Shown here: piece after piece, positions 1-64,000 of the stretch
Layout of the letters: every line of letters starts with the position of its first letter
Numbering within the stretch: position 1 is the stretch's first letter
From: Streptomonospora litoralis
GTDB taxonomy: Bacteria > Actinomycetota > Actinomycetes > Streptosporangiales > Streptosporangiaceae
Direction: 5' to 3'
Length of the DNA: 64,000 bases
Assembly (NCBI RefSeq): GCF_004323735.1
Contig: NZ_CP036455.1
Span: 1,545,101-1,609,100, forward strand
Position numbers and translations under genes: made by a program
Notes under the pieces: model-generated
The model's database searches: none
Told to the model about the DNA's origin: nothing
Seen by the model: only the letters and a program-made list of their open reading frames with translations

Positions 1-289
1 GCGCGTTGACCGCGGCGGCCAGGACCTCCGCCCGCTGCATGCCGAACGTGCGGTCGGCGTTGGGCGGGCGGTTGGCGATCCACACCGCGGTCAGGGCGAG
101 GAGGACGCCGAAGGAGTCGGTGACGGTATGGCCGGCGTCGGCCAGCAGCGCCAGGCTGCCCGACATCGCCGCACCGATCACCTGCACCACGGCCACCGAG
201 AGCATCAGCACCAGCGCGATCACCAGGCGGCCGCGGTTGGCGCCCGCGGCGGTGGCGTGCCCGTGGCCGTGCTTGTGTCCGTGGCCCAT
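1..289 (-). CDS. Cation diffusion facilitator exporter, N-terminal part
   Basis: The gene starts at ATG 289 behind a GGAGGAG ribosome site and runs off the window start, so only 96 residues are visible. The N-terminus is a His/Gly tail with His at 3, 5, 7, 9 and 11, typical of CDF zinc/cadmium/cobalt exporters. Two membrane segments follow (about 22-42 and 44-68). The second holds the CDF metal-site pattern D51-x2-H54-x3-D58. The family exports divalent metal from the cytoplasm in exchange for protons. It is divergent from a CmtR-like repressor across 124 bases with two dyads, which suggests metal-induced expression. Family assignment is firm; the metal is inferred. Confidence 0.9.
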   Translation of the reverse strand, partial: MGHGHKHGHGHATAAGANRGRLVIALVLMLSVAVVQVIGAAMSGSLALLADAGHTVTDSFGVLLALTAVWIANRPPNADRTFGMQRAEVLAAAVNA

Positions 290-361
290 GCCGTCTCCTC
301 CTGCGCGTACGGCTCCGGCGTCCGCGCCGCCGCGAGGGCGGGGACGATTGTTCAGCCACAA

Positions 362-391
362 CTGTTTATACAGGCTCGGCTGTCGATACAG
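362..391. promoter_or_regulatory. Two tandem CTGT-N4-ACAG dyads (probable metal-repressor operator)
   Basis: Perfect inverted repeats CTGTTTATACAG (362-373) and CTGTCGATACAG (380-391) lie 18 bp apart in the divergent gap between the CDF exporter and the CmtR-like regulator. A further half-site CTGT lies at 398-401. The stretch is clearly AT-richer than its surroundings. ArsR-family repressors bind such dyads, so this is the obvious candidate operator for both genes; binding is inferred. Confidence 0.65.
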
Positions 392-413
392 CAAATACTG
401 TAAAATGGTTTTC

Positions 414-752
414 ATGTTGACTTCCGAGCAGCGCCTAGCCGCGATCCAGCGTCTGGGCCGGGCACTCGCCGATCCCACCCGCTGCCGTCTCCTGCTCGCC
501 CTCCTCGACGGCCCCGACTACCCCGCCCACCTCGCCGAGCACTTGGGTCTTACCCGGCAGAACGTGTCCAACCACCTGGCCTGCCTGCGCGAATGCGGCC
601 TGGTGGCCACTACCGCGCGCGGCCGCCAGGTCAGCTACAAGCTCGTCGACGACTCCCTCACCCACGCCTTGGACGACCTGCTGCGCGTCGTCTGGGGCGT
701 CGCCGACGAGCACGTGCCGCCGGGGGAGAACACGCCGGTGCCGACCGGCTGA
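414..752 (+). CDS. cmtR: ArsR/SmtB-family metal-sensing repressor, CmtR-like
   Basis: 112 residues. The start at ATG 414 is chosen because it makes the protein collinear with mycobacterial CmtR; an in-frame ATG lies at 405. The winged-helix core is followed almost residue for residue, including GRALADPTRCR (15-25) and NVSNHL (50-55). The two metal cysteines of the CmtR recognition helix are present as C57 and C61. The third CmtR ligand, a C-terminal Cys near 102, is missing; the tail has His (DEHVPP) instead. CmtR releases DNA on binding Cd/Pb. The divergent CDF gene is the likely target, together with its own promoter. Metal preference may differ because of the lost cysteine. Confidence 0.85.
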   Translation: MLTSEQRLAAIQRLGRALADPTRCRLLLALLDGPDYPAHLAEHLGLTRQNVSNHLACLRECGLVATTARGRQVSYKLVDDSLTHALDDLLRVVWGVADEHVPPGENTPVPTG

Positions 753-775
753 GCCGGAACGCGCGGCCCACGGAA

Positions 776-793
776 GTCTCCTTCGGCGGAGAC
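776..793 (+). terminator. Hairpin after the CmtR-like gene
   Basis: A 6-bp stem GTCTCC/GGAGAC closes a TTCGGC loop 23 bases past the stop codon. No T-run follows, as is common in actinomycetes. It is the likely terminator of the repressor gene. Confidence 0.5.
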
Positions 794-1012
794 GGGACAT
801 GAACCGCAGAGCAAAGCGGCCCCTTGCCGCGGCCTCGTGGTGGCGGCGTGCGCATGGTTCGCGGAGGATGCCCCGCGTACCGTGTTCGGTGAGCCACGCT
901 TCGGCGCGGCCCCGGCGGAGCGTGGCCGGTAACGGCCCGCCCCGGTACCGCACGCCGGGCCGCCGTCGCGGAGGGTCGACAGCGTCCCCGCCGCTCAAGG
1001 GCCTCAGGGCGA

Positions 1013-1051
1013 CCCTGATACGGCCCTGACAGCTCCCTGACAGCCACCTGA
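1013..1051. promoter_or_regulatory. Four direct repeats at exact 11-bp spacing
   Basis: CCCTGA occurs at 1013, 1024 and 1035, and ACCTGA at 1046, each 11 bp from the last. The middle two extend to CCCTGACAG. One repeat per helical turn on one DNA face is the pattern bound by OmpR/PhoB-type response regulators. The array lies about 260 bp upstream of the RND exporter start, so it may control that gene. The rest of 794-1226 shows no convincing gene. Confidence 0.45.
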
Positions 1052-1226
1052 TGTCGGCTCACTCACGGTGAAATCCGGCGATGTCGCGAAGTATCGTGGT
1101 TGCTGCGTGCCCGGCAGTACCCGCGCGGCCCCGTTCTGATGCCCGCGCGGACCATCGATCGTCTACCGCTCGTCGCAGCGGTGCCGTTTGCAGCGCGAGA
1201 AGTCTTTTCGAGGAGTAACGACTCTC

Positions 1227-1313
1227 ATGTCCCAATCTGCCAAGTTCCCTCTTGGCGTCCCATCCGGCCCCTTCCTACGAGCGGGCGCGCAGCGGTCCAG
1301 GGGGACGACGTGA
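1227..1313 (+). CDS. Possible 28-residue leader ORF coupled to the RND gene
   Basis: ATG 1227 follows AGGAG (1211-1215) and opens a 28-codon frame beginning MSQSAKFPLG and ending in SRGTT. Its TGA overlaps the GTG start of the RND exporter (GTGA, 1310-1313). The leader has a better ribosome site spacing context than many genes here, and the overlap would couple translation of the exporter to it. There is no recognisable domain. It could be a regulatory leader peptide or chance. Confidence 0.35.
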   Translation: MSQSAKFPLGVPSGPFLRAGAQRSRGTT

Positions 1314-4300
1314 ACCGGCTGGCCAGAATCTCCCTGGGCAACAGGGCCCTTATCCTGCTCATCACTCTCGCGGCCGTGGTCTTCGGTGTGCTGGCGACGG
1401 TGAACACCCAGCGCGCGCTGATGCCCACCATCGAAGTACCGATGGTCAATGTCAGCGCCCAGTACCAGGGCGCGTCTCCCGAGGTCGTCGAGACCGAGGT
1501 CGCCGAGCCGCTGGAGCAGGCGGTGCAGGGCGTCCCCGGCGTCGTCAGCTACACCTCCACCTCCAGCACCGGCTCGGTCCAGGTGACCGCCGAGTTCGAC
1601 TACGGCGACAGCAGCGACGCGGTCGTGCGCGACGTCCAGCAGGCCGTCGACCAGGCCGAAGCCCTGCTGCCCGAGGACGTCGACCCCAACGTCATGGCCT
1701 TCGGCACCGACGACATCCCCGTCGTCATGCTGGCGGCGGGTGCCGGGGACGGGGACGAGCAGGCGCTCGCCGACCCGCTTCAAGAGCAGGTCGTTCCCGA
1801 GCTGGAGTCCATCGACGGCGTGCGCGCCGCGCAGGTCACCGGCATCCGGGAGTCCTCGGTCGTCATCACGCCCAAGGACGACAAGCTGGAGGACGAGGGC
1901 TTCAGCGTCGGGGACGTGACCAGCGCCCTGCAGGCCAGCGGCACCCTCACCCCCGGCGGCGACATCACCCAGGACGGCGAGACGCTGACCGTCACCACCG
2001 GCGGCAAGCTGCAGTCGGTCGACGCCGTGAAGGACGTCTGGGTGACCGCGGGCGGCGCGGGCGCGGCATCGGGCGGCGCGGCCGCCGGCGGCGCCCCGGG
2101 AGCCGGTGCCGGCGCCGGTGCGGGCGCCGCCGCGGGCATGCCCGGCGCCCAGCAGAGTGCCCCCGAGCCCGTGCGGCTGAGCGAGATCGCAAACGTCGAA
2201 CTGCGCACGGCCGAGGCGTCCAGCATCACCCGCACCAACGGCGACCCCAGCCTCGGCGTGATGATCACCAAGACGCCGGACGGCAACACCGTCGAGATCT
2301 CCGAGGCCGTACAGGCCGCGATCGACGACATCGAGCCGATGCTCGGCGAGAACGCCGAGGTCACCGTGGTCTTCGACCAGGCGCCCTTCATCAACGACTC
2401 CATCGTCGCGATGGCCGAGGAAGGCGGCCTCGGGCTGGCCTTCGCGATCATCGTCATCCTGGTGTTCCTGCTGTCGATCCGCTCCACGCTCGTCACCGCG
2501 GTGTCCATCCCGGTCTCGCTGCTGGTGGCGATGATCGGCATCCAGGCGTTCGGCTACTCGCTCAACCTGCTGACCCTGGGCGCGCTCACGGTCGCGGTCG
2601 GGCGTGTCGTCGACGACTCCATCGTCGTGCTGGAGAACATCAAGCGGCACATGGCCTACGGCGAGGAGAAGTTCACCGCGGTCTTCACCGGTGTGCGGGA
2701 GGTGGCCACGGCCATCACCTCCGCCACCCTGACCACCATGGCGGTGTTCCTGCCGATCGGCTTCGTCGGCGGCCAGACCGGCGAGCTGTTCCGGCCCTTC
2801 GCCGTGACCGTCAGCCTCGCGCTGGGCGCCTCGCTGCTGGTGTCGCTGACGATCATCCCGGTGCTGGCGTACTGGTTCATGCGCCCGCGCGTGGTTCCGC
2901 CCGAGGAGTTGGAGCGCATCAAGGCCGAGGAGCACCGGCGCGAGCTGCGTACTCCGCTGCAGCGCATGTACCTGCCGGTCATCCGCTGGTCGACGCGCCA
3001 CCGCATCCTCACGCTGGCGGCCTCGGTGCTCATCCTCATCGGCACCGTCGTCGCCGCGGGCGGCCTGCAGACCAGCTTCCTGGGCAACCAGGGGCAGAAC
3101 ACCTACGCCGTCACCCAGGAGCTGCCCCGGGGCACCTCGCTGAACGCCGCCGACGAAGAGGCGCAGAAGGTCGAGGACACCCTTGAGGGCATGTCGTGGG
3201 TGGAGTCCTACCAGACCTCCATCAGCGGCGGCGGAGGCGGCGGAATGGCCGCGATGATGGGCGGCGGCGCCAACAGCGTCACCTACACCATCACCGCCGA
3301 CCCCGAAGGGGACCAGGAGGTGCTCCAGGAGCGGCTGCGCGAGGCGATGGCCGACGTCGACACCGACTCCGAGCTGCGGATGTCCGCGGCCGGCGCGATG
3401 GGCGGCACCTCGCTGGAGGTCGACGTCCGCGCCGACGACCGCGAGACCCTGAACGAGGCCGCGACCATGGTCGAGGAGGAGATGCGGGACATCCCCGGCG
3501 CCGCCGACGTGGAGAACAGCATCGCCGCCTCGCAGCCCGCTCTGGAGGTCGACGTCGACGGGGAGAAGGCCGCCGAGGAGGGCCTCAGCGAGGGTGCGAT
3601 CGGCCAGGCCGTCTCGCAGGCGTTCCGCGGCTCCCAGGTCGGCACCGCCACCATCGACGGCACCCAGCACGACATGGTGGTGCGCGACATCTCCAAGCCG
3701 TCCAGCGTCGACGACCTGGAGGACCTGAAGCTGACCTCCGGCACCGGCGACGAGATCCGGCTGGGTGCGGTGGCCGACGTCGAGGAGGTCATGCAGGCGC
3801 CGGAGCTGACCCGCTCCGACGGCGTGCGCAGCGCGACCGTGTCGGCCTCGCCGACCGCCGACGACCTGGGCGCGGTCAGCGCCGAGCTGACCCAGGCGCT
3901 GAACGAGCTGGACCTGCCCGAGGGCGCATCCGCCTCGCTGGGCGGTGTCAGCTCCGACCAGACCGAGGCGTTCACCCAGCTGGGCGTCGCCATGCTGTCC
4001 GCGATCGCCATCGTCTACCTGATCATGGTGGCGACGTTCAAGAGCCTGATGCAGCCGCTGATCCTGCTGGTGTCGATCCCGTTCGCGGCCACCGGCTCGA
4101 TCGGGCTGCTGCTGATCACCGGTCAGCCCATGGGCCTGGCGGCGATGATCGGCATGCTGATGCTGATCGGCATCGTCGTCACCAACGCCATCGTGCTCAT
4201 CGACCTGATCAACCAGTACCGCGACGACGGCATGGAGCTGCGCGAGGCGGTCGTCGAGGGATCGCGCCACCGGCTGCGGCCCATCCTGATGACGGCGCTG

Positions 4301-4606
4301 GCCACCATCGGCGCGCTGACCCCGATGTCGCTGGGCATCACCGGCGGCGGGGCGTTCATCTCGCAGCCGCTGGCCATCGTGGTCATCGGCGGTCTGATCA
4401 CCTCGACGCTGCTCACGCTGGTGCTGGTGCCGGTGCTCTACACCATGGCCGAGGGCCGCAAGGAGCGCCGTGCCGAGCGGCGCCGCATCAAGCGCGAGGC
4501 GGCGCTGCAGAAGGCCCGTGAGAAGGGGGCCGGCAAGGTGCAGACGGGGTCCGACGATGAAGCGACCCAGCAGGGCGCCGACGTCGGCGGCGGCTCGCGC
4601 GGCTGA
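1310..4606 (+). CDS. RND-superfamily exporter, HAE1/SwrC (YerP) type
   Basis: 1098 residues from GTG 1310, preceded by GGGGGA. This start gives the canonical N-terminus MNRLARISLGNRAL and first membrane helix; longer frames upstream lack family resemblance. The protein has the duplicated RND layout: helix 1, large external domain, six-helix bundle (about 375-580), a second external domain and a second bundle (about 890-1060). The proton-relay pair appears as VVDDSIVVLEN near residue 434. The second bundle has VVTNAIVLID where Gram-negative AcrB has a lysine, as in Gram-positive SwrC-type pumps. A Gly/Ala-rich stretch (about 247-283) and a Gly6 run (about 640) sit in the external domains. It probably exports lipophilic or surfactant-like compounds. 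No membrane-fusion partner is adjacent. Confidence 0.9.
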   Translation: MNRLARISLGNRALILLITLAAVVFGVLATVNTQRALMPTIEVPMVNVSAQYQGASPEVVETEVAEPLEQAVQGVPGVVSYTSTSSTGSVQVTAEFDYGDSSDAVVRDVQQAVDQAEALLPEDVDPNVMAFGTDDIPVVMLAAGAGDGDEQALADPLQEQVVPELESIDGVRAAQVTGIRESSVVITPKDDKLEDEGFSVGDVTSALQASGTLTPGGDITQDGETLTVTTGGKLQSVDAVKDVWVTAGGAGAASGGAAAGGAPGAGAGAGAGAAAGMPGAQQSAPEPVRLSEIANVELRTAEASSITRTNGDPSLGVMITKTPDGNTVEISEAVQAAIDDIEPMLGENAEVTVVFDQAPFINDSIVAMAEEGGLGLAFAIIVILVFLLSIRSTLVTAVSIPVSLLVAMIGIQAFGYSLNLLTLGALTVAVGRVVDDSIVVLENIKRHMAYGEEKFTAVFTGVREVATAITSATLTTMAVFLPIGFVGGQTGELFRPFAVTVSLALGASLLVSLTIIPVLAYWFMRPRVVPPEELERIKAEEHRRELRTPLQRMYLPVIRWSTRHRILTLAASVLILIGTVVAAGGLQTSFLGNQGQNTYAVTQELPRGTSLNAADEEAQKVEDTLEGMSWVESYQTSISGGGGGGMAAMMGGGANSVTYTITADPEGDQEVLQERLREAMADVDTDSELRMSAAGAMGGTSLEVDVRADDRETLNEAATMVEEEMRDIPGAADVENSIAASQPALEVDVDGEKAAEEGLSEGAIGQAVSQAFRGSQVGTATIDGTQHDMVVRDISKPSSVDDLEDLKLTSGTGDEIRLGAVADVEEVMQAPELTRSDGVRSATVSASPTADDLGAVSAELTQALNELDLPEGASASLGGVSSDQTEAFTQLGVAMLSAIAIVYLIMVATFKSLMQPLILLVSIPFAATGSIGLLLITGQPMGLAAMIGMLMLIGIVVTNAIVLIDLINQYRDDGMELREAVVEGSRHRLRPILMTALATIGALTPMSLGITGGGAFISQPLAIVVIGGLITSTLLTLVLVPVLYTMAEGRKERRAERRRIKREAALQKAREKGAGKVQTGSDDEATQQGADVGGGSRG

Positions 4607-4641
4607 GGCGCGCGGGCTGATCCCCGAGTAGATCCGTGACA

Positions 4642-4683
4642 ACGGCGGCCGCCGCGGGAGCCACCCGCGGCGGCCGCCGTTTC
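4642..4683 (+). terminator. Strong rho-independent-type terminator of the RND gene
   Basis: A perfect 17-bp GC stem (4642-4658 with 4664-4680) closes a 5-base AGCCA loop and is followed by TTT. It lies 36 bases after the RND stop codon. Confidence 0.9.
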
Positions 4684-4869
4684 GCGTACCCCCGCGGCCC
4701 GCGGCCCGGGGCGCTCGCCGGGCACCGCCACCTGGTATTCCGGGTGGCCGACCGCCGCCACCCCGCTGCGGGCCTATGCCCCTCACCCCGGCCCGGCCAA
4801 AGGCACCCCGCGGCGCACCGCCGGTGCGCTGATTTGTGATCGGACCCCCACGGCAGGCAAGCTGCAGTC

Positions 4870-5016
4870 ATGGAAAGCAAGGACAACGAACTCGACGAGC
4901 TCGTCCGCGAGGAACTCGGCGACGAGCCCTCCCAGGAAGCCAAGGACTACGCGCGCGAGCTCTACGAGAAGTACCGCCTGCCCAGCACCCCTCCCGACAC
5001 CGAGGAGGACGCCTAG
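4870..5016 (+). CDS. Small acidic protein, 48 residues
   Basis: ATG 4870 to TAG 5016. The product is very acidic (MESKDNELDELVREELG at the start, TPPDTEEDA at the end), with one amphipathic helix containing KDYARELYEKYR. There is no signal peptide, Cys or membrane segment. Codon third positions are strongly G/C, as in real genes here. The gene stands alone between two hairpins. No known family is recognised and no function is proposed. Confidence 0.6.
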   Translation: MESKDNELDELVREELGDEPSQEAKDYARELYEKYRLPSTPPDTEEDA

Positions 5017-5108
5017 TGCATGGGCGTTCGCCCAGCGGACCGCTCGACCTCCCGACCACGCCCACATTCACCGGGGTCTCCCCGAGCGGGAGGCCCTTCG
5101 TCATGCCC

Positions 5109-5139
5109 GGGAGCATTCACCGCGGGTGAACGTGCTCCC
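5109..5139 (+). terminator. Hairpin between the small gene and the ATPase gene
   Basis: GGGAGCA pairs with TGCTCCC and TTCACC with GGTGAA around a GCG loop, with a 2-base bulge on the right arm. It sits between the small plus-strand gene and the minus-strand ATPase gene, so it may stop transcription from both sides. The remaining bases 5140-5279 show no gene. Confidence 0.55.
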
Positions 5140-5279
5140 CGAGCGCAGCGGTACGGGCGCCGGCCGGGCCGCTGCCCGTGCCGGCGCTCTGCGCTGCCCT
5201 TCGGCGGTGCCCGGCCGGCGGGCGTATCCGAAAGGGGCGCTGTCTCACCGCGTACCGCCCGGCGGCGCGGCGGGCGGTC

Positions 5280-5852
5280 TCACTCCGCCAACTGAGCGGG
5301 GCTCTCCTCCCCGGCCTGGGCCTCCCACACCAGCTCGAACCACACCAGCCTGCCCAGCCCGTCGGGGCGGGACTCGCTGCCCCACTTCGCGGCCAGGGCC
5401 TCGACCAGGTCCAGCCCCCGCCCGTGCTCGCTGGTGTCGTAGGGATCGCGGTGCTGGGCGCGGGGCTGTTCGGGGCTGCCGAGGTCGCGGACCTCCACTC
5501 GCGCCCAACCCGGAGCCAGGTCGACCGTCACCTCGAACTTCCCGCCGGGCATGCCCGACGAGCTGTGTCTGACGGCGTTGGTCGCGACCTCGCTGGTCAG
5601 CAGGGTCGCGGTGGTCGTTTCGGGAGAAGGCGCCAGCATGCGTTCGACGAAGCGGCGCGCGTATTGGATCTGACTGGCGAGACCGGGGAACCGGCGCCGC
5701 GCGAGCGGCCCGCGAACCTCGGTGTCAGGTGGCGGTTGGCGCTCATCCATAATGTTGGCCGGATCGGTGGACAAATGGTTTCGGCCCGCGACGACGAGCG
5801 GATTGCGCAGGCCGACGCTGCCTTGCGCTCCCGCTTGAGGGGTGTCGGGCAT
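5280..5852 (-). CDS. HATPase_c-type ATP-binding protein (RsbW/SpoIIAB-like)
   Basis: 190 residues from ATG 5852, chosen for its GGGGAG site; an inner ATG at 5750 would give 156 residues and an outer frame opens at 5957. The GHKL fold motifs are clear: N-box EVATNAVRH (E88, N92), G1 box VEVRDLG (D123, G125) and G2 box HGRGLDLV (143-150). No histidine-kinase dimerisation domain is present. Such stand-alone ATPases are abundant in streptomycetes and act as anti-sigma kinases or partners of signalling regulators. No anti-anti-sigma or sigma gene is adjacent, so the partner is unknown. Confidence 0.85.
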   Translation of the reverse strand: MPDTPQAGAQGSVGLRNPLVVAGRNHLSTDPANIMDERQPPPDTEVRGPLARRRFPGLASQIQYARRFVERMLAPSPETTTATLLTSEVATNAVRHSSSGMPGGKFEVTVDLAPGWARVEVRDLGSPEQPRAQHRDPYDTSEHGRGLDLVEALAAKWGSESRPDGLGRLVWFELVWEAQAGEESPAQLAE

Positions 5853-6541
5853 GCGGGTCTCACTCCCCTGTGACGTTGTACTGCGCCACGCCGCGGAGGT
5901 GCCGCGGTGACGTTGAGCGGCGCCGAGCCGAAGGCGTTCGTGCCCGTCGCGGGTCACGACGCACAGGCACGGACGCGGGGGATCGCTCTCGGATCGTTGA
6001 CGTGCAGTGTGCGGGGTTCGTGGAGCCGGACCTCACAGCCGCTGAGGTCACATCCACGCTCACAATACGCGGGTTGACTTCTGGTGAGCCAGGTGGGGGT
6101 GGTATGTCCCTGGATACGGAATGCACGCACGCCGTCACAGTGGGGACTGCAACCAGTTCGGCGGGGCGGCGGTGCGATCCGCGGCGCCCGCGCCGGGTAG
6201 TGGAAGAAGGCAGGAGTGAACGTGGCCGGATGCGGTCGGCGAGGCCCGGTTGCGCGCGGGTCGCGAGCACCTCGCGGGTGCCGCCTCGGCCCCGGTCGAC
6301 GGGCCGGGCGATCCCGGGGCGGCTCGGTCGCAGACGGTGCCGGCGGTGCGGAGGGGGCGCTTGCGTGCCGATGAAATTGGCGGGCCATTCACGGTGGATT
6401 CACTCCGCCGAACGACGGCTCCGCCATGGTCATGGAGGTTCGGGCACCCCTACCGGCCCGAACGCCTTCCGGCCGTGCGCGGCCCCCGCGAATGCGCCGC
6501 GTCCGGCCGGCGGTGATCCCCGCGAGCCATAGGAGGACCCA
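5853..6541. other. 689-bp gap without a convincing gene
   Basis: Open frames exist on both strands, but they have Arg-rich, low-information translations and no family motifs. The gap must hold the promoters of the divergent ATPase and phoX genes. The only structured signal seen is the TTCAC direct repeat listed separately. Confidence 0.5.
6388..6404 (+). promoter_or_regulatory. Possible PHO box upstream of phoX
   Basis: ATTCAC occurs at 6388-6393 and again at 6399-6404, exactly 11 bp apart, about 140 bp before the phoX start. Streptomyces PhoP binds 11-bp direct repeats built on GTTCAC. The match is two units only and each starts with A rather than G. The assignment rests mainly on the phosphatase gene downstream. 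Confidence 0.4.
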
Positions 6542-8680
6542 GTGCCGCAATTCGCGCCCCACCGCCGCTCCCTGCCGCTGATCGGCCAGGTCGGCGGTGG
6601 CCGGTCCAGGCAGACCTGCCGTTTCCGCTGCGGCGACGCCTGCTTCCACGAAGCGCCGAACAAGAGCGACAACGCCTACTTCGGCGACATCGCCGCCGCC
6701 GCGCTCTCGCGCCGCAACGTGCTGCGCGCCACGGCCGTGGGCGCCGGAGCCACCGCTGTCGCCGGCCTGGGCGGGATGGCGCCCGCCTTGGCCGACCGCG
6801 ATCACGGCCGCGGCCGCGGCCGCGGCAATCCGCGCCTGGAGTTCGAGGGCATCCAGCCCGGATCGAGCGACACGGTCGAGATCCCCCGCAACTACAAGCA
6901 GCGCGTCGTCGTCCGCTGGGGCGACCCCGTCCTGCCCGGCGCCCCCGCGTTCGACTTCGACAACCAGACCGCCGACGCGCAGGCCAAGCAGTTCGGCTAC
7001 AACTGCGACTACGTCGGGTTCCAGCCCCTGGGCCGCGACCGCGGGCTGCTGTGGGTCAACCACGAGTACACCAACGAGAACCTGATGTTCCGCGGCTACA
7101 CCGACGGCGGCAGCGCGGACCTGGAGCAGATCAAGATCGCCATGGCCGCCCACGGCGGCTCGGTGGTGGAGATCCGCCGCGAGGACGACGATGGCGACGA
7201 CCACGGGTGGGGCCACGGCTGGGGTCACGGCTGGGGCCGGGGTCGCGGCCGCGGCCACTGGGGCCGCGGCAAGCGCAGCGGCGCCTGGCGGCTCTCCCGC
7301 GGCCGCCGCCGGTTCAACCGCCGCGTCACCGCGTCGACGCCGATGGAGCTCACCGGCCCCGCCGCCGGCGACGAGCTGCTGCGCACCGAGGCCGACCCCG
7401 AGGGCACCCGCGTGCTGGGGATGCTGAACAACTGCGCGGGCGGTATGACGCCTTGGGGCACCATCCTCACCTGCGAGGAGAACTTCCACCAGTACTTCGT
7501 GGGCGGCGAGGGCGTCCCCGAGGAGAAGAAGGCGGCGCTGGCCCGCTACGGTCTGCCCGTCGAGGGCGATACCCGCTCGGGCAACCGCCGCTTCGACCGC
7601 GTCGAGGAGCGCTTCGACCTCTCCCGCCACCCCAACGAGGCCAACCGCTTCGGCTACGTCGTCGAGATCGACCCCTACGACCCCGACTCCGCGCCCAAGA
7701 AGCGCACCATGCTCGGCCGCATCAAGCACGAGGGCGCCAACTGCCGCGTCACGCGCGACGGCCGCCTCGCCGTGTACATGGGCGACGACGAGCGCTTCGA
7801 CTACATGTACAAGTTCGTCAGCGAGCGCCGCTACCGCAAGGGCTCGCGCCGCGGCAACAGCCGCCTGCTCGACTCCGGCACGCTCTACGTCGCCAAGCTG
7901 ACCGGCGACAGCCCGGCGGGGGAGTTCGACGGCTCCGGCGAACTGCCCTCCGACGGCGCGTTCGACGGCTGGGGCCAGTGGATCCCGCTGTGCAGCGACT
8001 CGGAGAGCTTCGTGGACGGCTTCACGGTCGCCGAGGTGCTCGTGCACACCCGCCTGGCCGCCGACAAGGCCGGCGCCACCAAGATGGACCGCCCCGAGGA
8101 CTTCGAGGCCAGCCCCGCCACCGGCAAGGTCTACTGCGCGCTCACCAACAACTCCGCGCGCGAGCCGGGCCAGGCCGACGAGCCCAACCCGCGCGGCCCG
8201 AACCGCTACGGCCACATCCTGGAGATCACCGAGCGCCACAACGACGCCGGCGCCACCCGCTTCCGCTGGGACGTGCCGATCGTGTGCGGCGACCCCGAGG
8301 ACCCGAGCACCTACTTCGCGGGCTACGACAAGGACAAGGTGTCGCCGATCTCCTCGCCGGACAACCTGACGTTCGACGAGGCGGGCAACCTGTGGATCTC
8401 CACCGACGGCATGGCCTGGGGCAACGACGGGCTGTTCGCCGTTCCGGTGGAGGGCAGGCACAAGGGGCAGCTCAAGATGTTCGCCCGCGTCCCGATGGGC
8501 GCCGAGTGCTGCGGCCCGCTGATCACCGAGGACCAGAAGACGGTCTTCATCGCCCCGCAGCACCCCGGTGACGGCGGCACGATCGAGGAGCCGCAGAGCA
8601 CCTGGCCCGACGGCGAGTTCCCGCGCCCGTCGGTGGTGTCGATCTGGCACCGCCGCGGCAAGGACATCGGCAGCGACTAG
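6542..8680 (+). CDS. phoX: PhoX-family alkaline phosphatase, Tat-exported
   Basis: 712 residues from GTG 6542 with AGGAGG five bases upstream. A twin-arginine signal SRRNVLRATA (56-65) and hydrophobic stretch lie unusually deep, after an N-terminal part with C26, C30 and C34. PhoX hallmarks follow: VNHEYTNENLMF (about 171), GGMTPWGTILTCEENF (about 299-314), a DDERFDYMYKF block and SSPDNLTFD. PhoX enzymes are calcium- and iron-dependent phosphomonoesterases that release phosphate outside the cell. The region around residues 213-260 is an inserted Trp-Gly-His/Arg-rich loop with repeated WGHG units, which ordinary PhoX proteins lack as far as I recall. A possible PHO box lies upstream. Confidence 0.9.
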   Translation: MPQFAPHRRSLPLIGQVGGGRSRQTCRFRCGDACFHEAPNKSDNAYFGDIAAAALSRRNVLRATAVGAGATAVAGLGGMAPALADRDHGRGRGRGNPRLEFEGIQPGSSDTVEIPRNYKQRVVVRWGDPVLPGAPAFDFDNQTADAQAKQFGYNCDYVGFQPLGRDRGLLWVNHEYTNENLMFRGYTDGGSADLEQIKIAMAAHGGSVVEIRREDDDGDDHGWGHGWGHGWGRGRGRGHWGRGKRSGAWRLSRGRRRFNRRVTASTPMELTGPAAGDELLRTEADPEGTRVLGMLNNCAGGMTPWGTILTCEENFHQYFVGGEGVPEEKKAALARYGLPVEGDTRSGNRRFDRVEERFDLSRHPNEANRFGYVVEIDPYDPDSAPKKRTMLGRIKHEGANCRVTRDGRLAVYMGDDERFDYMYKFVSERRYRKGSRRGNSRLLDSGTLYVAKLTGDSPAGEFDGSGELPSDGAFDGWGQWIPLCSDSESFVDGFTVAEVLVHTRLAADKAGATKMDRPEDFEASPATGKVYCALTNNSAREPGQADEPNPRGPNRYGHILEITERHNDAGATRFRWDVPIVCGDPEDPSTYFAGYDKDKVSPISSPDNLTFDEAGNLWISTDGMAWGNDGLFAVPVEGRHKGQLKMFARVPMGAECCGPLITEDQKTVFIAPQHPGDGGTIEEPQSTWPDGEFPRPSVVSIWHRRGKDIGSD

Positions 8681-8734
8681 GCACCGCTTCTCGACACCGC
8701 ACACCGCGCGCTGAAGCGCGGCGCCGAAACGGGA

Positions 8735-8760
8735 ACCCTCCGGGAACCGTCCCGGAGGGT
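8735..8760 (+). terminator. Terminator hairpin of phoX
   Basis: A perfect 11-bp stem ACCCTCCGGGA/TCCCGGAGGGT closes an ACCG loop 54 bases after the phoX stop. No T-run follows. Confidence 0.75.
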
Positions 8761-8914
8761 CACCTCGGACGTTGCGGCAACGGGGCCGCAGTCGCTTCGC
8801 GCGGTCGAGCCCAGTTGCAGCAGCCCTGCTCCAGCGGCGTGCCCGCGTTACCGGTGGTTCCTCGGGACGCCGGCGCCGCCGCGGCGACGCTCGCTGCGCT
8901 GCAGGGGTGGGACG

Positions 8915-10003
8915 ATGGGACCCATGGTGCGAGAAAACGACATACCCCGACTCGACGCCCCCAGCGCGGGCGTACACCTGGCCGAGGCCGACCGCTACGA
9001 CGGGCGGATGCCCTACCGGCGCACCGGGCGCAGCGGTCTGGGCCTGCCCGAGGTCTCGCTGGGCCTGTGGCAGAACTTCGGCGACGCGAACGCGCTGGAG
9101 ACCCAGCGCGCGATCCTGCGGCGCGCCTTCGACCTCGGCGTGACCCACTTCGACCTGGCCAACAACTACGGGCCGCCCCCGGGCGCGGCCGAGCTGAACT
9201 TCGGCCGCATCCTGCGCGAGGACTTCCGCGCCTACCGCGACGAGCTGGTGATCTCCACCAAGGCGGGCTATGAGATGTGGCCCGGCCCCTACGGCAGCGG
9301 CGGCGGCTCCCGCAAGTACCTGCTGGCCAGCCTGGACCAGTCGCTGGCGCGGATGGGGCTGGACTACGTCGACGTCTTCTACAGCCACCGCTTCGATCCC
9401 GACACACCGCTGGAGGAGACGATGGGTGCGCTGGCCACGGCCGTGCACTCGGGCCGGGCGCTGTATGCCGGGATCTCCTCCTACTCCGCCGAGCGCACCG
9501 CCGAGGCCGCGGCTCTGCTCCGGGAGATGGGCGTACCGCTGCTCATCCACCAGCCGTCGTACTCGATGGTCAACCGGTGGATCGAGGACCAGGGTCTGCT
9601 CGACACCCTGGAGGAGGTCGGCGCGGGCTGCATCGTGTTCTCGCCCCTGGCGCAGGGTCTGCTGACCGGCCGGTACCTGCAGGGTGTCCCCGAGGGGTCG
9701 CGGGCCGAGCGCGGCGGGTCGTTCTCGCGGGAGTGGCTGGCCGAGGGCAACCTGGAGCGGGTGCGGGCGTTGAATGCGGTGGCGCAGCAGCGCGGGCAGA
9801 CGCTCGCGCAGCTGGCGATCAGCTGGGTGCTGCGCGACCGGCGGGTCACCTCGGCGCTGATCGGCGCGAGCAGTGTCGGGCAGCTGGAGGACAGCCTGGC
9901 GGCTGTGCGCGGCCCGGCGCTGAGCGAGGACGAGATCGCCGAGATCGACCGGCACGCCGTCGACCTGGGGGTCAACATCTGGAAGCCGTCCAGCGACCGC
10001 TAG
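8915..10003 (+). CDS. Aldo/keto reductase, L-glyceraldehyde-3-phosphate reductase type
   Basis: 362 residues; ATG 8915 is used, with ATG 8924 as an alternative. The sequence follows E. coli YghZ (GpR) closely along its length: MPYRRTGRSGLGLP, HFDLANNYGPPPG, ISTKAGYEMWPGPYG and the SALIGAS cofactor-binding segment. The AKR catalytic tetrad is visible as D80, Y85, K116 and H158. The family reduces small aldehydes, including methylglyoxal and L-glyceraldehyde 3-phosphate, using NADPH in the cytoplasm. The N-terminal 30 residues are an extension relative to YghZ. The gene is monocistronic between two hairpins. Confidence 0.9.
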   Translation: MGPMVRENDIPRLDAPSAGVHLAEADRYDGRMPYRRTGRSGLGLPEVSLGLWQNFGDANALETQRAILRRAFDLGVTHFDLANNYGPPPGAAELNFGRILREDFRAYRDELVISTKAGYEMWPGPYGSGGGSRKYLLASLDQSLARMGLDYVDVFYSHRFDPDTPLEETMGALATAVHSGRALYAGISSYSAERTAEAAALLREMGVPLLIHQPSYSMVNRWIEDQGLLDTLEEVGAGCIVFSPLAQGLLTGRYLQGVPEGSRAERGGSFSREWLAEGNLERVRALNAVAQQRGQTLAQLAISWVLRDRRVTSALIGASSVGQLEDSLAAVRGPALSEDEIAEIDRHAVDLGVNIWKPSSDR

Positions 10004-10018
10004 CCTCCCGTTCGCGAA

Positions 10019-10038
10019 CCGGAGGCCCGGACCTCCGG
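10019..10038 (+). terminator. Hairpin after the aldo/keto reductase gene
   Basis: CCGGAGG (10019-10025) pairs with CCTCCGG (10032-10038) around a CCCGGA loop, 15 bases past the stop codon. Flanking GTTC and GAAC can extend the stem. Confidence 0.6.
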
Positions 10039-10495
10039 GAACCGCGACGGGCCGCGGCTTGCGGGTTGGCGGCCGTCCATTGATTCCCGGAGGTGCCTCG
10101 CAGTTCCCCGCTTGGCAAGTGCGGAATCCGCAAGGCGTCCCGCCGAATGTGACCGAACGAACACGTAGCGTTCGCGTTGCCGGTACTATTCTTCTGTGAA
10201 GTGCAGCAACACGCAGGAAAGCTTCGCTCGTTGTCTTTTCTTGATGCGCCGGTAACCCCGCAGTGTCCGGAACCGGCCCAAACTCGTGGGAATTCGGATC
10301 ACTGATCGTGAATCGGATGTAAGCGGGTTGCCGCCGTCGCCGAGAGCCGACCCTCCGGCGCAGCGACGTGCCCTCACTTGCGCCGACTGTGTCCGGGCGT
10401 GTACGCGTTGTCACCCCGGGCCTGCGGGATCGCGCCGATTCACCGCGGTTGTTCCGAGGCATGTCCATCCGGACCACAGTCAGTAGGGGCATCAG
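10039..10495. other. 457-bp leader and promoter region of the peptide ABC operon
   Basis: No gene is seen. A -10-like TACTAT lies at 10184-10189, without a clear -35, which would leave a leader of about 300 bases. An imperfect dyad around GATCACTGATC (near 10296-10307) is flanked by ATTC and GAAT and could bind a regulator. Confidence 0.35.
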
Positions 10496-11479
10496 TTGGC
10501 GAAGTTCTTGATCAGGCGGTTGCTCAGCTACCTCGTCCTGATCTTTCTGGCGTCGAGCATCGCCTACCTGATCGCCGCGACGACGCTCAGCCCGAGCAGC
10601 TACTTCCGGCAGCAGCAGCCCCCGCCCAGCGAACAGGCGATCGAGCAGCAGCTGGAGCAGCTCAACCTCAACCCCGACACCCCGCTGGCCGAGCGTTACG
10701 CCACCTGGGTCTCCGGCGTCGTCGTGGGCGATTTCGGGCGGACCATCACCAACGAGAGCGTCAACGAGGCGGTCGCCCGCAAAGCCGGGGTCACGCTGCG
10801 GCTGATCACCGCCGGCACGCTGATCGGCGCGACCGTGGGCGTGGCGGTCGGCGCGTATTCGGCCGTGCGCCAGTACGGCAGGTTCGACCGCAGCGCCACA
10901 GTCGCGGCGTTCTTCCTGATGGCGGTGCCCGCCGTGGTCGTGGCCGTCACACTGCAGGTGGGCGCGGTGATGATCAACGACGCCGCCGGCTACCGGTTAC
11001 TGGAGTACGGCGGCGAATACAGCGCCAATCTCGAAGCCGGATTCTGGGGCCACCTCCTCGACCGCATCCAGCACGGGATCCTGCCGACGCTCGCGCTGTC
11101 GCTGTCGCTGTTCGCCGTCTTCAGCCGCTACCAGCGCAACATGATGCTCGACGTGCTGGGATCGGACTTCGTGCGCACGGCCATGGCCAAGGGCCTCACC
11201 CGCCGGGCGGCGATGCTCAAGCACGCTCTGCGCACGGCGCTGATCCCGACCATCACCTACTTCACCTTCACGGTCGGCATCCTGATGGCCAACGCCACCT
11301 TCACCGAGAAGATCTTCGGCTGGCACGGCATGGGCGCCTGGGTGGTGGACTCGATCGTCACCAACGACGTGAACGCGGTCGCCGCCGTCACCTGCTTCAT
11401 GGCGGTGTGCGTCATGGCCGCGTCGTTCCTGTCCGACGTGCTCTACGCGTGGCTCGACCCCCGGGTCCGGGTGAGCTGA
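10496..11479 (+). CDS. Peptide ABC importer permease, DppB/OppB type
   Basis: 327 residues from TTG 10496 with AGGGG seven bases upstream; this start gives the standard N-terminus MAKFLIRRLLSYL. Six membrane helices are predicted, and the binding-protein-dependent permease loop (FVRTAMAKGLTRRAAMLKHAL, about residues 225-245) couples to the ATPase. The protein forms the inner-membrane channel with the DppC-type permease downstream. An external segment rich in Gln/Pro (about 37-60) follows helix 1. It is first in a four-gene operon with the second permease, a double ATPase and a lipoprotein. Substrate is not deducible; peptides or related oligomers are likely. Confidence 0.9.
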   Translation: MAKFLIRRLLSYLVLIFLASSIAYLIAATTLSPSSYFRQQQPPPSEQAIEQQLEQLNLNPDTPLAERYATWVSGVVVGDFGRTITNESVNEAVARKAGVTLRLITAGTLIGATVGVAVGAYSAVRQYGRFDRSATVAAFFLMAVPAVVVAVTLQVGAVMINDAAGYRLLEYGGEYSANLEAGFWGHLLDRIQHGILPTLALSLSLFAVFSRYQRNMMLDVLGSDFVRTAMAKGLTRRAAMLKHALRTALIPTITYFTFTVGILMANATFTEKIFGWHGMGAWVVDSIVTNDVNAVAAVTCFMAVCVMAASFLSDVLYAWLDPRVRVS

Positions 11480-11481
11480 GC

Positions 11482-11568
11482 ATGGCCGCCACCCGTCAGA
11501 GCGCCGGGCGCGTCCTGCGACCGGCATCGGCCCGACCCCTGCGCGCAGCGTTGGAGGAGACCCTATGA
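11482..11568 (+). CDS. Possible 28-codon linker ORF between the two permease genes
   Basis: ATG 11482 begins two bases after the DppB-type stop. Its frame (MAATRQSAGR...) ends in a TGA overlapping the ATG of the next gene (ATGA, 11565-11568). It fills the only sizeable gap of the operon. A GGAGGA ribosome site for the next gene lies inside it. It may couple translation across the gap or be chance. Confidence 0.25.
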   Translation: MAATRQSAGRVLRPASARPLRAALEETL

Positions 11569-12470
11569 GCATGGCAGCCGAGCGCGAGGCGGCCGGTCCC
11601 GAATCCACCGGGATGGAGATCTCGGGCCGCTGGATGTCCTTGGCCAAGGAGCTGCTGGCCACCCGCCGCGTCGTGGTGGGACTGGCCGTCCTCATCCTGC
11701 TCGTCGCCATGGCGTGGCTGGGGCCGCTGTTCAGCCCGTGGGGGTTCGGTGAGCGCGACTTCACCGCGTTCCGCAGCCCGCCCTCGGCCGACCACTGGTT
11801 CGGTACCGGCACCACCGGCCGCGACATCTTCCACCTGACCATGGTCGGGCTGCAGAAGTCCATCCTGATCGGCCTGTGCGCGGCCCTGGCCACGACCGTC
11901 ATCGCCGCGCTGGTGGGCGCGTTCGCGGGGTACTACCTGGGCTTCACCGACCGCGCGCTGATGTGGGTCACCGACTTGTTCCTGGTGCTGCCGCAGTTTC
12001 TGATCCTGGCCATCCTCTACCCGGTGCTGCGCGACCAGGGCTGGATCGTCTTCGTGCTGCTGCTCGCGTGCCTGATGTGGATGGTCACCGCGAAGATGGT
12101 GCGCGGCATGACGATCTCGCTCAAGGAGCGCGAGTACGTACTCGCCGCCCGGTTCATGGGTGTCAGCAACCGCCGGATCATCCTGCGCCACATCCTGCCC
12201 AACATGTCGTCGCTGCTTATCGTGGACGCGACGATCAACGTCAGTTCCGCCATCATCCTGGAGACCGCGCTGTCCTACTTCGGATTCGGCGTCCAGCCGC
12301 CCGACGTCACCCTCGGCTCGCTGATCGCCGAGGGGTCGCGCCAGGCCCTGGCCTTCCCGTGGACGTTCTGGTTCTGCACCGGGCTGCTCATCGTGCTCGT
12401 CCTGGCCGTCAACCTCGTCGGCGACGGGCTGCGCGACGCCCTTGACCCGCACTCCAAGAGCAGGACCTAG
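11565..12470 (+). CDS. Peptide ABC importer permease, DppC/OppC type
   Basis: 301 residues from ATG 11565 with GGAGGA upstream. The OppC/DppC N-terminal pattern is present: a cytoplasmic leader, helix 1 (about 41-62), then [19 protein letters not shown], the motif that follows it in this family. The coupling loop reads [18 protein letters not shown] (about 187-204). Five more helices follow. It pairs with the permease upstream. The stop lies 14 bases before the ATPase gene, which has its own GGGGGA site. Confidence 0.9.
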
Positions 12471-12484
12471 AGGGGGACGACGCC

Positions 12485-14635
12485 ATGACCGCAACCAGTG
12501 GTACGGCCGCCGCGGCCGAGGAGCTGACGGGCGCCGAGCCGGGGCCGAACAGCCCCGAGGTCCCCGTCCTCGAAGTCCGCGACCTGCAGGTGGGTTTCCC
12601 CGGCGGCCGCGGCAACCCCGACGTCACCGCGGTGCGCGGGGTCAGCTACGAGGTGCGCCGCGGCGAGATCCTGGGCATCGTCGGCGAGTCGGGATCGGGC
12701 AAGTCGGTCTCGTCGATGGCGGCCATGGGGCTGCTGCCCGACTACGCGCGGGTCAGCGGCTCCATCAAGCTGCACGGCGAGGAGCTGCTCGGGCTGGACG
12801 ACCGGACCATGGCGCGCAAGCGCGGCCGCGCCATCTCCATGGTCTTCCAGGACCCGCTGTCGGGGCTGACGCCCGTCTACACCGTCGGCGACCAGGTCGC
12901 CGAGGCGGTGCGGGTGCACAACCCGCAGATGTCGCGCTCGGCCGCGCAGCAGCGTGCCGTCGAGCTGCTCGCCTTGGTGGGCATCCCCGACGCCGAGCGT
13001 CGGCAGCGGTCCTTCCCGCACGAGTTCTCCGGCGGGATGCGCCAGCGCGTGATGATCGCGATCGCGATCGCCAACGACCCCGACGTCATCATCTGCGACG
13101 AGCCGACCACGGCGCTCGACGTCACCATCCAGGCCCAGATCCTGGAGGTGCTCAAGGCGGCCCAGCGCGAGACCGGCGCCGCCGTGCTGATGATCACCCA
13201 CGACCTGGGCGTCGTGGCGGGGCTGGTGGACCGCGTCCAGGTGATGTACGCGGGGCGACTGGTCGAGACCGGCAAGGTCGACGACGTCTACTACCGCACC
13301 CGCATGCCCTACACCATGGGCCTGCTGGGGGCGGTGCCGCGCCTGGACGAGGAGGAGAAGACCTCCCTCATCCCGATCAAGGGCAACCCGCCCAGCCTCA
13401 CCGACATGCCCCCCGGTTGCCCCTTCGCGCCGCGCTGCCCCATCGCGATCGGCGAGTGCGACGCCGCCGAACCGCCGCTGGAGCGTGTCGGCGGCGAAGG
13501 GCACCGGGCCGCGTGCATCCGCTCCGGCGAGATCGAGGCCAACGCGTGGACGGCCCACGACGTCTACCCGGTGACCGAGGTCGAGCAGAGTCCCGCCTCC
13601 CGCGTGCCGCGGGTCGACCGCGACGTGGTGCTGCAAGTCGAAGGGCTGACCAAGCACCACCCGCTGATGCGCGGTGCGCTGTTCAAGCGGCGGGTGGGCA
13701 CCGTCTACGCCGTCGACGGGGTCGGCTTCGACATCCGCGAGGGCGAGACGCTCGGCCTGGTGGGCGAGTCCGGGTGCGGCAAGTCCAGCACCCTGATGGA
13801 GATCCTCAGCCTGGACGAGCCGCAGGGCGGCTCGGTCGAGGTGCTGGGCAAGCGCTCGGGCAAGGCGTCCAAGCGCGAGCGCATGGACGTGCGCCGCGAC
13901 GTGCAGGTGGTCTTCCAGGATCCGATGAGCTCGCTGGACCCGCGCATGCGTGTCTTCGAGATCATCGCCGAGCCGCTGCGCACCCACGGCTACTCCCAGG
14001 AGCGGACCCGCTCGCGGGTGCTGGAGCTGATGGAGCTGGTGGGGCTGGACCCCGCGGCGGTCACGCGCTCGCCGGCGGAGTTCTCCGGCGGGCAGCGGCA
14101 GCGCATCGGCATCGCCCGCGCACTGGCGCTGGAGCCGCGGCTGCTGGTGCTCGACGAGCCGGTGTCGGCGCTGGACGTCTCCATCCAGGCCGGCGTGATC
14201 AACCTGCTGGAGGAGCTCAAGGCACGGCTTGGGCTCTCCTATCTGTTCGTGGCGCACGACCTCTCCGTGGTGCGCCACATCGCCGACCGCGTGGCGGTGA
14301 TGTACCTGGGCAAGATCGTCGAGATCGGCGACGTCGAGTCGATCTACCGGCGCCCGACCCATCCCTACACCAAGGCGCTGCTTTCGGCGATCCCGCTGCC
14401 CGACCCGGAGAAGGAGCGGCAGCGGTCCCACATCGTGCTGCAGGGGGACCTGCCCAACCCGGCGGACCCGCCGTCGGGGTGCCGGTTCCGTACCCGGTGC
14501 CAGAAGTTCGCCGTCCTCAGCGAGGAGGACCGGACCGCCTGCCGGGAACGAGAACCGGAACTGCTGCACCGTGTGGAGGGGGCGGACGACCAGGCCGCCG
14601 CCTGCCACTACGCGGATGCCCGCGAACTGCCCTGA
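12485..14635 (+). CDS. Peptide ABC importer ATPase, DppD and DppF fused
   Basis: 716 residues with two full ABC modules in one chain. Module 1 has Walker A GESGSGKS (about 66-73), signature FSGGMRQRV (about 180) and Walker [13 protein letters not shown]. Module 2 has GESGCGKS (about 425), FSGGQRQRI (about 533) and [12 protein letters not shown]. Each ends with the oligopeptide-family Cys segment ([21 protein letters not shown]), which in some homologues binds an iron-sulfur cluster. The fusion replaces the two separate ATPases of classical Dpp/Opp systems. Both sites look catalytically complete. Confidence 0.92.
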
Positions 14636-14699
14636 CCGCCCGCGGGCCCGTCCCGCCCCACCTCTCGATCCCCCGAAACAGACCAGTGAGGAGAATCCC

Positions 14700-16418
14700 G
14701 TGCGAATCAGACGCGCCGCTAAATTCGGCGCCCCGATCGCGGCTCTGGCCCTTATGGCGAGCGCCTGCGGCGGTGGCGGCGAGGAGAGCAACAACAACGA
14801 GGAGACCCTCGCCGACATCCCCGCCATCGACATCAACAAGACCGACCGCTCCGAACTGCAGGACGGCGGTACGTTCCACTGGGGGATCAACGAGTTCCCG
14901 CCGCAGTACCAGGTCCACCACACCCAGGGGAACCTGGCCAACGCCGAGCGCATCGCCTCGGCCGTACTGCCCCAGGCGCACTACTTCGACAAGAACGGTG
15001 AGCCCCACGTCGACAAGGACTACGTCCTCTCCACCGAGATGAGCGAGGACAGCACGACGCTGACCTACGAGCTCAACCCGGACGCGGTGTGGTCCAACGG
15101 CGAGCCCATCACCTGGGAGGACTACGCCGCCGTGGTGCAGACCGTCGGCGGGCACCGCGAGAATTCCGACGAGTTCAACGTCGGCGACACCTCCGGCTAC
15201 GAGCGCATCAGCGAGGTCGAACAGGGCGAGGACAAGTTCGAGGTGGTCTTCACCTTCAGCAAGCCCTTCGCCGAGTGGCCGCGCCTCTTCGACGCCGTGT
15301 ACCCCAAGGAGTACATGGAGGACCCGAAGAAGTTCAACGAGGGCTACCAGAAGGCGTTCCCGGTCACCGCCGGGCCCTTCGGCGACGTCGAGTTCGACGA
15401 GACCGCCCAGACGGTCACCGTCAACCGCGACGAGGACTGGTGGGGCGACCCCGCCAAGCTGGACTCCATCGTTTACCACACCTACGGCAACGACGCGCTG
15501 CCGGGCGTGATGAACAACGGGGAGATCGACGGCTACTACCTCGGCTACGACGCGGCGGCCTACGACCAGCTCAAGGACGCCGACGGAGTCCGGTTCACCA
15601 AGGCCATCGACAACGCCTACCGGCACATGACCTTCAACGGCGGCAAGGGGAGCCTCCTCGAAGAGACGAAGGTCCGCAACGCCCTCGTGCACGCCATCGA
15701 TCGGGCGCAGATGGCCTCGGCGACGCTGAGCGGCGTCAACTGGCCCACCGACCCCACGGTCAACCGGCTCATCCGCTCCAAGCAGACCGGGTTCAAGGAC
15801 AACAGCGAGGGCTACGGCGAGTACGACCCGGAGAAGGCCGCCAAGATGCTGGACGAGGCCGGCTGGACCCAGGAGTCCGAAGGCGCGGTCCGCACCAAGG
15901 ACGGCGAGAAGCTGGAACTGAACTGGGTTATCCCCGCCGACATCCAGAACACCGCGGACGAGGCGGAGATCGCCAAGGCGCAGCTCAAGGAGGTCGGCGT
16001 CGGCGTCAACATCAACACCGTGCCGGCGAACTCGTTCTTCCCCGAGTACATCGTTCCGGGCAAGTACGACGCCACGACCTTCGTCTACTCCAGCACCAAC
16101 CCCTACGCCGGGTACTTCGCGGAGAACTTCACCGGCCCGGTGGGCGAGACCGAGAGCGGCGAGCCCAACTGGGGCAACAACCTGCACAAGTTCAGCACCG
16201 ACGAGATCAACGCGGCGTTCGCCGAACTGTCGACGCTGACCGACCCCGAGGAGTACGCGGCCAAGGCCAACGAGATCGACCGGATGCTCTGGGAGCAGAG
16301 CATGGCGGTGCCGCTGTTCCAGCGTCCCGGCCTCTACGCGGTCGACCCCAAGGTCGCCAACTGGGGCGCCAACGCCCTGGCCTCGATCCACTACGAGGAC
16401 ATCGGCTTCACTCAATAG
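14700..16418 (+). CDS. Peptide-type extracellular solute-binding lipoprotein (family 5)
   Basis: 572 residues from GTG 14700 behind GAGGAGAA. A short Arg-containing signal leads to the lipobox MASAC, giving lipidated C23 followed by a Gly-rich linker. The remainder is a family-5 (SBP_bac_5) binding protein: an N-terminal YHPDVWSNGEPITWEDY-like block near 125-140, WWGDPAKLDSIVY near 245, and the conserved C-terminal layout. It captures substrate outside and delivers it to the two permeases. Being last in the operon is unusual, since binding proteins usually come first. Confidence 0.88.
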   Translation: MRIRRAAKFGAPIAALALMASACGGGGEESNNNEETLADIPAIDINKTDRSELQDGGTFHWGINEFPPQYQVHHTQGNLANAERIASAVLPQAHYFDKNGEPHVDKDYVLSTEMSEDSTTLTYELNPDAVWSNGEPITWEDYAAVVQTVGGHRENSDEFNVGDTSGYERISEVEQGEDKFEVVFTFSKPFAEWPRLFDAVYPKEYMEDPKKFNEGYQKAFPVTAGPFGDVEFDETAQTVTVNRDEDWWGDPAKLDSIVYHTYGNDALPGVMNNGEIDGYYLGYDAAAYDQLKDADGVRFTKAIDNAYRHMTFNGGKGSLLEETKVRNALVHAIDRAQMASATLSGVNWPTDPTVNRLIRSKQTGFKDNSEGYGEYDPEKAAKMLDEAGWTQESEGAVRTKDGEKLELNWVIPADIQNTADEAEIAKAQLKEVGVGVNINTVPANSFFPEYIVPGKYDATTFVYSSTNPYAGYFAENFTGPVGETESGEPNWGNNLHKFSTDEINAAFAELSTLTDPEEYAAKANEIDRMLWEQSMAVPLFQRPGLYAVDPKVANWGANALASIHYEDIGFTQ

Positions 16419-16426
16419 CCCGGTAG

Positions 16427-16491
16427 GCGGCCGGGAACACGGCCGCAGCCCTCCGGCGGTCCCCGGCCGGGATCCGAGCCCTCGGCCGGGG
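16427..16491 (+). terminator. Two successive hairpins after the ABC operon
   Basis: GCGGCCG/CGGCCGC (16427-16433 with 16440-16446) is followed by CCCCGGCCG/CGGCCGGGG (16461-16469 with 16483-16491). They start 9 bases past the stop of the binding-protein gene. Confidence 0.65.
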
Positions 16492-16579
16492 ACGCGGCCC
16501 CAGCGCCGCCGGACATCGGCGCCGCACCCGACCGGTGTCCGGCGGCGCCGGCCGCACCGGCGCCGAACGCGCCGCCCGC

Positions 16580-16614
16580 GCTGCCCCCGTCCGCTCCGGC
16601 GGGCCGGGGGCAGC
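16580..16614 (+). terminator. Third hairpin of the cluster, with T-rich tail
   Basis: GCTGCCCCCG (16580-16589) pairs with CGGGGGCAGC (16605-16614), followed by GCTGTTTCTT. A further long-range pairing, CGCCGGACA with TGTCCGGCG, lies between 16508 and 16543. The gap continues to 16901 with no gene; a -10-like TAGACT at 16735-16740 may serve the next gene. Confidence 0.6.
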
Positions 16615-16901
16615 GCTGTTTCTTCGGGGCCGGACAGGGGCGCGGGAAAGCGCCCGCGCGCGGCGGCCTGGGACGCCGGTGCCGCGGGGGATTCCGCGGC
16701 TCGCAAGGACTGCCGATCACCCGGGGGCGGGGTCTAGACTCAGGGCCGCCGCACGGCGCTTCCGGTCGGCGCCGTTCGGTGACGGCATCGCGGCCGCGGC
16801 CGCAGGCGCGCCGGGGCGCCGCGGCGCGGGCGCCCGAGCGGCACGTCGGTCGGCACACCGACCAGCACGGCGGCGTCCCGACACGGATCGGCGGAGAGGC
16901 G

Positions 16902-17501
16902 ATGGTGGAGTACATACGGGCGTGGGTCATCGGCGCCGTGGCGTGGTTCCTGCTGACCAACCTCGGCACCCTCGTGTTCCACCTGGCGGCGCCCGCCGAG
17001 CACACGCGCAGCTTCGGCTGGGCACTGGTGTGGCTGGGCGCCATCGGGTTCTCCGCCTACTTCCTCTCGGCCGTCGCCGCGGCCCTGGTGCACCGCGCAC
17101 CCGATCGCCATCGGTTCGGCCGCAACGCAGCGGCGGTCCTCGCCGCGCCGGCCGCGGGCACGGTCGTCGACACGGCGCGGCTGCTGCTGGGCGCCGAGAT
17201 CAACTGGGCGCTGTACGGCGGTTGGACGGGGATCGCCCTGGTCGGCGCGGTTCTCGGCTTCCTGCTGATGCGCCGCCTGCAAAGCGGTCGGGTGACCGAA
17301 GCGGAGACCGGCGAACGCATCCGCGTCCCCAAGACGTACTGGGACCGCGCCGAGGAAACCGGAGAGGCCGGCGGTGGTGCGGACGGAGAGGGTGCGGACG
17401 GGCAGCAGGATCCAAAGGACGAGCAGCACGAGCAGCAGCAGGAGGCGGCCGCCGACACCGACCGGCCGCAGGAGCCCGGCACGCGCAGCGCTTTCCGGTA
17501 G
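16902..17501 (+). CDS. Hypothetical membrane protein with acidic Gln-rich tail
   Basis: 199 residues from ATG 16902, behind GGAGAGG. Four hydrophobic helices are visible (about 5-27, 43-66, 75-98 and 103-124). The cytoplasmic tail contains KTYWDRAEE and then a run rich in Glu, Asp, Gln and Gly (about 145-190). No known domain is recognised. It stands alone, between a hairpin cluster and a terminator shared with the gene on the other strand. A role in the membrane is all that can be said. Confidence 0.7.
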   Translation: MVEYIRAWVIGAVAWFLLTNLGTLVFHLAAPAEHTRSFGWALVWLGAIGFSAYFLSAVAAALVHRAPDRHRFGRNAAAVLAAPAAGTVVDTARLLLGAEINWALYGGWTGIALVGAVLGFLLMRRLQSGRVTEAETGERIRVPKTYWDRAEETGEAGGGADGEGADGQQDPKDEQHEQQQEAAADTDRPQEPGTRSAFR

Positions 17502-17536
17502 TCCTTCGTTGCGTGCCGCGATTCCGCACGTCGATC

Positions 17537-17574
17537 AGCCCGGACCGCCGCCTCCTGCGGCGGCGATCCGGGCT
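17537..17574. terminator. Terminator between convergent genes
   Basis: AGCCCGGA plus CCGCCGC pairs with GCGGCGG plus TCCGGGCT around a CTCCT loop, with a 2-base bulge. The hairpin lies 36 bases past the membrane-protein stop. Confidence 0.8.
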
Positions 17575-17600
17575 GCTCTGTGCGCCGTGTCCGCCAGGTT

Positions 17601-17673
17601 GCAGGGCGGCGCGGCGGTCGTGCTCGTATGACGAAGTTCAGCGGCGGTTCTCGGATTCTGCGCACTATCGCCG
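17601..17673 (+). repeat. Dispersed repeat R2, copy 1
   Basis: About 73 bp starting GCAGGGCGGCGCG and containing CGTATGACGA and CAGCGGCG. It matches 57448-57520 with only a handful of differences in the first 46 bases and weaker similarity after that. It sits in a convergent gap here. The matching minus-strand frames read LNFVIRARPPRRPA and LDLVIRARSSRRPA. Confidence 0.65.
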
Positions 17674-17717
17674 AACGGCGTCCGCCCAGCGCACGGTTTC
17701 GGGGCCTCTTCTTCGGC

Positions 17718-19169
17718 CTACAGTTCGCGGTAGCGGAAGGGGGGATCCCACTCCGGTACGCCGTGCTGAGCCTCGCGGACGACATCGCGCGCGGCGGCGC
17801 GGGCCGCCTCGGCGGGTTCTCCCACGACACCGGAACGCTCGATGCACCAGTCCACCCATTCGGGCATGAGCGCGAGGATGCCCGGCACGTATTCGGGCTG
17901 GTAGGAATCGGCGATGATGACGGCGGCCTGCCGGATGCGGTGCGGTGAGCAGGAGTAGAGCAGGGGCGGAGTGCAGTGGGGCGGCCCCCACTCGTCGGCC
18001 AGCGTCGAGGCGTCGTCCAAGTCGGGCTCGGCGCCGTTGCGTTCGGCGTACCAGCGGCGGAAGTCCTCGACGACGCCTTCGGTTCGGGGTTCCGGTTCGT
18101 GGCTCAGCTGCTCGCGGAAGTGGCCGATGACTAGCTCGGCGCGGCTCGCCAACCGGAACTGCTCGACGAGCAGTTCGCGGTGCTCGGTGCCGATCCGCAT
18201 GCCGGAGACGAGTTGGGCGCTCCACGGGATCACCAGCAGCTCGGCCGCCTCCTCGGCGGTGCAGGGCCGCGGCTCGGCAGCGGTCGGCGCGCTGTCGCCC
18301 ACGGCCCGGCGCCACTCCGCCGCCGCATCCTCGGCCGAAGCGAAGACCCCGGCGCCGGCCACGTCGCCGATGCAGCAGTTGTCGATGTCCCAGCAGTACC
18401 AGTGCGGATCGCGTTGTTCCACGCCGTAGCCGAAGGGCGCGAGCAGCGCCGTGCGGCTGCCGTAGGCGTCGTGCAGCACCCGCGGCCAGGCGGTGGGATG
18501 CGGCCGCAGGTCCGAGTCAGGGGAAGGAGCTTCGGAGATGCACCCTTCTTCCGCCAGCGCCGCACCGGCTGAGGAGAACGCTTCGCCGACCGCCTCGAAC
18601 GGGCCGGGTTCTTCACCCGGACCGCTGTTGGACCAGGCCGCCATGCCGCGCAGCAGCAGCCACGGCCCCTGCCACGCGACGACGTCCTTCGGGTGATCGG
18701 TGATCTCCCGCGCCGCCGCCTCGGCGAGCTCGACCAGCCATCCCGCGGGCCGGGACGGGTCGAACCCGGCGATGTCGCCCAACGAGTCGAAGTCACCGAT
18801 CTCGCCGGCCTCCAGGCGTTCGTAGAATTCCTCGTCAGCCTTCAGCAGGGCATCCGCGTAGACGCCGCCGACGAGTTCGCAGGTGGTGGAGTCGATCGAG
18901 AGCGGACTCTCGGGAATCTCCAGCTTGCGGACCCGGTCGAGAACGTCCTCGTGCGACTCGACCCATCCCTGGAAAGGCCCGCCGTCGTCGACCAGGCCGG
19001 GGAACATACCCTGCCAATCGGGTACGGGCGGCTCGTGCGCCCAGAGGGCGTCCTCCGGCGCCGGCCGCCGGGCTTCGCGTTCGGCCAGCTGCTCGGCGCG
19101 GCGCTGCGGATTCCCGCTCAACTGCGCGCCGCCGCGCTGCTTGCCCTTCTTGGTGCGCTTCTTCGACAT
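17718..19169 (-). CDS. Large hypothetical protein with basic N-terminus
   Basis: 483 residues from ATG 19169, with no obvious ribosome site. The first 15 residues are Lys/Arg-rich (SKKRTKKGKQRGG); the rest is soluble, acidic and Trp-rich, with segments such as DPHWYCWDIDNCCIGD (about 275) and a helical C-terminus. No signal peptide or membrane helix is seen. No catalytic motif is recognised. Codon use is typical of the chromosome, so the gene looks real. No neighbour suggests a role. Confidence 0.7.
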   Translation of the reverse strand: MSKKRTKKGKQRGGAQLSGNPQRRAEQLAEREARRPAPEDALWAHEPPVPDWQGMFPGLVDDGGPFQGWVESHEDVLDRVRKLEIPESPLSIDSTTCELVGGVYADALLKADEEFYERLEAGEIGDFDSLGDIAGFDPSRPAGWLVELAEAAAREITDHPKDVVAWQGPWLLLRGMAAWSNSGPGEEPGPFEAVGEAFSSAGAALAEEGCISEAPSPDSDLRPHPTAWPRVLHDAYGSRTALLAPFGYGVEQRDPHWYCWDIDNCCIGDVAGAGVFASAEDAAAEWRRAVGDSAPTAAEPRPCTAEEAAELLVIPWSAQLVSGMRIGTEHRELLVEQFRLASRAELVIGHFREQLSHEPEPRTEGVVEDFRRWYAERNGAEPDLDDASTLADEWGPPHCTPPLLYSCSPHRIRQAAVIIADSYQPEYVPGILALMPEWVDWCIERSGVVGEPAEAARAAARDVVREAQHGVPEWDPPFRYREL

Positions 19170-19344
19170 GGGGCCAGCGTAGGAGGGCGGCGGCGGCTGT
19201 TACGCACGTTCCGCCGACATAGTGGGGCGGACTCGGCGAAAGTCCCGGCGGGGCCGGGCACCTCCCCGCGCGAAGCACGATGACGAAGCCTGGGGGCCAC
19301 CCCGGCGACATGTCCGGCTAACCCGGGACTGGTGTGGTGGCGCC

Positions 19345-20529
19345 ATGAGATCCGCTGCCGCCCTCGGTACAGCCGCCTCCCTCCTTCTCGCCGGCCTGTC
19401 CGCCCCCGCGCTCTCCCACGCCGACACCGCGGGTTCCGCGACCGCCCGCCTGCTCGGCGTCCACGTACTCGAACACGGACTGGACTACCGCGGGACGACC
19501 GTCGGCGGACTGTCCGGTATCGACTACGACCCCGACAGCGGCGAGTACGTGCTGATCAGCGACGACCGCTCGGAGCACGGCCCGGCGCGCTACTACTCCG
19601 CCGAGATCGGGCTCTCCGGCGGCGGTATCGGCGGCGTCGCGCTCACCGGCGCCACCGCACTGCGGCGCTTCGACCGGACGCCCTTCCCCGCGCTTGAGGA
19701 CTGGCACCCGCCGCGCTGGTGCGCCCACGCCGGCGGGTACTGCGACCTGCGGGGACCCGTCGATCCGGAGGCCGTCCGCTTCGATCCGCGGGGCCACCGG
19801 GTGTGGTGGAGCACCGAGGGGGAGCGCAGCGTCGGCGACACGCGCACCGTCCTGCTGGACCCCCTGGTGCGCGCGACCGACGACGCGGGCCGGTTCCGCG
19901 GCCACCTGCGCACCCCGTCCAACCTGCGCATGGACGACGGCGATACGGGACCGCGCCGGAACCTGACCGCCGAAGGATTCGCCTTCGCCGACCACGGCAG
20001 GCTGATCGTGACGGCCATGGAAGGCCCGCTGCTGCAGGACGGCGACCTGCCCACACCCGAATCCGGGACGCTGACCCGGGTGACGGTGCAGAACCGCGGC
20101 GGGTGGGTGCGCGATCAGTACGCCTACCCGCTGGAACCGGTCCCCGCCGAGCCCGAACCGGCCGGCGGCTACTACGACAACGGGGTCACCGACATCCTCG
20201 CCCTGGACGCGGGCCGCGCCGACCGGTACCTCGTGCTGGAGCGCTCCTACGTGGAGGGCGTCGGCAACACGGTGCGGATCTTCACGGCCGACACCGGCGG
20301 GGCCACCGACGTATCGCGGACCGAATCCTTGGCGGACGCGGAGGACGTCACGCCGATGAGTAAGCGCCTGCTGGTCGACCTCGGCGAGACGGGACTCGAC
20401 CACGTGGACAACGTCGAGGGCATGACCTGGGGACCCGACCTGCCCAGCGGCGAGCGCACGCTGCTGCTGGTCAGCGACGACAACTTCAGCGACTCCCAGG
20501 TGACGCAGATCGTCGCGTTGGCGGTGTAG
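19345..20529 (+). CDS. Secreted esterase-like phytase-family protein
   Basis: 394 residues from ATG 19345. A Sec signal (about 1-27, ending ALSHADTAG) precedes a beta-propeller-like chain: GGLSGIDYDPDSGEYVLISDDR (about 52-73), a DPEAVRF segment and a C-terminal DNVEGMTWGPD...LLVSDDNF block. These are the landmarks of the 'esterase-like activity of phytase' family, whose members are secreted phosphoesterases of uncertain substrate. Two Cys (about 128 and 134) could form a disulfide. It is monocistronic; no PHO box was found near it. Confidence 0.8.
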   Translation: MRSAAALGTAASLLLAGLSAPALSHADTAGSATARLLGVHVLEHGLDYRGTTVGGLSGIDYDPDSGEYVLISDDRSEHGPARYYSAEIGLSGGGIGGVALTGATALRRFDRTPFPALEDWHPPRWCAHAGGYCDLRGPVDPEAVRFDPRGHRVWWSTEGERSVGDTRTVLLDPLVRATDDAGRFRGHLRTPSNLRMDDGDTGPRRNLTAEGFAFADHGRLIVTAMEGPLLQDGDLPTPESGTLTRVTVQNRGGWVRDQYAYPLEPVPAEPEPAGGYYDNGVTDILALDAGRADRYLVLERSYVEGVGNTVRIFTADTGGATDVSRTESLADAEDVTPMSKRLLVDLGETGLDHVDNVEGMTWGPDLPSGERTLLLVSDDNFSDSQVTQIVALAV

Positions 20530-20550
20530 GACGCGGCCGACGAGAGCGGC

Positions 20551-20690
20551 TCGGGTCTGCCGGGCGGTCTTGTTGGTCTGCCGGGCGGCGGGCGGTCTTC
20601 ACTGGAAAGCCGCGGCGAGGATGCCAGTGGATCAGGCCCGCAGTCACCGGGTCGGGGGCTCGCGGGTGGCGCGCCCGACGGGGGCGGCGA
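20551..20690 (+). repeat. Dispersed repeat R1, forward copy E
   Basis: The unit starts GGTCTGCCGGGCGGTCTTGT and contains a second GGTCTGCC, a GGAAAGC motif and, about 100 bp in, a CGGGGGCTCGCGGGTGG segment. Copies in the same gap lie inverted at 20925 and 21065, and others lie at 57058-57325 and 58128-58380. The copy is non-coding. Confidence 0.7.
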
Positions 20691-20742
20691 CGACGTCGGC
20701 GGGGCCAGGCACCTCGCCCCCGGCCCCCGATCCGAGAAGCCG

Positions 20743-20804
20743 CGCCGAGTCTGTCTGTGGGGCTAGGTTCGGCGCCGAATCTAGCCCCACAGACAGACTC
20801 GGCG
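20743..20804. repeat. 62-bp near-perfect palindrome
   Basis: The left arm CGCCGAGTCTGTCTGTGGGG continues to the centre GGCGCC, and the right arm mirrors it, with one mismatched pair next to the inner TTCGG/CCGAA. There is essentially no loop, so the DNA could extrude a cruciform and RNA would form one long hairpin. It lies midway between forward repeat E and reverse repeats F and G. Confidence 0.9.
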
Positions 20805-20817
20805 GGACCGGTGCCAC

Positions 20818-20873
20818 CTATTGCGGGGTTTCGACCAGACAGCGGCCGGAATTTAGCAGAAACCGCGCAATAG
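20818..20873. repeat. 15-bp inverted repeat with 26-base spacer
   Basis: CTATTGCGGGGTTTC (20818-20832) pairs with GAAACCGCGCAATAG (20859-20873), with one mismatch. It lies 13 bases past the 62-bp palindrome and belongs to the same structured block. Confidence 0.85.
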
Positions 20874-20924
20874 ATGCGCCGACCGGCCTGCGGCAGCCGA
20901 ACGCCGCCCCCCGCCGACCACCGC

Positions 20925-21050
20925 CACCGGTGAGCCCCCGACTCGTCGACTGCAGGCCCCGGCCCAGCGCCGTCCTCAGTGCCCGCTGTTCCCCGTCAGG
21001 TGACCCGCTTCCCGGCTGACCAGCAAGGCCGCCCAGCGGACCGGGGCCGC
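20925..21050 (-). repeat. Dispersed repeat R1, reverse copy F
   Basis: Inverted relative to copy E. It shares the CACCGGTGAGCCCCCGACTC segment, GCCCGCTGTTCCCCGTCAG and the terminal CAGCAAGGCCGCCCAGCGGA. It is directly repeated at 21065 with a 140-bp period. Confidence 0.7.
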
Positions 21051-21064
21051 CCCGCCGCGCGGGC

Positions 21065-21183
21065 CACCGGCGAGCCCCCGACTCGTCGACCGCAGACCCC
21101 GGCCCACCGCCGCCCTCGCTGCCCGCTGTTCCCCGTCAGACGACCCGACACCCGGCAGACCGACAAGTCCGCACAGCTATCCG
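21065..21183 (-). repeat. Dispersed repeat R1, reverse copy G
   Basis: Direct tandem neighbour of copy F (140-bp period), ending CCGACAAGTCCGCACAGC. Its right end coincides with the point where the GntR reading frame listed next stops resembling the family. Confidence 0.7.
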
Positions 21184-21291
21184 GGCCAGCAGGATGGCGC
21201 ACAGCTGAAGGTAGACGGGGTCGGGCGCCTCGTGGTCGATCTCGTCGTCAGGGCCGTATCCGGGGGGAATCTGCGGCGATGCCTGTTGCAT
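21136..21291 (-). pseudogene. GntR-family regulator truncated by a repeat
   Basis: ATG 21291 begins a 51-residue frame. Residues 22-39 (APDPVYLQLCAILLARIA) are the first helix of a GntR winged helix, where the family continues with a turn such as DGTY and the recognition helices. Here the frame instead runs into repeat R1 copy G at about 21178-21183 and stops at 21136. The start lies 6 bases after the intact GntR gene upstream, so this was the second gene of a regulator pair. It can no longer form a DNA-binding domain. Confidence 0.6.
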
Positions 21292-21297
21292 GGCGGG

Positions 21298-21534
21298 CTA
21301 CTTCCGGGAGTCCGTGTCGGCCACGAACGAACCCATGCCATGCGAGGTCACGACTCGACCCTCTTCACGTAGTGCCTTGATCGCTTTGCGTACTGTTACG
21401 CGCGCGACATCGAACTCGCTCTCAAGCTGCACTTCGGAGAACTTGTGATGGGGCGGATAGGTGCCCGAGTCGATGCGCTCGCGCAGGACTTCCGCGATCT
21501 GCTGCCACTTCGGTCGGGTCGGGTCGTAGTCCAC
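21298..21534 (-). CDS. GntR-family single-domain regulator
   Basis: 78 residues from GTG 21534. The whole protein is a GntR winged helix: WQQIAEVLRERIDSG (10-24), then LESEFDVARVTVRKAIKALREEG and a wing ending GSFVAD. There is no ligand-binding domain, as in short streptomycete regulators often found near small gene pairs or on integrative elements. The gene is divergent from two small genes. A perfect GTCTATAGAC dyad in the gap overlaps the -35 of their promoter, so it probably represses them and itself. The fragment of a second GntR gene follows directly. Confidence 0.85.
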   Translation of the reverse strand: MDYDPTRPKWQQIAEVLRERIDSGTYPPHHKFSEVQLESEFDVARVTVRKAIKALREEGRVVTSHGMGSFVADTDSRK

Positions 21535-21565
21535 CTACCGAACCATAGTTATCCAGACGAACCGA

Positions 21566-21577
21566 TGCATAGATGCA
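21566..21577. promoter_or_regulatory. Perfect dyad TGCATAGATGCA
   Basis: A 12-bp inverted repeat lies 31 bp upstream of the GntR start, in an AT-rich stretch. TGCA also recurs at 21594 and 21615. It may be a regulator site or part of the GntR promoter. Confidence 0.4.
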
Positions 21578-21601
21578 CATACCAGCGGACGTATGCAGAA
21601 C

Positions 21602-21635
21602 GTCTATAGACAACTGCATCACTGACGGCTACCCT
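21602..21635 (+). promoter_or_regulatory. GntR-type operator overlapping a promoter
   Basis: GTCTATAGAC (21602-21611) fits the GT-N-TA-N-AC form of HutC-type GntR operators. TAGACA (21607-21612) and TACCCT (21630-21635), 17 bp apart, form a good promoter for the small genes at 21709. The operator covers the -35, which would give repression by the divergent GntR protein. Confidence 0.6.
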
Positions 21636-21708
21636 GTGTATTGAAAGACCCCGGCGACCGCGACCACGGCCCCGGGGCATGGCCACCAGCTGAATAGGAG
21701 CTGATGAC

Positions 21709-22041
21709 ATGACCGACTTTATCGAGTGGGTGCTGCGGTGGGTAACCGCCTCGCGTGCGCCTGTCCCCGTGTCCGGGCAACTGCGCGGGCGCGGCCTTCC
21801 CATGCGGCTTGCCGCGCGGGTACGCGCCTACGCGCCGACACCGGTCGCGGTCGCCGCTTCAGCCCAAGTGGCCACCCCGCCTCAGATGGCGGTGAACCGC
21901 GTCCGTCCTTATGTGGTTGCCGCGGGCGCACGCGAGACGAATCCGTGCGCGGTCGTTGACGCGGATATCGCCTCACTGTTGCGGGAAAGCGGATGCGACA
22001 ACTCACCGGCACTCTCCGCACTGGCAGGGGTGGGGCGATGA
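21709..22041 (+). CDS. Small protein of a GntR-linked gene pair
   Basis: 110 residues from ATG 21709, behind AGGAG. It starts MTDFIEWVLRWVTASRAP, an amphipathic/hydrophobic helix. The middle has RVRPYVVAAG, resembling the VRPYV(L/V)A segment of small streptomycete proteins often placed beside GntR regulators; I recall this only loosely. The stop overlaps the next start (ATGA). Its promoter carries the probable GntR operator. Function unknown. Confidence 0.6.
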   Translation: MTDFIEWVLRWVTASRAPVPVSGQLRGRGLPMRLAARVRAYAPTPVAVAASAQVATPPQMAVNRVRPYVVAAGARETNPCAVVDADIASLLRESGCDNSPALSALAGVGR

Positions 22042-22244
22042 GTTCCGACGAGGCAGGCGGGCTGATCCCTCGGCAGCGGGTGGAGTCCCCGCTCACCGAC
22101 GACGAACGCGCCAAGCTGCGGGGCCTGGTCGACGAGCTTGTCTCGGCTACCGAGGACCGGGTGTTCTGGCTGGGTCAGGTCCGCGAGACCGCGCTGGAAA
22201 TCCAGCGGCGGATGGAGAGCATGCTCGGCAAGGAGGACGAGTGA
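22038..22244 (+). CDS. Small helical protein, second of the pair
   Basis: 68 residues from ATG 22038, overlapping the previous stop by 4 bases, so it is translationally coupled. The sequence is helical and charged (LTDDERAKLRGLVDELV, then a C-terminal IQRRMESMLGKEDE), consistent with a small coiled-coil or adaptor protein. No family is recognised. It must act with the upstream product under the same GntR control. Confidence 0.6.
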   Translation: MSSDEAGGLIPRQRVESPLTDDERAKLRGLVDELVSATEDRVFWLGQVRETALEIQRRMESMLGKEDE

Positions 22245-22325
22245 GCGCCCGCGTGTAGGACGCAACCGCCGATCGCGGCCATCGGGTTGCGGCAATGGGG
22301 CACGATGCGCGAAGCGCTGTGCGCC

Positions 22326-22387
22326 GGCTTGCCGCCGAGCGCACGCCGCGGCCCTCTGCGGGGCCACGCTTGGCTCGGCGGCAGGCC
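22326..22387. terminator. Long hairpin between convergent genes
   Basis: GGCTTGCCGCCGAGC (22326-22340) pairs with GCTCGGCGGCAGGCC (22373-22387), one mismatch, with an inner GGCCC/GGGCC stem. It separates the small gene pair from the convergent MerR gene and can end both transcripts. A weaker CGCAACC/GGTTGCG pair lies at 22261-22291. Confidence 0.6.
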
Positions 22388-22439
22388 CGCTTGCTCGCAG
22401 CGCGAGTCGCGCCCCCATCCGCCCGCCGGGTGTACAAGC

Positions 22440-23210
22440 TCAGACTGCCTCGCCCTCGCGCCACCCCCCGCCGTCGCCCGCGGCCCCGAAGACGTCGCCG
22501 AGCATCGGGCGGGCCTCGGCGGGCGCGCGGACCTCCAGGCTCACCGAGCCGTAGGCGAAGAGCAGAGTGAAGGAGATGAACGGGCAGCAGCGCTGTTCGG
22601 CGGCCGCCAGTCGGGCGGCCTGGGGCGCGCGCTCCGCCGGGAGCACGGCGCGCAGGCCGCCGGGGATCTCCTCGCGCCGCGAGCCGCGCAGCACGGCGCG
22701 CCACTCCTCGGAGCGGTCTGCCATCTCCGCGGAGTCCAGCGAGCATGCGATGTCCGACTCGCCCTCGTCGGCCCTACCGACCGGCGAGTGTGCCTCGTCG
22801 TCCAACAGCGGACGGTGATCGGGCAGCCGGCAGTCGGGGCCGCACGGGTCCTGCGTGTCCGGCAGCGCGTCCAGGCGGTCGAGGGTGCTGCGCAGGGTGT
22901 CGGTGAACGTGGCGAGGTCGGCGGCGCGCCCCTGCGCGGCGGCGAGCCGCGCGGCGAGACGCGGCCGCAGTGAGGATTTCACCTGCGCGCAGACTCCGTC
23001 CCGCCATGTCTCGATAAGCTCGGCGATCTCGTCCAGCGGCAGACCGAGCCGCTTCGCGGCGGTGATGAGGCCCAGGCGCTGCAAATCGACGCCGTCGTAT
23101 ACCCGGTAGCCGGCCGCGGTGCGCCGGGCGGGCAGCAGCCCGCGCTCGTCGTAGTAGCGCAGCGTGGAAGCCGCGACGCCCGAGCGTGCGGCCAGCTGCG
23201 AGATGCGCAT
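22440..23210 (-). CDS. MerR-family metal-type regulator with extra C-terminal domain
   Basis: 256 residues from ATG 23210; GTG 23219 is an in-frame alternative. The N-terminus is a MerR winged helix (ISQLAARSGVAASTLRYYDERGLLP, 3-27). Cys74 sits at the start of the dimerisation helix, and CGPDCRLPDH (C123, C127) is in the usual metal-loop position, as in heavy-metal MerR sensors. An additional domain (about 150-256) contains EQRCCPFISF (C208, C209), as in some streptomycete MerR proteins. A MerR-type dyad lies directly upstream, so autoregulation is likely. The inducer is unknown. Confidence 0.8.
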   Translation of the reverse strand: MRISQLAARSGVAASTLRYYDERGLLPARRTAAGYRVYDGVDLQRLGLITAAKRLGLPLDEIAELIETWRDGVCAQVKSSLRPRLAARLAAAQGRAADLATFTDTLRSTLDRLDALPDTQDPCGPDCRLPDHRPLLDDEAHSPVGRADEGESDIACSLDSAEMADRSEEWRAVLRGSRREEIPGGLRAVLPAERAPQAARLAAAEQRCCPFISFTLLFAYGSVSLEVRAPAEARPMLGDVFGAAGDGGGWREGEAV

Positions 23211-23232
23211 GGTGTCCACATCCGCGACGGTA

Positions 23233-23256
23233 GACCTTCGAGTCGGCCTGAAGGTC
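23233..23256 (-). promoter_or_regulatory. MerR-type operator/promoter
   Basis: GACCTTC-N10-GAAGGTC is a perfect dyad. On the minus strand TTGACC (23258-23253) is the -35, and the -10 (TCTACC or CTACCG, near 23234-23228) follows at 18-19 bp, the overlong spacing on which MerR proteins act. It is just upstream of the merR start, leaving little or no leader. Confidence 0.7.
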
Positions 23257-23665
23257 AAGTCCGTTGGCCGGGGCCGGCGCGGACCAGCCGGGCGGCGCAG
23301 CCGCCGAGCGCGGCACCGGAGGCGAGGGCGGCCAGCGCCGCGAGGAGCGCGGCGGCGTCGGCCGCCGAGGTGGGGCCGCGGAGGATTGCTGCGGCCTCCA
23401 ACGGCGCACCAAGCGCCGGCAGGGTCCACGTCGCCGCCCAGTGGCGGACGGGGCGGGTCCGGTTGTGGGGGTGTGGGTGAGCGAGTCCGGCGACGAGGGC
23501 CACGAGGGCGTACCCGGTCAGCGTGGTGGCGGTGGCCCAAAGCAGCCGGACGTGCGGCAGAGCGAGGGCGCCCAACGGCAGCAGCCAAAGATGCAGCAGG
23601 ACGCTTGCCACAGCCCAGGCCACCCATACGGCGGCACCGGCTGTCCAGGCGCGAAGGAGGTCCAT
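23255..23665 (-). CDS. Hypothetical four-helix membrane protein
   Basis: 136 residues from ATG 23665. Hydrophobic helices at about 5-27, 35-63, 75-97 and 102-126, with a His-rich loop AHPHPHNRT near 62-70. No family is recognised. Its stop lies inside the MerR operator region, so the gene ends where the merR promoter begins. The His loop could be relevant to metal, given the neighbour, but that is inference. Confidence 0.6.
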   Translation of the reverse strand: MDLLRAWTAGAAVWVAWAVASVLLHLWLLPLGALALPHVRLLWATATTLTGYALVALVAGLAHPHPHNRTRPVRHWAATWTLPALGAPLEAAAILRGPTSAADAAALLAALAALASGAALGGCAARLVRAGPGQRT

Positions 23666-23794
23666 GGTGGGGTTCCGTTTCCGGTAGTGCGCCGAGGTCG
23701 GGTGCTCGCCGGTCGGCCGCTCGGCGGGACGGTGCTGCCCATCGGGCGAGCCCCTCGGACTTTGCAGGCCCCACGACAGTCGGCGTTCGGGGAG

Positions 23795-25456
23795 TCACCC
23801 CGCACACTCCCCGAACGGGACCAGTTCGCGGCGGCCCCGCGGACCGGGCGGGGCGAGGTAGCGGGCGCCCGTGGCCGTGAGCGTCGCAGACTCCCACCCC
23901 GTGGTGCTGCCGAACGACAGACCGGCCAGAGTGGCTTCGGCCGCGAACTCGCGGCCGTTCGATTCGGCGGCGTAGCGGACGGTGCTGTAGGTGCCCTCAT
24001 CGAACAGCAGGCGGTCGAAGGGGGTCACGGCGCCTGGAGACCGTGCCCGCGGGGAGGTGGCGTCCTTCGGGCGGCCGGTGGTGCCGAGGAACGACAGGGC
24101 GAGCACCGGCTCGCGTTCGGCCAGCCAGCGGCGGACGGTGCCCCTGTTCGCGTCGGTCACGGCGAGGCGGGCCGTGCCGACGACGTGCCCGTGCGCCTCG
24201 TCGGCGCGAACCGTCTCGATGCGGATCCCGGTCAGTTCGCCTGTGCGGCGGTTGCGCGTGGTGGTCAGGGCGGCCCTGGTGAGCCGGTTGCGCGCCTGCT
24301 GCGAGCCGAGCACCGACCTCGGTGCCAAGGGGCCGACGTCGCCCGACTCGGCGAACTCGAAGGCGACGGTGCGGGAGGTGGTGCCGCGGCGGTGGTCGAC
24401 GCCACGGGTGAAAACGGCGCTGCCCTCGGCACCGGCCGACACGAGGTGCAGGAGGTCGAAGCCGGCGGCGAAGTCGTCCCTGCGGTGTGGTTCGCCGGAT
24501 TCCCCGCGCGGTTCCGACCGGCCGTCGGGGGGACGGCGGTTCGGGGAGCGTCCAGCATCGGGGTCGGGGCCCGAGTCGGAGCTGGAGCCGGGGGCGCCGG
24601 GGTCCGCGCCGGGGACGTCGTCGGACTCGGCGCGCTCGCCCTCCGGGTCGGCGTCGGGAGGTGGGCGGGGCCTGCGGTCGGGCGTGGCGACCTTCACCCC
24701 GGCTTCACCGGTCAGATGGGCACCGGCGCTGGTAGAGGTCTCGCGGCGGTCGGGAGGTGGCAGGGTGTCCGCTGCCGTACCGTCACCGAAGACCTCTGCG
24801 GCCTTGCCGACGATCTGCGCGCCCAGCGCGTCGAAGGCGCCGCTGTCCTGACCGAGGTTCTGCAGGTGCTCGGCGCGGGCGACGCGTTCGCGGAACCGAC
24901 GGGCCTCATCCCGCGAGGCGAAGGTCCACACACGCGTTTCCGCGACACCGCCGTGCACACCCGCGCTGATACCCAGTTCGGCCTCGGCGACCGGACCGGC
25001 CTGGAAGCCCCAGCGGAATGGGCTCGGCGCGTCGGCCGAGCCGTCCAGCGTGCGGGTCAAGGCGACCTCTGCCGTGCCGTTCGAGTTGACGCGCTCGCCG
25101 ATGCGCACCCGCCCGCTGGGACTGGCGGCGACCGACAGGCCCGTCGACGCCGTGATCCGGTGGGTGTCCGTCGTGCACGGCTTCGGGAGGAGGTCGTTAT
25201 TCCCTCGCCGACCGGATGCGCAGTCGCCGAGATCCAGCGCGATGCAGACGGCGCGCTCCAGTTCGGCCAGCAGCCGGCGGCCGTGGTCGGTGGTCCCGAA
25301 GAGGGCGACGCCCAGTGCGCAGGCGAGGACGACGACACCGGCGTAACCGACAGCGGCGGCGCCGTGGTCGTCGGCAGTCGAGCACGCGCGCCGGCGGTGG
25401 CAAGGGGAGTGCGGGCAGTGAGAGGGGCGGTGGGGGCGGAGTGGACAGGCAGCCAT
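23795..25456 (-). CDS. Long pilin-like membrane protein of the Tad locus
   Basis: 553 residues from ATG 25456. After a Cys/His/Arg-rich leader, one hydrophobic helix (about 31-54, DDHGAAAVGYAGVVVLACAL) resembles the Flp-type helix of the pilin and NlpC genes upstream. The downstream pattern TDHGRRLLAELERAVC...DC echoes the DATRKYVC...DC of the NlpC protein. A large external part follows with a Pro/Asp/Ser-rich linker (about 250-310) and no recognised domain. It is last on the minus strand of the Tad cluster, 233 bp beyond the lipoprotein gene. It may be a surface or pilus-associated protein; function unknown. Confidence 0.65.
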   Translation of the reverse strand: MAACPLRPHRPSHCPHSPCHRRRACSTADDHGAAAVGYAGVVVLACALGVALFGTTDHGRRLLAELERAVCIALDLGDCASGRRGNNDLLPKPCTTDTHRITASTGLSVAASPSGRVRIGERVNSNGTAEVALTRTLDGSADAPSPFRWGFQAGPVAEAELGISAGVHGGVAETRVWTFASRDEARRFRERVARAEHLQNLGQDSGAFDALGAQIVGKAAEVFGDGTAADTLPPPDRRETSTSAGAHLTGEAGVKVATPDRRPRPPPDADPEGERAESDDVPGADPGAPGSSSDSGPDPDAGRSPNRRPPDGRSEPRGESGEPHRRDDFAAGFDLLHLVSAGAEGSAVFTRGVDHRRGTTSRTVAFEFAESGDVGPLAPRSVLGSQQARNRLTRAALTTTRNRRTGELTGIRIETVRADEAHGHVVGTARLAVTDANRGTVRRWLAEREPVLALSFLGTTGRPKDATSPRARSPGAVTPFDRLLFDEGTYSTVRYAAESNGREFAAEATLAGLSFGSTTGWESATLTATGARYLAPPGPRGRRELVPFGECAG

Positions 25457-25689
25457 GGTCGGCCTCGCAGCGGGACACGGGGTACCCGGGGCGGCGGGGC
25501 GGGGCGGCGTCGTCCATGCGGGGGCGCGGCGGCTGCGGCACGGAAGAGGCGGGTCGGCACCCGAACGGGGCGGGTTTGGGTGGGCTCGGGAATCGGGCGG
25601 CGTCTGCTCAGGTGGGGCGGCCTCGGGGGCGGGAGGACGGTCGGGGGCGGAGTCGGGGCGTTGCGTCGCCGGCTTCCGGCATCAGCGCG

Positions 25690-26616
25690 TCATCCGGCGG
25701 GCGCGGTCACCGGCGTGACGTCGTTCCAATCGCGCAGGGACAGCGCGAACCAGCGGGGCTGCAGGCCGGTGCGGTCGGGCGGGAGGTGCTGGAAGTAGGC
25801 GACCGGGCGGTTCTCGTCGTCCACCCACAGTTCGACGTCCACGGCGGCCTCGCCGAGGTTCATCGCCGTCAGCGTCGCGTACTCCCGGCGGGCGTAACCG
25901 ACCGCGTTTTCATGCAGGTCGTCGATGTAGGCGGTGCCTTTCCAGTGGGACACCGGTTCTCCGTCGATCTCGACGGCGCCTTCCAGCCGCAGATCGGAGC
26001 CGTCGGCGACGGTGGCGGTGATGTGCGAGCAGTTGGCGCCGCGCGCGGCCGCGAGATCCTCGGAGTAGTCGGTGGGGACATCGGTGGAGTCCAGCGGCCA
26101 GAAGTCGCCGCCGCTGTTCGCGTGCAGGCCGTCGTCGGTGGCGATGGAGCCCGCGGTCTGCGTCTGTGCGGGGGAGAGTTCGCCGTCGTCGTAGTCGCGT
26201 CCCGGGACGAAGGCGCCCTCGGGCATCGACTGCGTCGCGCCGCCGTCGACGGCGTAGGCGCCCGAGCCGTCGCCGTCGCAGCTGAGCCGTCCGGTGTTGA
26301 CCGTCACCAGGCCGCTGCTGTCGAAGCTGAGCAGCTGCCAGGAGGCGGATTCGGCGGTGTCGAGGGCTTCGGGCAGCACTTCGGCGAGTTCCGCACGGCT
26401 GCGGGCGTCACCGGGCGTGGGTACCGAATCGGGATCGGCCGATGCTCCGGGGGAGCCGACGCAGGAGGCCAGCAGGGGTGTCAGCAGGAGGACCGCCACG
26501 GGCAGCTTGAGTGCTGTCACCGCTGGCACGGCGGACCGACGCCGCGCGCCGTTGCCGAAGCCCGATGGCTGCGCTCGCACACTCACCTGCTTTCGAAGCC
26601 GATTGCCGTCGCTCAT
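25690..26616 (-). CDS. Secreted lipoprotein of the Tad locus
   Basis: 308 residues from ATG 26616, overlapping the NlpC/P60 stop by 4 bases. A long n-region leads to a hydrophobic stretch and lipobox LLASC (Cys about 52). The mature part is mostly beta-like, with segments SWQLLSFDSSGLVTVNTG and, near the end, VDVELWVDDENRPVAYFQ, a pattern shared with actinobacterial LppX/LprG-like lipoproteins, though this is only a resemblance. It is translationally coupled to the hydrolase, so the two probably act together outside the membrane. Confidence 0.75.
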   Translation of the reverse strand: MSDGNRLRKQVSVRAQPSGFGNGARRRSAVPAVTALKLPVAVLLLTPLLASCVGSPGASADPDSVPTPGDARSRAELAEVLPEALDTAESASWQLLSFDSSGLVTVNTGRLSCDGDGSGAYAVDGGATQSMPEGAFVPGRDYDDGELSPAQTQTAGSIATDDGLHANSGGDFWPLDSTDVPTDYSEDLAAARGANCSHITATVADGSDLRLEGAVEIDGEPVSHWKGTAYIDDLHENAVGYARREYATLTAMNLGEAAVDVELWVDDENRPVAYFQHLPPDRTGLQPRWFALSLRDWNDVTPVTAPAG

Positions 26617-27275
26617 CCCTGGGGGACCCGCGCCTGGCCGTACCAGATGGACTCCCAGTGGGAATTGCCGATGACCTGCACCACTTGAACGGGATCGCCG
26701 GCGTGCACCATCTGCCCGCCGCCGATGTACATGCCCACGTGGGTCGGGGGCGGATAGCCCTCCATGGTGTGGAAGAAGATCAGGTCGCCCGGTTTGAGGT
26801 CACTCTTGGGGATGCGCTGAAGGGAGTTGATCTGCGTCCATGTCGTCCGCGGGATGGAGACTCCGGCTTCCCGCCAGGATTCCATCATCAACGAGGAGCA
26901 GTCATAGGACTGCCGCCCGCGCGCACCCCACTGGTAAGGCTTCCCGCGCTGCGCCAACGCGAATTCGATAGCTACTTTCGCGCTGCCTTCGCCGCGGACT
27001 TCCCCGTCCCAGGCGCTGGCAAGAGTCCAGGTGTACTCTTCAGGCTTTTCCGGACGCTCCCGCTCGACCCAGGTCTCCTCACCGCAGTCGGGGCCCTCGA
27101 CGCGGCAGACGTACTTCCGCGTGGCGTCATGGAGGGTATCGCCGATCGACGACATCGACAGGCCGACGACGATGACAGCAGCGATACCGATAAGTGCGGC
27201 ACTCTCCAGAATCGAGGCGCCACGATCGCTCCCGTTGCCGTGAAAGCGGGCGAGTATCCTCTTCGGCCCCGTCAC
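26613..27275 (-). CDS. NlpC/P60 peptidoglycan hydrolase with Flp-pilin-type N-terminus
   Basis: 220 residues from GTG 27275, chosen for the AGGAGG site nine bases upstream. The N-terminus is a short basic leader, then DRGASILESAALIGIAAVIV (about 17-36). This is the same G|ASILE prepilin-peptidase motif as in the Flp pilin of this locus, with Glu at mature position 5. A linker with Cys pair (VCRVEGPDC) leads to an NlpC/P60 domain with catalytic YDCSSLM, THVGMYIG and VHAGDP. The family cuts stem peptides of the wall. The pilin-like anchor suggests it is processed and placed at the pilus base to open the wall; that is inference. Confidence 0.85.
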   Translation of the reverse strand: MTGPKRILARFHGNGSDRGASILESAALIGIAAVIVVGLSMSSIGDTLHDATRKYVCRVEGPDCGEETWVERERPEKPEEYTWTLASAWDGEVRGEGSAKVAIEFALAQRGKPYQWGARGRQSYDCSSLMMESWREAGVSIPRTTWTQINSLQRIPKSDLKPGDLIFFHTMEGYPPPTHVGMYIGGGQMVHAGDPVQVVQVIGNSHWESIWYGQARVPQG

Positions 27276-27304
27276 CGGATCATCCTCCTCGGGGTAGATG
27301 GGGA

Positions 27305-27865
27305 TCAGCTGACGGGGACGTTTTTGATGGGGTCGAATCCGGGGATTTCGACGTCGACGGTTTCTACGTCGGGGATGTGGTACATGGCCCAATAGTCCAA
27401 CGATTCCCCAGGCCGAACGAAAGCGGAATAGGGAATTCTGGGCGCATATCCTGAACAAGTGCAATAGTTTTGTTTGTCCATCAACGGGAGGTATTGGATA
27501 TTTTGGGTTGCAAGTGTGATTCCACTGAACATCGCCTCTCTGTATAGGAAAGTAGAGTTTTCAAATTGGGTGTAGTGAATATCTTCGTCTGTCTGGTTGT
27601 TCGTTATTCTTAGGGTGATCGACGCAAACCCGCTGGATTCTGATTTATCCAATTGAAGTACTTCCGCGGTTGCGTCCTCGAACTCTTCCTTGCCATTACT
27701 TTGCGCGCTTCCGACGGGCGATGGTGACGAGATTGGACTCGGAACCTCCGATTCCTTCGCGCCTTTTGTATCTGCCAGGCTGTCGCGAGACAAAGGAAGC
27801 CAAGCGCAAAAGACCGACGTAAATACCAGCGTCACCGTCAAGGCGTGAACGACACGTTTTTGCAC
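27305..27865 (-). CDS. Exported hypothetical protein, AT-rich gene
   Basis: 186 residues from GTG 27865, preferred because AGGAG lies seven bases upstream; a longer TTG-start frame opens at 27886. A signal or anchor helix (about 8-27) precedes a Ser/Pro linker and a beta-rich domain ending VDVEIPGFDPIKNV. ASITLRITNNQTDED and NYCTCSGYAPRI are distinctive. The pattern 'hydrophobic residues plus CTCSG' parallels ECYCSNWE in the OmpA-domain protein upstream, so the two may share a fold. Base composition is much lower in GC than neighbouring chromosome. No family recognised. Confidence 0.7.
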   Translation of the reverse strand: MQKRVVHALTVTLVFTSVFCAWLPLSRDSLADTKGAKESEVPSPISSPSPVGSAQSNGKEEFEDATAEVLQLDKSESSGFASITLRITNNQTDEDIHYTQFENSTFLYREAMFSGITLATQNIQYLPLMDKQNYCTCSGYAPRIPYSAFVRPGESLDYWAMYHIPDVETVDVEIPGFDPIKNVPVS

Positions 27866-27875
27866 TCCATAGCTC

Positions 27876-28949
27876 CTATCGGGCAAATGTGATTGTCACG
27901 CGCCGGTTCTTCTTTCTTCCCTCTTTTGTCTCGTTTGTGGCGATTGGTTGATCTGATCCATGCCCTTCAACCTCAAACTCTACGTTTGATCGGCTGACCA
28001 AAGAGGCGAGTGATTCCTCGACCGCGCTTGCTCGCTCATGCGAGAGGGGATTATTGATCGAGTCAGTGCCGCTGCTGTCAGTATGGCCGTCAATTTTTAT
28101 TGAACTATCGGACGCATCGTCAATCTCGTTTGCAACTTGCTTCAATTTCTCTCTCGCTGTAGTGCTGAGAGTAGCTTCATTGAGGTCAAACAACACGTCT
28201 GTGGATAGCGAAATCGATACCTCGTCCCCGGTCTCTTCACGAACTGTGCCGTCTGCCAGTTCGTTCTCGATGGAACGAAGGTTCCAAATCTTCGAGGGAG
28301 CTAGGTCGCTCGTAGCCGAATGCTCAGACCTTGCCGTCCGCTGCTTGACGGGAATGTCGAGGATCGGTGGAGCTATGGCGGACCCAAAGATCATTGAATC
28401 GACCTTATCCGGAGGAGCAGGGAATGCGACCCAAGCACTCAAAGTCTCGCCGCCATCCAATTCCAATTTCTCCCAATTGCTGCAGTAACACTCGCCATTG
28501 GCGTACAGCATCGGAAGGTGCTTCTTCCTGTTTTTTCCATCGATCAGGAAGAAGGGTTGAAAATCGGCAGAGCCCTCGCCTTCGCGAGGAGGATTGGGGA
28601 TTCCTGCCTCCTCGGAGCCGAGGTTTCTTATCGATAGCTCAAGTACAACCGCAGTATTCTTCTGTCGATTTAATCCGTGTATGTCAATGCGCATGCTATC
28701 GCCGGCCGCCGTCGAAGTCGTGGTCGTGCTGCCAACGATCGGATTTCTGGAGGGGCTGGGTGGAGCTCCGGATTGCAAAGGCGGAGAAGTGGGCTGCTCG
28801 TGGTTTTCATCGGTGCCTCTCTCGTCACCGCTTGTCACGCACGAGGTAAGCAGCGCAATTACGAGTATCAGTACGCTTGGAAACAGGGGGAATCGAGTTC
28901 GGAGGGGGCGAAGAGGGCGATTGCCTGCTCGCGATTCCTGTTTCTTCAT
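27876..28949 (-). CDS. OmpA-domain lipoprotein in a Gram-positive Tad locus
   Basis: 357 residues from ATG 28949, overlapping the TadG-like stop (ATGA). Lipobox LLTSC (Cys about 37). A middle beta-rich domain with ANGECYCSNWEKLEL (about 150) precedes a C-terminal OmpA peptidoglycan-binding domain (about 240-355): VLFDLNEATLS, IKIDGHTDSSGTD, NNPLSHERASAVEESL and KKNRRVTI. It would be tethered to the membrane and bind the wall. OmpA-like proteins accompany Tad loci in other bacteria. The gene is AT-rich compared with the rest of the window. Confidence 0.85.
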   Translation of the reverse strand: MKKQESRAGNRPLRPLRTRFPLFPSVLILVIALLTSCVTSGDERGTDENHEQPTSPPLQSGAPPSPSRNPIVGSTTTTSTAAGDSMRIDIHGLNRQKNTAVVLELSIRNLGSEEAGIPNPPREGEGSADFQPFFLIDGKNRKKHLPMLYANGECYCSNWEKLELDGGETLSAWVAFPAPPDKVDSMIFGSAIAPPILDIPVKQRTARSEHSATSDLAPSKIWNLRSIENELADGTVREETGDEVSISLSTDVLFDLNEATLSTTAREKLKQVANEIDDASDSSIKIDGHTDSSGTDSINNPLSHERASAVEESLASLVSRSNVEFEVEGHGSDQPIATNETKEGRKKNRRVTITFAR

Positions 28950-29644
28950 GACGGCGTTTCTCTTTGAGGTGGAGCAAATGCCAAGTCGTCCCCTGTCGGT
29001 TTGTATATGTACTGACCTTCTGAGTCGGTCAGTCGCACATCGATCAATTGTTGAGCGTGGGCAAAGCTCTCAACGCGTTCGCCAGCGCAGGACAGTGCTA
29101 CGACATCAATTCCGTCAAGAACATACCGGCAATCGGGAACAACAACCTCGGCGATTGCTGCCGCATTTCCTGTGTGTGTCGATCCTTCTTCCTCTGCGTT
29201 CTCCTGGCCGCAGGTGATATTCGACCAATGTCTGCTTCTATCTTCCTGAAGTTCGCGCTGACAATTCGAAGTCTGGATCTCTACGCGAACGATATTTCCT
29301 AGGTTTCCCTGGCTGTCATCGCTTGCCCGAATGTTTTTAAGGATTGCCCCATTTGTCTCGGCATAGCGCTCCGCCGCTGCCCGGCCTTTAGCTGCATCAT
29401 AGAGGCGGCTGTACGGCGGCTCGGCATTGGCGAGTGACCGCGCTGCGTTGTCGCGAGCCACCCCAGCAGCAGCCAAGGCGGCGGCATCAGCAGCGGTCTG
29501 CGCATCGCTTCGGAAGTTGTTGGCGCTTCCGAGGCGGACGAAAAGCAGCATTATCGCGAGAAGCGCTACCGTTAGACCAACGAGCATAAACAGGTTTGCT
29601 TGACCAAGATCCCTGTTGGAAGGCCTACGCGAACGAATGAACAT
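28946..29644 (-). CDS. TadG-like pilus assembly protein
   Basis: 232 residues from ATG 29644. The N-terminus DLGQANLFMLVGLTVALLAI (about 12-31) is the TadE/TadG-type pseudopilin helix, followed by FRSDAQTAADAAALAAAGVAR, the classic segment of TadG-like proteins. Four Cys lie in the outer part (about 129, 145, 167 and 181). It is likely a minor pseudopilin or assembly factor in the membrane. It lies 14 bases after the Flp pilin gene and overlaps the OmpA-domain gene. Composition is AT-rich. Confidence 0.8.
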   Translation of the reverse strand: MFIRSRRPSNRDLGQANLFMLVGLTVALLAIMLLFVRLGSANNFRSDAQTAADAAALAAAGVARDNAARSLANAEPPYSRLYDAAKGRAAAERYAETNGAILKNIRASDDSQGNLGNIVRVEIQTSNCQRELQEDRSRHWSNITCGQENAEEEGSTHTGNAAAIAEVVVPDCRYVLDGIDVVALSCAGERVESFAHAQQLIDVRLTDSEGQYIYKPTGDDLAFAPPQRETPS

Positions 29645-29658
29645 CGGTATCAGGGAGT

Positions 29659-29895
29659 CTATTCGGGCGGGTCCAGGACATTCTGGATTGCTCGCGATAC
29701 GGTCGTAGGAATATCGTTAAAAACCTCAAGCTGCATCAACGCAACAGCGACACCACCCACCAGGATGATCACCGCCGCATACTCCAGTATGCTCGCGCCC
29801 CTCTCCCGCTCGCTCCTGCTAGGCGTGAGGCGCTTCGCGGTCGTCGTGATCATTGTTCCGGCGTACAAGAACAGATACAGCAGTTGATTGCGCAT
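29659..29895 (-). CDS. flp: Flp-type major pilin
   Basis: 78 residues from ATG 29895, with GGGAGGG upstream; ATG 29853 would give a shorter, more typical leader. The prepilin motif RERG|ASILEYAAVIILVGGVAV (about 30-50) has Gly before the cleavage point, Glu at mature position 5 and Tyr at 6, as in Flp pilins. The mature protein would be about 44 residues. It is the probable pilus subunit. No prepilin peptidase gene is in the window. The 129-bp gap upstream (29896-30024) probably carries its own promoter, with an AT-rich TTATAA on the minus strand near 29945. Confidence 0.85.
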   Translation of the reverse strand: MRNQLLYLFLYAGTMITTTAKRLTPSRSERERGASILEYAAVIILVGGVAVALMQLEVFNDIPTTVSRAIQNVLDPPE

Positions 29896-30024
29896 TCATC
29901 CCTCCCGGGCGGGTCCCGTGGGGGCTGGGGACCCTGGCGACTGTTTATAAGTTACGGGCGTTGCTGCTCGTTGTGTAGGGGGCCGGACTGTCTGTGGACA
30001 AGTCGTCGGCGGCTGTTCTCGGAC

Positions 30025-30924
30025 TCACCCCGTGAAGACACCTCCGAAGTCGACCCCCGAACCCAAGATCATCGCCCCTCCCACCAGCAGGAGCAGCCCC
30101 GGTAGCATCGTCGCCGCAGTGATCGCCGTGACTCGGGGGTTGAGGCGCTGGGCCTTGCGGCGCATGTACTGGGCGTCCTGGCGGCGCATGTCCTGGCCGA
30201 TGTTGAGCAGGGTGTGCGAGAGCGGGGCGCCCAGTTCCTCGGATTGTTGGATGGCGGTGACGAATTTGCCCAGCGACTCGTTGGAGTTGCGCTGGCGCAA
30301 CGCCTGGAAAGCGTCCTTTCGGCTGGTGCCCAGGTCCATCTGGCGCAGGACGACGCGGAACTCGTCGGCCAGGGTGCCCGGCATCGCGTCGGCGACTCGG
30401 GCGAGGGCCTGGCGGAAGGCCAGGCCGGCGCCCACGCTGACCGCCAGGACGTCCAGGAAGTCCGGCAGTTGGCGCTGGATGTCGTCTTGGCGCTGCCTGG
30501 TCTTGAGCAGCAGGTCGGCGTCGGTGAGGAGGACGAAGCAGAGGGCGATCAGCGCCAGCGCGGTCTGCCCGCGGGTGAGTAGCAGTAGCGCGGCGCTGCT
30601 GTAGAGCAGGATCTCGCCGGTTTTGCGCTGCAGATAGCGGTCGACGGTGAGGCTCTCCGGCCGCCCCGCCGCATCGATGCGCAGGCGGATGCCCTCCTGG
30701 CGCTCCTCGCCGACGAGGTCGCGCACCGCGCCCAGGAACGGGCGGCCGATCAGCTCGGTGACGCGGTTCAGGATGAACGTCGACTCCCGTTTGCGCTTCG
30801 GCGGCGCCGCCGTTATGTCGCCGGCCACCTCGCTGCGCCTGGTGAACAGGTACAGCCCCCAGCAGAAGAGCGCGACGACGGCGGCGCCGCCGAGGCCGAG
30901 CGCGAGGACGAGCGGATGCATCAT
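30025..30924 (-). CDS. tadC: Tad pilus platform protein TadC
   Basis: 299 residues from ATG 30924. Transmembrane helix at about 5-27, a cytoplasmic stretch, two helices (about 105-135), then the T2SSF domain with RQLPDFLDVLAVSVGAGLAFRQALA (about 155-180) and EFRVVLRQMDLG. A C-terminal helix follows (about 270-292). With TadB it forms the inner-membrane platform on which the TadA ATPase acts. The stop is followed by 129 bp without a gene before flp. Confidence 0.92.
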   Translation of the reverse strand: MMHPLVLALGLGGAAVVALFCWGLYLFTRRSEVAGDITAAPPKRKRESTFILNRVTELIGRPFLGAVRDLVGEERQEGIRLRIDAAGRPESLTVDRYLQRKTGEILLYSSAALLLLTRGQTALALIALCFVLLTDADLLLKTRQRQDDIQRQLPDFLDVLAVSVGAGLAFRQALARVADAMPGTLADEFRVVLRQMDLGTSRKDAFQALRQRNSNESLGKFVTAIQQSEELGAPLSHTLLNIGQDMRRQDAQYMRRKAQRLNPRVTAITAATMLPGLLLLVGGAMILGSGVDFGGVFTG

Positions 30925-30937
30925 CAGGGCTCCCGGC

Positions 30938-31870
30938 TCAGAAGTCGATGCGGGTGGTGATCCGGCGGACGAGGACGAACCCCGCGAGGAACAGGCCGCA
31001 CGACAGGGCCAGCACCAGGGTTCCGGCCGCGCTCTGGGTCATCGTGCGGATGGCGTCGGGCTGCATCATGTTGACGAGGAACAGCGCCCCGACCCCCATC
31101 GCGAGCAGCGCCCACGCCGTCGAGGTGGTCTCGGTGAGGATGGTGTGCACCTCGCGGCGGGACTCCTTGCGCTCCTCCAGCGTCTGCGAGATCGACCGCA
31201 GCGCCGACACCAGCGCACCACCCGACCGCGCCGAGACCAGCAGCGTCGAGATCAGCACGCCGATCTCGCGGGAGGGCATGCGCTCCCGCAGCTCGCCCAT
31301 CGCCTCCTCGAACGGCAGGCCCAGCTTCATCGACTCCGCCGCGCGGCGCAGCTCCGATCCGGCGGGCTCGTCGAGTTCGTCGGCGGCCATGTCGACCGCG
31401 GTGGGCAGCGCCAGCCCCGCCTGGGTGGCGTTGGACAGCACCCGCGCGAGCTCCGGCAGCTGGGCGGTGAACGCCTCCTTGCGCCGCTCCTCCTGGCGCT
31501 TGAGGTAGGCGAAGAACGCGAAGCCGACGCCGACCGCCGCCGCGACGCCGAACACCGGCGCCAGCGCCTGCCAGACGAAGACCACCGCCAGCAGCGCGGC
31601 CCCCGCCATCAGCACCACGAACGTCGAGACCTTGACCTTCACCCCGGCGCGGGCGAGCCGGTACTCGATGCGCTGCCCCGGTTCGGTGCGCCGCAGCAGC
31701 ACGTCCAGACGGGCGAGCGGGGTGTTCGCGCGGCGTTCGACCTCCAGCAGGGCGCTGCGGGAGGCGAGCCGGCGCCGCTGCATCGCGCCGTCGATGTAGA
31801 GGACCAGCCCGACGACGAACAGGCTGATCACCGCGAACGAAGACGCCAGGATGACCGTCGTGTAGATCAC
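30938..31870 (-). CDS. tadB: Tad pilus platform protein TadB
   Basis: 310 residues from ATG 31870, overlapping the TadA stop by 4 bases. N-terminal helix (about 5-27), a pair of helices near 88-125, T2SSF domain with QLPELARVLSNATQAGLALPTAV (about 140-162) and a double C-terminal helix. The gene order TadA-TadB-TadC and the overlap are as in other actinobacterial Tad loci. Confidence 0.92.
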   Translation of the reverse strand: MIYTTVILASSFAVISLFVVGLVLYIDGAMQRRRLASRSALLEVERRANTPLARLDVLLRRTEPGQRIEYRLARAGVKVKVSTFVVLMAGAALLAVVFVWQALAPVFGVAAAVGVGFAFFAYLKRQEERRKEAFTAQLPELARVLSNATQAGLALPTAVDMAADELDEPAGSELRRAAESMKLGLPFEEAMGELRERMPSREIGVLISTLLVSARSGGALVSALRSISQTLEERKESRREVHTILTETTSTAWALLAMGVGALFLVNMMQPDAIRTMTQSAAGTLVLALSCGLFLAGFVLVRRITTRIDF

Positions 31871-33225
31871 AGGGGGGCCTCCGGCGGGAGCGGGGAGGAA
31901 CCGGGGGAGTGGTGGGGGCGGTGGCCGTTGCCCGCCTGCACGCCGAACGCCGAGGGCACGCTCTCGCCCGCCCCGTGGATGCGCGCGGCGACGTGGCGCG
32001 GCAGCGGGTAGCGGCGGAACTCGCCCTTGACCCAGCCGCTGCCGTCGCTCGGGTAGGGCGCGAAGCGCAGCAGCGGCTCCAGCCGGAACTCCTCGTCGCG
32101 CTGCGAGGAGACGACGCCGACCTGCGAGACCCGCCGCGAGCCGTCCGGATAGCGGCTCAGGTGCACGATCACGTCCACCGCCGCGTTGATCTGGTCGCGC
32201 AGCGCCTCGAAGGGGATCTTCACCTCCGACATCGACGCCAGCGTCAGCAGCCGGTAGACGGCGTCCTCGGCGGAGTTCGCGTGCACCGTGGCCAGCGAGC
32301 CGTCGTGGCCGGTGTTCATCGCCTGCATCATGTCCAGCGTCTCCCAGCCGCGGACCTCGCCGACGATGATCCGGTCCGGCCGCATGCGCAGCGAGTTGCG
32401 CACCAGGTCGCGGATGGTGACCTGGCCGGCGCCTTCGATGTTGGGCGGGCGGGCCTCCAGCCGGATCACGTGCTCCTGCTGCAGCTGCAGCTCTGCGGAG
32501 TCCTCGATGGTGACCACGCGCTCGTCGGCCGGCACGAAGCTGGACAACGCGTTGAGGAACGTGGTCTTCCCGGTGCCGGTACCGCCGGAGATGATCACGT
32601 TGAACCGGGCCCGCACCAGCGAGGCCAGCAGTACCGCGGTGGTGCCGTCGACACTGCCCTTGGCCACCAGTTCCTCGACGGTGAACGGCTTGGGGAAGCG
32701 CCGGATGGTGATGACCGGCCCGCTCAGCGAGAGTGGCGGGATGATGACGTTGACGCGTTCGCCGCTGGGCAGCCGCGCGTCGACCATCGGGCTCGACTCG
32801 TCGATGCGGCGGTTCACCTGGGAGACGATCCGGTCGATCGTCTGCATCAGCTGCTCTTCGCTGGTGAAGGCCGTGTCGATGCGGTGCACGCGGCCCCGCT
32901 GCTCCACATAGACGTTGTCGGGGCCGTTCACCATGATCTCGGTGATGCTCTCGTCGGCCAGCAGCGGCTCCAGCACGCCCAGGCCCAGGGCCTCGTCCAC
33001 CACGCGGCGGACGAGCCCGCTGCGTTCGCGGTCGCTGAGGACGGGACCCTCGCGGGAGATGATGTGGCCGACGACCTTCTCCAGCCGGGTGCGGCGCTGC
33101 TCCAGCGTCAGCATCGCCATGTCGTCGAGGTTGACCTCGCGCAGCAGCCGCTGGCGCCAGTGCGCGATCTGGTCCGTCTGGTGCTCGCCGACGTGGTCGT
33201 CGGTGAGGCGGTCTTTGAGTCCCAT
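31867..33225 (-). CDS. tadA: Tad secretion ATPase TadA/CpaF
   Basis: 452 residues from ATG 33225. The GSPII_E/VirB11 motor is complete: Walker A GGTGTGKTTFL (about 212), an Asp box VVTIEDSAELQLQ, Walker B RIIVGEVRGWE (about 285) and a His box TGHDGSLATVHANS. The N-terminal domain with DRERSGLVRRVVDE and EIMVNGPDNVYVE is typical of CpaF. It powers pilus extension. The C-terminus carries a short Pro/His-rich tail. Confidence 0.95.
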   Translation of the reverse strand: MGLKDRLTDDHVGEHQTDQIAHWRQRLLREVNLDDMAMLTLEQRRTRLEKVVGHIISREGPVLSDRERSGLVRRVVDEALGLGVLEPLLADESITEIMVNGPDNVYVEQRGRVHRIDTAFTSEEQLMQTIDRIVSQVNRRIDESSPMVDARLPSGERVNVIIPPLSLSGPVITIRRFPKPFTVEELVAKGSVDGTTAVLLASLVRARFNVIISGGTGTGKTTFLNALSSFVPADERVVTIEDSAELQLQQEHVIRLEARPPNIEGAGQVTIRDLVRNSLRMRPDRIIVGEVRGWETLDMMQAMNTGHDGSLATVHANSAEDAVYRLLTLASMSEVKIPFEALRDQINAAVDVIVHLSRYPDGSRRVSQVGVVSSQRDEEFRLEPLLRFAPYPSDGSGWVKGEFRRYPLPRHVAARIHGAGESVPSAFGVQAGNGHRPHHSPGSSPLPPEAPL

Positions 33226-33277
33226 GGGCGCTACCTGCGTTCGGGGGGTGGTGCGGGGGGTCGGCGGGGTGCGGGGG

Positions 33278-33703
33278 TCACAGCGGCATCTCCACGCGCC
33301 GGGAGAGGTCGAGGTCGAAGCCGGGGGTGGGGAACATCAGCGGGAACGCGGCGGTGATCTCGGTGTAGTACCCGCCCCGGCCATCAGAGCCCACCGCGAC
33401 GTCGGCCCCCGCCAGCCAGGACGGCAGCGCGGCGCGGGCGGTGGACTCGGCGGCGGCCGTCCCGCGCGTCCCGGCGGCGCGGGCGGCGGCGCGCGCCGCG
33501 TGCTCCATCCGCTCCGCGGCGACGAACGCGAAGAAGGTCTCCAGCGCGATCGTCGCGACCAGCAGGAACAGCGGGAAGTAGGCGGCGAACTCCAGCAGTT
33601 GCGAACCGCGGTCGCCCCGTCCGCGCCGGCGCCGCGACCCGCGGGGGCTCCGCCGCGGCTCACCCTCGCTGCGGTGCACGGGCGGCCGTCTGCGCTCACG
33701 CAT
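33278..33703 (-). CDS. tadE: TadE-like pseudopilin
   Basis: 141 residues from ATG 33703, overlapping the preceding gene by 8 bases. An Arg-rich leader ends in RGDRGSQLLEFAAYFPLFLL (about 30-49), the TadE prepilin motif with Glu at position 5. Downstream ERMEHAARAAARAAGTRG is the standard TadE segment. A minor pseudopilin priming pilus assembly. Confidence 0.88.
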   Translation of the reverse strand: MRERRRPPVHRSEGEPRRSPRGSRRRRGRGDRGSQLLEFAAYFPLFLLVATIALETFFAFVAAERMEHAARAAARAAGTRGTAAAESTARAALPSWLAGADVAVGSDGRGGYYTEITAAFPLMFPTPGFDLDLSRRVEMPL

Positions 33704-35393
33704 CGTCGTCCTCCGGTGGTACGGGCGGCGCCTCCTGCTGCGCCGGCTCGCCGGAGTCCTCCGGGATGATCAGCGCCTGGCTGCTGATGTCCCACGGGCC
33801 GTCGAGGCCGGGCAGGAACACGGGTGTGGCGATGCTGACCCGCACCGCCTGCCCGGAATCCGTGCCGACGACCTCCGCCGAGAAGGTGCCGTCGGCGTTC
33901 CACGGCGGACTGACGCGCTTGGCGGCCTCCTCGGCGATGGCCTCGTGGTCGGAGGGGTCGATGGCGGCCTGGCGCGCGCCCTCGTTGGCGGCGTGGGAGG
34001 CGAACATGCCCGTCAGCCCGACCAGCAGGATCTGCCAGGTCAGCAGCAGTGCCAACCCGACGAACGGCAGCGTCGAGGCGAACTCCACGAACAGCGCGCC
34101 GGAGTCGCCCCGCCGCCGCCGGGCCCACGCCCGCCGGTCCCGCGCCCCGGAGGGCTCGCCGGCCGGGTCGAAAGCGCCGGACGGTGCGGGGTGGCCGTGC
34201 TCGGCGCCGGTGCCGTCGTGGGCGGGCTCCGGGCTGTGCAGCAGTCCCAGTTCGCCCGCGATCTGGCCGAAGGAGCGCAGCAGGGTCTCGTCGGTGATGC
34301 GCCCCGGGTCACCGGTGTTGGACGCCTCCTCGACCGCGCGGTAGGCGGCCGGGACGGCGGTGCGCAGTATCGGTGTGGCCAGCAGCTTGCGGGCGAAGTC
34401 GGGCTGGATCTCGTTCTTGCGGCTGTGCCGCATCAGCAGCGCGGTGACGCTGCGGGAGTCGCGGATCTGCAGCCGCCCCCACATCGCCACGACCCGCTGG
34501 GCCGCCCGCAGGGCGGGGAGGTCGGGCGTGACCAGCAGCGTGGCGGTGTCGGCCAGCTCGACCGCCATCGCAGTGGCCTCGGTGGTGGCGGTGCCGCAGT
34601 CGACCAGGACCAGGTCGTAGCGCGAGCGCAGCGCCCCCAGGATCTGGCGGGCGGCGCGGCCGGTGACGTCCTCGCCGCGTTCGCCGTCGTGCGGAGCGAG
34701 GAGGATGTGCAGGCCCTCCGGGTGGACGTACAGCGTGTCGGCGAGCATGGAGGCGCTGATGTCGGCGGCGGCCTCGACCAGGTCGGCGATGCTGCGCCGA
34801 TGCTTGATGTCGAAGTAGCCCGGGATGTCGCCGGACTGCAGATCGAGGTCGACCAGGCAGACCATGCGTCCCGACCGGGCGGCGGCGCGGGCCAGGTGGA
34901 TCGCGCTGGTGGTGGTGCCCACGCCGCCCTTCGCGCCGCTGAAGGTGACGATGGAGCCCTTGCGGCCGTCCATCGGCACGTCAAGCGAGGCCGCCTCCAG
35001 GTGGCGGCGCAGCGTGCGCGACCATTCGGCGGCCGTCGCAACGCGCTGGCCGAGCTGCTCGACGGTGGCGCCGGCGGGCAGCACGCTGCGGGCACCGGCC
35101 TCCATGGCGTTGGTGAAGGTGTCGGCGTCGACCTCGTCGACGACGAGGATGACGGCGAGTTGGGGGCGATTGCGGGAGAGGTCGCGGATCAGGTCGAAGA
35201 CCGGGAGCGGTCCGAGCCGCTCGTGGACGAGGACGACGTCGAGAGTGGGCACCTGGCCGACGCCGTCGGCGATCTCCGGGGAGGTGTGGTGCACGCCCAC
35301 CACCTCGGTGTCGAGCAGTTCGTCGAAGCGCGCGCGCAGCGCGTCCTCCAGTTCGGCCGATGGGAGGCCGAGCATCACCTGGTAGTCGCTCAT
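33696..35393 (-). CDS. TadZ/CpaE localisation ATPase fused to a TadE pseudopilin
   Basis: 565 residues from ATG 35393, which shares one base with the CpaB stop. Residues 1-140 are receiver-like; 147-390 are a ParA/MinD domain with deviant Walker A FSGAKGGVGTTT (about 151-162), LVDLDLQSGDIPGY and VLVDCGTATTE. After a flexible linker (about 385-425), GDSGALFVEFASTLPFVGLALL (about 427-448) is a TadE prepilin motif with TM helix and external tail. In related clusters TadZ and TadE are separate genes. Here no stop separates them, so the cytoplasmic ATPase would be tied to a membrane pseudopilin. A sequencing error is possible. Confidence 0.85.
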   Translation of the reverse strand: MSDYQVMLGLPSAELEDALRARFDELLDTEVVGVHHTSPEIADGVGQVPTLDVVLVHERLGPLPVFDLIRDLSRNRPQLAVILVVDEVDADTFTNAMEAGARSVLPAGATVEQLGQRVATAAEWSRTLRRHLEAASLDVPMDGRKGSIVTFSGAKGGVGTTTSAIHLARAAARSGRMVCLVDLDLQSGDIPGYFDIKHRRSIADLVEAAADISASMLADTLYVHPEGLHILLAPHDGERGEDVTGRAARQILGALRSRYDLVLVDCGTATTEATAMAVELADTATLLVTPDLPALRAAQRVVAMWGRLQIRDSRSVTALLMRHSRKNEIQPDFARKLLATPILRTAVPAAYRAVEEASNTGDPGRITDETLLRSFGQIAGELGLLHSPEPAHDGTGAEHGHPAPSGAFDPAGEPSGARDRRAWARRRRGDSGALFVEFASTLPFVGLALLLTWQILLVGLTGMFASHAANEGARQAAIDPSDHEAIAEEAAKRVSPPWNADGTFSAEVVGTDSGQAVRVSIATPVFLPGLDGPWDISSQALIIPEDSGEPAQQEAPPVPPEDDDA

Positions 35394-36187
35394 CACTCGC
35401 CCTCGGCCTGCTGCCCGGACTGGCCGGTCGGTGCGTCGCCTGCCGTCTGCGAGCCCCCGGACTGGGACTCGATCCGGTCGAGCTGGTCCTCGGCGCAGAA
35501 CTCCAGGCTTCCCGGGTCGCCCCCGCCCTGGGGGCTGACGGCCGCCAGGCGCAGGCTGGAGGCGAACGCCTCGGCGTAGGTGAGGTTCAGCGCCTGGTCC
35601 GGGGTGAGCCGGAAGGTGACCGGGACGACGCTGTTGGTGCCGCCGGTGGTCTCGTCGATGGTCGAGCCGACGTCGCCGATGTCGAGGATCTCGATGTTGG
35701 TCAGCACCCGGTAGGCGCACGCCTGCTGCTGGCCCTCGCCGGGGTTGAAGGTGGCGTAGACGTCCACCCGCGACTGGCGCCCCACCTTGCCGGCAACGCC
35801 GGTCTCGGCGTCGACCATGATCGCGATCTCGCGTTCGCCCTCTTGGAGGTCGGGAGCGGCGATGACCATGCTGCGCTGCAGCAGCTCGCCCTCGCGCAGT
35901 GCGCTGGAGGCTACGGGAAGCCGCCCGACCTCCTCGCTGATCTGGGCGAAGTCGCCGATGAAGTGGTCGGAGTCGAAGAAGCGCGCGGGGACCTCGTACT
36001 CCTCCAGCATCTCGGGGGTGATCTCCTCATAGGGCTGCACGTCCTGGGTCAGCCGCAGCGCCGTGCGGTAGCTGCCCAGTTCGCTGTTGAGGGTGCCCAC
36101 ATAGGACACGACCGTGAAGAACACGGCGACACCGCCGATGGCGGCGACGATCATGAGCAGGATGCCGCGCCGTTGACGAGGGTTCAT
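35393..36187 (-). CDS. cpaB: Tad pilus assembly protein CpaB/RcpC
   Basis: 264 residues from ATG 36187. One TM helix (about 9-30) precedes an SAF domain (about 48-110, TQDVQPYEEITPEMLEEYEVP) and a RcpC/CpaB domain with IAIMVDAETGVAGKVGRQSRVDVYATF (about 140-166). The tail is Gly/Gln-rich. CpaB proteins act at the cell surface around the secretin in Gram-negatives; in monoderms the role is less clear. It is the second gene of the operon. Confidence 0.9.
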   Translation of the reverse strand: MNPRQRRGILLMIVAAIGGVAVFFTVVSYVGTLNSELGSYRTALRLTQDVQPYEEITPEMLEEYEVPARFFDSDHFIGDFAQISEEVGRLPVASSALREGELLQRSMVIAAPDLQEGEREIAIMVDAETGVAGKVGRQSRVDVYATFNPGEGQQQACAYRVLTNIEILDIGDVGSTIDETTGGTNSVVPVTFRLTPDQALNLTYAEAFASSLRLAAVSPQGGGDPGSLEFCAEDQLDRIESQSGGSQTAGDAPTGQSGQQAEGE

Positions 36188-36266
36188 GGCGCTCCGTTTC
36201 TAGGCGGACGGGGGGTCAAAGGCCCGCTGGGGGGCTCGGCGCCGGGGCGGGGCAGCCCGCGGGCGC

Positions 36267-37697
36267 TCACTTCGGGGCACGGGGGGCGGAGACACCCTGC
36301 GCCCACCGCGGATCGCCGGTGCCGTCGTCGGGCGGACCGGGGTCGCGCGGTCCGGGATCCGCCGGGCGGCCGGGGGCGCGGTCGTCGGCGGGGCCGGAGT
36401 GCGGACGTGCGTCGCCGCCGCCGCTGGCCGGCGGGAGAGGTGACAGCGGCCGCGCGCCGAGTTCGGGCGCCGTCTGCAGGCGGAACGCGGACGGCGCCGA
36501 CTCGGTCGGGTCCGCGGCGGGGGGAGCGGCGGCCGTGGGCGGCGAGGCACCGGGCGGGGCGGCCCCCGGTCCCTCGGGCAGCGGCGGAAGCGCCTGCGGC
36601 ACAGGGATGTCGTCCTCCTCCACCGGTTCGGGCGGGTGCGGCCGCCGCGGGGCGGTCGGCTGCGGAGAGGAGCCGGGGGTGGGAGCGGGCGGAGCCGGAG
36701 CGGCAGGCCGGGGCTGTGCGGGTGGCGCAGACGGTGGCTGCCCGGACCCGGCGGGCGCCGCAGGCGGGGCGCTGTGCTGGGGGCCGGGGGCGGGAGCCGG
36801 CGCTGAGGGCCGGCCGCCGGTGCGGGGGTTCTGGGCGGGCACGCTGTTGGCGGCGCCGCAGAACCGGCATACCGCCCAAACGGTGGGTTCGCCGCACCAG
36901 GTGCACCGGGTCGGCCGCACCGCGCGGGCGGGTTCGGTCAGCGCGCGGGGGTGGGCGCTGAAAGCCACGAATTCGACGTACTTGGGCGAGCCCCAGTAGA
37001 GGGGTCCCAGCGGCTGCGCGGGCAGGCGGCGCGCCGCGACGGCCTGCAGGGAAGGCAGGAACTGCTCCTCGAACGCCGCGGTGTCGAAGTTCGCGCCGCT
37101 GGAGTGCAGCACCTGCACGGGCTCCTGCGGGCGGAAGGGCAGCTGGGACACTGACGCCGTCTCGCCCTTGGCGACCCGCGTCACCTGCGGCACCGGTGAG
37201 CACAGCGCGAGATAGGTGACGCCCGGCGCGAAGGAGCCCAGGTGCTGGGGCACGGAGATGGGGATGGTCGCGAGGTTGGCGACGTTGCGCAGCCACCCGC
37301 CGGCCAGGGTGTGGCGCGGGAGTTCGTCGGCCAGGCCCGCGATGATGCCGGCCGGGAGGTAAGGGCAGAGGTACGCCAACTGGTCGGCGATCAGCGACAG
37401 CGCGAGCGGTGACAGGTCGACGCCGACGGCCGCCACCGTGTCCTCGCGCATCGCCCCGCGGGCGAAGGCCACGGCCCGCCGCGCACGCTCGGCGCGCCAG
37501 CGCGGGTACAGCGCCACGACCCGGACCCCGCCGGCAGCGTGATAGCGGGCGTAGTCGACGAAGGCACCGGACTGCTCGGCGAGGTCATGACCGTCCAGGG
37601 TGAAGCGCTGCGCCTGAGACCCGCCGAGGTGTCCCGTGCTCGGGATGTCGGCGAGGAGGGCGACGACGCTTGCGGACCTGGTCTGGTCATGGGTCAC
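36267..37697 (-). CDS. Tad-locus protein with zinc ribbon and Pro-rich tail
   Basis: 476 residues from GTG 37697 with GGGAG upstream. Residues 1-260 form a soluble domain seen in actinobacterial Tad loci (start MTHDQTRSASVVALLADIPS; later DLSPLALSLIADQLAYLCP). A zinc ribbon CTWC...CRFC (about 264-284) follows. The last 190 residues are Pro/Ala-rich and probably disordered. It is first of the operon, with a GACAGTG dyad 62 bp before its start. No enzymatic motif is seen; a regulatory or scaffold role is possible but unproven. Confidence 0.7.
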   Translation of the reverse strand: MTHDQTRSASVVALLADIPSTGHLGGSQAQRFTLDGHDLAEQSGAFVDYARYHAAGGVRVVALYPRWRAERARRAVAFARGAMREDTVAAVGVDLSPLALSLIADQLAYLCPYLPAGIIAGLADELPRHTLAGGWLRNVANLATIPISVPQHLGSFAPGVTYLALCSPVPQVTRVAKGETASVSQLPFRPQEPVQVLHSSGANFDTAAFEEQFLPSLQAVAARRLPAQPLGPLYWGSPKYVEFVAFSAHPRALTEPARAVRPTRCTWCGEPTVWAVCRFCGAANSVPAQNPRTGGRPSAPAPAPGPQHSAPPAAPAGSGQPPSAPPAQPRPAAPAPPAPTPGSSPQPTAPRRPHPPEPVEEDDIPVPQALPPLPEGPGAAPPGASPPTAAAPPAADPTESAPSAFRLQTAPELGARPLSPLPPASGGGDARPHSGPADDRAPGRPADPGPRDPGPPDDGTGDPRWAQGVSAPRAPK

Positions 37698-37758
37698 GTG
37701 GCGGGCTCCCGGGGGTGCGGGCGTCTGGCGGGCGAAAGATCGGCTTTTCTGCATACGC

Positions 37759-37785
37759 GACAGTGGAGGGGCGTGTGTCACTGTC
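37759..37785. promoter_or_regulatory. GACAGTG-N13-CACTGTC dyad before the Tad operon
   Basis: A perfect 7-bp inverted repeat with 13-base spacer, 62 bp upstream of the first Tad gene. A second dyad, AGAGT-CC-ACTCT, lies near 37827-37838. These are the best candidates for an operon operator. The rest of 37698-38136 has no gene; GACCGG/CCGGTC at 37927-37952 forms a small hairpin. Confidence 0.45.
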
Positions 37786-38136
37786 CCGCCATATGGTAAC
37801 GGTGTGACTCCGATCAATGGGGTTAGAGTCCACTCTCCTGTGGATTGCCGACAGCACCGATGATCACGGACAGTCGGCGGCCTCCCCGCCGCCGAGGCGG
37901 CCGGTGTAGCGGAAAGTTCAACGAAGGACCGGATTCGATTCCATTCCCGGTCATTTCATTCCCCGGCGGGTGATCGAAAAGGCGAAGCGAGCGGGTCCGC
38001 GCCGCGCTTTCGCCATTCCGGGCGGTGATTCGGCCTCATCGACGCTGCACACCGTTCGCCGCCTACGTGCAGAGGCATCACCGGTAGCCACATACGGCGC
38101 GGCGCCGGGGTCCTTCGAACCGCTAGCGTGGTCGCC

Positions 38137-38424
38137 ATGAACGAGGTCACCCTGCAGGACGCCGGAGCACGTCTCGGGAGTCTGATCGCTCGCGCCGCCC
38201 GCACCGGCGAATCCGTCCGGATCACCCGGGACGGATGTGCGGCGGGTGTGCTGGTCTCCGTGGAAACCTACGCCGAGCTGCAGGAGTTGCGCCGCGACAG
38301 GGACCGGCGGCTCCTTGCCGAGCAAGCTGCCGCCGACGCGCGTGGCGAGATCGCGTGGATCCGCTACCCGGCGCGCGATCGGTCGGAACTGGCCCGGGGG
38401 CTGAACGAGGCACTCGACCTGTGA
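38137..38424 (+). CDS. Phd/YefM-type antitoxin without an adjacent toxin
   Basis: 95 residues from ATG 38137, with no ribosome site and a -10-like TAGCGT just upstream, so it may be leaderless. The Phd/YefM N-terminal domain is clear (MNEVTLQDAGARLGSLIARAARTGESVRITRDG, then VLVSVETYAELQEL at about 38-52). The C-terminus is helical, as expected for toxin binding. No RelE, Doc or PIN gene follows: the next features are a terminator and a tRNA. It may pair with a toxin elsewhere or be a remnant. Confidence 0.8.
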   Translation: MNEVTLQDAGARLGSLIARAARTGESVRITRDGCAAGVLVSVETYAELQELRRDRDRRLLAEQAAADARGEIAWIRYPARDRSELARGLNEALDL

Positions 38425-38443
38425 CGGTCCGCGGCACACACGA

Positions 38444-38478
38444 AAGGCCCCGGTCTCCGTTCCGGTGACCGGGGCCTT
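38444..38478. terminator. Terminator between antitoxin and tRNA-His genes
   Basis: AAGGCCCCGGTC (38444-38455) pairs perfectly with GACCGGGGCCTT (38467-38478), loop of 11. It lies just past the antitoxin stop and directly after the 3-prime end of the convergent tRNA, so it can stop both. Confidence 0.85.
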
Positions 38479-38483
38479 CGCCG

Positions 38484-38560
38484 TGGGGTGAGTGAGGGGA
38501 CTTGAACCCCCGACTTCTTGGACCACAACCAAGTGCTCTGCCGACTGAGCTACACCCACC
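38484..38560 (-). tRNA. tRNA-His (anticodon GTG), CCA encoded
   Basis: 77 nt including the extra 5-prime G(-1) that marks histidine tRNAs. Acceptor GTGGGTG pairs with CACTCAC (one G-T), the anticodon arm is CTTGG-TTGTGGT-CCAAG with anticodon GTG, the T loop is TTCAAGT, and the 3-prime end is C73 then CCA. It lies directly downstream of orn, a common actinobacterial arrangement. Confidence 0.97.
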
Positions 38561-38633
38561 ATGAGCGCCGACCGGGGATGCTCCCGTGCCTGCGTCCGAA
38601 GACGAGTCTAGCGGATGTCCGGGAGTGCTCCGA

Positions 38634-39284
38634 TCAGTTTTCCGTCCCGCCGGCATCGGAGGCCGCCTGCTGCCGGGTGCGGCCGGCCCCGCCTTTGACG
38701 ACGTCGGCGGCCACCGAGCGCGCGGTCGCGCTGTCGGGGCCGGGCGGCGGCACGAAGGCCGCGGCGCGGTAGTAGCGCAGCTCGCGGATGCTCTCGGTGA
38801 TGTCGGCGAGGGCCCGGTGGCCGCCGTGCTTCTCCGGGCTGGCGTAGTAGATCCGGGGGTACCAGCGGCGCAGCAGCTCCTTGATGCTGGAGACGTCGAC
38901 CATGCGGTAGTGCAGGAACTCGTCGATCCGGGGCATGTCCCGGGCGAGGAAGACCCTGTCGGTCGCGATGGAGTTGCCGCACAGCGGCGCCTTCTGCGGC
39001 TCGGAGACATAGCGCCGCATGTGCTCCAGGACGAGGTCTTCGGCCTCCTGCAGCGTCACTCCGCTGTCGAGCGCATCGAGCAGTCCCGAGGTCGTGTGCA
39101 TCTGCGTCACGAACTCGCCCATCTGGTCCAGGGCGGCCTGCGGCGGCTTGATGACGACGTCGACTCCCTCGTCGAGCTGGTTGAGCTCGCCGTCGGTGAT
39201 CAGACAGGCGACCTCGATCAGCGCATCGTTTTCGAGGTCGAGCCCCGTCATCTCGCAGTCGATCCACACCAAGCAGTCATTCAT
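38634..39284 (-). CDS. orn: Oligoribonuclease
   Basis: 216 residues from ATG 39284; the region upstream has a -10-like TTAAGCT, so the mRNA may be nearly leaderless. DEDDh 3-to-5-prime exonuclease: [10 protein letters not shown] (first Asp-Glu pair, about 7-16), [16 protein letters not shown] (about 103-118) and HRALADI (about 157-163). It degrades the 2-5-nt RNA left by other RNases, including pGpG. The C-terminus is extended by a disordered Ala/Pro tail relative to E. coli. Confidence 0.95.
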
Positions 39285-39504
39285 ACCGGCCAGCTTAAGC
39301 CGTTTCACCTGTGCCCGGCCGCCCAGCTCCGCTCGTCACAGGGCCCGGCGGCACATCGCCGCTGCGAAGCGCATCGAAGCGGATACGGAAAGTGCCCGGT
39401 GACCGATGCCGTGTCGATGCCGCGGGCGAAACGCGGCCGACGGAGGTCTGCGCGGATGCCGGGATCCGGTCGACGCGGGCGGCGCCCGCATCGACCGGAG
39501 CGGC

Positions 39505-41337
39505 TCACAGGTCCACGCCGAGGAGTTCGTCCAAAATGTCGTAGGTGCCGGAGAAGTCCAGGTAGACGGCGAGGACGACCACCGCGATTACCGCCAGCAG
39601 CAGGAACATGAAGCAGCCCAGGCAGCCGCCGCAGCCGCTTTTCTTCTTCTTGCGCCGAGGCGGCTGCTGCGGCTGCTGGGGCGGCGGTCCGGCAGGGCCC
39701 CAGGGCGCCTGACCGCCGGAGGCCCCGCCCCACGGCTGGCGCCCGCCCGACTGGTAGCCGCCCGGCCCCTGCGGCGGCTGGGCCGCGTGCGGCGGGTAGC
39801 CGCCGGGCTGGGCTCCGTGGGGGCCGGGCGGCCCCGGGTAGCCCTGCGGCATCGGCGGTTCGGCGCGGCCCTCGCGGCCGCGGCGCTTGGCGGGCGGTGC
39901 CGGGGGAGGCGGCTGGTGACCGTAGGGCGGGTAGCCGGGCGGCGGCCCCTGCGGCGGCGGTGCACCCGGCCCGGCGGCACCGTAGCCCTGCTGGGGACCG
40001 GAAGGGCCGGGGTAGGCGGGAGGCTGCGGCCCGTAGCCCTGCGGGGGGCCCGAAGGCTGCTGCGGGTGGGGCGGCGGGTTCGCGGGGGCGGGCCGCTCGC
40101 CGGCGGGGGAGCGCTGCCCGCCGGCCGGGTCGTAGGGCTGCGGCGGCGGGCCGGACGGCGGCTGCTGCGGCCCCGACTGAGGCGGCTCGAAGGGCGCCGG
40201 GCCCGACCGGGGCTGTCCGGGTGCGCCGCCGGATTCGGCACCCGGATCGTGGGCCGCCCCGGGCGAGGGCCGCTGCGCCGCCTGCTGCGCTTCGGCGGCG
40301 CGCCGGGCGTTCTCCTGCTCGGCGCGCTTGCGGGCCTCCTCGGCGGCCTGCTTGCGCTGCTCCTCCTGGCGCTGTCTGCGCTCCTCGGAGATCTCCGACC
40401 AGCCCTCTTTGAGGTCGCCGAGGAACCTGTTCAGACTGAACTTCTTCTTGTCGTCGTCATCGTCCGCGCCCGCCGCGCCGCCGGCACCCGCGGTTCCCGC
40501 CGCGTTCGCTCCCAGGGTCATACCGGGGTCGCCGGGGTCGAAGACCGCGGTCTGCGGGGCGCCGCCGCCCTGCCCGGTGCCTCGGCCGCCGCTGTTCAGG
40601 TCGTCGGTGGGCTCGTCGTTGTCCTGGAACGGGTCGATGCGCATGGTCGAGCCGGCCGCCTGGCCGCCCGTCACGTCGTCGGTGGGCTCCTCGTCCGCAG
40701 AGGGGCCCGCAGCGGACCCGCCGCGGGCATGCGGGTCGAAGCGCGCGGTCGCGTCCGCGGTCCGGCCGCCCCGGAGGTCGTCGGTCGGCTCGTCGCCACT
40801 GTCGCCCAGGTCCGCGGTCGGCTCGTCGTCGCGGCCGGGGGCCGCACCACCGGCGCCGGATTGGCCGGATGCGGCCGGAGGGTCGATCCGCATCGTCGAT
40901 CCGCCGCCGGACAGGTCGGCCGTGGGCTCCTCGCCGTCCTCGGCCCGCTGCGACCCCGGCCACTGACCGGGATCCATACGGATCGTGCCGGGTTCGCCGC
41001 CGACAGCGGAGCCGGGCAGGGCAGTGTCGGTGTCGGCGGGCGCGCCGGCCTGCGAGCCGGGCCACTGGCCGGGGTCCAGCCGGACGGTGCCGGGCTCGTC
41101 GCCGATCGAAGGTCCGGATCCGCCGATGTCGGGGGCGGTGGCCTCGTCGTCGGAGGCGCCCGCGCCGCCGAGGTCGGCGGTGGCCTCGTCGTCCTCGCCC
41201 GAGGCCGCGCCGGCCTCGGCCCGAAGTTCGGAGAGGGAGCGTACGTGCTGCGTCCACTCGTCGCCGTTCCACCAGCGCAGCCGGTCCTCACCGCCGTGCG
41301 GATCCGCGTACCAGCCTGGCTCGATCGATCCACCCAT
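39505..41337 (-). CDS. DUF2510 membrane protein with long low-complexity region
   Basis: 610 residues from ATG 41337. A DUF2510 domain (about 4-30, SIEPGWYADPHGGEDRLRWWNGDEW) starts the chain. A long acidic stretch contains repeated units: DEPT(A/D)DL at least five times, STMRIDP twice and (T)(V/I)R(L/M)DPGQWPGSQ twice. A charged helix (about 300-370) is followed by a Pro/Gly/Gln-rich part. The C-terminus is KKKKSGCGGCLGCFMFLLLAV..., one TM helix with three Cys. It is probably membrane-anchored with a large cytoplasmic region. Function unknown; DUF2510 is common in actinobacteria. Confidence 0.75.
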   Translation of the reverse strand: MGGSIEPGWYADPHGGEDRLRWWNGDEWTQHVRSLSELRAEAGAASGEDDEATADLGGAGASDDEATAPDIGGSGPSIGDEPGTVRLDPGQWPGSQAGAPADTDTALPGSAVGGEPGTIRMDPGQWPGSQRAEDGEEPTADLSGGGSTMRIDPPAASGQSGAGGAAPGRDDEPTADLGDSGDEPTDDLRGGRTADATARFDPHARGGSAAGPSADEEPTDDVTGGQAAGSTMRIDPFQDNDEPTDDLNSGGRGTGQGGGAPQTAVFDPGDPGMTLGANAAGTAGAGGAAGADDDDDKKKFSLNRFLGDLKEGWSEISEERRQRQEEQRKQAAEEARKRAEQENARRAAEAQQAAQRPSPGAAHDPGAESGGAPGQPRSGPAPFEPPQSGPQQPPSGPPPQPYDPAGGQRSPAGERPAPANPPPHPQQPSGPPQGYGPQPPAYPGPSGPQQGYGAAGPGAPPPQGPPPGYPPYGHQPPPPAPPAKRRGREGRAEPPMPQGYPGPPGPHGAQPGGYPPHAAQPPQGPGGYQSGGRQPWGGASGGQAPWGPAGPPPQQPQQPPRRKKKKSGCGGCLGCFMFLLLAVIAVVVLAVYLDFSGTYDILDELLGVDL

Positions 41338-41424
41338 GGCGGACAGACTAAAGGGTGCGCGCAGGCGCCCCGACCGCTCGTCCACAGGGTTCGCTCCGGT
41401 CGCGGCCACCTCCGCCGGGGGCGC

Positions 41425-42096
41425 TCAGCCGCTCACCGCGCCGGCGTAGTGGCGCTGCCCGTCGGCCGCGCGCTCGATCGGAGGCAGCGGAGCCGGCGCG
41501 GTGAGGGCGCGGGGCGGGTTCGGCGGCCGGGCTTGGGCGAGGAGGCGCTGCGGGCAGACCGCGCCGGGTGCGCTCGCCTGCGCACCGGGTACCTGGGAAT
41601 GGCCGAAGTGGCCTCCGCGCGCCCATAACCGCTCACTCGACGAGCGCGGATGCGGCGCCTGCAGCCCCGAGGGAGGTGCCCCGGCCGGCCAGCGCCGGGG
41701 GACCTCCCAGGAGTCCAGCCAACTCAGGATCGGGTCCAGGTCGCACAGTGGTAAGTCGGTGAAGGGAGCATGGGACCATCCGATCACTCGAATGATGACG
41801 CAGACGCGTCCCTCGCATGCCCGGTCGGGCGCGGCCGCGGTGAGCTCGCCGCCGGCCGGCGCGGTGGCCGGCAGCATCTGCACGGTCTCGCCGGTGCGGG
41901 GATTCCACACCAGGTGTCCGCAGCGGCCGTCGCCGACGAGGCGCCGGGCCACGGCTTGGGCCGTCAGCGATGCGGGGTCCGACTCGGTCGTGAGCCACAC
42001 GGCGCGCGGCGCACCGCCTTTCAAATGGGCGCCTCGCGGGCTTGTGCAGGGGACTCGTCTGGCGCCCGGCATCCATGCGTTGACCACAGCAGCCAC
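41425..42096 (-). CDS. Amidase-like hypothetical protein
   Basis: 223 residues from GTG 42096; GTG 42087 is an alternative with a better ribosome site. WLTTESDPASL, VCVIIRVIGWSHAPFTDLP and GGHFGHSQVPG (about 160-170) match a streptomycete family annotated as peptidoglycan-recognition/N-acetylmuramoyl-L-alanine-amidase-like. GHSQVPG is the feature I rely on. No signal peptide is seen. The C-terminus is Pro-rich. Activity is uncertain. The 41338-41424 stretch below it is empty. Confidence 0.6.
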   Translation of the reverse strand: MAAVVNAWMPGARRVPCTSPRGAHLKGGAPRAVWLTTESDPASLTAQAVARRLVGDGRCGHLVWNPRTGETVQMLPATAPAGGELTAAAPDRACEGRVCVIIRVIGWSHAPFTDLPLCDLDPILSWLDSWEVPRRWPAGAPPSGLQAPHPRSSSERLWARGGHFGHSQVPGAQASAPGAVCPQRLLAQARPPNPPRALTAPAPLPPIERAADGQRHYAGAVSG

Positions 42097-42226
42097 CTCT
42101 CACCACTCCCGCGCATACCGACCCCCTTTGAGTACGTGAAGTGGAGGGCTAAGTCCATAGGGGTGCGTTGTGGGAAAGGGTGATCTATCCGTCCAGTTCG
42201 ATCCGGCCGCTCGTGCGCAGGCGGGA

Positions 42227-44023
42227 TCAGCCGCCCTGGGCCGCGGGCTCCAGCCGGTGGGAGAACGCCTGCAGGAAGATGTCGCCGATCTCCGTGGGGT
42301 CCTCGGTGGTGTAGGACGCACCGCCGGTGGCCTCGGCGATCTTCTGCAGCGGCTCCGGGTCGATGTCGGGGCCGAAGGCGATGGTGAAGACCGGGATGGG
42401 ACGCACCGGCGAGGACTCCTCCTCGATGGTGGACAGCAGCTTGTCCAGGCTGATGCTTTCGGAGTCGTCGTTGTTGCCGTCGGTCAGCATCAGGATGGCG
42501 TTGACCCGGTCGGCCTTGTAGGTGCGCGACATCTGCCGGTAGGCGGCGAGGTAGGTGTCGTACAGGCCGGTGTCACCGTCGGGCACGGGCTGCAGGGAGT
42601 TCCACTGGGAGACGAGGGCCTCCTTCTGCGTCACGCCGCCTTCGACCTCCGCGCTGAGCTCGCGGATGGGCATCATCTCCTCGTAGTCGAGGCCGTCGTT
42701 GATGCCCACCGAGAAGCGCCACATGCCGAGTTCGGAGCCTTCGGGGAACAGGTCGAGGCCCTGGATCGCGGCCGCGGCGGTGATCTGCATCCGGTTCATG
42801 CCGGTGCCGGGCACCGGCTCCAGCATCGAACCGGAGACGTCGGCGATGGTCAGGAGCCGGGAGTCGAGCTTGAGCCGGTTCCACGCCTGGGTGAGCCGCT
42901 GCACGTCCTGGGTGGAAGGGGTGGGCAGGTCCTCGGGTGCGGACTCCTTGAAGCCGGCGTCCGCGGCGAGCACCTGCGGGTCGGCCTTGCCGGCGGGGGT
43001 GCGGAACCCGTCCTTGAGCAGGACCCGCTGCGCCGCCTTGCGGGTGAGCTCCTCGCGGAAGAGCTCGGCCGCCTGGGAGACCACCGGGTCGGTGCTGCGG
43101 TCGATGTAGGGGTAGTCCAGCCGGTAGGTGCCGCCCTGCGGGTAGCCGATCTGCGCGGGGGCGTCGCCGTGGTCCTGGTTGTACCGCCAGGCGGCCTGCT
43201 CGGAGAGGACCAGCACGCCGGAGGACTCGGGGTTCTCGGCGAGCGTGGTGAAGGCCGCCTCCTGGTCGGCGGCGACGTTGCGCTGCAGGGCCTGCAGCGC
43301 CGCTACGAGCTGGGGCCGGCCCTGCTCGTCCTCCTGGCCGATGGCGCCGGCGACCAGCGCCAGCGTCGCCATGCCCGACGAACTGCGGATGGGGTCGACC
43401 AGCTGCACCTGGGAGCCCTCGGAACCCGAGGAGGGCGCCGCTGTGGGCACCAGCGCCTCCCATGACGGCTGGTCGCCGGAGGATTCGGCCTCGGCCGGGC
43501 GGGCGAGCACCAGCGGGGAGGAGGCCACCGAGGTGCCGGTGTCGGTGAAGGCCGAATCGCCCGAGTCGTCCTTGACCAGGTTGGACCACAGCGAGGAGTC
43601 GGGGATCCAGACGTCGGACTCGGTCTCGCCGGAGGCGGGACCCGAGCCGGTGATGCCGTAGGTGATGTTGGCCGATTCCGCCGCGCGGACCTCGGCCTGC
43701 ACACAGCGGCCGTCGACACCATCGTTGTCGGCGTTGAAATCGGCGGCGATCTCCTTGAGGGCGGGGGTGATCTCCGGGCTGGCCGCGATGCCGAGTTCGA
43801 CGTCCTGCCCGCCGCACCCTCCGCTGGTGTCGAGGACGTACCAGCCGGTGACACCCAGGCCGATGATGATGGCGAAGGCGGCCGCGAGAGCGGTGAAACC
43901 GCGGCCGCGGCGACGGCGCCGCCGACTGCGGCCCGAGGCGCGGCGGTCGTGGCGGTCTGCGCGGTCCCAGCGGTCCGCGCCGTCGTCGTTGTTTCCGCGG
44001 TGGCGTCCCAAAGTGTTCCTCAC
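42227..44023 (-). CDS. Secreted solute-binding/VWA fusion protein, copy 1
   Basis: 598 residues from GTG 44023. An Arg-rich cytoplasmic N-terminus and one TM helix (about 43-66) place the rest outside. The first external part is a bacterial extracellular solute-binding fold (about 75-370): GIAASPEITPALKEIAADF, DVWIPDSSLW and SEQAAWRYN. The second is a von Willebrand A domain with intact MIDAS DVSGSM (about 387) and MLTDGNNDD. Both domains together suggest metal-dependent ligand or matrix binding. A close paralogue lies immediately upstream. Confidence 0.85.
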   Translation of the reverse strand: MRNTLGRHRGNNDDGADRWDRADRHDRRASGRSRRRRRRGRGFTALAAAFAIIIGLGVTGWYVLDTSGGCGGQDVELGIAASPEITPALKEIAADFNADNDGVDGRCVQAEVRAAESANITYGITGSGPASGETESDVWIPDSSLWSNLVKDDSGDSAFTDTGTSVASSPLVLARPAEAESSGDQPSWEALVPTAAPSSGSEGSQVQLVDPIRSSSGMATLALVAGAIGQEDEQGRPQLVAALQALQRNVAADQEAAFTTLAENPESSGVLVLSEQAAWRYNQDHGDAPAQIGYPQGGTYRLDYPYIDRSTDPVVSQAAELFREELTRKAAQRVLLKDGFRTPAGKADPQVLAADAGFKESAPEDLPTPSTQDVQRLTQAWNRLKLDSRLLTIADVSGSMLEPVPGTGMNRMQITAAAAIQGLDLFPEGSELGMWRFSVGINDGLDYEEMMPIRELSAEVEGGVTQKEALVSQWNSLQPVPDGDTGLYDTYLAAYRQMSRTYKADRVNAILMLTDGNNDDSESISLDKLLSTIEEESSPVRPIPVFTIAFGPDIDPEPLQKIAEATGGASYTTEDPTEIGDIFLQAFSHRLEPAAQGG

Positions 44024-44289
44024 GGGGGTCTGTTACCTGGCGGGGGGCATGGATCGAACGGTACTGAACTCCACATCAAGGGTTAAAGAGCATCTAAAGG
44101 GTGTGGAGTCGCATTTCGGGTGCCCGATGATCATGGTTCCGGTCGGGAAAGCCCAGTGGGCAAGGGGTTCGCGTCCCCGGCGCGGTTTGATCCGGCGCAA
44201 AGTTCCGGTCATGTGCCGCGCGGGGTACAGTTATCCGATCGTGATCGCCGGACACGTTACTCCGGCGCCTCTCGGGGTTCACCGGGGGG

Positions 44290-45996
44290 TCATCGTTCGC
44301 AGTCGGGGACGCACAGCCGACGGGAGATCGAGCTGAGAAAGATGTCGCCGATCTCGCCGGGGTCGTCGGTGACCGAAAGCGTACCGCTGGTAGCCGCGGC
44401 GATGTCCGCCAGGGCGCCGCGCTCGACCTGGTCGCCGAAGGCGATGATGAACAGTGTCACCGGCCGCTCGGGATCGAACCGGTCCTGCAGCTCGGCCACC
44501 AGCTCCTCGCGCGAGATCTCGCTGGAGCCGCCGTCGCGGCCCGCGGTCAGCACGATCACGCTGTTGATGTGATCCTCGCGGTAGGTGTCGGAGACGGTGT
44601 CGTAGGCGGCGAGGATGTTGTCGTAGAGCCGTGACCGGCCGCCCTCGACCTCGATGCCCTCGGCGATCTCCTGCAGCTCCTCGCGGCGGGTGGTGCCGCT
44701 GCCGTTGTCGGCGCTGCCCAGCTCCGCCATACCCTCGACCTCCTCGCGCCCCGACTCGCCCAACTCGGTGGAGAGCAGCCACAGTCCGAGGTCGGTGTTG
44801 TCGGGGAACAGCGACAGCCCCAGCATGGCGGCGTCACGGGTGACCTCCAGGCGGGTGCCGCCGCCGTCGATGCCGGCCCGCATGGGCGCCGACACGTCGG
44901 CGAGCACGAGCGAGCGCGAAGGCATGGACAGCCGGTTCCAGTCCTCGACCGAGGACAGCAGCGCGTCGCCGGTCAGCTCCCCGTGGGTCTCGGGCCGCTC
45001 GGCGACGACACCGGTGCCCGCGCGCAGCGCGGCCGGGGCCGAACCGCCGGGCTCGCGGAAGCCCATCTCGCGCAGCCGCTCGCGGTAGGGGTCGGTGCGC
45101 AGGATCCGCCACAGGTCCTCGGCCGCGCTGCGCATGCCGGGATCGTCGCTGGTCGCCACGAAGGGGTAGTCCAGGCTCACCGTTCCCTCCCGGGGATACA
45201 GCGCCTGCAGCGAAGTGGCGGGACCGGCGTCGTTATAGGCGAACACGGCCTGCTCGGGCAGCACGGAAAGGGGTGCGGGGCCGGCGGGCACCGGATAGAC
45301 CGCCGCGGGATCGACCTCGCCGAAGGCCGTGTCGGGCTGGGCGTCGCGCACGAACCCGGTCATGGCGGTATCGGCGGCGTCGCCCGTGCCCAGGTGGCTG
45401 CGGATCGCGTGCATCACCGCCATGCCGGCGGCGCCGCGGTTGGGATCGACCATCACCAGCGGACGCTCGCCGGGGCGCTCTTCGGGCATCAGCATCTCCC
45501 AGTGCGCGGCGGAGGGCTCGGGCAGCCCGGGGGTGTCCCGCGGTGCGGCGATGACGACGGGTGTGGAGGCCAGCGAGCGCGGGTCGGTCTCGATCGTGCG
45601 CGCCCCCGCCTCGGAGACGCGGGCCAGTTCGATCCACGCCGAGGACTCTGGCACCCACACGTCGGGCGCGACCGCGGAACCGCCGGTACGCCCGCCCGAG
45701 AGCTCGGTCATCACGCGGTGCGGCGGCACCTCGGCGGCCTGGGCGAAGACGCAGTCCCCCGCGTACTCGCGGGTGTCTTCGTTGAACCGGTCGGCGGCCT
45801 GCTGCAGCACCGGCGCTATGCTCAGCGCCGCGGCGACGCGCAGGTAGCGCGTCTCGCCGCAGCCGGAGAAGCGCACGGCGACCGGGACCGCCACGCTGAC
45901 CAGGGCGATCAGCACGAGGGCCGCGGCGGTGAACCCCAGCGGGGAGCGCAGTGCGGTGCGGGTGCGCGAGGGCAGGCGGTGTCGGCCGTTGGGCAC
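44290..45996 (-). CDS. Secreted solute-binding/VWA fusion protein, copy 2, altered MIDAS
   Basis: 568 residues from ATG 45996. Same architecture as the next gene: TM helix (about 20-43), solute-binding part (LRVAAALSIAPVLQQAADRF, DVWVPESSAWIEL, PEQAVFAYNDAG) and VWA part (about 358-560, VIVLTAGRDGG). The MIDAS reads DVSAPM (about 363), so the third Ser of DxSxS is Pro and metal binding may be lost. The C-terminus ends in LCVPDCER. The two genes look like an old tandem duplication, with 266 bp between them. Confidence 0.85.
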   Translation of the reverse strand: MPNGRHRLPSRTRTALRSPLGFTAAALVLIALVSVAVPVAVRFSGCGETRYLRVAAALSIAPVLQQAADRFNEDTREYAGDCVFAQAAEVPPHRVMTELSGGRTGGSAVAPDVWVPESSAWIELARVSEAGARTIETDPRSLASTPVVIAAPRDTPGLPEPSAAHWEMLMPEERPGERPLVMVDPNRGAAGMAVMHAIRSHLGTGDAADTAMTGFVRDAQPDTAFGEVDPAAVYPVPAGPAPLSVLPEQAVFAYNDAGPATSLQALYPREGTVSLDYPFVATSDDPGMRSAAEDLWRILRTDPYRERLREMGFREPGGSAPAALRAGTGVVAERPETHGELTGDALLSSVEDWNRLSMPSRSLVLADVSAPMRAGIDGGGTRLEVTRDAAMLGLSLFPDNTDLGLWLLSTELGESGREEVEGMAELGSADNGSGTTRREELQEIAEGIEVEGGRSRLYDNILAAYDTVSDTYREDHINSVIVLTAGRDGGSSEISREELVAELQDRFDPERPVTLFIIAFGDQVERGALADIAAATSGTLSVTDDPGEIGDIFLSSISRRLCVPDCER

Positions 45997-46035
45997 GTGG
46001 TCTCCGGGGGGTGCAGCGGGTGGCTTGGCCGTGAC

Positions 46036-46047
46036 CCTACTGGTAGG
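46036..46047. promoter_or_regulatory. Perfect dyad CCTAC-TG-GTAGG
   Basis: A 12-bp inverted repeat in the 328-bp divergent gap, 40 bp upstream of the second VWA gene start. It is a possible operator for that gene. The rest of 45997-46324 shows no gene. Confidence 0.35.
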
Positions 46048-46324
46048 TAACGCGGGTGAGAAGTGCCACGTTCCAGGAGGGATCGAACCGAACGCCCGTC
46101 GTCGCCACTCATACCGGGCATGGCTAGTATGCGTACTCGATCCAGACCGGTATCTTCCGGTATGCGCACCTGTGCGGCCGGATCCCTGTGGGTCGCCGAG
46201 GCGCCGGGATGCCGCATCCCCGGTGCGAAGGGCGCTATCGGGGGTATCGCGGAAATCAGGGACGGCGAGGAATCTTTTCCCGTCGTAGCTCTGCGTAGTA
46301 AGTCGACTTCCTAGAGTGGCGGCT

Positions 46325-46843
46325 ATGGTGAAGGTGAACCCCCGCCGGGGCCTGCTCGGTTCGATCGGAACCGCGGTCCTCGGCTCCCTCTGCCTCGGCG
46401 GAGCCCTTTCCTACGGCGTCGCCGTCGGAGGCTCCCTGCTGGCCCCCGAGCCCGCGCCGACGGCGGAATCCGCGGTCAACGCGGTCAGCGGCGTCGACTC
46501 CTCGCCGGACGCGCCCGTGGGCCGGCTCCGCATCCACGTCGTCGACCAGGGCCGCGCCTACGTGCAGAACCTCACCTGCGAGGGCGACCCCGGCACCGAC
46601 CCCGCCGCCTGCGCCGAGATCGCCGAGGCGGCCGTCGAGTGGGGCGGCGCGGGCGCCTCCGACAACCCCTTCGCCGAGGTCGCCGAGAACGCGGTGTGCA
46701 CGGAGAGGGAGTACGGTCCCCAGGAGGCGGTCATCACCGGAACCTGGGAGGGCGAGACGATCGACACGCGGGTGGACCGGTCCGACTCCTGCCAGGAGGC
46801 GCGCTGGCAGCGCCTGCGCCCGGTGACAGCGCCCCTGGGCTGA
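46325..46843 (+). CDS. Subtilisin-inhibitor-like (SSI family) secreted protein
   Basis: 172 residues from ATG 46325; GTG 46316 is an alternative. After a signal/anchor (about 10-40) and linker, the SSI fold is marked by its four cysteines, C85 (NLTC), C96 (DPAAC), C125 (NAVC) and C156 (DSC), and by GTWEGE. The reactive loop after C125 reads CTEREYGP. Compared with CPMVYDP of SSI it is one residue longer, and the likely P1 is R128. That would suit trypsin-like, kexin-like or subtilisin-like proteases. These inhibitors act outside the cell on the producer's own proteases. Confidence 0.8.
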   Translation: MVKVNPRRGLLGSIGTAVLGSLCLGGALSYGVAVGGSLLAPEPAPTAESAVNAVSGVDSSPDAPVGRLRIHVVDQGRAYVQNLTCEGDPGTDPAACAEIAEAAVEWGGAGASDNPFAEVAENAVCTEREYGPQEAVITGTWEGETIDTRVDRSDSCQEARWQRLRPVTAPLG

Positions 46844-46888
46844 CCCCGCCGCGGCCAGCCGGCGGCGAAGGCACCGGCGCCGTGCTCC

Positions 46889-46894
46889 GATAAT
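46889..46894 (+). promoter_or_regulatory. -10 box GATAAT of a probably leaderless mRNA
   Basis: GATAAT lies 9 bases before ATG 46903. Transcription should start at or within two bases of the ATG, making the methyltransferase mRNA leaderless. No clear -35 is seen. Confidence 0.5.
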
Positions 46895-46902
46895 CGGTGC
46901 AC

Positions 46903-47724
46903 ATGGACGTCATCGAGGTGCCCGATCCCGGCGACGCGCGCCTGGCCGACTACTTCCGGCTGCGCGACGTCAACCTGCGCAAGAGCATCGAGACCGAGCA
47001 CGGGCTGTTCATGGCCGAGGGCGAGAAGGTCATCCGGCGAGCCCTGCACGCCGGCTACAGCCCCCGCTCGCTGCTGCTGACCCGGCGCCGCCTGGAGGCC
47101 CTATCCGGCCTCGCCGCGGCCGTCGACGCCCCCGTCTACGTCGTCGACGACGCGGTGGCCGAGCAGCTGACCGGCTTCGACGTGCACCGCGGCGCGCTCG
47201 CCTCCTTCCACCGCCGCCCGCTGCCCGCGGTCGAGGAGGTGCTGCGCGGCGCCCGCCGCGTCGTCGTGCTGGAGGACGTGCTCGACCACACCAACGTCGG
47301 CGCGATCTTCCGCAGCGCAGCGGGTCTGGGCCTCGACGCCGTACTCCTCGCCCCCCGCTGCGCCGACCCCCTCTACCGCCGGTCGGTCAAGGTCTCCATG
47401 GGCGCGGTGTTCGCCCAGCCCTACAGCCGCCTCGACGACTGGTACGGCGGCCTCGAAGCGCTGCGCGAGCGAGGGTTCCAGCTGCTCGCGCTCACCCCCG
47501 GCGCCGCCGCCGAACCGCTGCCGGACGCGCTCGCCCGCATCGGCTCCGCACCGGTGGCGCTGATGTTCGGCAGCGAGGGCGACGGCCTGTCCTCGCACTG
47601 GCTGGAGCAGGCCGACTCCGGCGTGCGCATCCCGATGGCCGGACGCGAGGTCGACTCCCTCAACGTCACCGCGGCCGCCGCCATCGCCTGCTACGAGCTG
47701 GTGCGGCCGCCGACGGGCGGGTGA
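46903..47724 (+). CDS. TrmH/SpoU-family RNA 2-prime-O-methyltransferase
   Basis: 273 residues from ATG 46903; GTG 46897 is possible. The N-terminal substrate-binding part (EHGLFMAEGEKVIRRAL, about 25-41) precedes the SPOUT domain with DVLDHTNVGAIFRSAAGLG (about 125), LMFGSEGDGLS (about 225) and the knot IPMAGREVDSLNVTAAAAI (about 247-265). Members methylate ribose in rRNA or tRNA using S-adenosylmethionine. The exact nucleotide target is not deducible. Confidence 0.9.
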   Translation: MDVIEVPDPGDARLADYFRLRDVNLRKSIETEHGLFMAEGEKVIRRALHAGYSPRSLLLTRRRLEALSGLAAAVDAPVYVVDDAVAEQLTGFDVHRGALASFHRRPLPAVEEVLRGARRVVVLEDVLDHTNVGAIFRSAAGLGLDAVLLAPRCADPLYRRSVKVSMGAVFAQPYSRLDDWYGGLEALRERGFQLLALTPGAAAEPLPDALARIGSAPVALMFGSEGDGLSSHWLEQADSGVRIPMAGREVDSLNVTAAAAIACYELVRPPTGG

Positions 47725-47869
47725 GCCGGTCCGGTGGGCCGGGCCCCGCGCCGCCGCCCGCGGAGGTGCGGGTGCTACAAGTGGGCTGCGGGGGTGACCG
47801 GCCGCCGGAGATGCGGACCCGCGAACCGGACGACGGACGGGAATCGGACGAAAGAGAAGAGGGCGAGAC

Positions 47870-48775
47870 ATGGCCGACCGCGTGCTGGTGCCCTGGGCGC
47901 AGAACCTGGAGAACGCGCCGGCGGGGATCGCCGGAGACGTCTTCGCGGGTGACGGAGAACCCGCCGCCGACCTGTCCCGGGTCGGCTTCTACGTGGTCCC
48001 CTACGGTCGCGGCCAGCGCCTGGAGCTGATGGAGCACATGCCGGGCCTGCGCGCCGTCCAGTTGCTGACCGCCGGTTACGAGCGGGCGCTGGACCACCTG
48101 CCCCCGGGTGTCGAACTGTGCAACGGCCGCGGCTTGCACGACGCGAGCACCGCCGAACACGCCTTGGCGCTCGTCCTCGCCGCGCAGCGCGAACTGCCGC
48201 GCTGGGCCGGCGACCAGGCCGCGCACCGCTGGGAGCCCCACTACACGCGCTCGCTGGCGGACTCGCGGGTGCTGATCGCGGGCTACGGCAGCATCGGCGA
48301 GGCCCTGGAGGCGCGGCTGGTGCCCAACGAGTGCGACGTGGTGCGCGTGGCCCGCACGGCACGCCCCGAGCAGGGGGTCCACGGCATCGGCAAGCTGCAC
48401 GACCTGCTGCCCGGCGCCTCGATCGTGGTGCTGACCGCGCCGCACACGCCCGAGACCGAGGGCCTGATCGGTGCCGCTGAGCTGGCGCTGCTGCCCGACG
48501 ACGCCCTGGTGGTCAACGTGGGCCGCGGGCCGCTGCTCGACACCGCCGCGCTGCTGGCGGAGAAGGGGCGCGTGCGTGCCGCCCTGGACGTCACCGACCC
48601 CGAGCCGCTGCCCGCCGGCCACCCGCTGTGGGAGGCCCCCGGCGTCTACATCACTCCGCACGTCGCCGGCGGATCCGACACCTTCTACCCGCGCGCCCGC
48701 CGGTTCGTCGACGAGCAGCTGCGGCGCTGGGCCGCCGGCGAGCCGCTGGCCAACGTGGTGCGCTCCGGAGACTGA
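47870..48775 (+). CDS. D-2-hydroxyacid dehydrogenase, NAD-type
   Basis: 301 residues from ATG 47870. Rossmann motif IAGYGSIGEALEARL (about 136-150), VLTAPHTPETEGL, VNVGRGPLLD and the catalytic TPHVAGGSD near 265. The chain is shorter than the usual 320-340 residues but has all the family's main blocks. It reduces or oxidises 2-oxo/2-hydroxy acids in the cytoplasm; substrate unknown. It stands 145 bp after the methyltransferase and may be co-transcribed. Confidence 0.88.
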   Translation: MADRVLVPWAQNLENAPAGIAGDVFAGDGEPAADLSRVGFYVVPYGRGQRLELMEHMPGLRAVQLLTAGYERALDHLPPGVELCNGRGLHDASTAEHALALVLAAQRELPRWAGDQAAHRWEPHYTRSLADSRVLIAGYGSIGEALEARLVPNECDVVRVARTARPEQGVHGIGKLHDLLPGASIVVLTAPHTPETEGLIGAAELALLPDDALVVNVGRGPLLDTAALLAEKGRVRAALDVTDPEPLPAGHPLWEAPGVYITPHVAGGSDTFYPRARRFVDEQLRRWAAGEPLANVVRSGD

Positions 48776-48921
48776 GTCCCCGTGGGCGCCCCCGTGGTGG
48801 GTCCTGCCTATCCGGAAAAGAGCTGGCGCGGCGTGCGCAATCCCCCGCGGCGCCGCACCTACCGGCTCCGACGGGCGCACGTCGAGTGGGAAACGTCCCT
48901 GCCGTAGAGCAGACTGCAGGT

Positions 48922-50607
48922 ATGCGCATCGCGGCGGTAGCTGAGGCCGAAGGCGGCGGGCGCCTGCGCGAACTCGCTGAGGAGGGCCCGCGCTCCCGCG
49001 GCGCCGTGTGGCGGGTGGGCGACCTCGCCGGGGCCGTGGCCGACCACGAGCACCGCGGCGAACACGGCCCGCAGGCGGAGCCCCGCCGCTGGATCTTCGC
49101 CGACACCGCCGAGATCTACCCGGCGCTGCTGGACCGCGGCGTGCGCATCGCCCGCTGCCACGACACCACGCTGGTCGAGGCGCTGCTGATGGCCCACGCG
49201 GGCCGCTTCGGCGAGCCGCACGCGCTGGGAGCGGCCTGGGCGCGCCTGCACGGCCGCGACGTCCCGGCCGACCCCGCACCCGCGTCGGGCGAGGGCGCCG
49301 AGCCGCAGCCCGCACTGTTCGAACCCGACCGCTCCACCCTGCCGCCCGACGCCGACCCGCTCGACGCGCTCGCCGAGGTCTACGCCGACCAGCAGCACCG
49401 CATCGCCGCACTGCCCCACCCCGGGCGCTTCGCGCTGCTGGCGGCGGTGGAGTCCGCCGGTGCGCTGGCCGCGGCCGAGATGGCCCAGGCCGGGGTGCCC
49501 TGGCGCGCCGACGTCCACGACGCGGTCCTCACCGAGCACCTCGGTCCCCGGCCGCCCGCCGGTACCCGCCCGCCCGTGCTGGCCGACCTCGCCGAGCAGA
49601 TCTCCGCGGCCTTCGGCCGCAGCGTCAACCCCGACTCCCCGGCGCAGCTGCTGCGGGCGTTCGAGGCCGTCGGCCACCCCGTGCCCTCCACCCGCTCCTG
49701 GGTGCTGCAGCGCGTCGACCACCCCGGGGTGCCGCTGCTGCTGCGCTACAAGGAGCTTGCGCGGCTGCACTCGGCACACGGATGGGCCTGGCTGGACACC
49801 TGGGTCTCCCGCGGCCGGTTCCGGCCGGACTACGTCGTGGGCGGCGTCGTCTCGGGCCGCTGGGCCACCCGCGGAGGCGGTGCCCTGCAGATTCCCAAAG
49901 CGGTGCGCCGCGCCGTGGTCGCCGACCCCGACTGGACCCTCGTCTGCGCCGACGCCGGGCAGCTGGAGCCGCGCATCCTGGCCGCGGTCTCCGGCGACTC
50001 CGGATTGGCCGCGGCGGCCGGCAGCGACGACCTCTACGCCCGCCTGGCCGGCTCGTTCGGCGGCGACCGCGGCCGCGCGAAGATCGCCCTGCTCGCCGCC
50101 ATGTACGGGCAGACCAGCGGCGACGCCGCGGCGCTGCTGCCGCGGATGCGCCGCCACTACCCGCGCGCGGTCGGCTACGTCGACGCCGCCGCACGCGCGG
50201 GCGAGGAGGGGCGGCTCGTCCGCTCCTGGTTGGGGCGCACCTGCCCGCCCCCGGCCTGGTCCCCGGACCCCGCGGACGACGGCGGGGACCGCAGCGAGCG
50301 CGCAGCGCGCGACCGCGGCCGGTTCACCCGGAACTTCGTCATCCAGGCCACGGCCGCCGAATGGGCGCTGGTGCTCATGGCCGCCGTGCGCCGCGGCCTG
50401 GCGGGTCTCGACACCTCGCGGGGGTCGGCGCGCATGGTGTTCTTCCAGCACGACGAACTCGTGCTGCACGTGCCCCGCGCGCTCGCCGGAGACGTCACCG
50501 CGATCCTGCGCGGCGCCGCCGACGAGGCCGCGGCGCTGATGTTCGGCGGCACCCCGGTGCGCTTCCCGCTCGACATCGCCGTCGTCGACCGCTACGCCGA
50601 CGCCTGA
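48922..50607 (+). CDS. Family-A DNA polymerase-like protein (exonuclease/polymerase annotation class)
   Basis: 561 residues from ATG 48922. The C-terminal half has the polymerase-A motifs: motif A VCADAGQLEPRIL (about 343-355), motif B GRAKIALLAAMYGQTSG (about 390-406) and motif C FFQHDELVLHV (about 508-518). The palm acidic residues (CADAG, QHDE) are kept. The N-terminal part holds FADTAEIYPALLDRG but no DxE exonuclease signature, so proofreading is probably lost. Actinobacterial homologues are annotated as bifunctional 3-5 exonuclease/DNA polymerase; a repair role is inferred. Confidence 0.85.
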   Translation: MRIAAVAEAEGGGRLRELAEEGPRSRGAVWRVGDLAGAVADHEHRGEHGPQAEPRRWIFADTAEIYPALLDRGVRIARCHDTTLVEALLMAHAGRFGEPHALGAAWARLHGRDVPADPAPASGEGAEPQPALFEPDRSTLPPDADPLDALAEVYADQQHRIAALPHPGRFALLAAVESAGALAAAEMAQAGVPWRADVHDAVLTEHLGPRPPAGTRPPVLADLAEQISAAFGRSVNPDSPAQLLRAFEAVGHPVPSTRSWVLQRVDHPGVPLLLRYKELARLHSAHGWAWLDTWVSRGRFRPDYVVGGVVSGRWATRGGGALQIPKAVRRAVVADPDWTLVCADAGQLEPRILAAVSGDSGLAAAAGSDDLYARLAGSFGGDRGRAKIALLAAMYGQTSGDAAALLPRMRRHYPRAVGYVDAAARAGEEGRLVRSWLGRTCPPPAWSPDPADDGGDRSERAARDRGRFTRNFVIQATAAEWALVLMAAVRRGLAGLDTSRGSARMVFFQHDELVLHVPRALAGDVTAILRGAADEAAALMFGGTPVRFPLDIAVVDRYADA

Positions 50608-50699
50608 GCCGCCCGCGCGGGTCGGCGAAACGCCGCGGAAATCGTTGTGCGGTCCTTGTGCGGCGCTGACCTCCCGGAAGGCTCGGACACACGCGCCGT

Positions 50700-50809
50700 T
50701 CACGTTTCGGACGCTTGAAATCGGCACCGGGGGAACATCATGCTTGTAGCCGATCGAAGGGTCGGCGCAACCCAGGGTCAGTGCGCCACAGCAGGAGAGC
50801 GGGGTATAC
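50700..50809 (+). promoter_or_regulatory. Leader with weak resemblance to a ydaO-type riboswitch
   Basis: The leader has GGACGCTTGAAATC, ACCGGGGGAAC, GAAGGGTCGG and CAACCCAGGGTCAG, which recall pieces of the c-di-AMP ydaO motif that often controls actinobacterial wall-hydrolase genes. Helix pairings were not fully traced and the 3-prime consensus block is poor. A possibility, not a call. Confidence 0.2.
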
Positions 50810-52051
50810 GTGCGTCATCGGTGGAGATCGTGCGCTGGGACGACCGCGGCGTTCGCGGTGGCGTTCACCGCTTTCGGAGCCCCTCCGGCCTGGGCCGCGC
50901 CCTCGCCCGACGTCCAGGCGCGTCCGCCCATCGCCGAGCAGATGGCCGACGCCGACGCTGCCGCCGCGCCGCAGCAGAGCCGGCCCGCGTCCGCCTCGAC
51001 AGGTGAGTCCGCGGCCGGCGAATCCTCCCCGGCGGCCGACGAGTCCTCGTCCCCGCCGGTGGGCGACACCGGTGAGCTGGCAGGCGACGTGCAGGTCGCC
51101 GGCTTCGACGAGGCGCGCTCCCGCGAGTACTTCGCGGTGATGCCCGAATCCATCCCGCGCAAGAGCATCGACAAGGTCCGCGGGCTCGACCGTGTCGAGT
51201 CGGTCGAGGTCGTCGACGCGGCGCAGGTGGGCGTCGACGGCGAGAGCACCGCAGTCCTCGGCGTCGACCCCGCCGAATTCCGCAACTACGCCCCCGAGCC
51301 GTCCGCGAAGTCCGACGAGATCTGGCAGGGCATCGCCGAGGGCCGCGTCGCCCTCTCCGACGAGGCCGGCAAGCAGCGCGAGATCGACGTGGGCAGCCGC
51401 GTCGACCTGGCCGGGGCCAAGGGCGAGCTCACCCGGGAGGTGTGGACGCACGCCACCTCCGGCGTCGCCGGGATCGACGCGCTCATCTCCCGGGGCCTGG
51501 CCGAGGAGCTGGGTTTCCCGCGCGGCAACGCGATCATCGTCTCGGCGCCCGACGCCGACATGTGGGAACTGCAGGACGACCTGCAGGAGGCGCTGGGCGA
51601 CGACGCGTCGCTGCAGCTCCTCGCCGAGGACCCCGAGCCGCGGCCCTCCGGAGCCCCGGGCGAGGAGGTGGGCTCCTCCACGGTCGAGACCGCGATCGAG
51701 GCCGCCAAGACCCGCATCGGCGTGCCCTACGTGTGGGGCGGCGAGTCGATGGCCGAGGGCGGCTACGACTGCTCCGGGCTCGTGCAGTGGGCCTTCAAGC
51801 AGGCGGGCGTGTCGATTCCGCGCGTCACCCACGACCAGTGGTTCGCCGGCGAGCAGCTCGACTACTCCCAGGCGCGCCGCGGCGACCTGATCTTCTGGCG
51901 CAACGACCCGACGGCGCCCGACTACATCTCCCACGTCGCCATCTACCTGGGCGACGGGCGCATGCTGGAGTCGCCCCGGACCGGACTGGACGTGCGTACC
52001 ACCGACGTCCGCTTCGACAACATGGCCGGCGTCGTCCGCGTCCACGGCTGA
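50810..52051 (+). CDS. Secreted NlpC/P60 hydrolase with MacB/FtsX-like middle domain
   Basis: 413 residues from GTG 50810, with AGGAG upstream. Signal peptide 1-29 (ending PAWAAP), an Ala/Ser-rich linker (about 35-90), then a middle region resembling the extracellular core domain of MacB/FtsX-type permeases (YFAVMPESIPRKSIDKVRGLDRVESV, later FPRGNAIIVSAPDADMWELQDDL). The C-terminal NlpC/P60 domain has YDCSGLV (Cys about 320) and SHVAIYLG (His about 375); the third polar residue is in MLESPRTG. It cleaves wall peptides outside the cell. A structured leader lies upstream. Confidence 0.88.
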   Translation: MRHRWRSCAGTTAAFAVAFTAFGAPPAWAAPSPDVQARPPIAEQMADADAAAAPQQSRPASASTGESAAGESSPAADESSSPPVGDTGELAGDVQVAGFDEARSREYFAVMPESIPRKSIDKVRGLDRVESVEVVDAAQVGVDGESTAVLGVDPAEFRNYAPEPSAKSDEIWQGIAEGRVALSDEAGKQREIDVGSRVDLAGAKGELTREVWTHATSGVAGIDALISRGLAEELGFPRGNAIIVSAPDADMWELQDDLQEALGDDASLQLLAEDPEPRPSGAPGEEVGSSTVETAIEAAKTRIGVPYVWGGESMAEGGYDCSGLVQWAFKQAGVSIPRVTHDQWFAGEQLDYSQARRGDLIFWRNDPTAPDYISHVAIYLGDGRMLESPRTGLDVRTTDVRFDNMAGVVRVHG

Positions 52052-52283
52052 CACCGGGACCGCCCACGGCCCTCGCGGCGCGGCGCTGCCGGGCGTTCCG
52101 GCCGCGGTGCCTGTGCCCCGGCCGTGCGCCGCCCGCGGTGCGGCACTGAGCCGCCGTGTGCGTGCGCGGGGGCGCTTCGGGGGTGGTCCCCCGTCGGGGC
52201 CTGAGGCGGTCGGCCCCGCAGCGGTCCGCTGCGGCGCTGTGCGGACCGTTTCCATCCGTCCACCCGCGGTGTCCGGAAACGAT

Positions 52284-52316
52284 GAAGGGGCGGCGCCGCG
52301 CCGGCACCGCCCCTTC
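52284..52316 (+). terminator. Terminator after the NlpC/P60 gene
   Basis: GAAGGGGCGG (52284-52293) pairs perfectly with CCGCCCCTTC (52307-52316), 232 bases after the stop codon. Between the stop and here nothing is seen. Confidence 0.65.
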
Positions 52317-52713
52317 GCTCCTGTCGGTCGAGACCAGCCGGGAGGGGGTGGCTGGGCTCCACAGGAGAGGGCGCAGGGCAAGTCACTGAGGGAGGGGGAG
52401 CCAGCGAAACCAGCCCTGCCTGTGGCCCATATGTACGACGGCGGTGAATTGCTGCGGCCGCCATCGACTTCCGGATCAAGGTAAGCAGTGCCCGGCCGTT
52501 TTGGCAAGAGCCGAGTTCAGCACCGCCTGAGCCCGTAACCGGCGCGAAAAAACTGCATTTCAAGGGTATTTCGCCCTTAATGCGCCAGACGGACACTTCG
52601 CCGTCGAAGGTGGGTAGGAGTAGCGGTACAGGCGCGGCCGATGCCCATATCCGGCAGGGGTGGGGGCAGCGGGGAGCGGGACCGCACGGTCGCACCGCAC
52701 GGGAGGAGGGGCG
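52317..52713. other. 397-bp gap, no gene seen
   Basis: Frames on both strands are not gene-like. An AT-richer stretch near 52550-52580 contains the small hairpin AAGGG/CCCTT (52562-52578). It must include the promoter of the next gene, which has a strong GGAGGAGGGG ribosome site. Confidence 0.5.
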
Positions 52714-53799
52714 ATGGAGCTGTACGGCGGAAGGCCCGAGGACACGGTACCGCGGCGCTCCTGCGGCGCATCGGCGGCCGGGCCGCCCCTGCGCGGGCGG
52801 GGCGCGGGGGAACGCCCTGACGGGGTCTGGCCGAGCGGCACCGGCGCGTGCGGGGCCTACCGCGCCTACGACGCGGCGGACGGCGGCTACGGCGCCCTGG
52901 CGCTGACCGAGGAGGAGACGGCCGCGCAGATCCTGCTGCGCGGCCTCGTCGACGACGCGGGCCTGTGCCCGCCCGGCGCCCGGCACGTGCGCTCGGCGGG
53001 TTCCGCATCGCCGGACGCCCGGCCCCTGCGCATGGTGCAGGCGGTCGAACGGCACCGCTCGGACCGCATCGTGGGCCACCCCATGCTGGCGCACCGCCTG
53101 CTCTGCCCGGCCAGCCGGTGGCCCGACCTGCTCCGGCGGCTCGACGGCAGCTGGCCCGTCGATGTGGCGCTCCTGCTGGACACCGACGCCGGGCGCGCGG
53201 GCGAGCTCCCCGAACGCGACCCGCGCGTGCGGGTGGCCCACTACGAGACCCGGGCGCGCCCCGACGACCTGCGCCTGGTGGCCGAACTCTTCCGCAGCGG
53301 CGACATCGGGGTGGCGGGCAGAGTCGTCTACTTCGAGCCCGCCCGCGAACCCGGCTGGCTCGACGCCGTCGACATCCTCAGCGGCGCCCGCCCCCTGGGC
53401 GCCAAGCTCCGCTGCGGCGGTCCGCGGTTCGAACTCGTCCCCGGAGTCCGCGAGATCGGCGCCTTCATCACCGCCTGCGTGGAGCGCGACGTCCCCTTCG
53501 TCGTCACGGCCGGGCTGCACCAGGCGGCGGGCGACACCGATCCGCTTACGCGAGCGCCCCGGTACGGGTATCTGAACCTGCTGCTGGCCACCGCAGCCGT
53601 CGTCGAGGGCGACCACGACGACGTCGCCGACCTGCTCTCCTGCACCGACGCCGAGCAGCTCGCGCGGTTGGCGCAGCGCCTGCATCCGGTGACTGCGCTG
53701 CGGACCCGGGAGCTGCTCGTCGGCTACGCCTCGCGCAGCACCGGCGACCCGCTCCGCGAAGCGGCCGCCCTGGGGCTGCTGGGCGCCTGGGAGGTGTGA
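52714..53799 (+). CDS. Conserved hypothetical next to the FAH-family gene
   Basis: 361 residues from ATG 52714 with GGAGGAGGGG upstream. An N-terminal low-complexity part (1-60) precedes LLRGLVDDAGLCPPGA (about 75-90), the hallmark of an unnamed actinobacterial family often reading LVDDAA-FPPG. Later blocks are GAKLRCGGPRFELVPGVREIGAFITACVERDVPF and TAGLHQA. The GxKxRCGG and TAGLH segments look like a TIM-barrel-type active or binding site. The FAH-family gene begins 72 bases downstream, so the two are probably co-transcribed and functionally linked. Confidence 0.75.
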   Translation: MELYGGRPEDTVPRRSCGASAAGPPLRGRGAGERPDGVWPSGTGACGAYRAYDAADGGYGALALTEEETAAQILLRGLVDDAGLCPPGARHVRSAGSASPDARPLRMVQAVERHRSDRIVGHPMLAHRLLCPASRWPDLLRRLDGSWPVDVALLLDTDAGRAGELPERDPRVRVAHYETRARPDDLRLVAELFRSGDIGVAGRVVYFEPAREPGWLDAVDILSGARPLGAKLRCGGPRFELVPGVREIGAFITACVERDVPFVVTAGLHQAAGDTDPLTRAPRYGYLNLLLATAAVVEGDHDDVADLLSCTDAEQLARLAQRLHPVTALRTRELLVGYASRSTGDPLREAAALGLLGAWEV

Positions 53800-53870
53800 A
53801 CCCGCGAGCCGCCGTGGCACTCGCGGCAGCGGCGGCCCCGGCGCGTCCGCGGCGAGGGACGAGGAGGACC

Positions 53871-55061
53871 GTGCAGACGACCTGGGTGCCCGGAGCCGAC
53901 GCTTCGGGCTACGGAGCAGACAACCTGCCCTACGGCGTGTTCGCGCCTCCCGGTTCCCCGCCGCGGGTGGGTGTGCGCGTCGGCGAATGGGTGCTCGACC
54001 TCGCCGGTGCACTGGGCGACCCGGCGTTCGACGCGCCGACCCTGAGCCCCTTCATGGCGCGCGGCTCCACGGCCTGGCGCGCCACCCGGGCGAAGGTGAG
54101 CGGGATGCTGGGAGCCGAGAAGGGCCGTGCGGCGGCCGAACCCCACCTGGTCCCGTTGTCCCGGGTCGAGCTGCTGCAGCCGTTCGACGTCGCCGACTAC
54201 GTCGTGTTCCAGGGGGCCGCGGAGCACGCCGCCTGTGAATACTCCCTGCTCAGGCCGGGGGCCGCGCTGCCCGAGGCGTGGTACCTCCAGCCCGCCGGCC
54301 GGCACGGCAGGGCGGGAGCGGTGGCGGTCTCCGGTACCGGGATCAGGCGCCCGGTCGGGCAGCTCGCGGCGCCCGGAGAGGACCCGGTCCTCGGGTGCAG
54401 CGAGTGGGTGGACGTGGAGGCGCAGCTGGGCTTCGTGGTGGGGGTGCCGACGTCGCCGGGGCGCACCGTGCCCGTCGGCGACTTCGCCGAGCACGTGTTC
54501 GGCGTTGTGCTAGTACAGGACTGGAGTGCCCGCGACATCGAGGAGTGGGAGAGCGCTCCGCTCGGCCCGCTCGCCGGGGCCTCGTTCGCCGCCTCCGTCT
54601 CGCCCTGGGTGGTGCCGACGGACGCGTTGGGCGCGGCGCGGTTCTCCGGCCGCGAGCAGGCGCCGGAACCGATGGCGCACCTGAGGAGGGCGGCCGACTG
54701 GGGGCTGCGGATCGGGCTGGAGTTCGCCGTCAACGGCGGGATCGTCTCGCGGCCGCCGGGCGCGCTGCTGTACTGGACGCCCGACCAGCTGCTCGCCCAC
54801 CTCACCGGCAACGGCGCGGCGCTGCGCACGGGGGACCTGTTCACGTCGGGCGCCGTCTCGGGCGGCGAGCCCGGGGAGGGCGGCAGCCTGCTGGAGCTGA
54901 CCGCAGGCGGCAAGGAGCCGCTGCGGCTGGCCGACGGATCCGTGCGCTCCTCCATCGCCGACGGCGACAGGGTCGACGTGGGCGCCTGGGCGCGGGGGAT
55001 GGGCGGCGGACTCATCCGGCTGGGCGAGGTCGGCGCCCCGCTGCGCCCCGCGGCCGGCTGA
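53871..55061 (+). CDS. Fumarylacetoacetase-family protein with altered active site
   Basis: 396 residues from GTG 53871 with GAGGAGG. The full-length FAH layout is there: NLPYGVFAPPGSPPRVGV (about 18-35), SGTGIRRPVGQ, DWSARDIEEWE and SPWVVPTDAL. Aligned by eye to mouse FAH, metal ligands E199 and D233 and residues H133, R142 and E364 are kept. Others are changed: D126 to V, Y128 to Q, Y159 to R, E201 to Q, Q240 to E, K253 to A and T350 to A. Tyrosine-degradation activity is therefore doubtful. It may be a divergent hydrolase or a binding protein. Confidence 0.85.
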   Translation: MQTTWVPGADASGYGADNLPYGVFAPPGSPPRVGVRVGEWVLDLAGALGDPAFDAPTLSPFMARGSTAWRATRAKVSGMLGAEKGRAAAEPHLVPLSRVELLQPFDVADYVVFQGAAEHAACEYSLLRPGAALPEAWYLQPAGRHGRAGAVAVSGTGIRRPVGQLAAPGEDPVLGCSEWVDVEAQLGFVVGVPTSPGRTVPVGDFAEHVFGVVLVQDWSARDIEEWESAPLGPLAGASFAASVSPWVVPTDALGAARFSGREQAPEPMAHLRRAADWGLRIGLEFAVNGGIVSRPPGALLYWTPDQLLAHLTGNGAALRTGDLFTSGAVSGGEPGEGGSLLELTAGGKEPLRLADGSVRSSIADGDRVDVGAWARGMGGGLIRLGEVGAPLRPAAG

Positions 55062-55155
55062 CCGGTGGGCCGGCTGACCGGCAGGCCGGGCAGCGCTGTG
55101 CCCGCGGGCGAGCGGACTCGCAAGCGCCGGCGGCGGGGACCCCCGCCGCTCGGAC

Positions 55156-55193
55156 GGCGGCCGCCGGGCCGGATGCCCGGTGGCCGCCGGTTT
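55156..55193 (+). terminator. Terminator after the FAH-family gene
   Basis: GGCGGCC-G-CCGGGC (55156-55169) pairs with GCCCGG-T-GGCCGCC (55175-55188), followed by GGTTT. A GGCCGGCTGACCGG direct repeat covers the stop codon region (55052-55080). Confidence 0.7.
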
Positions 55194-55249
55194 CCCCGGG
55201 ACGCGTTCAAGCCCCGGCGATCGGACCTGACCGGCCCTACATGTCGGCC

Positions 55250-56764
55250 CTACCTGCGCACCGAGAGGTCCGGCAGCACCCATGGGAGCGTCTCCCACAG
55301 GCCCGGCGCACCCTCGCCGGAGCCGTCGGCTTCCTCGGTCCCGCCGTCACGGGTTCCGTCCCCGGCGCCGCCGGTGTCCGAGTCCCCGGCGCCGTCGGAC
55401 TGCTGCTGCGGCACCTGCTGCTGGGCGCCGGCCTCGCCGGAGGCATCGGAGGCATCGGAGCGCTCCTGCAGCTCGGCCATCATCCGTTCGACCCGGCTCG
55501 GCTGGACCTCGAAGCGGGCGGCGCAGATGCGGGCCGCCTCCCCGCGGGTGTCGGTGCCGACGCTCCGCCACAGTTCGAGCAGTTCGTCGCCGTCCTCGGC
55601 GATCGATGCGGGCTTTTCCGCGGATTCCTGCGGCCGCAGCTCCTCCGCCAGGCAGGTGCGTACGTCCATCAGCGACACGCCCGGCACGAAGCTGCCCTCG
55701 GTACTCAGGGCGTCCTCGGCCTCCGGGACGCTCCCGCCGAGGCCGCCGGGCACCTCGGCACCCGAGGTGCCGGCGGTCTCCCCGGTCTCCCCGGTCTCCC
55801 CGGTCTCCCCGGTCTCCCCGGACTCCCCGGGAGTGCCGCCCTGCTCCTCGCCGGTCCCCGGCACCTCCTCGGGAACGTCGGTACCCGCGCCGGGGACCTC
55901 CTCCGGGACGCCGTTCCCGGCGTCGGGGGCGGGGTCTTCCGCGCTCTCCTGCCCCTGCTGCGGGCCCTGGCCGGGCGTACCGGCGTCCTCCGAGCCCTGC
56001 TGCTGGCCGACGGGCTCGGCTCCGGCGGGGGCCTCAGGAGCCTCGGGGTTCTCCTGGGCCGGCTGCTCGGCATCCCCGGCCGCGGCCTCGGAACCGGCGG
56101 ACTCCTCCTGCTCGGCGGTGTCCTCACCGCCCGGCTGCCCGGAGCCTCCGGTCTCGCCGGCATCCCCGGAGCCTTCAGACGTCCCGGAGCCTTCGGACTC
56201 CCCGGCCGCCGCGCGCTGCTGCACTCCCTCGGCGAAGGCGACCAGCTCGTCGGACTCCCAGCGGTCGGGCTGGAGGTAGGCGGCGACGCCCACGCCGCGC
56301 TCGGGCGTCCAGAACAGGTCGCCGGTCTTCTCCGACAGGTAGGCCGCGGACCCGTTGTTCTCGGTCTTCTGCAGCGCTTCGTCGCCCAGGTGGTCGAACC
56401 GGGACTCCCGCAGGTCGCCGAGGCCGGTGATCTCCGCAGAGCGGACGACCGTGATCCGTCCGTAGACCGCGTCGGTCCCCTGGACCCAGGAGATCTGCGA
56501 GGCGCGCTCCCCGCCGCTGCCGGTGTTGGACCGGGCGTGGATGCCGAACCGGTCGAGACCCGGCGGCAGGTAGTCGATCTCGAAACCGTCGATCGAGTAG
56601 GTGGACGCCTGCTGCCGGACCTGCGGCCAGGCGAGCGGTCCGTCGTCGGGTCTGTCGTGGTGTCTGCCGTCCGCCGCCGCCGGGCCCCCGGTCGCCACCA
56701 GCACGGCGGCGGACACGGTGGCGGCACCGGCGAGGGCGATCCATCGCTTCTGGTGCTTGCGCAT
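55250..56764 (-). CDS. Secreted low-complexity protein
   Basis: 504 residues from ATG 56764, with GGAGG upstream (an outer frame opens at 56785). Signal peptide 1-32 (ending PAAADG). A globular N-terminal domain (about 50-185) has FEIDYLPPGLDRFGIHARS, ASQISWVQGTDAVYGRITVVRSAEI and LFWTPERGVGVAAYL. A long Glu/Gly/Ser/Pro region follows, with GET repeated five times and EEVPG twice. A C-terminal helical domain contains VRTCLAEELRP and ARICAARFEVQPSRVERMMAEL. No family is recognised. It resembles an exported surface or stalk protein. Confidence 0.75.
   Translation of the reverse strand: MRKHQKRWIALAGAATVSAAVLVATGGPAAADGRHHDRPDDGPLAWPQVRQQASTYSIDGFEIDYLPPGLDRFGIHARSNTGSGGERASQISWVQGTDAVYGRITVVRSAEITGLGDLRESRFDHLGDEALQKTENNGSAAYLSEKTGDLFWTPERGVGVAAYLQPDRWESDELVAFAEGVQQRAAAGESEGSGTSEGSGDAGETGGSGQPGGEDTAEQEESAGSEAAAGDAEQPAQENPEAPEAPAGAEPVGQQQGSEDAGTPGQGPQQGQESAEDPAPDAGNGVPEEVPGAGTDVPEEVPGTGEEQGGTPGESGETGETGETGETGETAGTSGAEVPGGLGGSVPEAEDALSTEGSFVPGVSLMDVRTCLAEELRPQESAEKPASIAEDGDELLELWRSVGTDTRGEAARICAARFEVQPSRVERMMAELQERSDASDASGEAGAQQQVPQQQSDGAGDSDTGGAGDGTRDGGTEEADGSGEGAPGLWETLPWVLPDLSVRR
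55777..55830. repeat. 9-bp tandem repeat inside the secreted-protein gene
   Basis: GTCTCCCCG is repeated five times and followed by the variant GACTCCCCG. It encodes the Gly-Glu-Thr run on the minus strand. Being 9 bp, length changes keep the reading frame, so copy number may vary among strains. Confidence 0.85.
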
Positions 56765-57057
56765 GCTCCGACCTCCTCCATCCAACTACCAGGCACATGT
56801 CCGGTGGATCTGGCGCCGATCCAGAGGCCACCACTCAATAAAGTCGCACATCGGGTGATCATTCGCTCACAATGTGTAGTAGGCGTGTCGGGTGCGTCAT
56901 ATCCGTGCGCTGTGCCGCGCAGGTGAGTTTCGCGACGCCTCGCCCATGGGCGGCTTCCGCGACATCCGGCGGCAACCGTCCGCGATTGGGATAGGCCGGT
57001 CAGCGGTGTTCCGGCGGTGGGGGAGGCTGGGAGCGGTCCGCTGTGACGAGGGCGGCA

Positions 57058-57190
57058 TGGGTCTGCTGTGCGGCCTTGTTGGTCTGCCGGGGTGCGGGCG
57101 GTCTTGCGGAAAAGCGGCGGCGAGGGCGGCGGGTGGCCGGGCCCGCGGTCGTCGGGTCGGGTGCTCGCCGGTGGCGGCGGCCGGCGGGGC
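57058..57190 (+). repeat. Dispersed repeat R1, forward copy A
   Basis: GGTCTGCTGTGCGGCCTTGT is followed by TGGTCTGCCGG, a GGAAAAGCGGCGGCGAGG core and CGGGTGCTCGCCGGTGGCGG. It is directly repeated as copy B at 57191, and matches copy E at 20551. Confidence 0.8.
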
Positions 57191-57325
57191 ATGGTCGGGT
57201 CTGCTGTGCGGCCTTATTGGTCTGCCGGGGTGCGGGTGGTCTTACGGAAAAGCGGCGGCGAGGACGGCGAAGGGCTGGGCCCGTGCCCAACGGGTCGGGT
57301 GCTCGCCGGTGGCCCGCCCGGCGGG
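57191..57325 (+). repeat. Dispersed repeat R1, forward copy B
   Basis: Direct tandem copy of A with a period of about 136 bp, highly similar through GGAAAAGCGGCGGCGAGG and GGGTCGGGTGCTCGCCGGTG. A partial third copy C (about 57326-57410) repeats only the second half of the unit. Confidence 0.8.
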
Positions 57326-57447
57326 GCGGCGAGGGCGGCGAAGGGCTGGGCCCGCGGGCGTCGGGTCCGGTGCCCGCCGGTGGCGGCGGCCGACGGGGGC
57401 GGCGAGGGCGCGGGGGTGCCGGGAGGTGCTCGCGGGCCCGTTATGGC

Positions 57448-57520
57448 GCAGGGCGGCGCGACGATCGTGCCCGTATGACGAGATCCAGCGGCGTTCTTTG
57501 GGAATTCGGCCACGATCGCC
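57448..57520 (+). repeat. Dispersed repeat R2, copy 2
   Basis: Matches 17601-17673: GCAGGGCGGCGCG, CGTATGACGA and CAGCGGCG are shared. Here it follows directly after the R1 tandem copies. Confidence 0.65.
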
Positions 57521-58127
57521 ACGACCTCCGCGGCCGACTTCGGCACGTCGGACATAGCGGGCGCGGGGACTGGCAGGTGCCGCCGCCGTGTTCCGGCCGG
57601 GCCCGCGCCGGCCGGAGGCCGCGCGGCGGGGCGCGGTCGCGGGCGCTCGCACGCCCTCGGTGGTGCGCCGGATCGGGGGTCGGGGGCGACGACGCGTCGC
57701 TCGTTGCGCCCGGGCGTCGCCTCCGGGTGCTGCACCCGCCGATGGGGTGGACTTTTGGGGGCCTATGCCCGTTTTGCGGGCGGCCTCGGCGGGCGCGGCG
57801 GCCACGAGACGCACGAAAAGTTGACTTCGGGGCTGTTTTCGCGCCATTCGGCGCGCTTCGTGTGCCGTCGCCGCCGCGGCGCGAGTGCGGGCCCACCGGG
57901 AATTCGGGCGTTGGCGGGCAAAACACCCCGCAGTTTTTCGTATCGTGGAATGACGGTGCGAGGGTGGTGCCTCGGGGTGGCGCCGAGGCGGGTGCCGTCG
58001 CACGTACGTGCATCTCGTGGCCCCGATCCGGCCGCATGACCGCCGCCGGGAGCCCCGCATCAGGCCCCGCCGACAACCGGGCGGTGGCGCGCCGGGCTCG
58101 ACCACACGCGGCCGGGGCCGGTGGCCA

Positions 58128-58380
58128 CCGCCCCGACCACCTTAGGCCCGGCGCCGTCGGCGTCGTCGCCGCCCTTCGTCGGCCGCCGTCACCGGCGAGC
58201 ACCCGGCCCGGTGGGCGCAGGCGCCACCCCGCAGTGCCCTCGCCGCCTTCGTCGGCCGCCGCCACCGGCGAGCATCCGGCCCGGTGGGCGCAGGCCCGGC
58301 CCTGCGCCGCCTTCGCCGCCGCCTTCCCGTGAGGCCACCCGCCACCCGGCAGACCGAGAAGACCGCACAGCGGACCCGAG
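58128..58380 (-). repeat. Dispersed repeat R1, reverse copies D
   Basis: About two and a half units in inverse orientation: GCCGCC-TTCGTCGG-CCGCC and CACCGGCGAGCA occur twice, and the block ends ACCGAGAAGACCGCACAGCGGA, the mirror of the R1 start. It faces copies A-C across about 700 bp. Confidence 0.7.
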
Positions 58381-58634
58381 CCGCCCGGCGCCGGCCGGAC
58401 CAGCGCCGACCGGACTGTGGGAACGGCCGCTGGCCTGGGGTATCGCTCTTGCCCTTTCTTGGCTTTCTTTTGGCTGCTAGATGCCCCTATGGCACGATGT
58501 CAAGGGACCTCTGGCACAGCCGCGCCGGTAGGCGTTGCCGGAAGCGGCCAGGAGTCGGCCACCGCCCGCGGCGCCGCGCGAAGACGATCGGCGCCGGCGC
58601 GTGGCCCTCGACCACCGAATGCGAAGGAGTGAGC

Positions 58635-59615
58635 ATGGCAGGCGTGCGCGCGGCAGAGGCGGCGGTGCCGCCGCCGGTCGGCGGTTCGGAGTCCCCTGTC
58701 CTGATGGCGCAGGGCGGCCCCGTCGTCGAGTGGCTCTCGGCGAACTCGGGAGCCTTCATCTCCGGCGCGATCCAGATCGTGCTGGTCCTGGTCATCGCCC
58801 TGATCCTGCGAGCGGTCGCCGGGCGGCTCATCGACCACGCCATCAAGCGGATGATGGCCTCTCACCAGCGCATCGGCAGCGGTCGGCTGGGCAAGGGGGT
58901 GCTGGCCAAGGCCAACGGCTCCAAGAACGAGCGCCAGCAGCAGCGGGCCGACACGATCAGCTCGGTGCTGCGCAGTGTCGCCTCGGTGGTGATCATCGGC
59001 GTCGCGGTCGTCATGGTCCTGGGTGAGCTGGGCATCAACCTCGGCCCCATCCTGATGAGCGCGGGCGTGCTCGGCCTGGCGATCGGTTTCGGCGCGCAGA
59101 GCCTCGTGCAGGACTTCCTCTCCGGTGTGTTCATGCTGATGGAGGACCAGTACGGCGTCGGCGACGTCGTGGACGTCGGCGACGCGGTGGGCACCGTGGA
59201 GGAGGTCACCCTTCGCATCACCAAGATCCGCGACCTCAACGGCGGCCTGTGGTACGTCCGCAACGGCGAGATCGTGCGGGTGTGCAACATGAACCAGGAC
59301 TGGGCCAACGCGGTCGTGGAGATCCCGCTGGACGCATCGGTGGACATGGGGCACGCCACCGCGGTCGTCGAGCGCAGCCTGGACGCGTTCGCCGAGCTCC
59401 CCGAGCAGTCCGAGAAGCTGCTGGAGCGCCCCGACTCCAACGGTGTGGTCGGCATCGCCAACGGCGCCGTCACCATCCGCGTCATAGCCAAGACCAAGCC
59501 CGGCGACCAGTGGGCGCTGGGCCGCGACCTGCGCGGCCACCTCAAGCGCGACTTCGACGAGGCGAACATCCGGCTCGCCTACCCCATGCCCCTCAACGCC
59601 GCCGGAAGCTCCTGA
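58635..59615 (+). CDS. MscS-family mechanosensitive channel
   Basis: 326 residues from ATG 58635 with AAGGAG. Helices at about 37-58, 115-135 and 139-165; the last is the pore helix, followed by FGAQSLVQDFLSGVFMLMEDQYGVGDVVDVG (about 154-184), the MscS beta-domain entry. The cytoplasmic vestibule domain continues to the C-terminus. It is a small three-helix MscS. It opens on membrane tension to release solutes under hypo-osmotic shock. It is convergent with the hexosaminidase gene (24-bp gap). Confidence 0.93.
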   Translation: MAGVRAAEAAVPPPVGGSESPVLMAQGGPVVEWLSANSGAFISGAIQIVLVLVIALILRAVAGRLIDHAIKRMMASHQRIGSGRLGKGVLAKANGSKNERQQQRADTISSVLRSVASVVIIGVAVVMVLGELGINLGPILMSAGVLGLAIGFGAQSLVQDFLSGVFMLMEDQYGVGDVVDVGDAVGTVEEVTLRITKIRDLNGGLWYVRNGEIVRVCNMNQDWANAVVEIPLDASVDMGHATAVVERSLDAFAELPEQSEKLLERPDSNGVVGIANGAVTIRVIAKTKPGDQWALGRDLRGHLKRDFDEANIRLAYPMPLNAAGSS

Positions 59616-59639
59616 AGCTCCGGGACCGCCCGGACCCGG

Positions 59640-61220
59640 CTACGCGGGCCGCCCGGCCACTCCCGGGCGGCGCTGCCACGGTCGGGGTCCGGTCGGCGGG
59701 CGGTACTCCACACCCAGCGCGTCCAGGCGCGCCAGGTGGCCCTCCAGGCGCGGCAGGAACTCCGCGTAGTCCCGCGGGCCGGACGACCATACCTGCTCGG
59801 CGAAGGCCGACAGCCGCGGGAAGACCATGTAGTCCACCGCGCGCGGACTGTCCATGTGCTCGGTCCAGACGTTGACCTGGGCGCCGAGGACCCGCTCGGC
59901 CTCGGCGCCGGCCAGCTCGGCCGGGACGGGCTCGCTCGCATACACGTCGGCGGTACTCAGCACGGTGCCGACCGGAACGGGCTCGTCGTCGCCGGACGCC
60001 TGGCGGTAGTCCAGGTAGGAGGTGTCGGTCGGGCACATCACCACGTCGTGGCCCGCCCGCGCGGCGGCGATTCCGCCCTCGGTGCCGCGCCACGACATCA
60101 CCGTCGCCCCGGACGCCAGGCCGCCCTCCAGGATCTCGTCCCAGCCCAGCAGGCGCCGGCCGCGTTCGGCGAGGTAGGCGTCGAACTGCCGGATGAACCA
60201 GCTCTGCAGCTCGTCCTCGTCGGCCAGGCCCTCCTCGCGGATGCGCTGCCGGGCGGTCTCGCTGGCCCGCCACTGCTCCTTGGGGCACTCGTCGCCGCCC
60301 ACGCACACGTACGTGCTCGGGAACAGCTCCAGGATCTCGTCGAACACGCCGCGGTAGAAGTCCAGCGTCGAATCGGCGACGTTGAGGACGTTCTCGATGA
60401 TCCCCCAGTGCCGGGCGACCCCGACCGGATCGCCCTCGCCCAGTTCGGGGTAGGCGGCGATGGCGGCCTGCGAGTGGCCGGGAACGTCGATCTCGGGGAC
60501 GACGGTGATGTGCCGGGCGGCGGCGTAGGCGACGATCTCGCGGATGTCGTCCTGGGTGTAGAAGCCGCCGTGGGGGCGGCCGTCGAAGGCGGGCGGCCGC
60601 GCGGCACCGATCTGGCTCTCCTCGCGCCAGGCGCCGACCTCCGTCAGGCGGGGGTAGCGCCGGATCTCCACGCGCCAGCCCTGGTCGTCGGTCAGGTGCA
60701 GGTGCAGCACGTTGAGCTTGTGCGCGGCGATCAGGTCGACGAACCGGAGCACGTCGTGCTTGGGCATGAAGTGCCGGCCCACGTCGAGCATGCATCCGCG
60801 CCAGCCGAAGCGCGGCCGGTCGGTGATGCGCACGCTGGGCAGCGTCCACCGCGTCTCGGCGGTCAGCGGCGCGCGGCGGTAGGCGGCCGGGGGCAGCAGC
60901 TGGCGCAGGGTCTGCGCACCGTAGAAGACCCCGGCGGGGTCGTGGCCGACGACCAGCGCGCCCTCGCCGTCGACGATGAGCCGGTAGCCCTCGCTCCCCA
61001 GACCGGCCGAGGGGTCCACACTCAGCCGGATCTGCGCGTTCTGCCCGTCGCCGCGGGCCAGCGGGAAACCGGTGGCCGCGCCCAGCTCCGCGCGCAGCCA
61101 CGCCTCGGTGCCGCGAGCCGCGAAGTCGGCGTCGATCCTCGTCGACGCGGTCAGCACGAGGCCGTCATAGGAGCCGGTCGACAGTTCGGCCGGCCGCGGC
61201 ACCAGCGATTCAGCGGGCAC
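59640..61220 (-). CDS. Beta-N-acetylhexosaminidase, GH20
   Basis: 526 residues from GTG 61220 with GGAG upstream. An N-terminal GH20b domain (about 1-125) precedes the GH20 barrel: FGWRGCMLDVGRHFMPK (about 138-154), LHLHLTDDQGWR, VPEIDVPGHSQAA and the catalytic pair VGGDECP (D311, E312). W and Y residues of the substrate pocket are present (NVWTEHM near 456). No signal peptide is seen, so it probably acts on imported chitobiose or wall amino sugars in the cytoplasm. A DasR-type operator lies 16 bp upstream. Confidence 0.93.
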   Translation of the reverse strand: MPAESLVPRPAELSTGSYDGLVLTASTRIDADFAARGTEAWLRAELGAATGFPLARGDGQNAQIRLSVDPSAGLGSEGYRLIVDGEGALVVGHDPAGVFYGAQTLRQLLPPAAYRRAPLTAETRWTLPSVRITDRPRFGWRGCMLDVGRHFMPKHDVLRFVDLIAAHKLNVLHLHLTDDQGWRVEIRRYPRLTEVGAWREESQIGAARPPAFDGRPHGGFYTQDDIREIVAYAAARHITVVPEIDVPGHSQAAIAAYPELGEGDPVGVARHWGIIENVLNVADSTLDFYRGVFDEILELFPSTYVCVGGDECPKEQWRASETARQRIREEGLADEDELQSWFIRQFDAYLAERGRRLLGWDEILEGGLASGATVMSWRGTEGGIAAARAGHDVVMCPTDTSYLDYRQASGDDEPVPVGTVLSTADVYASEPVPAELAGAEAERVLGAQVNVWTEHMDSPRAVDYMVFPRLSAFAEQVWSSGPRDYAEFLPRLEGHLARLDALGVEYRPPTGPRPWQRRPGVAGRPA

Positions 61221-61235
61221 GGGAGCGCTCCATCC

Positions 61236-61245
61236 GGTCTAGACC
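61236..61245. promoter_or_regulatory. DasR-responsive element (dre)-like operator
   Basis: GGTCTAGACC, within CCGGTCTAGACCAAT, matches the core of the streptomycete dre (TGGTCTAGACCA) in 11 of 12 positions. It lies 16 bp upstream of the GH20 start. DasR represses N-acetylglucosamine and chitin genes and is released by glucosamine-6-phosphate, which suits a hexosaminidase. Confidence 0.75.
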
Positions 61246-61380
61246 AATAGCCCGACCATGGTGCCATGCCCCGGGCCCGCGCCCGCGGGCGCCCCGGACG
61301 CACGGCCTCGAAGCGGCCGGATCCGGCCACCGGGCCGGGTCGCTCAGCGGATCGGCGCGCCCGGCGGCGCACCGCCGGAA

Positions 61381-62283
61381 TCAGGCGTCGTAGTAATCCT
61401 TGACGTGGGCCAGGTGCAGCCACGTCCGGGTGAGGCGGACGCCGGGGAGGCCGCGCAGGCGGTCGAAGGCCTCGTGCAGGGTGGTCGGCGAGGCCGCCGC
61501 GATCGTGCCGATCGCGTCCGCCGGGCCTAGGCAGCGGGCCAGGAAGCGGACGTCGTCGGTCTGGGCGACGCTCTCGGCCGCCGCGTCGGCGTCGTTCTCC
61601 AGCCGGGCGGCGAAGCCGCCGTGCACCGCCATGCCCGCGGCCGCGGGGTCCAGCAGGGCGGTCACGCGTACCGCTCCGCTCTCCAGCAGCCGCTTCACCC
61701 TGCTGCGCACCGCTCCGGCGGAGAGCCCGACGCGTCCGGCCATCTCGGCGAAGGACGACCGCCCGTCGGACTCCAGCAGACCGAGCAGCCGCCGGTCGGT
61801 CTCGTCCGGTGAGATGCGCGGCGGCGGGGCCGAACCGAGGTAGGGGTCCTTCAGCGTCCGGGTGTGCACCGCTGCCGCCGCCGTACTCACCCGCGGCAGT
61901 GCGCGCACGCCTTCGACCGCGGCGCTCAGCCGCTCCAGGTCGCCGGCCCGCACTTCGGCGCTGACGGGGTGGCGCCCGGTGGTGACCGACACGGACGCTA
62001 CCGCGGGCAGGGCCGCCACGGCCGCGGCGGCGTCGGCGGCGGTGCCGCGCACGCCGATCGACAGGTGCGCGGACGCGCCCACACCGCGCACGGCGGGATG
62101 CAGCACGCCGACCACGCGCAGGGCGCCGCTGTCCAGCAGCCGCCGCACCCGCAGCCGGGCGGCCGCGCGCGAAAGGCCCACGCGCCCGGCCAGTGCCTCG
62201 AAGGCCAGCCTGCCGTCGGCGCGGAGTTCGTGCACGATCGCGGCGTCCACGGTGTCGAGCTGGAGCGTGCTTGCAGCGTTCAC
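61381..62283 (-). CDS. Double Lrp/AsnC-family regulator
   Basis: 300 residues from GTG 62283 with GGGAGG. Two complete Lrp/AsnC units in tandem: HTH 1 (about 10-55, VDAAIVHELRADGRLAFEALAGRVGLS) with ligand domain, and HTH 2 (about 160-205, LLGLLESDGRSSFAEMAGRVGLS) with ligand domain. This doubled form is common in actinobacteria. It probably binds an amino acid or related effector and controls divergent genes. The 480-bp gap leads to the DMT-like permease gene, a possible target. Confidence 0.88.
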   Translation of the reverse strand: MNAASTLQLDTVDAAIVHELRADGRLAFEALAGRVGLSRAAARLRVRRLLDSGALRVVGVLHPAVRGVGASAHLSIGVRGTAADAAAAVAALPAVASVSVTTGRHPVSAEVRAGDLERLSAAVEGVRALPRVSTAAAAVHTRTLKDPYLGSAPPPRISPDETDRRLLGLLESDGRSSFAEMAGRVGLSAGAVRSRVKRLLESGAVRVTALLDPAAAGMAVHGGFAARLENDADAAAESVAQTDDVRFLARCLGPADAIGTIAAASPTTLHEAFDRLRGLPGVRLTRTWLHLAHVKDYYDA

Positions 62284-62764
62284 GGAACCTCCCTCGCTTC
62301 TCCCGATTGTCCCGCCCGGTGCTCTCGTCGGAGCGCCCCCGGGGCGGGGAAGCGGCGCCTCGTCGCGGTGGCGGACTTGACAACCGCTCGTCCGGGTAGG
62401 GGCCACTTCGAGGCCGAGTGCGGTCACCGACTCTTGACCGGATGTTTCCCCCGATTACCCGCCCCGCGGGGGACAGGACAGATCAAGGCGGTATCCAGGG
62501 GGAGAGGGCCCGTCGCGGCGGGCGGCGAGCCGGTTCGGCTCCGACGGGATCCGATCGGGCCGGTGCTTCGGCGCGGTCGGGACGCGAATGCGGCGGAGGG
62601 AGGCGCAAAGGCGCACCCGAACAGAGCGGTAGGGATGGCACTACCCGCATCCGGGTGGTGACTTCCTCGCTTCGCCGCAGGCTTTGTACTTGGCTTGGCG
62701 GTAGGACAGGAGGCGTCCCAGCGGCGCCCGAGGAGCCCTCGACGAATGGGGAGGCGCAGCGAGC
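62284..62764. other. 481-bp divergent gap, no gene seen
   Basis: Frames on both strands are not gene-like. A small hairpin ACCCG-CATC-CGGGT lies at about 62644-62658. Promoters of the Lrp/AsnC and permease genes must be here, but none is clear enough to place. Confidence 0.5.
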
Positions 62765-63715
62765 GTGATCGTCTGGTCCGTACTCGTCGCCCTGGCAGGT
62801 GCGTTCTGCATGGCACTGGGGTCGGCGCTGCAGGAGCGCGACGCCGTGCGCGCACCGGGCCGCAGCGTGGCCCCCGTCGGCTTCCTCGTGCATCTCGCGC
62901 GGCGCCCGCGCTGGGTGCTGGGCACCGTGGGCGCGGGTGCGGGCGTCGCGCTGCACCTGGTGGCGCTCAGCGGAGCCCCGCTCACGATCATCCAGCCCAT
63001 CGGCGTGACCGGCCTGCTGTTCGCGATCGTGCTCTCCGCCCTGTTCAACCGCCGCCGGGTGCGGCCCAACCAGATCGCCGCCGGCGCGGCCGTGATGGTC
63101 GGGCTGACCGGACTGCTGCTGCTGTTCCCGCACAGCGCGCAGACGCCGCAGATGTCGACGGGCACCGGCCTGATCCTGACCGGCAGCGTGCTTGCGCTGG
63201 GCTGCGCCGCCTATCTGGGGGCCCACTGGCTTCCGCCCACTCCGCGGGTGCTGCTGCTGGCCACCGTCGGCGGGGTCGCTCTGGGGACGACCTCGGCGCT
63301 GGCACGGGTGGTGGCCGCCAACACGGCGGCCGACGCGGCGGCGCTGCTCACCTGGCTGACACCGCTGTGCGTGCTGATCGCCGTCTTCGGCGGGCTGTTC
63401 CAGCAGAACGCCTATCGCACCGGCCACTTCGCCGCCGCCTACGCCACCCTGCTGGTCGTCGACCCGATCACCGGCGCGGGGATCGGTGCGCTGCTGCTGG
63501 GCGAAGGGCTGCCCGCCACGCCCGTCGCACAGCTGCTGGCCACCGCCGCGGCGCTGCTGGCCATCGGCGGCACCGTCGTCCTGGCGCTGGCCCGCAACCG
63601 CAACCCCGAGGCGATGCAGCCGGCCTCGGCCGAAGAACCTCCCGCAGCAAAGCCCGATCCCGCGGCCGCGGGCACCCGGGCATCCACGACCACGACCTCA
63701 GGAGAGTCCCGATGA
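62765..63715 (+). CDS. DMT-type (EamA-like) membrane permease
   Basis: 316 residues from GTG 62765. Nine to ten hydrophobic helices, with the DMT pattern LTIIQPIGVTGLLFAIVLSALF (about 77-98) and, in the second half, ATLLVVDPITGAGIGALLLGEGL (about 227-249). The C-terminus is a Pro/Ala/Thr-rich cytoplasmic tail. It resembles multidrug/metabolite transporters and the 'DMT family transporter' proteins of streptomycetes. Substrate unknown. Its stop overlaps the next start (ATGA). Confidence 0.85.
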   Translation: MIVWSVLVALAGAFCMALGSALQERDAVRAPGRSVAPVGFLVHLARRPRWVLGTVGAGAGVALHLVALSGAPLTIIQPIGVTGLLFAIVLSALFNRRRVRPNQIAAGAAVMVGLTGLLLLFPHSAQTPQMSTGTGLILTGSVLALGCAAYLGAHWLPPTPRVLLLATVGGVALGTTSALARVVAANTAADAAALLTWLTPLCVLIAVFGGLFQQNAYRTGHFAAAYATLLVVDPITGAGIGALLLGEGLPATPVAQLLATAAALLAIGGTVVLALARNRNPEAMQPASAEEPPAAKPDPAAAGTRASTTTTSGESR

Positions 63716-64000
63716 CCCCCTTGAGCCAACGCGCACCGCTCCGTACCGGCGCCCGGGAGGAGGCCGACGGCCACGACCGGCTCCGCGTCCTGATCGCGGC
63801 CGACACCTACCCGCCCGACGTCAACGGCGCCGCCTACTTCACCTACCGCCTGGCCACGGGCCTGGCCGCCCGAGGGCACGACGTCCACGTGGTCTGCGCG
63901 TCCCCGGTGGGCGAGCCGGGCGTCAGCGTGCGCGACGGCGTGACGATGCACCACCTGCGCTCGGCCTCGGTGCTGGTGCACGAGACCATGCGCACCACTG
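63712..64000 (+). CDS. GT4-type glycosyltransferase, N-terminal part
   Basis: ATG 63712 overlaps the permease stop by 4 bases; the gene runs off the window end (96 codons visible). After a charged leader it reads LRVLIAADTYPPDVNGAAYFTYRLATGL and AARGHDVHVVCA, the N-terminal Rossmann half of GT4 (PimB/mannosyltransferase-like) enzymes. It probably transfers sugars to a lipid or glycan. Coupling to the permease suggests a shared transcript. Confidence 0.85.
   Translation, partial: MTPLSQRAPLRTGAREEADGHDRLRVLIAADTYPPDVNGAAYFTYRLATGLAARGHDVHVVCASPVGEPGVSVRDGVTMHHLRSASVLVHETMRTT

Follow-up and report, generated by a model that had tools for sequence, protein, structure and literature searches.

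Foldback-like, non-autonomous repeat elements, partly with IS5-type ends, in Streptomonospora litoralis

Introduction

In the eukaryotic foldback elements Galileo and Tetris the number of sub-repeats varies, and in bacteria the BOX elements of Streptococcus pneumoniae have the modular structure boxA-(boxB)n-boxC. BOX elements form a single array in a single orientation and have no mirror arms, unlike the family described here, to which we liken them by description and not by sequence. MITEs are small by the usual criterion, below ~600 bp. The family shares with Galileo and Tetris long and internally repetitive inverted ends around a centre (PMC3573991, PMC4079207), and it resembles the BOX elements in being made of dispersed repeats that are thought to be parasitic and have extensive secondary structure (PMC3049150). 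It differs from Galileo and Tetris in being bacterial and in bearing IS5-type ends on a subset of its copies, and there is no evidence of descent from them.

Two kinds of bacterial MITE lie closer. The BrickBuilt MITE of Porphyromonas gingivalis has a tandem repeat and lies between genes, and it is described with a single array of 23-nt units and 19 copies in one strain (PMC4596501), whereas the present family has two mirror arrays around a palindromic centre, 137-bp units and over 100 clusters. The IS5-family MITEs (IS427-like) would be comparable in their terminal repeats, their CTAG/TA target, their lack of coding capacity and their presumed mobilisation in trans; unlike them, the elements of this family are mostly larger, are filled with mirror-image tandem arrays and palindromes, and reside in a genome without a match to the transposase of the candidate IS that we found in a congener (genome G005). 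Among the papers listed by a search of the open literature, with subscription papers mostly outside it, there was no description of such an R1 mirror-array family. The family is one of non-autonomous, partly IS5-ended, foldback-like bacterial elements and, if this is true, it would be the bacterial equivalent of eukaryotic foldback transposons.

Results

Two loci in the window

The window, a stretch of 64,000 nt of the S. litoralis genome (contig NZ_CP036455.1, positions 1,545,101 to 1,609,100), holds two loci built from a unit, R1, that has a period of ~137 bp and of which the profile HMM spans ~117-119 bp. R1 is divided into an outer half, named module A, and an inner half of ~73 bp, module B, which is what the half units consist of. 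The parts of the two loci are as follows.

20539-20671, + strand: locus 1 left arm, a spacer of ~16 nt (20539-20554, deduced from the profile of outer ends) and a forward R1 unit (20555-20671, nhmmer match)
20743-20804, no strand: locus 1 centre, 62-bp palindrome P1, core TCGGC-GCCGA
20815-20876, no strand: locus 1 centre, second inverted repeat P3, CTATTGCG..CGCAATAG (position converted by hand from the locus 1 centre, 20672-20920, read reverse-complemented)
20919-21041, - strand: locus 1 right arm, inverted R1 unit (R1 HMM)
21063-21178, - strand: locus 1 right arm, outer inverted R1 unit (R1 HMM)
57061-57179, + strand: locus 2 left arm, forward R1 unit 1 (R1 HMM)
57199-57313, + strand: locus 2 left arm, forward R1 unit 2 (R1 HMM)
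57325-57387, + strand: locus 2 left arm, half unit, module B only (repeat finding and R1 HMM)
57388-58183, no strand: locus 2 full-length centre, in the version common to 46 aligned loci of the genome
58184-58249, - strand: locus 2 right arm, inverted half unit, module B (repeat finding and R1 HMM)
58257-58375, - strand: locus 2 right arm, outer inverted R1 unit (R1 HMM)

An earlier, sequence-only reading of the window had placed the one forward and two inverted units of locus 1 to within a few bases of these positions. The 62-bp palindrome that it described is present, with arms that are 97% complementary and no loop, as is the array that it saw at locus 2, which has two forward units and half of a third on the left, and one inverted half unit followed by a full one on the right. 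Neither locus holds a called gene (codon-usage gene caller), in keeping with its statement that both are intergenic, and neither carries IS5-type ends (TIR scan, up to 3 of 14 mismatches). Rfam searched over the window gave a tRNA gene (38487-38559, minus strand) as its sole match, with one sub-threshold match at locus 2 (17.3 bits, 37.8 needed). Taken as a whole, the observation made in that reading was partly confirmed and its interpretation partly supported.

Family size, order and placement

That reading was right about the layout of the units at the two loci, but in reporting the element as found twice it set the count far too low. Searched over the whole genome with 3 mismatches or fewer, the R1 core pattern has 133 and 131 matches on the two strands (264), against 1 for the same pattern read backwards, so the duplication is indeed not a matter of chance. 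We sampled 91 stretches around R1 and TIR hits, plus the window, 1,076,088 bp in all, and this sample contains 356 R1 units in 102 clusters, a count for the sample and not a genome total; the two loci are thus far from being the only ones. Clusters were joined over gaps of up to 1,600 bp, and at least one (L057) includes a forward unit that looks like a stray match beyond a gene. Seventy-four clusters run forward then reverse, one is double (two adjacent elements), 11 have forward units only and 16 reverse units only, with no reverse-then-forward order among the 102; all 75 clusters with both orientations therefore run forward, centre, reverse. Most arms have 1-5 units, forward on the left and reverse on the right whenever both are present, and the elements have the inverted arms of tandem sub-repeats in variable number that mark a foldback element.

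Elements avoid divergent gaps. With genes called by a codon-usage caller made for this analysis, 99 clusters have a called gene on each side, and these lie in 54 tandem, 37 convergent and 8 divergent gaps, compared with 396, 137 and 133 for all adjacent gene pairs of the sample and 105, 40 and 49 for gaps longer than 400 bp. The elements contain no transposase of their own, with only 3 of the 102 clusters overlapping a called gene by more than 100 bp. In one of these (L093, own-genome position ~2273605-2275168) an IS110-family transposase gene (Pfam DEDD_Tnp_IS110) is inserted in the element centre; the other two genes, which we take to be acetyltransferase-like and siderophore-interaction-like, lie between neighbouring units.

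Centres and arms

The centre of locus 2, which had been called unique, is in fact widely shared: 66 of 67 compared centres (175-917 bp) match at least 47 of the others, and the 46 centres of at least 600 nt align to give an 813-nt consensus, in which no convincing reading frame was found. The shorter centres are taken as deletion forms. Three palindromes of ~62 bp each, P3, P1 and P2, stand in that fixed order in the most variable part of the centre, with many centres lacking one or two of the three and some lacking all. Near own-genome position 1671772, a P3-like palindrome (CTATTGCGCGG..) lies just outside the units of an element (L046), from which the centre palindromes may themselves be separate small repeats.

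In a comparison of 254 full units, those from the same arm have a similarity of 0.819, against 0.772 for units from opposite arms of an element and 0.770 for units from different elements, and arrays seem to lengthen through tandem duplication. The idea that the two arms are kept alike locally can be rejected on the last two figures, with 214 of 500 permutations reaching 0.772. A structured RNA formed by the R1 unit was likewise rejected: in 50 sequences no strong consensus hairpin was found, and only 5 of 30 predicted pairs have any double change. Near-identical copies with unrelated flanks were seen for 7 elements.

IS5-type ends and the CTAG target

Many loci share one of two ends outside R1, both of which begin GCCGTGTTTAAGAA. 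The sequence TANGCCGTGTTTAAGAA, with up to 2 mismatches, has 61 matches in the whole genome and its reversed control 0. A 14-bp TIR (up to 3 of 14 mismatches) is found at one or both ends of 43 of the 102 clusters, and at 58 of 204 cluster ends compared with 4 of 188 in control stretches. Among 28 listed TIR pairs, 21 were kept and 7 dropped, the second end of the latter resembling a chance match. The kept pairs span 217-1841 bp, 17 being above 800 bp and 18 above 600 bp, beyond the small size of a MITE. An equal dinucleotide flanks both sides in 15 of the 21 (TA 14, TG 1), as target duplication would leave, and the 6 with no matching dinucleotide count against the IS5-type explanation. Where the ends of an element are typed differently and its centre could be compared, end-type order agrees with centre orientation in 8 of 10 elements.

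The base preceding TA or TG is C in 49 of the 60 TIR ends of the sample (up to 2 mismatches, T[AG]N required in front), so that the usual setting is CTAG. The sample holds 278 CTAG sites, 36 coding, 49 at stop codons and 193 intergenic, with coding DNA making up 71% of it; CTAG is scarce within coding sequence and enriched at stop codons. At 22 of the 60 TIR ends the junction is the exact stop-codon end of a gene reading into the element. The element's first base, A or G, completes TAA or TAG, and because it starts with one of these the stop codon is rebuilt and the length of the gene is unchanged. The family thereby illustrates a way for a transposon to enter a stop codon and restore it; a search of the open literature on IS5 MITEs at stop codons listed nothing relevant.

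A candidate IS5-family partner

The congener G005 has an IS of 1,038 bp with TAGGCCCTGTTTAAGAAG at both ends, in 5 copies (5 pairs at equal spacing), the protein of which matches Pfam DUF4096 and DDE_Tnp_1 and NCBIfam IS5_3. Ends of the same kind as those of an autonomous IS are thus found on the TIR subset, and not on the two window copies. Searched with this transposase, the own genome (G000) gave 0 matches at E <= 0.001, and hence no autonomous partner in the same genome, and the other 5 of 6 genus genomes gave matches, most of them distant. Since the own genome is without a match, the family seems to be orphaned there, if an IS5-type element was its motor. IS427-group elements are tabulated with mostly 2-bp repeats and with ends that measure roughly 13-21 bp (PMC3281130), a group that the 2-bp duplication would fit; counting against an IS5-type origin, E. 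coli IS5 is reported to make a 4-bp repeat at CTAA/CTAG-like sites and not one of 2 bp (PMC11677980).

An IS630-family element with three near-identical copies was considered as the source of the ends and rejected: the terminal repeat that it carries itself starts with GTGTTCTGCGCCTGAAATCC, and one copy simply adjoins an element end. These copies (L153, L154 and L155) are ~1,147 bp long with a 368-aa frame, and the adjoining one sits in TA.

Copies without TIRs

The TIR end is absent in 59 of the 102 clusters at up to 3 of 14 mismatches, both window loci among them, which argues against a single IS5 route. These copies look no older than those with TIRs: nearest-neighbour centre identity has a median of 87.7% without and 90.5% with TIRs (n=41 and 23, p 0.73). 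No duplicated flank was found around 25 TIR-less elements, the mean longest shared word being 5.48 versus 5.59 when shuffled and 76 of 100 shuffles reaching 5.48. The target-site duplications that the sequence-only reading had proposed as a check are therefore present, as TA or TG, in 15 of the 21 kept TIR pairs but not around the 25 TIR-less elements.

The outer ends of TIR-less copies have a sharp boundary ~12-16 nt outside R1, between GGGGCGGCTCGG and GTC, at 74 of 113 ends by a rough regex sorting, and inner array units end in the same spacer (130 units). L076, a complete copy without TIRs, aligns at 97% with the interior of the larger element L037 and stops at the boundary on both sides. 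Since the window copies have no TIRs and TIR-less copies are no older than the others, a second process is likely, either recombinational replacement between copies or a second kind of mobility.

Empty sites and relatives

Empty sites, which the reading had proposed to look for in sister strains, were found at two places in a sister species, Streptomonospora sp. PA3. For the TIR element at 929646-930909, the joined flanks align at 78% across the junction to one element-free PA3 stretch. For locus 2 of the window, the neighbouring genes (43% and 79% identical) lie ~387 bp apart in PA3 versus ~1,850 bp here, and the PA3 gap has no R1 or PA3-unit match at E <= 1, with a divergence that makes the insertion borders unreadable. 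The gene to the left of locus 1 had no orthologue in the other five genus genomes.

Positional orthology was assessed for 32 PA3 loci against the sampled 1.08 Mb, a part of the genome picked for its R1 and TIR hits. For three loci both orthologous flanks enclose an R1 cluster, for 1 both are present with no element between them, 9 have one side only and 19 have no orthologous flank. By our estimate about one shared site could arise by chance, and the three are modest evidence for shared sites; taken as such, these 3 of 32 PA3 elements at sites occupied here too make some elements old, a point against the explanation favoured here. The shared sites also hint at concerted evolution, because units differ between the species yet are alike within each genome.

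The mirror layout recurs, with diverged sequence, in PA3 and in other genera. Thirty of the 32 PA3 loci run forward then reverse with 72-bp, B-only units, one of the remaining two having an extra unit and the other being cut by a contig end. In a comparison of nine PA3 centres their long matches were 77-91% alike, and they hardly match the own-genome consensus, with short centre stretches and the P1 palindrome corresponding between the two species. Some PA3 centres (e.g. L309:3400-4396, query part 684-956) seemingly hold a nested short IS5-type MITE, a part that also occurs alone at other places in PA3. In 18 stretches of four genomes of other genera (G028, G026, G012 and G015) there are 9 forward-reverse pairs, 9 single units and no reverse-forward pair, and nine stretches of the congeners G001 and G005 yielded one unit in total. 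The R1 core had 0 matches in the scanned named genomes, the own genome possibly left out of that scan. A DNA search with the centre listed 42 of 60 genomes, the own one included, and outside the latter gave only short matches (best E 2.6e-8), which are taken as chance in GC-rich DNA.

Covariation in the P1 palindrome

From 22 own-genome and 13 PA3 copies of P1 we obtained 18 and 12 distinct rows after dropping duplicates. In these 30 distinct copies from two species 96.1% of cells are paired, a value inflated by their selection as near-perfect dyads (at least 24 of 29 pairs); copies selected by sequence instead are 93.1% and 93.5% paired (both strands counted). Double-sided changes occupy 129 cells, versus a shuffled mean of 47.7 that no shuffle of 500 raised to the observed value and slid controls of at most 22, the copies being related and the cells thus non-independent events. 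The covariation score is 0.400 versus 0.166. Two measures did not exceed the shuffles, in that a double change occurs at all in 14 of the 29 pairs (shuffled mean 12.5) and further pair types number 24 (shuffled mean 27.0). Once the three outermost pairs are set aside, 6 cells are G-U and 19 hold other mismatches, in a dyad that has no loop, and the covarying pairs switch from Watson-Crick to Watson-Crick. Because one Watson-Crick pair is replaced by another and G-U cells are few, the covariation fits DNA better than RNA. We read its source as arm-to-arm templated correction, or as selection on a cruciform or a dyad-binding protein.

Discussion

The data presented here lead us to conclude, with good though not complete confidence, that both window loci are TIR-less members of a dispersed, non-coding, non-autonomous mobile family, the TIR subset of which was inserted by an IS5-type transposase acting in trans. 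An element is built, in a foldback layout, from an outward-facing tandem R1 array, a centre rich in palindromes and a second such array in inverse orientation, and a large subset is bounded by 14-bp TIRs, GCCSTGTTYAAGAA, of the same kind as the ends of IS5-family ISs. The putative mobiliser, an IS5-type transposase in trans, would insert these TIR copies mostly at CTAG with duplication of TA, and tandem duplication would probably change the length of the arrays. Copies without TIRs could have lost their ends, could stem from homologous replacement of one element by another, or could have taken some second route. The sequence-only reading had offered a non-autonomous mobile element or a structured regulatory RNA family; the many dispersed copies, the near-identical copies with unrelated flanks, the TIR subset with TA on both sides and the empty sites speak for the former, and the latter is not supported, given the lack of an Rfam match above threshold, the weak R1 covariation and arms that resemble each other no more within an element than between elements.

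The sharp boundary at 74 of 113 TIR-less ends could have a further meaning. It might mark the ends, spacer plus module A, of an older mirror-array element that was captured in an IS5-type MITE in this species, for which we would put the chances slightly below even; that such an element spread through several genera by homologous replacement or by some unknown DNA-structure-dependent route, for which we know of no enzyme, and was partly carried by the MITE, is a possibility that likewise falls just short of an even bet. The 97% match of L076 to the inner part of L037, ending at the boundary, speaks for such layering, as do the B-only 72-bp units of PA3 set beside the module A found at both ends in other genera, and the TIR-less copies that look as recent as the TIR copies. 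However, inner units share the spacer, and the boundary could be a mere unit boundary; also on the other side, no duplicated target was found for TIR-less copies, and the nine G001 and G005 stretches hold one unit in all. An extension of this idea, which we regard as rather doubtful, is an ancient mirror-array class belonging to Streptomonospora's bacterial family and predating the IS5 ends, with DNA-structure-based spread and homogenisation and repeated mergers with IS5 MITEs. Hairpin or cruciform templating with copy replacement, by which palindromes would change in both arms at once, is in our view an unlikely part of it, and the same tentative standing applies to the mergers proposed, in which ends were captured in this species and a MITE became nested in the PA3 centre.

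Two further readings can be set beside these. A structured non-coding RNA at the 3' ends of genes, for example a bidirectional terminator or a 3'-UTR structure, would fit their placement (37 convergent, 54 tandem and 8 divergent of 99) and the strongly covarying centre palindrome. We consider it very improbable: there is no Rfam match above threshold, R1 covariation is weak, the two arms of an element are not co-maintained, species differ in presence and absence, and the palindrome, a loopless dyad, changes from Watson-Crick to Watson-Crick with 6 G-U against 19 other mismatches. A BIME/REP-like architectural element, selected for binding a nucleoid protein or gyrase, appears to us equally remote. 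The intergenic 3'-end placement, the high copy number and the 3 of 32 PA3 loci at shared sites would suit it, but REP units are palindromic and of 20-40 bp (PMC3733652), against ~137 bp for R1, and 19 of the 32 PA3 loci are without an orthologous flank in the sampled regions, with 1 having both flanks and no element.

For a dispersed, non-autonomous mobile family as we favour it, the P1 copies have a use of their own, as the family provides a natural set of covarying DNA palindromes for telling arm-to-arm templating from selection. As to where the elements lie on the chromosome, in a sample that favours strong hits and with the place of the origin assumed, 64% of the 102 clusters fall in the half nearest contig position 1.
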